A DNA stretch of 34,170 nt from Bryobacterales bacterium (GTDB lineage Bacteria; Acidobacteriota; Terriglobia; Bryobacterales; Bryobacteraceae). The stretch covers positions 1-34,170 of the forward strand of contig PMTR01000017.1 of NCBI GenBank assembly GCA_003167255.1, in the 5' to 3' direction. The notes beneath the pieces were generated by a model. It worked only from the letters and a program-made list of their open reading frames with translations, did not search any database and was not told where the DNA came from. Within the stretch, counting starts at the first letter, position 1, and every line of letters starts with the position of its first letter. Positions 1 through 34,170 of the stretch are shown here, piece after piece. The position numbers and the translations under genes were made by a program.

Positions 1-84
1 GGTGCGCGAAGCCCTGCTTTACCGTGGGGCAGGCGCTTTCGCCTGCCAACCGATTCTTTCACAGCTTCTTACGCTCGCGGTTCC
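1..84. repeat. Composite dispersed repeat, copy 1 (family A hairpin plus family C tag)
   Basis: Positions 1-66 closely match 19300-19366. The core is a perfect 8-bp hairpin, GGCAGGCG-CTTT-CGCCTGCC at 28-47, preceded by GTGG. Positions 65-84 carry a degenerate copy of the family C tag (TTACGCTCGCGG). The element lies just past the stop codon of the PEP-CTERM gene, and copy 2 likewise lies just past the stop of a minus-strand gene, so a terminator role is plausible. The copies and the palindrome are seen directly; the function is inferred. Confidence 0.8.
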
Positions 85-113
85 GTGCTGAGCAGTCGGC
101 AGCCTCTTCCGAC

Positions 114-800
114 CTACGCGATTCTGCGCTTGCGCAGCGCAATCCCGATCGCGGCCAGGCCGGCCAGCATCATCCCGATGGTGGATGGCTCGGGCGTGGA
201 GCCGCCGTCCGTCACCAGAGTTCCGTTCACGCTGAAGATCAGAGATGGGTGATCTGCGCCTGGTGAATACCCAACGTAACTGCTGGCGGGTGAAAACGCC
301 GCAATGGAACCCGACAGGACGACGTCCCATCCTTGAGTGACTCCCGTGCCCAAACTCTGCAATGACGGGTATGTTTCGGACCAATAGAGCGCGTTACCCC
401 CAGTGATTGGGTTTGGGTCGATCAGCAGAAAATAGGTGCCGGGGCCAAGCGTGAGTCCGGAGAACAAAGGAGTCATCGTATTGATCGGCGGATTGCTCGA
501 AACCGAGATGGCGAAGGGCACGGTGACTTCGTTGGCGGCTGTGGTTAAGGGCGAGGGGCCAAGCTGTGTCATTAGATAAGCGGTACCAGTAGCAATGTCG
601 TGACCATCCCCGCTGGACACGTCGGCGCCGATACTGACGCTGGAATAGGTCGCGGTTTGGGTCCAGGTTACGGCCCGCCAACCGGTGGCCGAGCCGGTTG
701 AGCCGGCGCTATACAGATCCTGGACAATGACCCCTCCAAATGCCTGCCCCGCCAGTAGAGCGGCCGTAGCGGCAAAGGAGAAGATACGCGTTGTGTTCAT
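114..800 (-). CDS. PEP-CTERM sorting domain protein
   Basis: A 228-residue exported protein. It has an N-terminal signal peptide (about residues 1-22, charged MNTTR then a hydrophobic run ending QAFGG), a central Gly/Ser/Thr-rich beta-type region, and a C-terminal PEP-CTERM signal: PEPSTIG, a hydrophobic stretch (MMLAGLAAIGIAL) and the basic end RKRRIA. In this family the tail is recognised by an exosortase, which removes it and releases or anchors the protein at the envelope; such proteins are often linked to exopolysaccharide or biofilm. The ATG at 800 has a perfect AGGAGG six bases upstream, which fixes the start. The middle resembles the loosely defined choice-of-anchor domains but I cannot assign a ligand. 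No exosortase gene is in the window. Confidence 0.88.
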   Translation of the reverse strand: MNTTRIFSFAATAALLAGQAFGGVIVQDLYSAGSTGSATGWRAVTWTQTATYSSVSIGADVSSGDGHDIATGTAYLMTQLGPSPLTTAANEVTVPFAISVSSNPPINTMTPLFSGLTLGPGTYFLLIDPNPITGGNALYWSETYPSLQSLGTGVTQGWDVVLSGSIAAFSPASSYVGYSPGADHPSLIFSVNGTLVTDGGSTPEPSTIGMMLAGLAAIGIALRKRRIA

Positions 801-1001
801 GGTTTCCTCCTAGAATCGCGTCCCGATGATGGCCGCCGTAAGTCGGGATTCTCCGAACTTGTTCCCGCCGCTCGCGGCGGAAGAGCCGAGGCCGGTGTAC
901 TCGATTGTTTTCAGCATCCGCATCTCCCCTGGCAGCCAGGATTAGACTCTAACGCGTCTGCCGCCGTTCGCCAAGAGCATGAATGTGCGCCCCGCCGGGG
1001 C

Positions 1002-1649
1002 TCAAATCACGCCCTTCCGGATGGCCTTGGAAACCGCCTCCGACCGCGAGTGCACGTGCAGCTTTTCGTAAATCCCTCGAATGTGATTGCGCACCGTGTT
1101 GGCCGTGATGCCCAACCGCTCCGCCAGGGCCGTGTAGCTGTAGCCTTCGGCGAGCAGGCCCAGCACGCTCAACTCGCGCGGCGAAAGACCGTGGCCGGCG
1201 GATTTACGCGGCACGCCGGTCTGCTGGAAGAGGGTGACAACGCGGCGGGCGATCTCGGGCGTCATGGGCGCTCCGCCCTGGTGCGCTTCGGCGATGGCCT
1301 CCAGCAGGCGCGCCGGCGGAGTCTTCTTCAGCAGATAACCGCAGGCGCCATTGCAGATGGATTCGAACACGTGGTCCTGAGCGTCGAACACGGTCAGCAT
1401 CACGATCTGCACGCCGGGGTGCTTCTCAAGCAGCAGCTTGACGCCTTCCGTGCCGGACACTCCGGGCAGGTTAATGTCCAGCAGGATCACGTGGGGAGCA
1501 AGATAGGGCAGCCGCAAGGCTTCTTCCACGCTGCGGAATTGGCCCACGCACTCGTATCCCGATGTGCCGCCGATCAGCAGCGCCAGTCCCTGCCTGGTAG
1601 TGCGGTCGTCTTCGACGATGGCTACTCGAATCGCGCCGCCGCCCGCCAT
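1002..1649 (-). CDS. NarL/FixJ-type response regulator
   Basis: A 215-residue two-component response regulator. The receiver domain (about residues 5-125) has the acidic cluster VEDD, the phosphoacceptor Asp58 (ILLDINLPG), a Thr near 86 (MLTVF) and Lys108. The LuxR-type helix-turn-helix covers about 155-209 (LSPRELSVLGLLAEG...NTVRNHIRGIYEKL). It should bind DNA when phosphorylated by the adjacent propeller histidine kinase, encoded upstream on the same strand. The open frame runs up to 1715, but its first codon is a TTG inside a dispersed palindromic repeat. The ATG at 1649, with GGAAG about 10 bases upstream, places the receiver fold at the usual distance from the N-terminus; ATG 1691 is the alternative. 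Targets are unknown. Confidence 0.9.
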   Translation of the reverse strand: MAGGGAIRVAIVEDDRTTRQGLALLIGGTSGYECVGQFRSVEEALRLPYLAPHVILLDINLPGVSGTEGVKLLLEKHPGVQIVMLTVFDAQDHVFESICNGACGYLLKKTPPARLLEAIAEAHQGGAPMTPEIARRVVTLFQQTGVPRKSAGHGLSPRELSVLGLLAEGYSYTALAERLGITANTVRNHIRGIYEKLHVHSRSEAVSKAIRKGVI

Positions 1650-1698
1650 TGGTTCTTGCTCTTCCACGTTGGCTCTTTCGTGGCCTGTCATTCCTCGC

Positions 1699-1742
1699 CG
1701 GAGTGGGGCGGCCAATTCTGGCCGCAGCCGGCTTCAGCCGGC
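1699..1742. repeat. Dispersed double-hairpin element, family B, copy 1
   Basis: Two adjacent stem-loops: CGGCCA...TGGCCG at 1709-1724, and GCCGGC-TTCA-GCCGGC at 1727-1742. The 5' part (GGAGTGGGGCGGCCAATTCT) is identical to the copy at 6537-6581. Hairpin 2 differs from the other copy at the fifth base pair, G-C here against C-G there, so pairing is kept. It lies between the histidine kinase and response regulator genes. Confidence 0.8.
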
Positions 1743-1824
1743 TTCCGGTGCTGCCCAGCCCGCCCGTCGACATCCAGGCTCCCCCACTTTTTCATGAGAT
1801 TTCGCGGGCCGCAGGCCTTCTGCA

Positions 1825-1855
1825 ACAGACGACAAAAACCGATCGTCTGTCCCAC
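1825..1855. repeat. Dispersed hairpin, family A (long-loop variant)
   Basis: ACAGACGA at 1825-1832 pairs with TCGTCTGT at 1843-1850 around a 10-base loop (CAAAAACCGA), followed by CCCAC. The same stem and loop recur at 9092-9122. Read on the minus strand it begins GTGGGACAGACG, the same head as the short-loop copies. It lies just past the stop codon of the histidine kinase gene (1874), between kinase and regulator. Confidence 0.75.
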
Positions 1856-1873
1856 CCTCAACAGCATTCCTCA

Positions 1874-4039
1874 TTAACCTCCATTCCACCAGCCGCGCGA
1901 TAGAGCATACTTGTGCGCCCCGGCTATGGGGAAGCGCAACCTCACTTCCGTCCCGCCGCCCGAGGCGGGTGCGACTTCGAAGGCTCCGCCGAGCGCCTTG
2001 GCGCGGGCGCGCATGTTGGCCAGGCCGTTGCCGTTTTCCGGCTCGGGCTCGGGGAGCCCGCGGCCATCGTCGCGAACCTCCACCGAGCATTCGCCGTGGA
2101 GCACCCCGATGGCCACCGTAACGCGGGAGCAGCGGGCGTGGCGGGCAGCGTTATGCACCGCCTCTTTCACCATGAGAAACACGTTGCGCCGCTGGTCCGG
2201 CGACATGGCGAGGCCTTCCAACTCCGGCGGCGCGTCCAGGCTCCACGCAATGCTCCGCGGCTCCAACATCTCGCCGGCGGACTGGCGGATGCGCCGCAGC
2301 AGGCTCCGCATGTCGTCGCGGCGGGGATCGATGGCCCACACGATATCGCTCATTCCGTCCACCAGCCCGCGCGCGGTTTCGGCGATCTCCGCCAGACGCT
2401 GGCCCGGCTCGGACTGCGCCAGCCCGGCCTGCCGGTTGACGATCTCGCTGAGGATGGCCACGCGGGACAGGCTGGCGCCGAGGTCGTCGTGCAGGTCGGT
2501 GGCGATTCGCGTGCGAACGCGCTCGAGCTCGATCCGGCGCGCGAGATGGTAGCGGTGCGCGCCATGGACCAGCAACGCGAGCGCCGCGGCCGCCAGCGAA
2601 ACGAACCACCACTGGCGCCACAGCGGAGGCAGAATCTGAAAGGCCACTTCCGCGGGCGCCGCGCTGGCCACGCCTCCCACGGTCACCGCGCGCACCAGGA
2701 AGCGGTACTTGCCGGGAGGAAGGCTGGCGTAGTTCACGGAGCGCGGCGTGGAGGGCGCGCTCCACCGTGCGTCCGCGCCATCCAGCTTGTACTCATACTG
2801 CAGCCCTTCACCCAGACCGGCAAATTCGATATGCATCTGCCGTTGATCCGGTTGCAGGCGCAAGCCGGCCAGGCGCTCCACACCGGGATCCGCCACGGCG
2901 CGCGGCTCGCCATTGATATTCAGCCCGGTGATGTATACCGCGGGCGCGGCCACGGTGGTTGCCGGAGCCGGCGCCATCCTGGAGAGGCCCATGGTGGCGC
3001 CGAACCACATAACGCCCTGGCGGTCCTGGTAAATCGAGGAGATCATCCCGTTGGCAAGGCCGTCCGCGGTGGAGTAGTGCTTGAAGTTGCCGCTGGCGGG
3101 ATCCAGCCGGTCCAGGCCGCGCGCGGTCCCGGCGTAAATCCGTCCCATCCGGTCTTCTCCGATGCGGCGCACCGCAACGCTGGACAGCCCCTGCGCGGTG
3201 GTGTAGGTCGCGAAGCGCGGGCTGGCTGCCGTGGGATCGTCGCTGCGGCCCAGACCGCTGTCGCCGGAGGCCACCCAGAGCCGCCCGGCGTGATCCACGA
3301 ACAACGCTGAAATCCAGCCGGCCGGGATGACACCGGACGCGCTGAAGCGCTGGAACCGGCCGTCGCGATAACGCAGCAGGCCGCAGGGTTTGCCAGTGTT
3401 GACATCGTTGCTGAAGCCGATCCACAGGTTGCCCGCGCGATCCTCCGCGTAGGCCGAAGCGTACCCAGGCACGTCGTCTTGCGTATAGTGGTGCAATCGC
3501 CCCGTGGCGCGCTCCCACCGGCTGGGACCACCGCCGTTGCCAATGCCGGTGATCCAGATATCGCCGCGCGAGTCTTCAAACAGGCGGAAGATGTCGTTGG
3601 CAGGCAGTCCGTCGCGGACTGTGTACACGGCTTTCGGCGGCGTGTGTGCGAGCTGCTCGAACGCGGCCAGGCGGGGAAAGCGGCACACCCCTTCGCCGGT
3701 CGCAATCCACCACTCGCCCGCACGGTCCCGCAGGGCGCTCTGACCCGACGCCCAACCGAAGTAGCGCATGGCCGGTGGATAGAGCGGGCGAACGGATGTG
3801 AATACGCCGCCCGCATAGCGGTGCAGCAGAATGCTGGAGGTCTCATTGGAGACGGCATACAAATCGCCGCCGCTTTCGAGCAGCTCGGTGATGGAGCGGC
3901 TGCCCATTCCTTCGGCGGCGGTGAACGTGGCGAAGCCGTCGCGCGCGATGCGCGCCAGTCCGTGATCCACGCCGGCCCAGAGGTTGCCATCGCGGTCCTC
4001 GTTGAGCGCCAGCACGGCCGCGTCCACTGATTCCTTCAC
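1874..4039 (-). CDS. Propeller sensor histidine kinase, C-terminal part (frameshifted gene)
   Basis: This frame continues the sensor begun in the next feature after a one-base frame change near 4027-4040. It encodes the second run of beta-propeller blades (motifs such as EDRDGNLWAG, EDRAGNLWIG, QDRQGVMWFG), a Y_Y_Y domain (YEYKLDGADARW ... LPPGKYRFLVRA), one transmembrane helix (WWFVSLAAAALALLVHG), a HisKA_3 dimerisation domain with the phosphoacceptor His (ATDLHDDLGASLSR, His codon 2489-2491), and a C-terminal HATPase with N-box (EAVHNAARHA) and G-box (DDGRGLPE, NGLANMRARA). It should phosphorylate the response regulator at 1002-1649. The frame stays open up to 4252, but residues upstream of about 4039 are out of frame with the homology. 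GTG 4039 is a nominal start only. Confidence 0.82.
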   Translation of the reverse strand: MKESVDAAVLALNEDRDGNLWAGVDHGLARIARDGFATFTAAEGMGSRSITELLESGGDLYAVSNETSSILLHRYAGGVFTSVRPLYPPAMRYFGWASGQSALRDRAGEWWIATGEGVCRFPRLAAFEQLAHTPPKAVYTVRDGLPANDIFRLFEDSRGDIWITGIGNGGGPSRWERATGRLHHYTQDDVPGYASAYAEDRAGNLWIGFSNDVNTGKPCGLLRYRDGRFQRFSASGVIPAGWISALFVDHAGRLWVASGDSGLGRSDDPTAASPRFATYTTAQGLSSVAVRRIGEDRMGRIYAGTARGLDRLDPASGNFKHYSTADGLANGMISSIYQDRQGVMWFGATMGLSRMAPAPATTVAAPAVYITGLNINGEPRAVADPGVERLAGLRLQPDQRQMHIEFAGLGEGLQYEYKLDGADARWSAPSTPRSVNYASLPPGKYRFLVRAVTVGGVASAAPAEVAFQILPPLWRQWWFVSLAAAALALLVHGAHRYHLARRIELERVRTRIATDLHDDLGASLSRVAILSEIVNRQAGLAQSEPGQRLAEIAETARGLVDGMSDIVWAIDPRRDDMRSLLRRIRQSAGEMLEPRSIAWSLDAPPELEGLAMSPDQRRNVFLMVKEAVHNAARHARCSRVTVAIGVLHGECSVEVRDDGRGLPEPEPENGNGLANMRARAKALGGAFEVAPASGGGTEVRLRFPIAGAHKYALSRGWWNGG

Positions 4040-4916
4040 CGGCCGAATAGTTGCGGAAACGCTCGCCGATGCGCTCACTGAGCGCCGCCGCGGTGCCCAC
4101 CCAGAGCGTGCCGCCGGCCGATTGGAAAACGGAATGCACGCGCGCGCTGGCGAGCCCGTCGGCGACGCCATAGACACGTTCCAGGCGTGGCGACGCGCCA
4201 TCGATGGCGACGCGCCACAGGCCGGATAAAGTCGCCGCCCACAGACGGCCATCGCGGTCGATGCAGAGCGCGTTCACGGTATCGTGGGGCGGACCACCGG
4301 GCGAGCTGTCGAAGCAGGCGACACCGCCATCGGGCGCCCGGCGGCACAGCCCGCCGCTGGTGCCGGCCCAGATGTTGCCGGAGCCATCTTCAGCCAGCGA
4401 CCTCACCGCCCAGGCGCTGGGAAATCCCGCGCCCTCCCAGTGCGGCTGTGGATGCGGGCCACCGGGGTTCTGGATGCGATAGAGGCCGCCCGGCGCGCCG
4501 GCCCATACGTTTCCCGACCGATCCTCGAGCAGCGCGAAAACGGTGCCGGGCACGCCCAGGGACACGAACTTTCGCGGCGATCCGAGCGGCGCGGCCGGGT
4601 CCAGCCGGGCCAGGCCGTCGTCAGTCCCGGCCAGGTAGACGCCCTGCCGTGTCTGCAGAAACGCGTTGACCGAGCGGTGCGGCAGCCCCTGCGCCGATCC
4701 ATAATTCACGAACCCGTAGCCATCGAAGCGGGAGAGACCTTCGGCGGTGCAGAACCACAGAAACCCGCGTGAATCCGGCACGATGCAGTTGACGGCGTCG
4801 CGCGCCAGGCCGTCGGCCGTGGTGTAGATTCGCACTGGCAGTTGCGTGGCGAAGCCGCTCACGCCAAGACATACCACCAAGCAGGCGGTAAGTCCCTTCC
4901 CGGTAAAGTCGCGCAT
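3843..4916 (-). CDS. Propeller sensor histidine kinase, N-terminal part (frameshifted gene)
   Basis: The N-terminal half of a hybrid-type periplasmic sensor. ATG 4916 opens a signal peptide (MRDFTGKGLTACLVVCLGV, then GFATQLPV), followed by about six propeller repeats with the pattern acidic-x-x-G-x-L/V-W-x-G-T-x-x-GL (for example EDRSGNVWAG, EDGSGNIWAG, QSAGGTLWVG). Homology stops near 4030 at YSAGEGI, after which this frame reads Arg/Gly-rich nonsense to a stop at 3843. The sequence that should follow (VDAAVLALNEDRDG) lies one base over, in the neighbouring frame. Restoring the frame gives one protein of roughly 1,010 residues with about 13-14 blades, i.e. two seven-bladed propellers, then Y_Y_Y, a membrane helix and the kinase. 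The frame break may be a real mutation or a sequencing/assembly error. Confidence 0.8.
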   Translation of the reverse strand: MRDFTGKGLTACLVVCLGVSGFATQLPVRIYTTADGLARDAVNCIVPDSRGFLWFCTAEGLSRFDGYGFVNYGSAQGLPHRSVNAFLQTRQGVYLAGTDDGLARLDPAAPLGSPRKFVSLGVPGTVFALLEDRSGNVWAGAPGGLYRIQNPGGPHPQPHWEGAGFPSAWAVRSLAEDGSGNIWAGTSGGLCRRAPDGGVACFDSSPGGPPHDTVNALCIDRDGRLWAATLSGLWRVAIDGASPRLERVYGVADGLASARVHSVFQSAGGTLWVGTAAALSERIGERFRNYSAGEGISGRGRAGAQRGPRWQPLGRRGSRTGAHRARRLRHVHRRRRNGQPLHHRAARKRRRFVCRLQ

Positions 4917-5203
4917 GCCGCGGTTCTTCAGTATAGCCGGGTGGAGAGGCTGTCTGCCTGGAGGGAACTCCCACCATTCTCGCAAAGACCGGGGACAGAT
5001 TGGTCCTCGCGCGCAGTGCTACGTCACGCAAGGGTGGGGGTCCCCACCCAGCGGTTTGCGGTAAAAGACGCTTGTTTCAGAGGCGGTGCCGACAATAACC
5101 CCGAATTCGTTCATAAGAGTGTTGGATTTTACGATATTGGCATGTGGAAATCCACGTGCAAGGGTGGCCCTCGAATCCCGTGGAAATCCAGGAGGATACA
5201 CCT

Positions 5204-6514
5204 GTGGATAACGAAACTCTAACGATTACAGACAATCGGACTGACCAGACTTATACCGTACCGATCTCCCGTGGCACCATCCGCGCCATGGACCTGCGCC
5301 AGATCAAGACCGGCGCCGACGATTTCGGCCTGATGACCTACGATCCGGCCTTCATGAATACCGCCTCCTGCCAGAGCGCGATCACGTATCTGGACGGCGA
5401 TAAGGGGATTCTGCGTTATCGCGGTTACCCGATCGAGCAACTGGCCGAGAACTGCACGTTCCTGGAGGTGGCCTACCTCCTGCTCAACGGCGAACTTCCG
5501 ACCGAGGACGAACTGGGGAGTTGGAACCGCGAAGTGTTGCGGCACACCATGATCCACGAGAAGCTGAAGAAAGTCATGGAAGGCTTCAACTACGATGCGC
5601 ATCCCATGGGCATGCTGATGGGTGCGGTGGCGGCGCTCTCCACGTTCTATCCCGATGCGCGGAATATCTTCGACCCGGCCAGCCGGAACGAACAGATCTC
5701 GCGGCTGATCGGCAAGATGCCGACCATCGCGGCGTATGCGTACCGTCACCGGCTGGGCCTGCCGTACGTGTATCCGGATCCGGAGCTTTGCTACACGAAG
5801 AACTACATGAACATGCTGTGGAAGCGGACGGAGCCGAAGTACGCCGCCAACCCGGTGATCGCGCACGCGTTGGAAGTGTTGTTTATCCTGCATGCGGATC
5901 ACGAGCAGAATTGTTCCACCAACACCATGCGGGCGGTGGGCAGCTCGCACGCCGACCCGTACGCCACCACCGCCGCGGCCATCGCCGCGCTGTGGGGCCC
6001 GCTGCACGGCGGAGCCAACGAAGAAGTGCTGCGCATGCTGGACGAAATCGGCAAGGTCAGCGAGATCCCGGGCTTCATCGCTCAAGTGAAGGACGGCAAG
6101 CGCAAGCTGATGGGGTTCGGGCACCGGGTGTACAAGAACTACGATCCGCGCGCCCGCATCATCAAGCGCGTGGCTGAACAGGTGTTCGAGGTAACCGGAC
6201 GCAATCCGAAGCTGGACATTGCGCTGGAGCTGGAAAAGATTGCTCTGTCGGACGAGTACTTCATCAAGCGGAAGCTCTACCCGAACGTGGATTTTTACTC
6301 GGGCATCATCTACCAGGCGATGGGGTTCACGCCGGACCAGTTCACTGTGCTGTTTGCGATTCCGCGGACCGTGGGGTGGCTGGCGCAGTGGCAGGAACTG
6401 CTGGGGGACGCGGACCAGAAGATCGCCCGGCCGCGCCAGGTTTACATCGGCCAGGATGCGCGCGATGTCGTGCCCTTCGCCCAGCGGGGCAAGCTCCAGA
6501 CGGTTACGGCGTAG
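5204..6514 (+). CDS. gltA: Citrate synthase
   Basis: Condenses oxaloacetate and acetyl-CoA to citrate, the entry step of the TCA cycle. The match to GltA-type enzymes is strong along the whole length: FMNTASCQSAITYLDGDKGI, LRYRGYPIEQLAE, and the catalytic triad in conserved contexts: His in WGPLHGGANEE, His in GFGHRVYKNYDPRA, and Asp in NVDFYSGIIYQAMGF. The open frame extends back to an ATG at 5144, but the GTG at 5204 has a perfect GGAGG at 5191-5195, eight bases upstream, and gives 436 residues, the usual length. The extra residues from 5144 have no family counterpart. The gene is monocistronic: divergent from the histidine kinase and convergent with the dinB-like gene, with a family B hairpin element between the two stop codons. 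Confidence 0.97.
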   Translation: MDNETLTITDNRTDQTYTVPISRGTIRAMDLRQIKTGADDFGLMTYDPAFMNTASCQSAITYLDGDKGILRYRGYPIEQLAENCTFLEVAYLLLNGELPTEDELGSWNREVLRHTMIHEKLKKVMEGFNYDAHPMGMLMGAVAALSTFYPDARNIFDPASRNEQISRLIGKMPTIAAYAYRHRLGLPYVYPDPELCYTKNYMNMLWKRTEPKYAANPVIAHALEVLFILHADHEQNCSTNTMRAVGSSHADPYATTAAAIAALWGPLHGGANEEVLRMLDEIGKVSEIPGFIAQVKDGKRKLMGFGHRVYKNYDPRARIIKRVAEQVFEVTGRNPKLDIALELEKIALSDEYFIKRKLYPNVDFYSGIIYQAMGFTPDQFTVLFAIPRTVGWLAQWQELLGDADQKIARPRQVYIGQDARDVVPFAQRGKLQTVTA

Positions 6515-6536
6515 CCTCTGTCGGGCCGCCGCGCCG

Positions 6537-6581
6537 GCGGAGTGGGGCGGCCAATTCTGGCCGCAGCCGCCTTCAGGCGGC
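6537..6581. repeat. Dispersed double-hairpin element, family B, copy 2
   Basis: Hairpins CGGCCA...TGGCCG (6548-6563) and GCCGCC-TTCA-GGCGGC (6566-6581). It fills the gap between the gltA stop (6514) and the stop codon of the convergent dinB-like gene (6582), ending one base before the latter. A bidirectional terminator is likely. There is no long T-tract, so this is inferred from position and structure. Confidence 0.8.
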
Positions 6582-7097
6582 TTATCTTCCGCCGCTGCGG
6601 TCGCTCGACGGCGGCACCATGTTTTTCAGGCGGAAGTAGACCGAAATATAGCCGTACTCCTCTTCGCTGTGGGCGACATCGACGATCAGTGTGCCCAGCT
6701 TGGAACGCTGGCCCACCATTTCAGTGGCATTGGCATCGGTGATGCTGTCCCACGCCTTATCGCATTCCGCGTAGGATGCCGCGAGCGCCGCTACCAGGTC
6801 GGCCTTGGTCTTCTTGGTGGCGGCGTCTCCCGCCTTGCGCGGACCCGTCACCGAGCTGCAGAAGCCGGTTTGATGGTCGGCTACGTGGGCCACCATTTCG
6901 CCGAACGAGCGGATTTCCGGCACCGGTTTGAAGCTGTAATTCTCTTCCGGCATGGATGCCGCGACCTTGGTCCAGTAGCCTTTGTATTGGGTGTAGGCCC
7001 GTTTCATTTCGCCGATCAACGGGTTGGTGGTTTGCGCCTGTAGCCCGGCGGCGCCGGCCAGCGACGCGGCCACAATCAGCAGAGCAGTGCGGTTCAT
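6582..7097 (-). CDS. Exported DinB-like protein
   Basis: A 171-residue protein with a signal peptide (MNRTALLIVAASLAGAAGLQAQ) followed by a DinB/YfiT-type four-helix domain. Candidate metal ligands are His71, His75 (MVAHVADHQ) and His143 (DVAHSEEEYGY), the three-His pattern of the superfamily. Typical N-terminal features are present (YWTKVAASMPEENYSFKP). Most family members are cytoplasmic thiol-dependent transferases or hydrolases, so the signal peptide marks the exported subgroup, whose substrate is unknown. ATG 7097 has GGAG about eight bases upstream; the longer open frame to 7598 overlaps the NUDIX gene and is spurious. The gene lies 29 bases after the NUDIX gene and may share its transcript. 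Confidence 0.85.
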   Translation of the reverse strand: MNRTALLIVAASLAGAAGLQAQTTNPLIGEMKRAYTQYKGYWTKVAASMPEENYSFKPVPEIRSFGEMVAHVADHQTGFCSSVTGPRKAGDAATKKTKADLVAALAASYAECDKAWDSITDANATEMVGQRSKLGTLIVDVAHSEEEYGYISVYFRLKNMVPPSSDRSGGR

Positions 7098-7126
7098 GTG
7101 CGATCTCCTTTTCAACGCGAATTCTA

Positions 7127-7633
7127 TCACCGTGACGCCAGCCACTCCCTGAGCAGCCGGTAGGTGAAGCCCCAGAGCGGCACGCCGTTCAAGTCCATCG
7201 AGGGGAACTGGTGGCCAGCGGGTAAGCCCGGTACGGATTGCAGCGAGTGTCGCGCGGGGTCCTGCAGCATCCTTACCGGCACCCACAGCGCTTCCACGGC
7301 TTCGCGCGGATCGAGCACGGTGGGCAGTGGTTCCGCTACCGGGAAAACGAACGGCGCCACCGTCAAGTATGGTCCGGCGGCGCGGCCGGCAACGGTGGGC
7401 GGGAGCGCCGTTTCCAGGCTCTCCCGCTCCAACCGGATGCCGCATTCTTCGTCGAGCTCGCGCAGCGCCGTGTGGAGCAGGTCGGGATCCGCGGGATCGC
7501 GGCGCCCACCCGGAAAGGACCAGTGGCCCGACCACGGGTCGTCCTTCCGCTCCGCGCGCCGGATGAGCAGGATGGATTCTTCGGGAGACCGCGCGCACAC
7601 AATCGCAACTGCCGCTTCCGGTTCCGCCGTCAT
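7127..7633 (-). CDS. NUDIX hydrolase, CoA-pyrophosphatase-like
   Basis: A 168-residue NUDIX hydrolase, a family that cleaves nucleoside diphosphates linked to other groups. The Nudix box is FPGGRRDPADPDLLHTALRE continuing LDEECGI; the catalytic REL-DEE-G core is intact. The GGR-x-D-x-x-D form and the preceding WSGHWSFPGG resemble the NudL/CoA-pyrophosphatase subgroup, but substrate cannot be fixed from sequence alone. The start ATG at 7633 overlaps the stop of the upstream M20 amidohydrolase by four bases (ATGA), which suggests translational coupling in one operon. Confidence 0.88.
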   Translation of the reverse strand: MTAEPEAAVAIVCARSPEESILLIRRAERKDDPWSGHWSFPGGRRDPADPDLLHTALRELDEECGIRLERESLETALPPTVAGRAAGPYLTVAPFVFPVAEPLPTVLDPREAVEALWVPVRMLQDPARHSLQSVPGLPAGHQFPSMDLNGVPLWGFTYRLLREWLASR

Positions 7634-8967
7634 GGTCTCTTCAGCAGTTCCAGCACCGCGGAGGTGGTCGCGATGATGCCCGCGCGCATGGCCGGCTCCA
7701 CTTGCGGATAGAATACGCTCGAATGCAGCGAAGGCAGCGGATTTCCCGTGCGGCGGCTCTCTTCGATTTGTTGCGCGGAGAGGGCGCCCAACTGGAAGAT
7801 CACGGTGGGAATCTGGTGGCCCGACAGGCCGAACAATCCGAAGTCTTCGCTGACCATCATGGGCTTCGACTCAGCGACGTTAACCGCGCCCAGCGAGGCT
7901 TCGAAGGCGCCGCGCAGACGCGCAGCCAGCTTCGGGTCGTTGTAGGTGGGCGGAACGGCCTCGGTCTCACTCACCTTGACAATGGGCGCGCGGTCGTCCG
8001 GCACGCCGGCGGCCAGCGCCACACCCTGCGCCATGCGTTTGATGGAAGAGAGAATATGCTCGCGGACGTCCTCACTAAAGGCGCGCGTAGTGAGCTGCAG
8101 CACCACGTCGTCCGGAATGATGTTGCCCTTGGTCCCGCCATGGATCGAGCCTACCGTCACCACCGCCGGATCGAGCGGCAGCGTCTGGCGACTGACGATG
8201 GTTTGCAGCTCCATGATGAATTCGGCGGCCATCACCACCGGATCTTTCGTCAATTCGGGATGCGCGCCGTGCCCGCCCAGCCCGCGCATGGTCACTTCGA
8301 CGGCAGTCGACCCGGCGTAGATGGCGCCACCCAGAACGCCCACCTTGCCGGCCTCGATGGTCGGCTCATCGTGCAGCGCGATGGCAAAATCCGGCTTGGG
8401 AAAGTGTGAGTAGAAGCCGTCATTGAGCATGGCGCGCGCGCCATCCACGGTTTCTTCAGATGGCTGGCCGATGAACACCAGCGTGCCACTCCAACGTTCC
8501 TTCAGCCTGGCCAGAGTGCGCGCCGTTCCCAGCAGCGACGTCATGTGGAGATCGTGGCCGCAGGCGTGCATCACGCCAACCTCCTGGCCGGCGGCGTTGT
8601 GCGATCGCACCCGGCTGGCGAACGGCAGGCCGGTTTTCTCTTCCACCGGAAGCGCGTCGAGCTCGGTTCGCACCAACACCACCGGGCCTGCGCCGTTCTT
8701 CAGCACCGCCGCGATCCCGAATGCCGCGGCGCCATCCGTGTACTTGCCCAGGTGCTCGGTGACGGTGTAGCCGGCCTTGCGCAACTCGCCCGCCAGCAGC
8801 GCCGACGTGCGCTCCTCGTGGTGCGAGAGCTCGGGATGCGCGTGCAGGTCCTGATAGATCGCGATGAGCGACGGCAGCTCCCGATCCGCCAGCGGGCGAA
8901 GATCGTCGCCCGGCGACGGGGAGGCCAGCGCCAGCGCGGGCAGCAGCAGCAATCCTGAGATTCTCAT
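7630..8967 (-). CDS. M20 family metallo-amidohydrolase, exported
   Basis: A 445-residue member of the M20D amidohydrolase group (hippurate, IAA-amino-acid or N-acyl-amino-acid hydrolases). It has a short signal peptide (LLLLPALALASPSPG), the HAHPELSHHEE start motif, metal-binding Cys136 and His138 in MHACGHDLHM, the catalytic Glu pair 171-172 (SEET), His199 (ALHDEP), the dimerisation-domain motif GGHGAHPELTKDP, and a C-terminal SEDFGLFG and LHSSVFYP. It probably removes acyl or aryl groups from amino-acid conjugates in the periplasm. AGGA lies about nine bases before ATG 8967. It is first in a minus-strand group with NUDIX (ATGA overlap) and DinB-like genes; the shared role is unclear. Confidence 0.92.
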   Translation of the reverse strand: MRISGLLLLPALALASPSPGDDLRPLADRELPSLIAIYQDLHAHPELSHHEERTSALLAGELRKAGYTVTEHLGKYTDGAAAFGIAAVLKNGAGPVVLVRTELDALPVEEKTGLPFASRVRSHNAAGQEVGVMHACGHDLHMTSLLGTARTLARLKERWSGTLVFIGQPSEETVDGARAMLNDGFYSHFPKPDFAIALHDEPTIEAGKVGVLGGAIYAGSTAVEVTMRGLGGHGAHPELTKDPVVMAAEFIMELQTIVSRQTLPLDPAVVTVGSIHGGTKGNIIPDDVVLQLTTRAFSEDVREHILSSIKRMAQGVALAAGVPDDRAPIVKVSETEAVPPTYNDPKLAARLRGAFEASLGAVNVAESKPMMVSEDFGLFGLSGHQIPTVIFQLGALSAQQIEESRRTGNPLPSLHSSVFYPQVEPAMRAGIIATTSAVLELLKRP

Positions 8968-9008
8968 ATTTCAAATCCTACTCTGTTGCACAGTACCGCG
9001 GGGCAAAC

Positions 9009-9056
9009 CGGGGACAGCTATCCAATTCCAAAGGCGGGAATTGGTAGCAGTCCCCG
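9009..9056. terminator. Long imperfect stem-loop between TRAP permease and M20 genes
   Basis: CGGGGAC (9009-9015) pairs with GTCCCCG (9050-9056), and inside it CCAATTCC pairs with GGAATTGG around an AAAGGC loop, with small mismatches between. It lies downstream of the TRAP permease stop (9123) and 42 bases before the M20 start. It has only a short T run on the plus strand and none on the minus strand, so intrinsic termination is uncertain; it may be another dispersed palindrome. Confidence 0.5.
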
Positions 9057-9091
9057 TTTTGCGGCTCTCTTGCACCGAACCGCCGCGGGGT

Positions 9092-9122
9092 GACAGACGA
9101 CAAAAACCGATCGTCTGTCCTA
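9092..9122. repeat. Dispersed hairpin, family A (long-loop variant), copy 2
   Basis: GACAGACGA pairs with TCGTCTGTC around the loop CAAAAACCGA. Stem and loop are identical to 1825-1855. It lies immediately past the stop codon of the TRAP permease gene at 9123, consistent with a 3'-end hairpin for that operon. Confidence 0.75.
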
Positions 9123-10925
9123 CTAGAATCCCAGCCACTCGACGGGCCAGGTGGTGAGCTGCGGCACGTAAGTGATCAGCAGCACACCCACCAACAGGAT
9201 GAGATAGACCGGCAGCGTCGCGCGGTAGATGGTGGTCAGGGGTTTGCGGAAGCGGTAAGCCGACAGGCACAGGTTCATTCCGATGGGCGGCGCCAGATAC
9301 CCCAGCTCCAGGTTGGCCAGAAAGATCACGCCCATCTGCACCGGGTTGACGCCGAAGCTGGCGGCGAGCGGCTGGATGAGCGGCACCATCACGATGATGG
9401 CCGAAAATATGTCCATGAAGGAGCCTTCCACCAGCAGCACCACATTCAGCAACATCAGGAAGACGTATTTGGAATGGATATGCACGCCTACCCAACTGGT
9501 GAGCGTGGCGGGAACGTCCATGATAGACAGGTAGTAGACCAGGCCCCTGGCCACCCCGATGATCAACAGTACGCCGCCCATCACCGTGACGCATTCCAGC
9601 GCCACGCGCGGAAAATCGCGGCGCACGGAAAAGCCTCGCGCCACGAAGCACTCGACGATGAAACTATAGACGACCGTGATGGCGCCGGCTTCCACCATGG
9701 AGGAGAATCCGCCGAACAGTCCGGCCAGCACAATTACGGGGACGGCCAATTCCCACTTGGCGTCCCATATCGCTTTGCGCGCTTCGGCGAATGAGAATTT
9801 CGCCCGCTCCGCACCGCAGCGAATGCCTTGCACAACGCCCCAGGCCGAGACCATCGATACCATGAGAAGTCCCGGAACAAAGCCGCCGACAAACAGCGAG
9901 TCAATGTGTACATTCTTGGCGTAGACCGCGTAGAGGATGACCGGCAGGCTCGGCGGAAACAGCAGTCCGAGCGAACCCGAGCCATTGATCAGCCCGATGG
10001 AAAACCGCTCCGAGTAACGCGCCTTCATCAGCATCGGCAGCAGCAGCCCACCCATTGAAACGATGGTCACTCCCGATCCGGCCCAGGTGAAGATGGCGCA
10101 GCCCACCGCGGTGGTGATGGCAAGGCCGCCCGGCAGCCAACCGAACAGGGCGGTGTACACGCGCAGCAGGCGCACGCTGGCGCCGCCTTCCACCAGCAGG
10201 TAGCCGGCCAGCGTATATAGCGGCAGCGAGGGCAGCACTTCCGAGCTCATCAGCGAGTACGCGTTGTCCGGCACCGTGGCGGCCGGCTGCCCCACGCTCC
10301 ACAACAGCAGCAGCGCGATGCCTCCCAGGGTGGCGAAGATGGGCAGCCCCAGCACAGCGCCGGCCACGATTACGGGGATGCCGATCCACAACACCAGCGA
10401 ACCTTGCGGCTGCGGCGTGAAGGCCAGAGCCAGGGGAACCAGCAGAAACAACCCGGCGTACAGGCGATGCACAGTCTTTGGGCCGGCGCCGCGGATGGCG
10501 CGGATGGCCACCAGCAGAAAACCCACGGGCATCACCACGGCTGGCGCCCAACTCGGCACTCCCAGCGCCAGCATCTTTCCGCCGGTTCGTTCCGAAACCA
10601 CAAACTCGCAACTGGCCCAGCAGAGGCTGGCGGCAATGGCCGCCGTCAGGCCACAGCCGAATACACGCACGGGGCCGGCCCATTTCTCGGGAAGAAATGT
10701 GTTGGCGGAAAGCGAAAGCAAGCGGTCGCCACTGGCCGCCAGCGCGGCTCCCAGGAAGGCCACCCACAGGGTAAGCTGCTGCACGAAGACTACCGATCCG
10801 GGAATTCCGGTCAGCCCCAGCAGCCGCGCCACCATCTCCACCACGGGCAGCAGCGACATCACTGAGATTGCGCCGATAGCCAGCGCCTTCTCGGAACCGG
10901 TGAGCAGGCCGCCCACCTTAGTCAT
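9123..10925 (-). CDS. TRAP transporter fused permease (DctQ-DctM type)
   Basis: A 600-residue integral membrane protein. Residues 1 to about 170 form a four-helix DctQ-like small subunit (GIPGSVVFVQQLTLWVAFLG, ALAASGDRLLSL), linked to a DctM-like large subunit of about 12 helices (PSLPLYTLAGYLLVEGGAS, GSGSLGLLFPPSLPVILY, GLVYYLSIMDVPATL, LELGYLAPPIGMNLCLSAYR). TRAP systems import organic acids or similar solutes with a sodium gradient, using a periplasmic binding protein. The start overlaps the stop of the binding-protein gene by four bases (ATGA), and a TatT gene lies upstream. This order matches the TPR-protein-associated TRAP class described in Treponema (TatT, TatP, TatQM). Substrate is not predictable here. 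Confidence 0.93.
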   Translation of the reverse strand: MTKVGGLLTGSEKALAIGAISVMSLLPVVEMVARLLGLTGIPGSVVFVQQLTLWVAFLGAALAASGDRLLSLSANTFLPEKWAGPVRVFGCGLTAAIAASLCWASCEFVVSERTGGKMLALGVPSWAPAVVMPVGFLLVAIRAIRGAGPKTVHRLYAGLFLLVPLALAFTPQPQGSLVLWIGIPVIVAGAVLGLPIFATLGGIALLLLWSVGQPAATVPDNAYSLMSSEVLPSLPLYTLAGYLLVEGGASVRLLRVYTALFGWLPGGLAITTAVGCAIFTWAGSGVTIVSMGGLLLPMLMKARYSERFSIGLINGSGSLGLLFPPSLPVILYAVYAKNVHIDSLFVGGFVPGLLMVSMVSAWGVVQGIRCGAERAKFSFAEARKAIWDAKWELAVPVIVLAGLFGGFSSMVEAGAITVVYSFIVECFVARGFSVRRDFPRVALECVTVMGGVLLIIGVARGLVYYLSIMDVPATLTSWVGVHIHSKYVFLMLLNVVLLVEGSFMDIFSAIIVMVPLIQPLAASFGVNPVQMGVIFLANLELGYLAPPIGMNLCLSAYRFRKPLTTIYRATLPVYLILLVGVLLITYVPQLTTWPVEWLGF

Positions 10926-12013
10926 TTGCCCTTGCCTTTGGCGGCGCCCTTGCCCTTTGGGTCGCTCTTGGTGTCGACCTTCTCAGGAGTTTTGGCGGGA
11001 TGCTGGACCCGATACTCGTCCCGCAGCCGCTGCACTTCATCGAACAAATCCGCCGGCACCATCTTGCCCTTCATCTTGGGGTAGACGGCCTCGGTCTGCT
11101 TGCGCCAGTCGGCCAGCGCCGCGGCATCCAGCGTCGTGATGGTGAGCTTGCTGGCTCTCCGGCCCGGCTGCCCAGCCGCCATGGTGGCGAGGGCCCGCGT
11201 ATCTTGCGCTCGAATATCGCTTTTCGCCGCATCGCCGGATTTGCGGGCGGCGGCCAGCATCAAGCCGCGTTGCGCCGCCGGGATTTTTTCCCAGGCGGCT
11301 TTGGTGACGATCGTCGCTCCCACAAACGGAGCCCATTTCACGTCGCACATGTAGTTCGCCAGCTTGTAGAGGTCGGTGGTTTCGGCGTACAACGCGGTGG
11401 TAGGCACGGCGTCGATGCCGTGCGTTTCGAGCTGCTGCACGATGTCGGTGGCCGCCAGCGGCACCACGTGAAAGCCGGCGGTCTTCCACAGATCCTCTTC
11501 GACGGGATCGCCCGCCCACGTGAACAGCCGCAGCTTGCGCAGGTCGTCGAGTTTGGTCACTTGCTTGGTGGAGAAGAAACGCACCCAACCGGCATCGCCC
11601 CAGTTGAGCAGCACGAATCCCTTGTCCTCGATGCGCTTTTCGAGTTTCGGTCCGATGCGGTCCCGCACGTAATCCAGTTCCTCGTAGGAGTCGAACATCA
11701 TGGGGATCTGGAGGCACGCCACGCCCTGGTCGATGTCGCCCAGCCCGGCGCTGGTGAGCGCCGCCGCCTGAAGGGAACCCAGCCGCAGCCGCCTGACACA
11801 GTCGGGGTCATCGCCGACCACGCCGCCGGCGCGAATCGACAGCGTGACATTGCCGCCCGAGATCTTCTTCCATTCGGCGCCCATGTTCTCCATCACCTTG
11901 AACCACGCCGAATCCGCCGGGGCCAGCGTGGCCATGATGATCTCGACCTTCTGGGCATAGGCCGTCGCCGCCAGGCCGCATAAGATTGCGCAAATCATGA
12001 TTCTTCTGAACAT
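10922..12013 (-). CDS. TRAP transporter substrate-binding protein (DctP/TatP type)
   Basis: A 363-residue periplasmic solute receptor. The signal peptide is MFRRIMICAILCGLAATAYA with likely cleavage before Gln21. The DctP fold is recognised by KVEIIMATLAPADSAWFKVM, GGVVGDDPDCVRRLRLGSL, QIPMMFDSYEELDYV, and the ligand-loop region LRLFTWAGDP...DIVQQLETHGIDAVPTT. In this family an Arg near that region usually grips a substrate carboxylate. The C-terminus ends in an unusual Lys/Gly tail (KGKGAAKGKGK) not needed for the fold. The start codon lies 11 bases past the TatT stop, and the 3' end overlaps the permease start, so the three are one transcript. Confidence 0.92.
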   Translation of the reverse strand: MFRRIMICAILCGLAATAYAQKVEIIMATLAPADSAWFKVMENMGAEWKKISGGNVTLSIRAGGVVGDDPDCVRRLRLGSLQAAALTSAGLGDIDQGVACLQIPMMFDSYEELDYVRDRIGPKLEKRIEDKGFVLLNWGDAGWVRFFSTKQVTKLDDLRKLRLFTWAGDPVEEDLWKTAGFHVVPLAATDIVQQLETHGIDAVPTTALYAETTDLYKLANYMCDVKWAPFVGATIVTKAAWEKIPAAQRGLMLAAARKSGDAAKSDIRAQDTRALATMAAGQPGRRASKLTITTLDAAALADWRKQTEAVYPKMKGKMVPADLFDEVQRLRDEYRVQHPAKTPEKVDTKSDPKGKGAAKGKGK

Positions 12014-12024
12014 GCCATCCTCCG

Positions 12025-13047
12025 TTACTGTTCCTTCGGCGCGGATTCGAGAAACAGCTCATCAATATGCTGCAGTAGCCAGCGCGCGCGCCGTTGCGCC
12101 ACCAGGTTCGCCAGCCGGTTGGGCGGATCCGCATCCGCATCCACCGTCAGAGCTTTCTCCAGCAACGACTGGAACTCAGCCTTGTCCTGCGCGGGCTCGC
12201 AGGCATTCTCCGCGAACGAAACATAGGTGCCGGCCCGCTTGCCTTTCGAAAGCTCGATGGCGCGGTTGAAGTGCTGCCGCATGAGCTTCTGCTGCTCTTC
12301 CATCTTCACGCCGCTGTGGGCCGCTTCGAGCGTGATCAGAAACTCCGGCACGGCCCCGTCGTTGAAACCCTCGTCCAACTCCGCCACGCGGCGGACGATC
12401 GTCTCCACCAGCGGGAGCTCGGCGATCATTTCCGGGCTGGTCTTGGACAGCGAAATCGCCAGACCGCGCGAGGCCGCGGTCCAATAAAGCAGCGGCACGT
12501 CGCGCCTGGTCATTTTCTTGAGCGCCGCATCGGCATCGTCATCGAGCGCCGTCCCGAAGCCGGGATGATGCACTTCCAGGCCGCGCATACCGTACCGGTT
12601 GGCCCTCAGGTAGAGCTTGCGCGCCCGATCCCGCAGCGCGTCGGCGCGTTCCAGGCTCTCTTCCTTGGCTTCGTCGATGCGCGAGTCCACGAAGGCGTAC
12701 GAGTATTCGGTGAAGCCCGTGGCCGCTGCCAGCAGCAGGCCGGTGTGCTTGGGCGTTTCTTCGAGCAGGCTCTCATACATCTTCAAGCCGAACGGAATGG
12801 CGGCGGCGACCAGGTCGGGATCTTCGTCGCTCTCAAACGTTGTGCCGCCCGACGCCAGCGCGTTGCCCACCTGGTTGATCGCCATTCGCTTGAGCGAACA
12901 GCCCGATCCCACCGCCAGCACCAGGCAGGCGGCTCCGATCGGAGCCGCGCGCGTAATCAAGCGTTCAGGCGAGACGCGAGCGAATTTTTGAAACCACGTG
13001 CCCGGCAGTGCAGTGCTCATAGGTTTGTTCATTTGAGGCTTGCTCAT
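12025..13047 (-). CDS. TRAP-associated TatT lipoprotein (T component)
   Basis: A 340-residue all-helical protein of the TatT family, the TPR-like partner of TRAP binding proteins (Treponema Tp0956 is the studied member, a trimer with a central pore). Characteristic segments are FESDEDPDLVAAAIPFGLKM, YESLLEETPKHTGLLLAAATG, FTEYSYAFVDSRIDEAKEES, YLRANRYGMRGLE, VPLLYWTAASRGLAISLSKT and the C-terminal Arg-rich helix. A hydrophobic segment ending AVGSGC50 suggests lipidation, though Gly at -3 is not canonical. ATG 13047 overlaps the stop of the upstream lipoprotein gene (ATGA); in-frame ATGs at codons 6 and 10 are alternatives. It probably gathers or hands substrate to the binding protein. Confidence 0.9.
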   Translation of the reverse strand: MSKPQMNKPMSTALPGTWFQKFARVSPERLITRAAPIGAACLVLAVGSGCSLKRMAINQVGNALASGGTTFESDEDPDLVAAAIPFGLKMYESLLEETPKHTGLLLAAATGFTEYSYAFVDSRIDEAKEESLERADALRDRARKLYLRANRYGMRGLEVHHPGFGTALDDDADAALKKMTRRDVPLLYWTAASRGLAISLSKTSPEMIAELPLVETIVRRVAELDEGFNDGAVPEFLITLEAAHSGVKMEEQQKLMRQHFNRAIELSKGKRAGTYVSFAENACEPAQDKAEFQSLLEKALTVDADADPPNRLANLVAQRRARWLLQHIDELFLESAPKEQ

Positions 13048-13622
13048 TTCACGCGGTGCAGTTCCGACTCATTAGCGAAAGACCGGCTGTCCGCCGCCAA
13101 TGGCAAGAAGTATTTTCGCAAATCCCCCTCGGGCGACGTGATCACTACCTTGCCGTCCACGTCGGCTTCCGTCAATACTTCACTTCGGAGTCCTTCCCGC
13201 GCGGCCACCTGCTGTTTGAGCCACGGCGTATCCATCTCCGACAACTTCAGGATATCTATTTGGAGCGTGAGTCCAAAATAGACATGCGTGGGGAGCGCCG
13301 CGTCGCCCAGATCGTCGCGCACGTCCAGCAGGTACCGGTCTTTCAGTTTCAAAATGTGGAAGACCACCGACTTTTCAACGCCCTCGTCCGTAGTGGAGGC
13401 TTTGTAGCCGTTTTGCCCATAGCGCGTCACGACGTACACCTGGCCGCCGGCGCTTTCGGGTTTGTCGTCGGGAGAGATTTCCCGCCACGAGCCAACCAGC
13501 GCCGGGTCGAAGAACGCGTCCTTGTCCGAGTCCATCACCAGGGGGTGCAGGGAAACCACCCCGGCGCATCCGGTCAACAGCTCCAACGCGACGGCCAGGA
13601 GACCAATGGAAACCTTTTGCAT
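13044..13622 (-). CDS. Lipoprotein of unknown function, first gene of the TRAP operon
   Basis: A 192-residue predicted lipoprotein with signal peptide and good lipobox LTGC19. The mature part contains short beta-rich segments (VGSWREISPDD, VYVVTRYGQNGYKAS, HILKLKDRYLLDVRDD, THVYFGLTLQIDIL), resembling small lipoproteins with a lipocalin-like layout, but I do not recognise the family. GGGAG lies eight bases before ATG 13622. Its stop overlaps the TatT start by four bases, so it is translated with the transporter and is likely an envelope accessory of it. It is divergent from the amidohydrolase at 13682, with a 59-base shared promoter region. Confidence 0.8.
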   Translation of the reverse strand: MQKVSIGLLAVALELLTGCAGVVSLHPLVMDSDKDAFFDPALVGSWREISPDDKPESAGGQVYVVTRYGQNGYKASTTDEGVEKSVVFHILKLKDRYLLDVRDDLGDAALPTHVYFGLTLQIDILKLSEMDTPWLKQQVAAREGLRSEVLTEADVDGKVVITSPEGDLRKYFLPLAADSRSFANESELHRVK

Positions 13623-13681
13623 GATGCTCTCCCTTCACAGTTAATTTGTAACCGGCCCGAAAACGATGTACACCTTAGATT

Positions 13682-14881
13682 ATGCCGTCATTGTTCCGCA
13701 CCAGCATCGCTCTTCCCTTCCTGGCGGCCCTCACCATGGCCCAGCCTATCATTGTCAAGACTTCGACGCTTATCGACGGCAAGGGCCACGTCCTCACGAA
13801 CAAGGAGATCGTCATCGAGGGCGGCCGCATCACCGGCATTGCCGACGCCACCCACCGGCCCACGCTGGACCTCAGCGGTTACACCGTGATGCCCGGCTGG
13901 ATCGATACGCACGTTCACATCACCTGGTTCTTCAATAAGGATGGACGGCTGGAAAGCGGCCCCAGCCGCACGTCAACCGCTCAGGAGGCTTGGTGGGCGG
14001 CGGTCGAAAATGTCCAGGCCACGCTGATGGGCGGATTCACCACCGTGCAGAGCGTCGGGGCACAACTCGACGGCCAGATCCGCGACCTCACGGCCTCCGG
14101 CGCCCTGTCCGGCCCGCGCATCCTGACTTCTTTAGTACAGATCACCAGCGGCACACCCGAACAGATCCGCGCCACCGTGCAAAGGGAAAAGGCGGCCGGC
14201 GCCGATCTGGTGAAGCTGTTCGCCACCGCCAGCATCCGCGAAGGCGGAAGGATGACTCTCACGGTGGAGCAGATCAACGCAGCCTGCGGCGAAGCCAAAG
14301 CCCAGGGCCTGCGAACCATCGTCCACGCGCACTCGACCGAAGGCGCGCGCGCCTCGGTTCTGGCGGGCTGCACGTCCATCGAACACGGAACTTTCCTGGA
14401 TGATGAAACTCTCCGCCTGATGGCCGAGCGCGGCGTCTATTTCGATCCAAATTTTCTGGTGCTGCACAATTACCTCGACAACAAGCCGAAGTTTCTGGGC
14501 ATCGGCAACTACACCGAGGAAGGTTTTGCCGCCATGGAAAAGGGATTGCCGCTGGTGGCTGACGTTTACAAGCGGGCTCGCAAGGCCAACGTCAAGATCG
14601 TCCTTGGCACCGACGCAGTGGCCGGCGCACACGGCCGCAATGCCGAAGAGTTCATCTACCGCGTCAAGGACAGCGGCGATTCCCCCATGGACGCGCTGAT
14701 GTCGGGGACGTCCGTGGCGGCCGAGTCTCTGGGCATGGCCGATAAGATCGGCTCCATCGCGGAAGGTCTGGAAGCCGATCTGGTGGCCGTCCAAGGCAAC
14801 CCGCTCGACGACATCACCGCCGTGCGCCATGTGGTCTTCGTCATGAAGCACGGCCGGGTTTATCGAAGTCCGGGCAACTGA
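13682..14881 (+). CDS. Secreted amidohydrolase (imidazolonepropionase-like)
   Basis: A 399-residue metal-dependent hydrolase of the amidohydrolase superfamily. It has a signal peptide (SIALPFLAALTMAQP), the beta-sandwich start (IVKTSTLIDGKG, IVIEGGRITGI), HxH metal ligands His77 and His79 (DTHVHI), Lys178 (DLVKLFA, the usual bridging-carbamate position), His215/His217 (VHAHS), His235 (IEHGTF) and Asp311 (LGTDAV). The set is complete, so it should be active, perhaps on cyclic amides or dipeptides such as the prolidase-like members. No Shine-Dalgarno is visible before ATG 13682, so translation may be leaderless or weak. It is divergent from the TRAP operon and may process a compound which that transporter imports (inference from position). 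Confidence 0.9.
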   Translation: MPSLFRTSIALPFLAALTMAQPIIVKTSTLIDGKGHVLTNKEIVIEGGRITGIADATHRPTLDLSGYTVMPGWIDTHVHITWFFNKDGRLESGPSRTSTAQEAWWAAVENVQATLMGGFTTVQSVGAQLDGQIRDLTASGALSGPRILTSLVQITSGTPEQIRATVQREKAAGADLVKLFATASIREGGRMTLTVEQINAACGEAKAQGLRTIVHAHSTEGARASVLAGCTSIEHGTFLDDETLRLMAERGVYFDPNFLVLHNYLDNKPKFLGIGNYTEEGFAAMEKGLPLVADVYKRARKANVKIVLGTDAVAGAHGRNAEEFIYRVKDSGDSPMDALMSGTSVAAESLGMADKIGSIAEGLEADLVAVQGNPLDDITAVRHVVFVMKHGRVYRSPGN

Positions 14882-14982
14882 CGGGACGTACAGAGGCAAG
14901 CTGAAGCGTGACCCCGGCCGGCCAGCAGGCGGGTCCCACTTTGTGCGGCTTCGCTGCCGGATGTGGGACACCTTCAGGCGGA

Positions 14983-15798
14983 TCATTCGGATGGCCATAC
15001 GATTTGAGGGTCGTCAGGCATGGCCGGACGGTCCATGAGGGCGCGGTAGGCATCGAATTCGGAGCGGCTGGGGGACGGACGCGGGGGCGTTTTGGGTGCG
15101 GGAGCAGCGGCGTCATCGGGCGCGACCAGGGAGTCGCGCACGGACGGGGGCGTCCGCCCCACGAGTGCGGGATCTGGTTGAGTTGATTCGGGTTGAAGGG
15201 GGGAATTGGGTTCGTTTGGTATTCCTTCTCTTTCTTCCATTTCTTCCTTTTCGAGTTCGGAGCGCAGGGCGCGGAGACGGTCGAATTCCTGGATAGCGCG
15301 GCGGTGGAGGCGCTCGGCCTGGGCCTGGTAGCGCAGGAAGAGAGCCCAGGTGTGAGGCTTGTGGGTGGAGCGGTGGAATCCCTCGCTCAGGATGAAATTG
15401 CGATTCTGTGAGCGGGTGATTTCGATATCGCCATTGCCGGCCAGTTCGGGAGACATGAGGTGCAGGGGTTCGCCTTCGGGGTCGAGGGCCTTGTCGAGGC
15501 AGGTAGTGAAGAGACCGGCCTCAAGGCGAGAGGCGCGGATCATCGACATCTGACAGACGGCGATGCGCTCGACGGCGAAGAGCTCCTGGGAGTTGATGGG
15601 GCGGTAGAGGTCCAGGGCGTCCTGGCGGAGCTCGTTAATTTCGTTGAGGTCTTCGAGGCGGACGACGGTGAAGACGGAGCCGGCGAAGCCGTGTTTGCGG
15701 GCGTTGAGGGCGGATTTCATCTTACCGGCGGCGGAACGGGGGCCGGTGGATTTCTGAGCGTTGATGCGGTTGGCGGCGTTTTGTTCGTCGGTGGCCAT
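14983..15798 (-). CDS. STGPR-motif protein of unknown function
   Basis: A 271-residue protein with the N-terminal motif NAxxSTGPRSxxGKxxSxxNAxKHG (residues about 11-38), a family I recall as multi-copy in Acidobacteriota and Planctomycetes genomes. The middle is helical with a coiled-coil stretch rich in Arg/Glu (YQAQAERLHRRAIQEFDRL), and the end is Pro/Ser-rich and disordered with an IPNEPNSPLQ segment. There is no signal peptide or recognised catalytic motif, and the function is unknown. The open frame starts with TTG at 15816, but ATG 15798 puts the motif at the usual position and has AAAGG upstream. The 17-base sequence coding IPNEPN recurs at 33397-33413, in decayed DNA. Confidence 0.75.
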   Translation of the reverse strand: MATDEQNAANRINAQKSTGPRSAAGKMKSALNARKHGFAGSVFTVVRLEDLNEINELRQDALDLYRPINSQELFAVERIAVCQMSMIRASRLEAGLFTTCLDKALDPEGEPLHLMSPELAGNGDIEITRSQNRNFILSEGFHRSTHKPHTWALFLRYQAQAERLHRRAIQEFDRLRALRSELEKEEMEEREGIPNEPNSPLQPESTQPDPALVGRTPPSVRDSLVAPDDAAAPAPKTPPRPSPSRSEFDAYRALMDRPAMPDDPQIVWPSE

Positions 15799-15932
15799 GT
15801 CGGGGCTGCCTTTCAATTCAGAGGTAGCACGGCGGATGGAGGGAAGCGGCGGGTGGAGACGGGAAGCGGTTTGGAATCAGTGAAAAAAAGTTGAAAATCG
15901 TTGTGAACGGAATTTGCCGGCAAGGTTGGGCT

Positions 15933-16352
15933 TCAGATTGGCTTCGCTGAAAGCCATGCCGCCGCAGTCAAACACACTGTAATCACGATTGAAAAAACGA
16001 TAGGGAGGGTAAAGAGGTATCTCCAGCTCACAACCGTGATGGCGGCAAAGCAAAGAGCGAGAGCCCACACAGTGACCCGCATGACCGCCAAAGTCTCTGC
16101 CGGAAGGCCACCTAGCTGCCACGCCAATACCGCCGCGAATAGATAAAACACGCCGACCGAGAATCCAGCCGCGACAAAGAGGTCCCAATATGTCCGGCTG
16201 AACCCCTGCACGTCAAAGTGAATTGACCGCATTGAGCCAAGAAGCGTATCAACTCCCCATGTGGGATCGGACTGGCGAAAACCAAGTGTATGTCCGACAG
16301 CAAAAAGCAGCAGAAGAACGGCTGCGATTCGATAAAACAGCGAAGCCTTCAT
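15933..16352 (-). CDS. Small four-helix membrane protein
   Basis: A 139-residue integral membrane protein with about four hydrophobic helices: YRIAAVLLLLFAVGHTLGF, LFVAAGFSVGVFYLFAAVLA, VTVWALALCFAAITVV and LPIVFSIVITVCLTAAAWL. The pattern (GHTLGF early, FDVQGFSRTYWDLFVAAGFS in the middle) is typical of a small unnamed membrane family in Acidobacteriota and Bacteroidota; no function is known to me. ATG 16352 has a perfect GGAGG seven bases upstream, so the longer frame to 16388 is rejected. It is unlinked in function to its neighbours as far as can be seen. Confidence 0.82.
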   Translation of the reverse strand: MKASLFYRIAAVLLLLFAVGHTLGFRQSDPTWGVDTLLGSMRSIHFDVQGFSRTYWDLFVAAGFSVGVFYLFAAVLAWQLGGLPAETLAVMRVTVWALALCFAAITVVSWRYLFTLPIVFSIVITVCLTAAAWLSAKPI

Positions 16353-16691
16353 GTCTTGCCTCCAAAGATAACGGCGGCAGTGTACCACAGTGCCCGCCCG
16401 GCATGTTCAACTTGGTAGGAATCTTCGGCACTCGCGAGAAATGACCATCCTTCGCTCGCCAAAAGTGACCCACGCCACCGGTACGTCCTAGGACCAGGTT
16501 TTGACGCGTAACCGCCGGCAACAGCTAGTTGCCCACTCGGCAACTCAAGGCGGCGGAACTTACGACGTCCTCCGCCCTACCGGGAGTTCTGTGGGTAGGG
16601 CCTGCGACTGTTTGAATGAATAGGTGGTGAGGTCCTCCCGATGACGGAGCAATAATTCAACTGAGACCAGTCAGAACTGGCTTGTCGTCGG
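16353..16691. other. Intergenic stretch without a supported gene
   Basis: 339 bases with only shadow ORFs. It contains a 7-bp hairpin CCCTACC...GGTAGGG at 16575-16600 and a short CCAGT/ACTGG hairpin at 16667-16680, about 12 bases past the stop of the gene at 16692. Two short motifs, AAATGACCA near 16439 and AAAAGTGACCCA near 16461, recall insertion-sequence ends, but no transposase remains. Nothing else is supported. Confidence 0.5.
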
Positions 16692-17510
16692 TCATTTTGG
16701 GGTATCGAACGTCAGCTTGGAATCGGCCGCGAACTTGCGGTATCCGCGGAACTCCAGGACGTTTCGATATTTCGTCGGTATAGCCGGCGGAAGCGGCCCG
16801 GTCGGCGTGGGCCTGTGCCGCGCCCATTGCGCCATCGGATCGGGACGAGGTGGGGGTGCGGGGTCCGTCATCCCGGTTTCCGCTCGGACGGGGACCAGGT
16901 ATTGGCCGTCGCCGATCTTCGCCCAATCGTAATCGATGGAAACGTAGGAGTCGCGAACCGGGAAATCCGCCGGGGCTTCCGATTCCGCCGTGAGCCGAAG
17001 CACTCGCCTGGTGGCCTCGTCGATGTAAACCACGCCGTGAAACGCGGCGATCACCGACTTCGAAAGCGCCCTCAGCTCCAGCCGGCTTCCCTCGCGATCC
17101 ACGCGATAGGAGAAGACCAAGGCCCGCTGTCCCCGAATAGTCTCCTGGCCTTTCGGTTCGAAGGCAGCCTTGGCCGCCGGATCGAAGATCCAGCGCATGA
17201 AACTCCCGAATTCACCTTTGCTCACCGCGCCCGCCAGGTTATCCAGCCGTTGATTCGCGGAGTGATTGTTGTGCGCGATCAGCTTGTACGATTCCTCAAG
17301 CTGGAAATAGGTCACCTGCGCGGTGAGGGTGTCCACCACCACCCATTTGCCGCTGGTATCGAAATCGGCAAAGCGCTGGATGTGCTCGGTGCAGATCAGG
17401 TTGGGCAGCCACCGCGAGTAATTCAACGCCACCGTCCGGGCCTCTTCGATGATCTGAGCTTGCGCCACACCGGCGCATGTCAGGATCGCGAAAGCCGCCA
17501 GGCGAAACAT
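16692..17510 (-). CDS. Secreted protein of unknown function
   Basis: A 272-residue protein with a signal peptide (MFRLAAFAILTCAGVAQAQ). The mature part starts with helical IIEEARTVALNYSRWLPNLI and CTEHIQRF, then beta-strand-rich sequence (RALVFSYRVDREGS, FHGVVYIDEATRRVLRLTAE, SYVSIDYDWAKIGDGQYLVP). This resembles secreted outer-membrane-lipoprotein-like proteins abundant in Solibacter-type genomes, but no named family is certain. A Pro-rich linker (PAPPPRPDP...PLPPAIP) separates a short C-terminal strand pair. The frame is open to 17711, but the region above 17510 is a polypurine tract and translates to repeats of Pro/Leu/Ser, so ATG 17510 is taken as start. Confidence 0.75.
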   Translation of the reverse strand: MFRLAAFAILTCAGVAQAQIIEEARTVALNYSRWLPNLICTEHIQRFADFDTSGKWVVVDTLTAQVTYFQLEESYKLIAHNNHSANQRLDNLAGAVSKGEFGSFMRWIFDPAAKAAFEPKGQETIRGQRALVFSYRVDREGSRLELRALSKSVIAAFHGVVYIDEATRRVLRLTAESEAPADFPVRDSYVSIDYDWAKIGDGQYLVPVRAETGMTDPAPPPRPDPMAQWARHRPTPTGPLPPAIPTKYRNVLEFRGYRKFAADSKLTFDTPK

Positions 17511-17559
17511 CGCCCCATCATACCTATTTCGGGGACGAGGGCAATTGCCGCCACCGCTG

Positions 17560-17611
17560 AGGATAAGGGATAAGGAGATAAGGGAAGGAGGGATAAGGGG
17601 GATAAAGGGAC
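17560..17611. repeat. Polypurine tract of GGATAAG-type units
   Basis: About 50 bases that are nearly all purine plus T, built from imperfect repeats of GGATAAG/GGAGATAAG/GGGGATAAAG. It lies in the 5' region of the secreted protein at 16692-17510 and just past a broken toxin-like start. It could adopt unusual DNA structure; that is inference. Confidence 0.6.
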
Positions 17612-17641
17612 GGACGCATTTTTCTGACGTTTCAGGGAACG

Positions 17642-17683
17642 GGAGGGCGCAAGCACGCCAACCACCACATCGCCAGGCGTCAA
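17642..17683 (-). pseudogene. Possible stub of a PemK/MazF-type toxin gene
   Basis: A TTG start at 17683 overlaps the stop of the antitoxin-like gene (TTGA) and reads MTPGDVVVGVLAPS, like the GDVV-x-x-x-L start of PemK/MazF toxins. After about 14 codons it turns into low-complexity Leu/Pro/Ser from the polypurine tract. No downstream homology is visible. The position directly after an antitoxin-like gene is the main support; such a short match could be chance. Confidence 0.35.
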
Positions 17684-17898
17684 TGCGATTCCTCTGCCTC
17701 CTCCGCTTCAAGCCGCCTCAGGGAGGCGGTCCTGAAATCCTGCAGATCTTCGTCGGTCCAGGAATCGGACCAGTCAATTCTACGGTGCGGTGAGATCGTG
17801 GCTAATCGTTCGGCCAGAGCCGACAGCTCAGCAGCCGTATCGGGCGGAAGCCGGCGGAAGACCTCCACCAGCGATGCTTCGCGCGGATCCAATTGCAT
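17680..17898 (-). CDS. Small antitoxin-like protein
   Basis: A 72-residue acidic protein, MQLDPREASLVEVFRRLPPD followed by a helical part (TAAELSALAERLA) and a C-terminal acidic tail (WTDEDLQDFRTASLRRLEAEE). It has the size, charge and helix-plus-tail layout of type II antitoxins that precede PemK/MazF or PIN toxins, but no named family is certain. ATG 17898 has GAGG eight bases upstream and is preferred to the in-frame ATG at 17904 or the longer frame to 17943. The toxin that should follow is only a stub. It is divergent from the TPR membrane protein at 18015. Confidence 0.6.
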   Translation of the reverse strand: MQLDPREASLVEVFRRLPPDTAAELSALAERLATISPHRRIDWSDSWTDEDLQDFRTASLRRLEAEEAEESH

Positions 17899-18014
17899 TT
17901 CCATAGCCTCTAACCAGTATACGGCTGACGGGATGAGAATCACCTGGCCGTGTCGCCAACTTGCGGAATTGGCTCGATGAGCCGTCGAATCTCCATGTTA
18001 TCCTCCCAATATCC

Positions 18015-19166
18015 ATGGCCGAAAGCCTGACGCTGCTGCTCCGCCTGTTCTACCGGCCGGTCTCCGCCATGAGCGCGATTCTGGACCGCGGCAGCCTGCT
18101 GATCGCCAGCCTTTGCGTGCTGGCCGTGTCGCTGCCGCTGTCCGGCACCAACCCCTGGATGCGATTCCCCATCTATGCTCCCCTGCTGGTGCTGGCCGTT
18201 GCTTACATTCCCGGAGTGCTTCTGCTGTCTGTCCTGTTCGGAAAGTTCGGCGGCTTCAGCGCTTCCTTCCGGCGCGATTATTCTCCGCTGCTCACTTGCG
18301 GCGCGATGGCCTTGGCCGCGGCCTGCCTCCCGCTGATCCTTGCCGCGTGGACCGCTCCCCTGCTGGTTTTCCAGGTGATCGCGGCGCTCTGCTGCCTGTA
18401 TTTCGGAGTGCTGATATTTTTCGCCGTCCGCACGGTGTTCGGCGCCGGCAACGGCGCGGCCGCGGGCGTGGTGTCGCTTTCCTGGATTCCGTTGGCCGCG
18501 GCGGCCTTCTTGTGGGTACCCGCGCTCTTCCTGATGCGTTGGATCGCGTCGCCTTTCTTTATCTTCTTTGCGTGGTATTTTCTGGGCGGCGAGTTTTCGA
18601 ATCTCGGCGCCGGCATGCGCAATCGCCAGCACTTCCGGCGCATGCTGGATGCCGCAGCCGTCAATCCGCATGACGGCGAAGCGCAATACCAGCTCGGCCT
18701 CATCTACCAACAGCGCCGCAACTACACCGAGGCCATCCAGCACTTTCAGGCCGCCGTCAAGATCGACCCGGGCGAAACCGATGCCCACTTCCAGTTGGGC
18801 CACATCGCGCGGCAGCAGGGCCGCATCGCCGATGCCCTCGTATCCTTTGAGACCGTGCTGGCGCAGGACCCGAAACACAACCTGAGCGAGATTCTCCGCG
18901 AGACCGGCACGGCCTGTCTCGAGGCCGGCCGCGGCGAGGATGGCCTTCGCTATCTGGAAGTCTACGTGGAGCGCCGCCCATATGACCCGGAAGGATTGTA
19001 TTACTTCGGCCAGGCGCTCGAAGCCGCCAAACGGCCCGCGGAAGCGCGCGAGGCTTACTCCCGCGCGGTGGAAGCCGCCCGCACGGCGCCGCGCTTCCGG
19101 CGTCCTTTCACGGCGCGCTGGAGCCGCCTGGCGCAAAAGCAGGAACGCAAGCTGAGGTCGAAATAG
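18015..19166 (+). CDS. Membrane protein with Yip1-like region and TPR domain
   Basis: A 383-residue protein. The N-terminal half has about five membrane helices and begins ESLTLLLRLFYRPVSAMSAI, like Yip1-domain membrane proteins. From about residue 205 it has four tetratricopeptide repeats (AQYQLGLIYQQRRNYTEAIQ, AHFQLGHIARQQGRIADALV, and further units to PEGLYYFGQALEAAKRPAEA), ending in a basic tail (RLAQKQERKLRSK). Such proteins probably scaffold envelope or trafficking complexes; the exact role is unknown. ATG 18015 is chosen because it begins the first hydrophobic segment in the expected register. No strong Shine-Dalgarno is seen. The gene converges on 19367 across a repeat-filled gap. Confidence 0.8.
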   Translation: MAESLTLLLRLFYRPVSAMSAILDRGSLLIASLCVLAVSLPLSGTNPWMRFPIYAPLLVLAVAYIPGVLLLSVLFGKFGGFSASFRRDYSPLLTCGAMALAAACLPLILAAWTAPLLVFQVIAALCCLYFGVLIFFAVRTVFGAGNGAAAGVVSLSWIPLAAAAFLWVPALFLMRWIASPFFIFFAWYFLGGEFSNLGAGMRNRQHFRRMLDAAAVNPHDGEAQYQLGLIYQQRRNYTEAIQHFQAAVKIDPGETDAHFQLGHIARQQGRIADALVSFETVLAQDPKHNLSEILRETGTACLEAGRGEDGLRYLEVYVERRPYDPEGLYYFGQALEAAKRPAEAREAYSRAVEAARTAPRFRRPFTARWSRLAQKQERKLRSK

Positions 19167-19200
19167 GCTGGTGTTTGACCGGTAGAAGTCGTTCCGGCAA

Positions 19201-19225
19201 GCGCTCTCTTACGTTCGCGGCTCGG
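19201..19225. repeat. Family C tag (ACG-TCGCGGCTCG), copy
   Basis: GCTCTCTTACGTTCGCGGCTCG matches the tags at 22003-22026 and 25127-25151 with single-base differences. It lies downstream of the TPR gene. Confidence 0.6.
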
Positions 19226-19272
19226 ATTAGTTCGCGCCTTTGATACGAGCCGCGCGCGTGAGAAGCCGGGTT

Positions 19273-19296
19273 GACAGACGAAAGCGTCTGTCCCAC
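19273..19296. repeat. Dispersed hairpin, family A (short-loop, A-T variant)
   Basis: GACAGACG-AAAG-CGTCTGTC followed by CCAC. On the minus strand it reads GTGG-GACAGACG-CTTT-CGTCTGTC. This matches the copies at 24-47 and 19322-19345 except that two G-C pairs of those stems are A-T here, with pairing kept. Confidence 0.8.
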
Positions 19297-19299
19297 TTT

Positions 19300-19366
19300 G
19301 GTGCGCAAGGCTTACGTTCTTGTGGGGCAGGCGCTTTCGCCTGCCAACCGATTCTTTCACAGCTCC
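19300..19366. repeat. Composite dispersed repeat, copy 2
   Basis: Near-identical to window positions 1-66: a shared head (GGTGCGC), the GTGG-GGCAGGCG-CTTT-CGCCTGCC hairpin at 19322-19345, and the tail AACCGATTCTTTCACAGC. It ends one base before the stop codon of the minus-strand gene at 19367. Confidence 0.85.
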
Positions 19367-20152
19367 TTAATGATTTACTGGTCCACCCACTTCGGCGCCG
19401 AAGTGAATGCTCGAATCGACGGCATAGACCTTCACGTGGACGCCCTGCGGCTTCAGCATTTGTAGCACGACGGCCGCGCCCGTGGTCCGCAAAGAGAAAT
19501 GCGTGCTGCCGTCTCGCTCGACCGGAAACTGCCGCGCGCTGAACGGCGGGATCTGCACCGCGAAGGACGCTGTGCAAACCGGCGTCAATTCCCCGCCCCG
19601 CCGGCCGTCCGGCACCGAGTAGAAAGCCGCGGCCGAGTAACACAGCGACGCCGTGGCAGGCTGCGCGGAAGTGTTCACCACCGCCAACAAATCTCCGGGC
19701 AGTTCGGATACATCTCCCTCAAACCACGGGTTGCGCATCGGAAAAGCCACTTCACGCGCAACCGTGCGCAGTTCGTTGCCCGCCACACACTCGGTCGAGC
19801 CGCTCACCGTCACTACCGAAGAGAATGGCTCGGCCGCCCACGTCTCCCTCACCCGTATCCATGCTTCGGTTGTTTCGTCGGGCAGTTCCAGGCGGTAAGT
19901 TTCCCGTTCGCGCGGAGCCAACTCCACGGCGATTGCCGGGTGGTCCTTCAGCGCCACCAGCGCTCCGTTTTCGCCATACGCTTCCACCGCCAGGGTGACC
20001 GGCCGCTCGCCCAGATTTTGCAGTCGGATTGCCGACGTGCACGCCTTGCCCGCCGCGAGGGCCGGGAGCACTCGATCGATGGTCCGCTCCTGCGCGCATG
20101 CCGGCAGCGCAGCCAGCAACAGCAGAACCGGTTTCATGCGCCGCACGTTCAT
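19367..20152 (-). CDS. Secreted protein of unknown function
   Basis: A 261-residue exported protein with signal peptide (MKPVLLLLAALPACAQ after five leading residues). The mature part looks all-beta, with Ig- or ASPM/MSP-like strands: RLQNLGERPVTLAVEAYGEN, LAPRERETYRLELPDETTEA, GDLLAVVNTSAQPATASL, QIPPFSARQFPVERDG. This layout is common in Bryobacterales exported proteins that surround outer-membrane or adhesion functions, but I cannot name the family. The start may be ATG 20152 or the in-frame ATG five codons later; neither has a clear Shine-Dalgarno. It is divergent from the M28 peptidase at 20259. Confidence 0.75.
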   Translation of the reverse strand: MNVRRMKPVLLLLAALPACAQERTIDRVLPALAAGKACTSAIRLQNLGERPVTLAVEAYGENGALVALKDHPAIAVELAPRERETYRLELPDETTEAWIRVRETWAAEPFSSVVTVSGSTECVAGNELRTVAREVAFPMRNPWFEGDVSELPGDLLAVVNTSAQPATASLCYSAAAFYSVPDGRRGGELTPVCTASFAVQIPPFSARQFPVERDGSTHFSLRTTGAAVVLQMLKPQGVHVKVYAVDSSIHFGAEVGGPVNH

Positions 20153-20258
20153 AGTTCGTCAGCGAGTTGCAATGTTACAATCTGACGTCTTAGCTTAAGC
20201 CTTTAGCGCCGGAAGCCGCCGGTCGTGACCGCCGGTTCATGATACTTCTATAAGGATA

Positions 20259-21965
20259 GTGTCCTTTCCCAAGAAGTTTCTTCTCCTTGCGCTCGCCGTG
20301 CCGCTGTTCGCGGGAGCCATCGACTACGCCGCCGAGGGCAAACTCTGGTGGGCCCATGTGCAGTTTCTGGCCGACGACAAACTACAAGGCCGCGACATCG
20401 GCAGCGAGGGCTTCGGGCAAGCCGTCACCTATGTGAGCGGCCAGTTCCAGCAACTCGGCCTCAAGCCGGCCGGCGACGCCGGCTACCTGCAGACAGTGAA
20501 GTTCGAATCGCGCCAGCTCATCCAGGATCAATGCAGCCTGGCGCTCATCAAGGATGGGGAGATCGAACCGTTGACGCCCGGCACGGATGCCTCTTTGAGC
20601 GCGCGTGCCGATCTGGCGCAGACATTGCAAGCGCCCATGGTCTTCGTGGGCTATGGCCTGGTGATCCCGGAAGCTCATTGGAACGATCTCGAAGGCATTG
20701 ACCTCAAGGGCAAGATTGCCGTCTACGTTAATGCGCCCGGACCGGCCGATGCGCCCGCAGCCGTCAAATCGCACCTCACCTCCGCGGCCGAGCGCTGGAA
20801 CGTGCTGCACAAGGCAGGTGCGGTGGGCATAGCCACCATCGCCGCCGGACGCGGCGGAGGGGGAGGCGCGGGCCGCGGAACCACCGCCGCCGACGCTAAT
20901 GCAGCTACTGCCGCCACAGGTGATGCCGCCGTCGCTACTCTGCCTGGCGCTGACAACGCCGCCGCTCCGCCGGTCGGCGGACGCGGAGGCCGCGGCGCCC
21001 CGCCGCCTTCCATCAGTCTGGCCGACCCGACCCTTTCCGAAACCACCGGCATGGCCGTTTCCGTTTCGATTACGCCGCGCGGCGCCGAGAAATTCTTCGA
21101 GTCGAGCGGCCACACATTCGCCGAGATCCAGCAACTGGCGCGCGAGAACAAACCGCTGCCGCGTTTTCCTCTCTCCGTTCAGTTGCGTTCCCAGGTGGCG
21201 CTCAAGCGCGGGACGCTGGAATCGCCCAACATCGCCGCCATGTTTCCCGGCACGGGGAAGCTCAAGAATGAGTACGTGATTTTTTCGGCGCACCTGGATC
21301 ACGTCGGCGTGGGCCGCCCGGTCAACGGAGACAACATTTACAACGGCGCCATGGACAATGCTTCAGGCGTCGCCAGCGTGATCGAGGTGGCGCGCCTGCT
21401 CAAGGCATCCAAGGCCAAGACCAACCGCTCCATCATTTTTCTGACTGTCACCGCCGAAGAGAAAGGCGAGCTCGGTTCGCGCTATTTCGCCGCGCGCCCC
21501 ACCGTGCCCTTTAAACAGATTGTGGCCGACATCAACCTGGATATGTTCTTGCCGCTCTATCCTCTCAAGGTGATTGAGGTACAGGGCCTGATGGAATCAA
21601 CCTTGGGAGATGCCGTCAAGGCTGCTGCCGAGGCCGATGGTGTGGCCGTCGAGATCGACCAGGAACCCGAGCAGAACCGCTTCACCCGCAGCGACCAGTA
21701 CAGCTTCATCCGCCGCGGCATCCCGGCGCTGGCCTTCAAGTTCGGCTACGAGAAGGGCTCGCCGGACGAAACCACGCGCAAGAACTGGGTCCGCGACCGC
21801 TACCACAAGCCCTCCGACGATCTCACTCAGCCGATCGACACCGAAGCCGCCGCGCGTTTCAATCGCATCATGCTTCGGTTGCTCGAAAGAGTGGCCGACG
21901 ATCCCGCGCGCCCCGCCTGGCGCGAAGACAGCTTCTTCCGCCGCTTCGCGACTGCGGATCGCTAA
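20259..21965 (+). CDS. Secreted M28 family zinc aminopeptidase
   Basis: A 568-residue exported di-zinc peptidase that should remove N-terminal residues from peptides. Signal peptide FPKKFLLLALAVPLFAGAID; then an N-terminal part (WWAHVQFLADDKLQGRDIGS), a PA-like inserted domain (residues about 128-195, VFVGYGLVIP, DLKGKIAVYVN), and the M28 core. Metal and catalytic residues: His345 and Asp347 (SAHLDHVG), Asp366 (AMDNASG), Glu400-Glu401 (TAEEKG), Asp428 (INLDMF) and His in RYHKPSDD. The set is complete. Residues about 197-250 are a Gly/Ala/Thr/Pro-rich low-complexity insertion, probably a disordered loop. The start is GTG 20259 with AAGGA just before it. Upstream lies a 106-base region shared with the divergent secreted protein. 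Confidence 0.92.
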   Translation: MSFPKKFLLLALAVPLFAGAIDYAAEGKLWWAHVQFLADDKLQGRDIGSEGFGQAVTYVSGQFQQLGLKPAGDAGYLQTVKFESRQLIQDQCSLALIKDGEIEPLTPGTDASLSARADLAQTLQAPMVFVGYGLVIPEAHWNDLEGIDLKGKIAVYVNAPGPADAPAAVKSHLTSAAERWNVLHKAGAVGIATIAAGRGGGGGAGRGTTAADANAATAATGDAAVATLPGADNAAAPPVGGRGGRGAPPPSISLADPTLSETTGMAVSVSITPRGAEKFFESSGHTFAEIQQLARENKPLPRFPLSVQLRSQVALKRGTLESPNIAAMFPGTGKLKNEYVIFSAHLDHVGVGRPVNGDNIYNGAMDNASGVASVIEVARLLKASKAKTNRSIIFLTVTAEEKGELGSRYFAARPTVPFKQIVADINLDMFLPLYPLKVIEVQGLMESTLGDAVKAAAEADGVAVEIDQEPEQNRFTRSDQYSFIRRGIPALAFKFGYEKGSPDETTRKNWVRDRYHKPSDDLTQPIDTEAAARFNRIMLRLLERVADDPARPAWREDSFFRRFATADR

Positions 21966-22002
21966 ACACACCATTGCAGAGGTTCACGAACGTAACGGGA
22001 AA

Positions 22003-22026
22003 CCGCTCCCTTACGGTCGCGGCTCG
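22003..22026. repeat. Family C tag, copy
   Basis: CCGCTCCCTTACGGTCGCGG then CTCG, 38 bases past the M28 stop. It is nearly identical to 25127-25151. Confidence 0.7.
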
Positions 22027-22218
22027 CGACAAGGCCGCCGGGACGTGGGTCGCTGGCCGAAAGATATTAAGAGTAACAACTCCTGTTAGGTGATATTGGA
22101 TGTAGAATCAATAGCGTCCGGGGCCGAAAGCCAAAGTCCTGGGTGATTGTAGCGGCGAATCGATCAATGCCGTGCAGCGAGGGATCGTTGCGCGAGATTT
22201 CGTTCGGGAGGTGTTCCG

Positions 22219-22626
22219 TTGAATCGAAGAATGATCATAGTCATCGCAGCCGGACTGGTCCTTGAGTCCCTTGCGATGGGCCAGACCCAACCGGAGAAAA
22301 AGCCACAGGCGGCCGCAGTTCAGCCCGCCAGCGAGCTGGCCAATGCCCTGGCCCAGCGTTTGAGCAACGATCTTCACGTGAAGACTGTGGTTGGCGAGCC
22401 CGTGAAAGTCGGCTCGCTCACTCTGATACCGATCATGATGATTGATGTCAGCTTCGGGGGTGGCGGCATGGCCGCTCCGGGCAGTCCGGCGGCTGCCGCG
22501 CCGCAGAGTCCGGCGATGGGGGTCGATGGGTTCTTCATGAGCGGCGAAGCCCGGCCTCTGGGATTTGTCGTCATCGGCAAGAAAGGGACCCGCTTCATTA
22601 GCGTCGGCAAGACGCCAGCCAAGTGA
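22219..22626 (+). CDS. Exported GerW/YtfJ-like protein
   Basis: A 135-residue protein with signal peptide (MIIVIAAGLVLESLAMGQ) and a single GerW (sporulation protein YtfJ-like) domain: HVKTVVGEPVKVGSLTLIPI, a Gly-rich turn (FGGGGMAAPGSPAA), and the end ARPLGFVVIGKKGTRFISV. In Bacillus the domain is linked to spore germination; here it is exported in an apparent non-sporeformer, so the role is unknown. TTG 22219 is taken as start because GGGAGG lies seven bases upstream; ATG 22231 is the alternative. It is followed 10 bases later by a paralogue, so they form an operon. Confidence 0.75.
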   Translation: MNRRMIIVIAAGLVLESLAMGQTQPEKKPQAAAVQPASELANALAQRLSNDLHVKTVVGEPVKVGSLTLIPIMMIDVSFGGGGMAAPGSPAAAAPQSPAMGVDGFFMSGEARPLGFVVIGKKGTRFISVGKTPAK

Positions 22627-22636
22627 GGAAGCCATC

Positions 22637-23368
22637 ATGAAAACCATGCGAAAACCTGTTCTATTGGCGGCTTCCCTCTTTTTCTGGGGACTGATTGCGA
22701 GAGCCCAGGCTCCTTTGGCTCAGCCGCTGGCGGACTTCGACAAGCTGGTTTCACAACTGAAAATCAGCAGCGTGGTGGGAGAGCCCATTCGAGTGGGCGA
22801 TACCGCGGTGATTCCCTTCGCCAAGGTCAAGTTCGCGCTTGGCGGCGGCGAAGCGATGATGGGTTTTGGCGGCGGCATGGGCGGGAAGACCGTCCCGCTC
22901 GGAGTCCTGATCGTTGAGGGCGATGACGTTCGCGCGGAACTATTCCCGGAACAAGAAGAAAAAGCGACTCTTCCGGAGGGCTTAATGCAGGCCATCCTGG
23001 ACCGGAAGGTCGTGTTCATGGTGAACGGTCTGAACGTTGGGAACACCTCTGGAACAATACAAGACCTGGCGCCCCTGCTCTCGGCGATGACCGGACAAAC
23101 AACGGTCATGGTCAACGGGCTGAACCTGGGAAATCTGAACCCGCCGCGTTCGGCCGCGCCTGCCTCCGCCGGGAACGTCGACAGCACCATCGCGGATTTA
23201 GAGGCGTCCATCGCCAAGAAGCCATCGCCCGAGGCCTATTACCACCTCGGCGAGGCTCTAAGAAACAAGGGGCTGAACGACAAGGCGGCCGCAGCCTATA
23301 AGAAGGCGCTCGAATTACAGCCGAATTATCCAGAGGCGTCGAAGGCTTTGGCGGCTATCAAGAAGTAG
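22637..23368 (+). CDS. Exported GerW/YtfJ-like protein with C-terminal TPR
   Basis: A 243-residue protein. Signal peptide MKTMRKPVLLAASLFFWGLI (continuing ARAQ); GerW-like domain with SSVVGEPIRVGDTAVIPFAK, VKFALGGGEAMMGFGGGMGG and VPLGVLIVEGDDVRAELFPE; a middle part with two copies of VMVNGLN-x-GN (about residues 132-139 and 156-163); then a tetratricopeptide pair (EAYYHLGEALRNKGLNDKAA, AYKKALELQPNYPEASKALA). The fusion of a GerW domain to TPR suggests it docks to another envelope protein. GAGGA lies about eight bases before ATG 22637. It follows the smaller paralogue and converges with the zinc-ribbon gene after a 15-base gap. Confidence 0.78.
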   Translation: MKTMRKPVLLAASLFFWGLIARAQAPLAQPLADFDKLVSQLKISSVVGEPIRVGDTAVIPFAKVKFALGGGEAMMGFGGGMGGKTVPLGVLIVEGDDVRAELFPEQEEKATLPEGLMQAILDRKVVFMVNGLNVGNTSGTIQDLAPLLSAMTGQTTVMVNGLNLGNLNPPRSAAPASAGNVDSTIADLEASIAKKPSPEAYYHLGEALRNKGLNDKAAAAYKKALELQPNYPEASKALAAIKK

Positions 23369-23383
23369 ACGAGGCCCCGGGCT

Positions 23384-23584
23384 TCACGGCCGGTGGGTCA
23401 ATAACCCGCCGATGAAGAACCCGAAACCGAGAATCGACTCGCAATGCGGGCAGGAGTACATGATCTCCTTCTTGATCAAACCGGCGACTTCCCGTTCAAC
23501 GCCCTCGGGGACGGAGACGTCGGCGGACTCCCTCTGGGTCTTCTCCAGCGTGACAACCTGTTTGCAGTACGGACACTTTGGCAT
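23384..23584 (-). CDS. Small zinc-ribbon protein
   Basis: A 66-residue protein with two CxxC pairs, Cys4-Cys7 (KCPYCKQ) and Cys45-Cys48 (SCPHCES), the layout of a zinc ribbon. The C-terminus is hydrophobic (ILGFGFFIGGLL), perhaps packing or weakly membrane-associated. Such small ribbons often serve as zinc-dependent scaffolds; no partner is evident. It is convergent with the GerW-TPR gene and divergent from the sigma-54 regulator at 23682. Confidence 0.75.
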   Translation of the reverse strand: MPKCPYCKQVVTLEKTQRESADVSVPEGVEREVAGLIKKEIMYSCPHCESILGFGFFIGGLLTHRP

Positions 23585-23681
23585 GGCGTAATTGTATCAG
23601 GTGCGACGAGATCGGGCCGCCGCCGGGGGCCAGTCCGCGGGGTGTCGGTCGATCCGACGCGGCTTGCTAGAATAGGAGGCG

Positions 23682-25088
23682 ATGCCCCGACAGCCTGCGG
23701 TTTCGGGCCGGATCCTGATCGTCGACGATGACGAGCGGCAGCGTGCCGCCATGACTGCCATGCTGGCCGATTGCGACTTTGACACCCAGGTCGCCTCCGA
23801 CGGGCAGGAAGCGCTGGAACGGCTCACGGCCTTCAACGCAGACGTCATCGTGGCGGATTTGATCATGCCGCGCATGGACGGCTTTGAACTGCTCCGCCAC
23901 CTGAAGGAACGCGGCGACCTCACCCCGGCGATCACCCTCACCGGCTTCGGCAGCATGGACAAGGCGCTTTCCGCCGTCCATGACCTCAAGGCATTCTGGT
24001 ACCTGGAGAAGCCGGTGGAACCGCGCGCCTTCAAGACCCTTCTGGAACGTGCGATTCGTTACAAAAGGAGTCTGCAGAAAGCCGACGAGCTGAAGCGCGA
24101 CCTGAGCCTTCGCGGCGTACTGGGGGACCTGGTAGGGACTTCCCCGGCGATGCAGCAAATCTTCTCGCTGATCCGGCAGGTGGCGCCCACTTCAGCGCCC
24201 GTATTGATCTGTGGAGAGAGCGGCACCGGGAAGGAGTTGGTGGCGCGGGAGATCCATAAGTGCAGCCCCCGCAGCGATGGGCCTTTTGTCGCGATCAATG
24301 CCGCCGCCTTACCCGAGACTCTGGTGGAGAGCGAGTTATTCGGCCACGAGAAGGGCGCATTTACGGGAGCCATGGAGCGTTCGGCCGGTTGCTTTGAGCA
24401 GGCTCACGGGGGCACTTTGTTGCTCGACGAGATCGGCGAGATGCCGCTCGCTATGCAGCCAAAGCTGCTGCGGGTGATCGAGGACTTGCGAGTGCGGCGA
24501 CTTGGCGGTAAGCACGAAATCGCGGTAGACGCCCGGGTACTTGCCGCGACCAGTCAGGAACTCGGGACGCATTTGCGCGAAGAACTTTACTATCGCTTGA
24601 GTGTCTTCCAGATCGTAGTGCCGCCGCTGCGGGAACATAAAGAAGACATCGCGCCGATTGCCGAAGTGATGCTGCAGAATCTGAACAAGAAACACGGCAC
24701 GCGGGTTACCGGGGTGGAGGCCGAAGTGCTGGAGCTTTTTCAGCGGTATGATTGGCCCGGTAATGTGCGGGAGCTGCGCAATATTCTAGAGCGAGCCGCC
24801 ATCATGGCAGGCGAGGGTCTGATCCGTCTGACGGACCTTTCTTCCTCGGCGTTGGGTGCAAGCCCCGGCCCGTATACACGGCCTTCGCCCGGCTCTGAGG
24901 GGCCTACCACACTCCAGCCTGGGCAGCCACTGGTGAAACTGGAGGAGGCTTACATCAAACTCACCCTCGAGCACGTGCGCGGCAATCGCAAACTGGCCGC
25001 CGAGATGCTGGGGATCAGCTTACGGACGCTGCAGAACCGGATCGCCGCACTACGCGAAGGGGCGAAAGCGACAAATCCGGGGTCGTGA
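23682..25088 (+). CDS. NtrC-type sigma-54-dependent response regulator
   Basis: A 468-residue activator with three domains. The receiver (about 10-125) has acidic DDD15-17, phosphoacceptor Asp59 (IVADLIMP) and Lys110. The AAA+ sigma-54 interaction domain has Walker A GESGTGKE (178-185), the GAFTGA loop (225-230) that contacts sigma-54, and Walker [12 protein letters not shown]. The C-terminus is a Fis-type helix-turn-helix ([18 protein letters not shown]). It should activate RpoN promoters when phosphorylated. No histidine kinase or sigma-54 promoter target is seen beside it, so it is an orphan here. AGGAGG precedes ATG 23682 by only two bases, an unusually tight spacing. Confidence 0.95.
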
Positions 25089-25126
25089 GCGGATTCTCCG
25101 CGACTGAATGCCTCCACTATGGCCCT

Positions 25127-25151
25127 CCGCTCCCTAACGGTCGCGGCTCGG
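25127..25151. repeat. Family C tag, copy
   Basis: CCGCTCCCTAACGGTCGCGG then CTCGG, lying 38 bases past the stop of the sigma-54 regulator. It is the same distance past a stop codon as the copy at 22003. Confidence 0.7.
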
Positions 25152-25190
25152 TGTGGAGGTAGGAGCGTCAGCGAGAGTGAATCGATGGAA

Positions 25191-25268
<78 letters not shown>

Positions 25269-25365
25269 GCAAGGGTCACGCTGACTCTCAAATCGTAACA
25301 CGCCGCACGCGCATTCCGCAAAACGGCAGGTCGAAAAGGATGCAGCACTCTGTTATTGTGGGGGC

Positions 25366-27159
25366 ATGCAAAAATGGCTGATTGTGTGTGTTCCATGCGC
25401 CCTGCTGCTGCTCGGGGGGTGCGCGGGACACCGGGCGACTCCGGAAGAGGCCAAAGCATTTATCGATGCGGCGGAACAGAAGCTGCTCGATCTCAACAAC
25501 GACGCGCAGCGGGCGGACTGGATCAAAGATACCTATATCACCGACGATACGGAGGCGGTGGCGGCGATCATCGACGAGCGCGCCATCAATGCGACGGTGG
25601 GCTATGCCAAGCAGTCGACGCGTTTCGACGGGCTCACGCTGGACGCGGTGACGGCGCGCAAGATCAAGCTGCTGAAACTCTCGCTGACGATCGCCACGCC
25701 CAACGATGCCAAAGAGAGCGAAGAGCTGACGCGCATCACGGCGGGGATGGAAGGCACGTACGGGAAGGGCAAGTATTGTCCGGGCGGGCCGCAGACCTGC
25801 AAGGACCTGGAGGCGCTGAGCAAGATTCTGGCGGAGAGCCGCGACGCCAAACAACTACAGGAAGCCTGGACGGGATGGCATGCGATTGCGCGGCCCATGC
25901 GCAAGGATTTCACGCGCTACGTGGCGCTGGCCAACAAGGGCGCGCAGGAGTTGGGATTCAAGGACAACGGCGCGATGTGGCGCTCGAAATACGACATGGC
26001 GCCCGACGATTTCGCCAAGGAGCTGGACCGCCTGTGGGAGCAAGTGAAGCCGCTGTATCTGTCGCTGCATGCTTATGTGCGGAGCCGGCTGCACCAGAAA
26101 TACGGCGACGCGGTGCCGGCGAGCGGGCCGATTCCGGCATACCTGCTGGGAAATATGTGGGCGCAGGAGTGGGACAACATCTACCCGCTGGTAGCGCCGG
26201 CAAACGCGGACCCGGGGTACGATGTGACGGCCCTGCTGAAGAAGAAGAACACGGACTGGAAGCAGATGGTGAAGTACGGCGAAGGATTCTTCGTCTCGCT
26301 GGGATTCGATCCGCTGCCGCAGACGTTTTGGGAGCGGTCGATGTTCCTGAAGCCGCCGGACCGGGACGTGGTGTGCCACGCGAGCGCGTGGGACGTCGAC
26401 GCAGTCACCGATCTGCGGCTGAAGATGTGCGTGCAGGTGACGGGCGAAGATTTTCTGACGATCCACCACGAGCTGGGGCACAACTTCTACCAGCGGGCCT
26501 ACGACCAGCAGCCGCCGATGTTCCGGGACAGCGCCAACGACGGGTTCCACGAGGCGATTGGCGACACGATCGCGCTTTCGGTGACGCCGGAATACCTGGT
26601 GAAGATCGGGCTGCTGGACAAGGCGCCGGACACTTCGAAGGATATCGGGCTGTTGCTGCACAAGGCGCTGGAGAAGATTGCGTTTCTGCCGTTCGGGCTG
26701 GTGATCGACCAGTGGCGGTGGAAGGTTTTTTCGGGGGAGATTCCGCCGGAGAAGTACAACGAGACGTGGTGGCAGTTGCGGCTGAAATACCAGGGGATCG
26801 CGCCGCCGGTGGGACGCAGCGAGGAGGACTTCGACGCGGGCGCCAAATACCATGTGGCGGCGAATGTGCCGTACATGCGTTATTTTCTGGCGGACATTCT
26901 GCAATTCCAATTTCATCGCGCGCTGGCTCAGACGGCGGGGTGCACGTCACCGCTCAACCGCTGCTCGATTTACGGCAACAAAGAAGCGGGCGCGAAGCTG
27001 ACCGGCATGCTGCAGATGGGTCTGAGCCAACCGTGGCAGGACGCGCTGGAAAAGATTGCGGGCGCGCGCCAGATGGACGCATCGGCGATCCGGGATTACT
27101 TCGCGCCGCTGCAGAAGTGGCTGGACGAGCAGAACCAGGGGAAGCCGGTGGGGTGGTAG
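25366..27159 (+). CDS. M2 family (ACE-like) peptidyl-dipeptidase lipoprotein
   Basis: A 597-residue zinc metallopeptidase of the angiotensin-converting-enzyme family, which removes C-terminal dipeptides. It is a predicted lipoprotein: signal peptide and lipobox LGGC19. The zinc site is HHELGH with His368, Glu369 and His372; the third ligand Glu396 (DGFHEAIGD) is 24 residues further, the same spacing as in human ACE. Other family hallmarks are present (IPAYLLGNMWAQEWDNIYPL, KPPDRDVVCHASAWD, YMRYFLADILQFQFHRAL). Length and motifs are complete, so it should be active at the outer face of a membrane. It is probably monocistronic; the WYL regulator begins 24 bases later on the same strand. Confidence 0.95.
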   Translation: MQKWLIVCVPCALLLLGGCAGHRATPEEAKAFIDAAEQKLLDLNNDAQRADWIKDTYITDDTEAVAAIIDERAINATVGYAKQSTRFDGLTLDAVTARKIKLLKLSLTIATPNDAKESEELTRITAGMEGTYGKGKYCPGGPQTCKDLEALSKILAESRDAKQLQEAWTGWHAIARPMRKDFTRYVALANKGAQELGFKDNGAMWRSKYDMAPDDFAKELDRLWEQVKPLYLSLHAYVRSRLHQKYGDAVPASGPIPAYLLGNMWAQEWDNIYPLVAPANADPGYDVTALLKKKNTDWKQMVKYGEGFFVSLGFDPLPQTFWERSMFLKPPDRDVVCHASAWDVDAVTDLRLKMCVQVTGEDFLTIHHELGHNFYQRAYDQQPPMFRDSANDGFHEAIGDTIALSVTPEYLVKIGLLDKAPDTSKDIGLLLHKALEKIAFLPFGLVIDQWRWKVFSGEIPPEKYNETWWQLRLKYQGIAPPVGRSEEDFDAGAKYHVAANVPYMRYFLADILQFQFHRALAQTAGCTSPLNRCSIYGNKEAGAKLTGMLQMGLSQPWQDALEKIAGARQMDASAIRDYFAPLQKWLDEQNQGKPVGW

Positions 27160-27183
27160 GAGGAGTCGGGGGTTTCCACGTCG

Positions 27184-28167
27184 ATGAGCCAAACGGAACG
27201 GGTGCTGCGGATTCAGCAGATGTTGCAGATCAAGAAGGTCATCCCGCGGGAGGAATTCCTGGGGGAGTTAGAGGTCTCGCTTGCGACCTTCAAGCGCGAC
27301 CTGGAATTCCTGCGTAGCCGGTTTCAGGTCAATATCGAGTGGAACCGGGAACGAGGCGGATACTACTGCGAAGACCTCCGTCCCGGGGCTGGGCAAGGGA
27401 ATATCCCGGGCCCGATGTACAGCGCAAGTGAGATTCATGCGCTACTGCTCATGCAGGACCTTCTCATCCAATTCCAGCCCGGTCTGCTCGAAATCGATCT
27501 CGCACCCCTCCGGCAACGGCTGCAACTGCTGCTCGGCGCCAGGCATTTTGAACCCGACCAGATTCGACGCCGAATTCGCATCCTGCACATGGCGTCCCGT
27601 CCGGTCGACGCCAAATGCTTCCAGTTGGTGAGCATGGCGACGTTGTCCCGGCGGCGTTTGCATTTGACGTACTTCGGTCGTTTCCATAACGAGGAAACCG
27701 TTCGCGAGGTTTCGCCGCAGCGTCTGGTTTACTATCGGGCGAACTGGTACCTGGATTCCTGGTGCCATTTGCGCAACGACCTTCGCAGCTTTGCCTTGGA
27801 CATGATTCGACACGCCGAAATCAGCGATACTCCAGCAGACGAGATCCCGGATGAAGCGCTCGATGCGAACCTTGGCAGTGGCTATGGGATCTTCACCGGT
27901 GCGCCCCAAAACACAGCGGTGTTGCGCTTCGAACCGAATGTCACGCCTTGGGTCTCCCGTGAGATCTGGCACTCCAGGCAGACTCAGCAGATCGAGCCGA
28001 CCGGCCATCTGGTGCTGTCCGTACCCTACTCCGCGGATTACGAGCTCACGATGGACATCCTCCGTTATGGAGCCAACGTCGAGGTCCTCGCGCCTGACGA
28101 CCTCCGCCGGCGCGTGGAAGAGCAACTTCGAGCTGCTGTAAACCGGTATCAGGTAACTTCCTCATAG
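27184..28167 (+). CDS. WYL-domain transcriptional regulator
   Basis: A 327-residue regulator. The N-terminal winged helix-turn-helix (TERVLRIQQMLQIKKVIPRE, SLATFKRDLEFLRSRFQVNI) is followed by a WYL domain (RRRLHLTYFGR, SPQRLVYYRANWYLDSWCHL; W188-Y189-L190) and a WCX-type C-terminal extension (TAVLRFEPNV, GHLVLSVPYSADYELTMDIL). WYL domains sense ligands such as nucleic acids, and proteins of this design control several phage-defence loci (BrxR, CapW). It heads the accessory region, so it may control the genes that follow. Its last codons and about 60 bases of downstream sequence are duplicated at 28996-29096. Confidence 0.9.
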   Translation: MSQTERVLRIQQMLQIKKVIPREEFLGELEVSLATFKRDLEFLRSRFQVNIEWNRERGGYYCEDLRPGAGQGNIPGPMYSASEIHALLLMQDLLIQFQPGLLEIDLAPLRQRLQLLLGARHFEPDQIRRRIRILHMASRPVDAKCFQLVSMATLSRRRLHLTYFGRFHNEETVREVSPQRLVYYRANWYLDSWCHLRNDLRSFALDMIRHAEISDTPADEIPDEALDANLGSGYGIFTGAPQNTAVLRFEPNVTPWVSREIWHSRQTQQIEPTGHLVLSVPYSADYELTMDILRYGANVEVLAPDDLRRRVEEQLRAAVNRYQVTSS

Positions 28168-28227
28168 GGATTCGCCATCTGGCTCACGCCCTGAGCTACC
28201 CGCTGGCTTAGAATCGTTCTTTACTGG
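28127..28227 (+). repeat. Direct repeat, copy 1 (3' end of WYL gene plus downstream)
   Basis: 101 bases aligned without gaps to 28996-29096 (offset 869), with about 10 mismatches. It covers the last codons of the WYL gene (ending NRYQVTSS) and a downstream segment to TTCTTTACTGG, which lies just before the ribosome-binding site of the gene at 28246. Confidence 0.9.
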
Positions 28228-28245
28228 CTGAAGGAGCACAAGGCG

Positions 28246-28758
28246 ATGCAAATCAAGTTGATGGTCGATGAACACGAGGTACAACTCGGGTGTGAAGTAC
28301 TCGAGTCGCTGGTCGGCAATCTTCCGGATGAGGACGAATCGTCGGCCGAGCTGTTTCATAAATTGGCGCAATCGAACATAGCCGGGGTGCGAGAGGCCAT
28401 CGCACGCAAGAGAGTCATCTCGGAGGAAACCGCCGCAAACCTGGCATCCGACTCGAGTCCAGAGGTGATCGGGGCACTCGTGTCTGCACAGTGCGGTAAG
28501 CTCAGCGAATCGGCCCTTGCCCAGATCATTCAGCGCAATTGGACCGGAGTAAACCGGGATATAGCACGAAACGTGGAGGACTACAATCAGAGCTGCATCA
28601 CCGCAGTAGCGAAACTCCTGGCGGATAGCGCCGATCCTTCCGTTCGTGCCGCCCTTGCGTCTAACGGCAGAGCGCCTAAGCTCATTGTGCGGCAACTCTT
28701 GAAGGATCCCGATCCGGAGGTGCGCCGCTTGGCCCAAGACACCCTGAAGGGGCGATAG
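28246..28758 (+). CDS. Alpha-helical repeat (HEAT/LRV-like) protein
   Basis: A 170-residue protein made of short helical pairs. Units such as ETAANLASDSSPEVIGALVS, AKLLADSADPSVRAALASNG and RQLLKDPDPEVRRLAQDTLK carry the D-x-x-x-x-V-R pattern typical of HEAT or leucine-rich-repeat-variant arrays, which bind proteins or nucleic acids. The N-terminal 30 residues (MQIKLMVDEHEVQL) look like a beta-strand element. There is no catalytic motif. AAGGAG lies nine bases before ATG 28246. It sits alone between the two direct repeats with the small ORF at 28833, so it looks like cargo. Confidence 0.75.
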   Translation: MQIKLMVDEHEVQLGCEVLESLVGNLPDEDESSAELFHKLAQSNIAGVREAIARKRVISEETAANLASDSSPEVIGALVSAQCGKLSESALAQIIQRNWTGVNRDIARNVEDYNQSCITAVAKLLADSADPSVRAALASNGRAPKLIVRQLLKDPDPEVRRLAQDTLKGR

Positions 28759-28832
28759 TAACCCAAGCAGCGATTTCCGGCGAATGAGGCAACGGAAATA
28801 AGACCATGAAGAAGGAAGTGAGGGAAACTCAA

Positions 28833-28991
28833 ATGACCATTACCGTTGGCCGTTCGCAAGGTATCCAGTATTGTATTGGCCAACCTTTGTATTTTGGTGG
28901 ACAGTGGTTGCGTATTGACGCCAAATATCCGATTACGGAAAAAGGACTTATAACCAGTTATGCGGTAGTCCTTTCCAAGCCTTCCCATTAA
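28833..28991 (+). CDS. Small protein of unknown function, AT-richer than neighbours
   Basis: A 52-residue ORF starting MTITVGRSQGIQYCIGQPLY and ending AVVLSKPSH. ATG 28833 has GAGGG eight bases upstream; an upstream in-frame ATG at 28806 has only a weak site. Codons are visibly richer in A/T than those of the surrounding genes, which suggests separate origin. No family is recognised. It ends four bases before the second direct repeat. Confidence 0.5.
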   Translation: MTITVGRSQGIQYCIGQPLYFGGQWLRIDAKYPITEKGLITSYAVVLSKPSH

Positions 28992-28995
28992 ATGA

Positions 28996-29096
28996 TTCGA
29001 GCCGCTGCCAACCGGTATCAGGTGACTTCCGCATAGAGATCCGCCATCTGGCTCACGGCCTGCGCTACCCACTGGCTTAGAATCGTTCTTTACTGG
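28996..29096 (+). repeat. Direct repeat, copy 2 (WYL 3'-end remnant)
   Basis: About 90% identical to 28127-28227. Its first bases still read in frame as RAAANRYQVTSA-stop, matching the C-terminus of the WYL regulator (RAAVNRYQVTSS), so it is a remnant of a WYL gene 3' end without the rest of the gene. Confidence 0.9.
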
Positions 29097-29168
29097 TAAG
29101 CAAAGTAATCGGATCAAGGTAACTCGCAGTGACTTGTATTCCGGACGAAAGGGCGCGGTACGTAAACG

Positions 29169-29366
29169 ATGCGACGAAATAGCGGTTTCCAAACGCCGGT
29201 GCGGTGCTTCGTTGCGGTGCGTCCCGGTGATCGGTTCACCATTACCGGACTTGCCGGAACTTTCCTGAAGATTGGCGCGGCCAGTCTCTTGGCTCGGGCG
29301 GTGGCAGCAGTGGGGGCTATGCTGCTCTTGCTGATTATCGCGGCAATTGTATACGTGGCCAGGTAG
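29169..29366 (+). CDS. Small single-pass membrane protein
   Basis: A 65-residue ORF. The first half (RCFVAVRPGDRFTITGLAG) is soluble-looking; the second half is one hydrophobic helix (VGAMLLLLIIAAIVYVA) ending in Arg. The Shine-Dalgarno is weak (AAAGGG far upstream). It is followed 18 bases later by the gene at 29385, so they may be co-transcribed. Small membrane proteins are frequent effectors in defence loci, but function here is unknown. Confidence 0.5.
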   Translation: MRRNSGFQTPVRCFVAVRPGDRFTITGLAGTFLKIGAASLLARAVAAVGAMLLLLIIAAIVYVAR

Positions 29367-29384
29367 CCCTAACGGAGAGCCTAC

Positions 29385-30341
29385 ATGACTGTGAAACCGA
29401 GCGTGAAGATTGCTATTCAATACGAGCCAAGGAGCCGAGGAATTCGCCTGGCGCTGGCGTATTGTCGAATCCGGCGCGGTTCTGGGCCGTTCTTTGACCT
29501 GTACGGCTACTGTATTGGCTACGAAGGCGGCGGAGTTTATGAGGACTGGCCTTTCCACGTCGGAGAACAGATCGGTGTAGGCTTTATCAACTACACCCCC
29601 GCCAACGAAGGCTGTGGGTGGGCCGATGACTGCATCGGCGTCAGCGGCCTGGCCGGGCAAGAATTTGCCGCGGGCGTCGAGTCTCTCTTGAATTTCGTCC
29701 AAGATCGCCTAATGACGCGCTGGTGTTGCTATACCGATGAGGGCGAGGGCGATCCGGATTTAACCCCAGCGGCCAAGAGACGTCTCAATTGCGAGAGACG
29801 AAAGGTCTTCTATACGTCTCCAGACTTCAATGAGGAGCTTTTGGCGTTCCTTTCGCCCGAATGGGGGATCTCCGTAACGTTTGGAGAAGCGGCGGATGAA
29901 TGGGATCGCGCTTTCTCAGAAGTTCGGAAGCGGAAGCGCGCCAAGCGGAACGGGTTCATCGCGGCCCTCGTCAAATACCCGCAATTAATCGAAAATGGTC
30001 TCCGGCTTTTGAGTAATGAGGCTATCGGCCGGTGCGGAAGGAATAAATTGGTGTTTGCCGCCGACCAAGGCGGCGAACTCGTGGTTGCATGCCAATGGGA
30101 ACCAATCACCGAACGCGACGGAGAACGGATCACCACGCTAAAACGGGACCTCCTCTCATCGGAGCACGGGAACACGCGACTGATGGTGGTAGCCCTCGGC
30201 ATTGACCCTGCCGTCCGCCAAGTCCTGGACAGGGAGGGCATTTCCTGCCGCTGGATCGGCTGGGGAGAACTATGCCGCTTTCTCGACGAACATGGCGAGC
30301 GGAAGCTGTCAGAGGTTTTCAAAACCAGGAATATTCCCTGA
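29385..30341 (+). CDS. Protein with a degenerate NucS-like (PD-(D/E)XK) domain
   Basis: A 318-residue protein of unknown function. Residues 1-180 match nothing I know (VGFINYTPANEGCGWADDCI, several Cys). Residues about 190-300 follow the NucS/DUF91 nuclease pattern: ALVKYPQLIENGLRLL with Glu203, a strand CGRNKLVFAADQGGELVVAC, then RLMVVALGIDPAVRQVLDRE and GISCRWIGW. In active members the strand reads GR-x-D-L and V-E-x-K; here these are GRNKL and VACQW, so the catalytic Asp and Glu/Lys are missing. It probably binds rather than cuts. The ATG 29385 has GGAG seven bases upstream. It lies in the same strand group as an intact NucS-like gene at 31436. Confidence 0.55.
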   Translation: MTVKPSVKIAIQYEPRSRGIRLALAYCRIRRGSGPFFDLYGYCIGYEGGGVYEDWPFHVGEQIGVGFINYTPANEGCGWADDCIGVSGLAGQEFAAGVESLLNFVQDRLMTRWCCYTDEGEGDPDLTPAAKRRLNCERRKVFYTSPDFNEELLAFLSPEWGISVTFGEAADEWDRAFSEVRKRKRAKRNGFIAALVKYPQLIENGLRLLSNEAIGRCGRNKLVFAADQGGELVVACQWEPITERDGERITTLKRDLLSSEHGNTRLMVVALGIDPAVRQVLDREGISCRWIGWGELCRFLDEHGERKLSEVFKTRNIP

Positions 30342-30405
30342 ATCTGGCCGCACTTTTCCGCTGCTGGGAGTGGCACAGGTCCGCATGCACAACTGGAGGT
30401 ACTTT

Positions 30406-31071
30406 ATGAGATCCACAAATAATGGAGCGTTCAACGGAAGTTCTAACGCAAGGCCGGCACAGTCCGGGGGGTTGTTGTCTCCCGACGAACTGGCGCTGCC
30501 CGCAGTCTGTGGACAGACCGGCAAACCCTTTGTGATGGTGGTCCGGCGGCAAGGGCGCGGTGTGCTCGAACTCATTCGAGCGGTCGTGATTGAGCCCTCG
30601 CCTTCGGTGAGCGGTGTGCCAGTCCGCCGTGCGGATCCACCGCCCCGGACGCAGACCCGTGCCCCGAGCCGCGCTGCGCTGAATGGCGGAGCAGGTGGAG
30701 GAATGTCAGAAGACCGGGACGTATCCTTCCAGGCGCTCAATATGAGCGGCAGAATCCATATCGGCAGCCTGTACGATGGCTGCCCGCATTGCTGCGCGCG
30801 AGGGTATTTCCGTTGCAGCAAATGTGAGCTGTTCTCCTGTTGGAGCAGGCACAACCGGAAACCACACCTCGACCATATCGATCTTTGGTGCGCAGCCTGC
30901 CGGTTGTGGAGGTGCTTCTCGGATGACGACGACGATGATGATTCATGGAGCGAGTTGACAGCGTACGCTGCGCGTGAGAACAAGGTTGACCTACAAAGCC
31001 GCCTTGCTCCCGAATCAACCAGGCGGGACCAGATTAACCGGGCAACTTCGATAAGGGGTTACTTGAAATAG
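30406..31071 (+). CDS. TerY-C-like cysteine-rich zinc-binding protein
   Basis: A 221-residue protein. The N-terminal 110 residues are low in structure (Pro/Arg/Gly-rich, with a PAVCGQTGKPFVMVVRRQG segment). Residues 120-172 form a compact Cys cluster: Cys126, 129, 130, 137, 140, 145, 162, 165, 170 (DGCPHC...CSKCELFSCW...CAACRLWRC), the pattern of the TerY-C zinc-binding domain, followed by a run of seven Asp and a SELTAYA segment. TerY-C is usually fused to a vWA domain near kinase and PP2C phosphatase genes; none of these are seen here. The start at ATG 30406 is fixed by GGAGG six bases upstream; the longer open frame to 30202 overlaps the previous gene. Confidence 0.6.
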   Translation: MRSTNNGAFNGSSNARPAQSGGLLSPDELALPAVCGQTGKPFVMVVRRQGRGVLELIRAVVIEPSPSVSGVPVRRADPPPRTQTRAPSRAALNGGAGGGMSEDRDVSFQALNMSGRIHIGSLYDGCPHCCARGYFRCSKCELFSCWSRHNRKPHLDHIDLWCAACRLWRCFSDDDDDDDSWSELTAYAARENKVDLQSRLAPESTRRDQINRATSIRGYLK

Positions 31072-31105
31072 CGATAATGCGCGGGTCTGTGCCGAGGGCG
31101 TGGCG

Positions 31106-31219
31106 ATGACCGACTCTTCGAACCAGGTCGCGCGAGCCAAGGAGCAATTCGAACGTAACGAGAAAGCAATGGCCCGAACGGGAGCCAGCACTTCTCTCCT
31201 TGCGTGCATCCCGCAGTAA
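31106..31219 (+). CDS. Possible 37-residue small protein
   Basis: A short ORF with a good ribosome-binding site (GAGGG seven bases before ATG 31106). It starts MTDSSNQVARAKEQFERNEK and ends SLLACIPQ, with a charged helical front like the first helix of a larger protein. It could be a genuine small protein or the broken start of a lost gene. The rest of the 31072-31435 interval holds nothing else that I can support. Confidence 0.35.
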   Translation: MTDSSNQVARAKEQFERNEKAMARTGASTSLLACIPQ

Positions 31220-31435
31220 AAACTGGTGACGCGTGTGAAGACGGCCGGGGCGCTCTCGGCCAAGGGTCTCCTGCCTGGCAGACTTGAGGCCGGAGGGCGT
31301 CGGCCCACGGTGAGACCTCGGCCCTGGCCGCGCAATGCTACAATTGTCGCTCATTATTTCGTGCAATAACCATTCCACCTGCTCTGATGTCAGCGGGACT
31401 CAGTCTGTGGAATCCTTGTCACTTCGGAGAACGAA

Positions 31436-32287
31436 ATGCTTGAAAGTGAAATGGAAGACTTACTTTGGAGGTACCCAGATAAGTTTCTTCGGGAACCGCT
31501 GAACCAGTTCCGAAGGCAACCTCGGTCGGCAGTCGGACGGGCGGACCTCGTATTTGAAGATCGACTAGAGCGATTACTGGTGGTCGAGATCAAACGCGGC
31601 CAGCTACAGAGGGGTGCTATTGACCAAGTGCACGACTATTTCGGCATGATGAAACATGAGTTCCCGAATAAATCAGTGGAAATGATGGTTATCGCTCAGT
31701 CTATTCCATCAGAGAGGAAGGTAGCGCTGGACCGGTACAATATCGAGTACCGCGAGATTCCCGAGAAGCGCTTCCGTGATGTAGCTCTGGAAATGGGCTA
31801 TCTGTTTGAGTCCGAACAAGGGAGTACGTCTGGCTCCGGGCCACGCAACGTTGTCACTCTCGAACCGGGTCCAGTTGTCGAAGTTGGCGACGCCGACATG
31901 ACATCCAGTAGCCTTGGGGGCCACGAGGGCGATATTTCTGCGCCTATCACCACGGCACCCGAGGTCTCCGCTTTCTTCAAGGAGGAGCAACGCAAAAAGG
32001 TAGACTACGACGCCAAGAACAAAGCCCTTAGATATAGGGTTGGATCAAGGATCGAGTGGTCGGTCAATATCTGGAAGCGTTTTGCTTCCGTGTACCAATA
32101 CCGCCGGTTCTCGGGGGACTTGGAGTTCTGGCGGCAAAGGCTCTCCAAGCCTGACACCGTCGCCGGGAAAGACAGCGAGCACTCGCTGGCATTCCGCCTT
32201 GAGAGTAAGTCGGACTTCGATAATTTCCTAGCTGCTCTCGCCAAACCCTCTGCGTTCGAATGGCAAAGCAAACCGCGGGGGCGGTGA
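31436..32287 (+). CDS. NucS-like (PD-(D/E)XK) nuclease
   Basis: A 283-residue protein. The N-terminal nuclease domain (residues 1-115) has the complete active-site pattern: Glu near the start (MLESEMEDLLWRYPDKFL), Asp37 in VGRADLVF, and Glu51/Lys53 in LLVVEIKRG, followed by Gln65 (QVHDYFGMM). It ends in the family strand-helix VEMMVIAQSIPSERKVALDR and NIEYREIP. NucS-type enzymes cut branched, mismatched or flap DNA. After a Ser/Gly linker (120-175) comes a C-terminal domain (RVGSRIEWSVNIWKRFASVY, SKSDFDNFLAALAK) that I do not recognise, perhaps target-binding. GGAG lies seven bases before ATG 31436. It is the last gene of the presumed cassette. Confidence 0.8.
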   Translation: MLESEMEDLLWRYPDKFLREPLNQFRRQPRSAVGRADLVFEDRLERLLVVEIKRGQLQRGAIDQVHDYFGMMKHEFPNKSVEMMVIAQSIPSERKVALDRYNIEYREIPEKRFRDVALEMGYLFESEQGSTSGSGPRNVVTLEPGPVVEVGDADMTSSSLGGHEGDISAPITTAPEVSAFFKEEQRKKVDYDAKNKALRYRVGSRIEWSVNIWKRFASVYQYRRFSGDLEFWRQRLSKPDTVAGKDSEHSLAFRLESKSDFDNFLAALAKPSAFEWQSKPRGR

Positions 32288-32323
32288 TTCGGGTAATTCG
32301 AGGACATGCTACTAAACTCCCAA

Positions 32324-32386
32324 CACCACTTCGGTCTAGCCGAGGAGTTCGAGAAACGCGCGGGCGGCATGACTCAAGGCGCAGCG
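32324..32386 (-). pseudogene. Duplicated 3' end of a LysR gene (fragment)
   Basis: 63 bases matching 33520-33582 with six mismatches. On the minus strand 32386-32336 reads RCALSHAARAFLELLG-stop, the same C-terminus as the LysR gene at 33532 (RRALSHAARAFLELLG-stop). The rest of the gene is absent. It lies beyond the MqsA gene, so the two copies bracket the mqs locus. Confidence 0.85.
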
Positions 32387-32414
32387 ACCGCTGTCGAAGC
32401 ACGCCCCGGCGTGG

Positions 32415-32819
32415 CTATCGCCCGGCCCGGACCTCGTTCAGCAGATTGGGGTGCCGGTCCAGCACCATGAGGAGCTTCACCAGCGCGAGCGGCGGCTTGG
32501 TCTTGCCGTTCTCGTAGCGCGAAAACGCATTCGGGCCGCCGCCGAAAATCGCGGCCGCCTGCCGCTGGTCGAGCGCGAGCTTCTTGCGGACGCGCGCGAT
32601 GAAGCCGGGATCGACCATGGAGGCGTTCACCTGCTTGTTGAACTCCAGCATCGCCGCGCTGACGCGTGACGATTCCGCCGCGGCGAGGACGCTTTCCCCG
32701 CAGGCGGGGCAGAAATCGCCGCGTACGGCCGGAATCGTGGTCGTTTCGCCTTTGTAGGTGTACGGGATATCGCGCGTGTCGCGCACGAGTTTCGCCCCCG
32801 CGCAGGATGGGCATTTCAT
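32415..32819 (-). CDS. mqsA: MqsA-type antitoxin / transcriptional repressor
   Basis: A 134-residue protein aligned along the whole length with MqsA, the antitoxin of the MqsRA pair and autorepressor of its operon. The N-terminal zinc domain has Cys3, Cys6, Cys37 and Cys40, the same numbering as E. coli MqsA; the C-terminal helix-turn-helix (LALDQRQAAAIFGGGPNAFS) keeps Asn97 and Arg101, the base-reading residues in the E. coli protein. In E. coli the toxin gene lies immediately upstream; here only its tail remains (next feature). So it is an orphan antitoxin that could still repress its own promoter or neutralise toxins elsewhere. GGAAGGA lies before ATG 32819. Confidence 0.92.
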   Translation of the reverse strand: MKCPSCAGAKLVRDTRDIPYTYKGETTTIPAVRGDFCPACGESVLAAAESSRVSAAMLEFNKQVNASMVDPGFIARVRKKLALDQRQAAAIFGGGPNAFSRYENGKTKPPLALVKLLMVLDRHPNLLNEVRAGR

Positions 32820-32835
32820 GACATTGATCCTTCCT

Positions 32836-32910
32836 TCATAACTCCTTGAACGACACTATCAGCACGTCGTCCAAGACCGTGAGCTTCAGATACACCTCGC
32901 AGCCGGCGTC
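32836..32910 (-). pseudogene. mqsR: Remnant of mqsR toxin (last two dozen codons)
   Basis: Just upstream of mqsA, the frame ending with TGA at 32836-32838 reads EVYLKLTVLDDVLIVSFKEL, which closely matches the C-terminus of the MqsR toxin (E. coli: VYLKITVIHDVLIVSFKEK). Homology is lost upstream of about 32910, and the frame meets a stop at 32950-32952. MqsR needs about 98 residues, so this is a dead fragment. The toxin-antitoxin gene order and 16-base gap to mqsA match the known pair. Confidence 0.85.
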
Positions 32911-32952
32911 TTCGGCCGGACCGCGACCATGGCCCTGACGACCGCCAGCTTA

Positions 32953-33531
32953 CAATGCGGCGCTCGTTTCTCCATGGGACTACGTTAACCTAGTTGGTTG
33001 AATTTGGCAAGTTGGTAAATGAGGGTAAAGTCGGAGACCGACCGTAACCCGACATGCCCGCCGCTGGCACCCCTCGAAGCAAGGCCCGTATCGAAACCGT
33101 CAGTCGGAACGCAACGATCCTTGCTCCCGCCCCTGATCCCCGTTCACAAGATTCTTCTCTTTTGAAATGAGACACTTGCGTCTGGCTCGCTTGTGTCCGC
33201 CTTCTACAATAGAAACAGGCAAGCAATGCGCACCCGCCGCCACATTCCGCCATCGCCGCCAGACAGGCCGCAGAACCGGCGCCACCCCTGCGCGCACCCT
33301 GTTTTACCAAACGAACCCAAATCCCCGTTTCGGATGCCTGGCATCGTCGCCAGCGCTCGCGCCAAACCCGCTCCCTTGCCTGCGCAAACCGTTTTTACCA
33401 AACGAACCCAATTTGGCAGGCAACCCTCAGAAAACGGAACAGATACTACTCGGCAAAGGAACCCAATCGCACCCGATTTCGGGCCATGCGCCCTGATCGG
33501 TTCACCGCTTGTGAAACATCACGACTTCGGT
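32953..33531. other. Decayed stretch with short direct repeats, no intact gene
   Basis: About 580 bases without a convincing gene. TTTTACCAAACGAACCCAA occurs at 33302-33320 and 33393-33411, and a weaker copy lies near 33457. The core ACCAAACGAACCCAATT (33397-33413) is identical to the reverse complement of 15204-15220, the segment coding IPNEPN in the STGPR-family gene. Translated on the plus strand the repeats read QTNPN and LPNEPN, so this may be the decayed tail of another member of that family. Confidence 0.5.
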
Positions 33532-34170
33532 CTAGCCGAGGAGTTCGAGGAAGGCGCGGGCGGCATGGCTCAGGGCGCGGCGGGTGGGGTACAGGAGGCG
33601 AATTTTCCGCTCGACGTGGATCTCCTTGACGCGGACCTCACAGAGCAGGCCCTGCTCGATTTCCTGTTCGACACACATGCGCGGCAGGAAGGCTACGCCG
33701 GCGTTGTTCTGTACGAGCTTGCGGATGGTCTCGATGGTGGGCATCTCCACGTCCATGCGGAGCGGGACTTTGTGGCGCTGGAATTCACGCAAGACGACTT
33801 CGCGGTACGGGGAAACTACGTTGTGGGCGATGAAGATTTCCGCGCCGAGCTCGGTGATGGAGACGGTCTTGCGTTGCGCGAGACGGTGGAGGGGGGAGAC
33901 GACGAAGGCCAGCGCGTCGGTGTAAATGGCGCGCGACTGGAGGCGGTCGTCGGCGGGATCGTAACTGACGACGCCAAGTTCGAGGTTGCCGTCCAGGAGT
34001 TCATTGGGGATCTTGCTCGAGAAACTGCGGCGCACCTGCACTTTGATTTTGGGGTAGAGCTGGCGATACCGCTCGATGTGGCGGAGCAGTTAGAGGATGG
34101 TAGATTCGTTGGCGCCGATGACGAGGCGGCCGGCGGAGTTGTCGCGCAGTTCAGCGAGCGTGTTTTCGAG
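33532..34170 (-). pseudogene. LysR-family regulator, interrupted by an in-frame stop, cut by window edge
   Basis: The effector-binding domain of a LysR-type regulator: LYPKIKVQVRRSFSSKIPNE, LELGVVSYDPADDRL, LAFVVSPLHRLAQRKTVSIT, NNAGVAFLPRMCVEQEIEQG, ending SHAARAFLELLG. Upstream, in the same frame, NSAGRLVIGANESTIL is followed by TAA at 34090-34092 where a Tyr codon (TAC) is expected, then LLRHIERYRQLYPK resumes. The helix-turn-helix would lie beyond the window edge. A one-base nonsense change or sequencing error explains it. The apparent start GTG 34041 would give a domain without DNA-binding region. The last 63 bases of the gene are duplicated at 32324-32386. Confidence 0.85.

Follow-up and report, generated by a model that had tools for sequence, protein, structure and literature searches.

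How did the 3' end of a regulator gene come to be repeated 869 bases downstream, and does the second copy matter for anything besides the coding sequence that it preserves? The question is raised by contig PMTR01000017.1 of a Bryobacterales bacterium (Acidobacteriota), of which the whole stretch analysed, 34,170 nucleotides, is called the window below, and in which the end of a gene for a WYL-domain regulator recurs around a helical-repeat (HEAT-like) gene and a small open reading frame. The initial annotation had proposed either integration of an element at the 3' end of the regulator gene or a tandem duplication with most of one copy since lost. On the sequence comparisons presented here the repeat is a real, lineage-specific local duplication, and it is probably that rather than the landing site of a mobile element. 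The five closest relatives of the WYL gene (67–89% identity) are those of loci L032 to L036, four of which can be read downstream while L035 stops inside the WYL gene; L032 is from Bryobacterales bog_224 (genome record G433) and L036 is the same contig as G036. The features of the window on which the argument draws are these:

27184–28167, + strand, WYL regulator gene, 327 aa (Pfam WYL, E 1.4e-18; WCX, E 1.7e-16)
28127–28227, + strand, repeat copy 1: the final 38 coding bases of WYL, followed by the stop codon and 60 leader bases
28180–28198, no strand given, palindrome TGGCTCACGCCCTGAGCTA, predicted WYL operator from its recurrence near WYL genes
28209–28214, + strand, TAGAAT, a -10-like hexamer found by eye 10 bases past the palindrome
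28246–28758, + strand, HEAT-like protein gene, 170 aa (Pfam HEAT, E 4.1e-6), adjoining WYL in L032, L033, L034 and L036
28769–28995, + strand, AT-rich piece with a 61-codon ORF (28806–28991), missing from L032 and L036
28996–29096, + strand, repeat copy 2, with 91 of its 101 bases as in copy 1
29049–29067, no strand given, palindrome of copy 2, TGGCTCACGGCCTGCGCTA, its right half-site damaged according to site scoring
29078–29083, + strand, TAGAAT of copy 2, again after a gap of 10 bases
29097–29168, + strand, remnant of a small gene, running up to the 65-aa ORF (60 bases at 83%; tblastn E 0.003)
29169–29366, + strand, 65-aa ORF, the first gene after copy 2 (80–82% identical in L032 and L036; hydrophobic C-terminal stretch by eye)
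29385–30341, 318-aa ORF, with a sub-threshold match to NucS_C only (E 0.23, Pfam)
30406–31071, 221-aa ORF
31436–32287, NucS_C-type protein gene (E 3e-9)

A repeat search reproduced exactly the position, length, spacing and roughly 90% identity first given for the pair. The copies align without gaps over 101 nucleotides with 91 equal bases (90.1%) and ten substitutions; the longest identical run is 25 bases, and the final 25 bases of the repeat, the TAGAAT hexamer included, are identical between them. When the genome of origin (7.35 Mb) was searched with a 124-base query from copy 1, copy 2 was recovered at E 2.6e-33 while the remaining eight matches all had E values of at least 1.48, so that chance is excluded as a source of the repeat; no third strong copy was found in that genome, and copies 1 and 2 are its only strong pair. 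The statement that copy 2 still encodes the WYL C-terminus in frame stands only in part: the copy is open for 14 codons (MIRAAANRYQVTSA, where the WYL gene itself ends in QLRAAVNRYQVTSS), but the ATG comes after the stop codon of the small ORF and, because no WYL frame leads into copy 2, its in-frame C-terminus has little meaning.

What lies between the copies is as originally described, a HEAT-like gene followed by an AT-richer small ORF, with a GC content of 44.5% in the AT-rich piece against 56.7–59.1% for the WYL gene, the HEAT gene and the next two ORFs. The HEAT gene adjoins the WYL gene in all four of the readable close relatives, and in L033 and L034 it is found downstream of WYL at 47–49% identity. 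Relatives with a single copy of the repeat, which the initial annotation had suggested looking for, exist in L032 and L036, and both retain the HEAT gene. L032 follows the window at 88% identity over 27182–28768 and, after one intervening base, at 80% from 29122, and has neither the AT-rich piece nor copy 2 nor some 25 bases more; L036 also joins HEAT to the small-ORF leader, the HEAT gene standing there in tandem with the two genes 82% identical to each other. The AT-rich piece, copy 2 and the 25 or so bases are what is new in the genome of the window. Since no tblastn match to HEAT (E 1e-3) was obtained in the 52 loci L037–L088 or in six more distant family loci, the WYL–HEAT pair is confined to the closest relatives. 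FastTree trees of the two genes agree in grouping the window with L032, with moderate support (0.92 for WYL, 0.81 for HEAT), and the WYL sites that join the window and L032 are hardly in excess (19 against 14 and 16). A foreign HEAT gene was also considered on account of an excess of sites shared by the window and L032, and was rejected when outgroups were added and most of the excess proved to be change private to L036 (22 sites against 10 and 7).

The distribution of the WYL cluster is patchy. Matches to 28760–29380 at E 0.01 occur in 16 of the 237 family genomes, and strong ones in three only, namely the genome of the window, G433 and G036. Two full tandem WYL genes, which would have marked a simple decayed duplication, were not seen, the search finding a single match in each of 9 genomes out of 101, and neither the WYL protein nor the leader has a match in viral contigs. 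Within the protein the WYL and WCX matches exceed their Pfam cut-offs and the HTH_11 match, at 18.4 bits, falls below its cut-off of 25.

Searches of plasmids, phages and viral contigs, and of Pfam, PHROGs, PADLOC and NCBIfam, gave no match to the small ORF of the AT-rich piece; in the family it was found in its own genome alone (1 of 237), and in a search of the class (399 genomes) the one additional hit is a weak match of 24 residues (E 0.006), around which there is nothing similar. Behind copy 2, the small gene of which a remnant persists at 29097–29168 is whole in L036 (6687–6845). L032 retains the first and last bases of the 318-aa ORF without about 29390–30296, and from its sequence this ORF seems to be decaying there. 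In G036 (L020, 8721–9785 and 12479–18731) the tandem HEAT genes, 82% identical, are accompanied downstream of the cluster by genes for a TrwC relaxase, a ParA-like ATPase and a phage-type integrase.

The part of the repeat beyond the stop codon carries a palindrome, TRGCTCA-N5-TGAGCYA, that lies between the WYL and HEAT genes in the window, L032, L033, L034 and L036. With up to two mismatches allowed, this strict pattern occurs near the WYL gene in 27 of 57 loci (17 before the gene and 10 after), compared with 17 matches in 624,687 control positions, and it is present in 23 of the 52 loci that were not used in motif discovery. A looser rule (TCA-N5-TGA, at most one arm mismatch) places a palindrome within 200 bases of WYL in 27 of 57 loci, a set that differs in part from the strict one, where about 0.6 would be expected; by this rule 30 of the 57 have none near WYL, and among six further family loci it is found in L014 only. 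The palindromes upstream of the gene, many of them from Proteobacteria, have TATTAT directly in front in 11 of 17 rows by eye, an arrangement that would suit autorepression, and those behind the WYL gene are followed 9–10 bases on by TAGAAT, TAGTAT or TATGAT in 9 of 12 rows, again by eye and with both window copies counted, which would suit control at the -35 position. Elsewhere in the genome of the window there are five places with one mismatch and none that is exact, the reversed control pattern giving one match per strand.

Going by this recurrence, the WYL protein probably binds the palindrome, and a narrow search recognised no description of such a site in the literature. The lasting gain from this locus is a predicted and directly testable binding site, common to a WYL subfamily in Acidobacteria, Gamma- and Betaproteobacteria and Desulfobulbaceae. 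In one locus from Desulfobulbaceae (L066, 8980–9066) the palindrome TGGGTCA-N5-TGACCCA comes after the WYL gene and a Cas3 gene comes next, which suggests, from gene order, possible WYL control over a CRISPR-Cas operon; L069 has an ORF resembling this Cas3, judged by eye. L075 has two such palindromes before its WYL gene (upstream of 8001), at -185 and -144, and three more near-matches elsewhere in the locus.

In copy 2 the hexamer, its 10-base distance from the palindrome and one of the half-sites are intact. The palindrome of this copy has C at position 15, where 27 of 27 sites have A, a conservation that is inflated by the choice of those sites at no more than two mismatches. The site score falls from 22.6 to 16.5 in copy 2 (16.5 and 17.1 on the two strands), which makes it the second-best site in the window, the next place scoring 13.4. 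A consensus promoter scan listed neither copy and found promoters no more numerous than in shuffles; the hexamer is about as apt to be part of a promoter as not to be, and a remaining effect of copy 2 is conceivable though somewhat doubtful. The copy may be a weakened second operator, as is proposed for R-BOX2 of the WYL-domain regulator BrxR, or a relic. That it may still work is argued from BrxR, for which the authors find a single repeat enough for binding and repression and propose that the degenerate second box, R-BOX2, controls a second promoter (PMC9122601). The palindrome was also considered as part of a WYL terminator at 28191–28211, and this was rejected: a scan flags the site, but such sites are no commoner than in shuffles (4 against 4.6), the leader folds no better than shuffles (z -0.36 and 1.15 for the two leaders, -1.42 for L033) and in Proteobacteria the palindrome stands before the gene.

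The WYL repeat has a counterpart in the same region. A second direct repeat of a gene end, 66 bases at 89% identity, lies at 32321–32386 and 33517–33582, 1196 bases apart with mqsA between; it consists of the 3' end of a LysR gene plus 15 bases, and is the sole such pair in its genome. The mqsA antitoxin gene occupies 32415–33010 (Pfam E 2.8e-62), and upstream of it there is only a stretch resembling, in its reading frames, the tail of an mqsR gene; an exact 19-base direct repeat, TTTTACCAAACGAACCCAA, is found at 33302–33320 and 33393–33411. In the one same-genus genome searched, G001 (82% complete), the flanking M2 peptidase and LysR genes stand about 1.5 kb apart, 93% identical in DNA to those of the window, with cyclophilin-type and cytidylyltransferase-like genes where the window has the stretch from WYL to mqsA (27161–33531). 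Over the stretch compared, G001 has a single LysR end, which lacks the 15 bases, and no WYL gene of this kind was found in that genome at E 1e-20.

We tentatively favour, at somewhat short of even confidence, duplication of a regulatory module within its own gene cluster, the module being the 3' end of the WYL gene with the leader behind it, in which the predicted WYL site would be followed 10 bases on by the -10-like hexamer. Copy 1 would then occupy the native place ahead of the HEAT gene, and copy 2, together with the AT-rich piece, would separate HEAT from the small gene that follows and would act, or would have acted, as a second WYL-controlled promoter for the remaining cluster. The copied unit is best read as gene end plus predicted operator and promoter because palindromes stand near WYL in so many more loci (27 of 57) than the 0.6 expected. 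Four informative sites join the two copies and one goes against this, the copies being closer to each other (90.1%) than to their relatives (77–84%); because the trees place the window with L032 and the copies look like sisters, copying most likely took place after the split from L032, and gene conversion could give the same pattern of sites. A more specific version, in which copy 2 is a working, altered second operator and promoter that splits the cluster into two units of differing sensitivity after one-step copying of the gene tail along with the box of the regulator itself, is unlikely; on that reading the LysR tail, also copied and a few kilobases off, would suggest that the region is prone to such copying. 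The duplication would be a small case of a regulator's box copied inside its own cluster.

Tandem duplication with loss, the second of the origins first proposed, is possible if rather unlikely in the form of a neutral relic, and lies closer to the evidence than integration does. An 869-base unit of repeat, HEAT gene and AT-rich piece would have been doubled, the second HEAT gene and AT-rich piece then lost and copy 2 left inert, a simple course with which the sister-like copies, the damaged palindrome of copy 2 and the tandem HEAT genes of L036 agree; but HEAT tblastn and repeat searches find no remnant of a second HEAT gene after copy 2, where the sequence resembles another small gene, the remnant of that gene exceeds in length what L032 and L036 have at their HEAT junction, and the promoter end of the repeat is unchanged over 25 bases, a weak point given ten changes in 101. 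Both copies also end at the same base, at which copy 1 is without 24 bases kept by L032 and L036, and this a plain tandem duplication does not explain. The shared end and the missing 24 bases hint at recombination between two versions of the locus, and distinctly unlikely as we consider it, a patchwork could have arisen if recombination with a version having the WYL leader joined directly to the small gene had brought copy 2 and the longer remnant in after HEAT. Such an origin would agree with the match of the remnant to a whole small ORF elsewhere in L036 and with the identities on either side, since beyond copy 2 on the right the window resembles L032 (82.3, 78.0 and 76.7%) no more closely than L036 (81.8, 78.0 and 78.9%), while its HEAT gene is closer to L032 (90.3%) than to L036 (79.9–82.8%). 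Once outgroups are added, however, most of the HEAT excess can be put down to faster change of the HEAT copies in L036, and a WYL leader joined to the small gene is absent by DNA search from the 237 family genomes.

Integration at the WYL 3' end, with the HEAT gene and AT-rich piece as a small element and the repeats as its attachment sites, we regard as very improbable. The geometry fits, the AT-rich piece differs in composition, the LysR gene has a gene-end repeat as well, and the L036 cluster has a tyrosine recombinase no further than about 7 kb away and a TrwC relaxase no further than about 2 kb. As to an identical crossover core, the repeats share 25 bases at their end, which speaks neither for integration nor against it. 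Yet HEAT is native in all four readable relatives, and the one-copy loci L032 and L036, where an empty site would have been expected to lack it, keep it, the AT-rich piece alone being missing there; with the agreeing WYL and HEAT trees, these loci led to the rejection of HEAT as foreign cargo, and the original suggestion of integration around it is not supported. The remark that no integrase is present agrees with a Pfam scan of ten window proteins, all of them encoded beyond base 23,999, and an integrase could act in trans. An assembly artefact joining two strains is likewise scarcely to be expected: the window is one of the 200 contigs of a draft assembly, but with ten differences per 101 bases and at most 25 identical bases in a row a simple k-mer collapse is unlikely.

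Integration scars at the 3' ends of genes are imperfect direct repeats of the gene end flanking other DNA, and the window differs from them in that the flanked HEAT gene is native and none of the ten scanned proteins is an integrase. Against PafBC in the PDB the WYL protein matches at E 2e-14, over residues 138–322 only. PafBC is likewise a WYL regulator, and activates (PMC8223512), and by analogy a palindrome just ahead of a hexamer would suit activation of this kind; on present evidence the motif of PafBC itself, RecA-NDp, and its global DNA-damage regulon distinguish it from the WYL protein of the window (PMC8223512). The likeness to BrxR lies in a WYL-domain regulator with an inverted repeat of 5-base spacer near its gene, an arrangement present here in 27 of 57 loci against 0.6 expected, and in a second, degenerate box further on, ahead of another gene (PMC9122601). 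The half-sites of BrxR are 11 bases long and those of the window palindrome 7, R-BOX1 stands before brxR whereas the window palindrome, a predicted operator, stands after the WYL gene, and, unlike that of BrxR, the second box of the window arrived as part of 101 bases of gene end and leader (PMC9122601).
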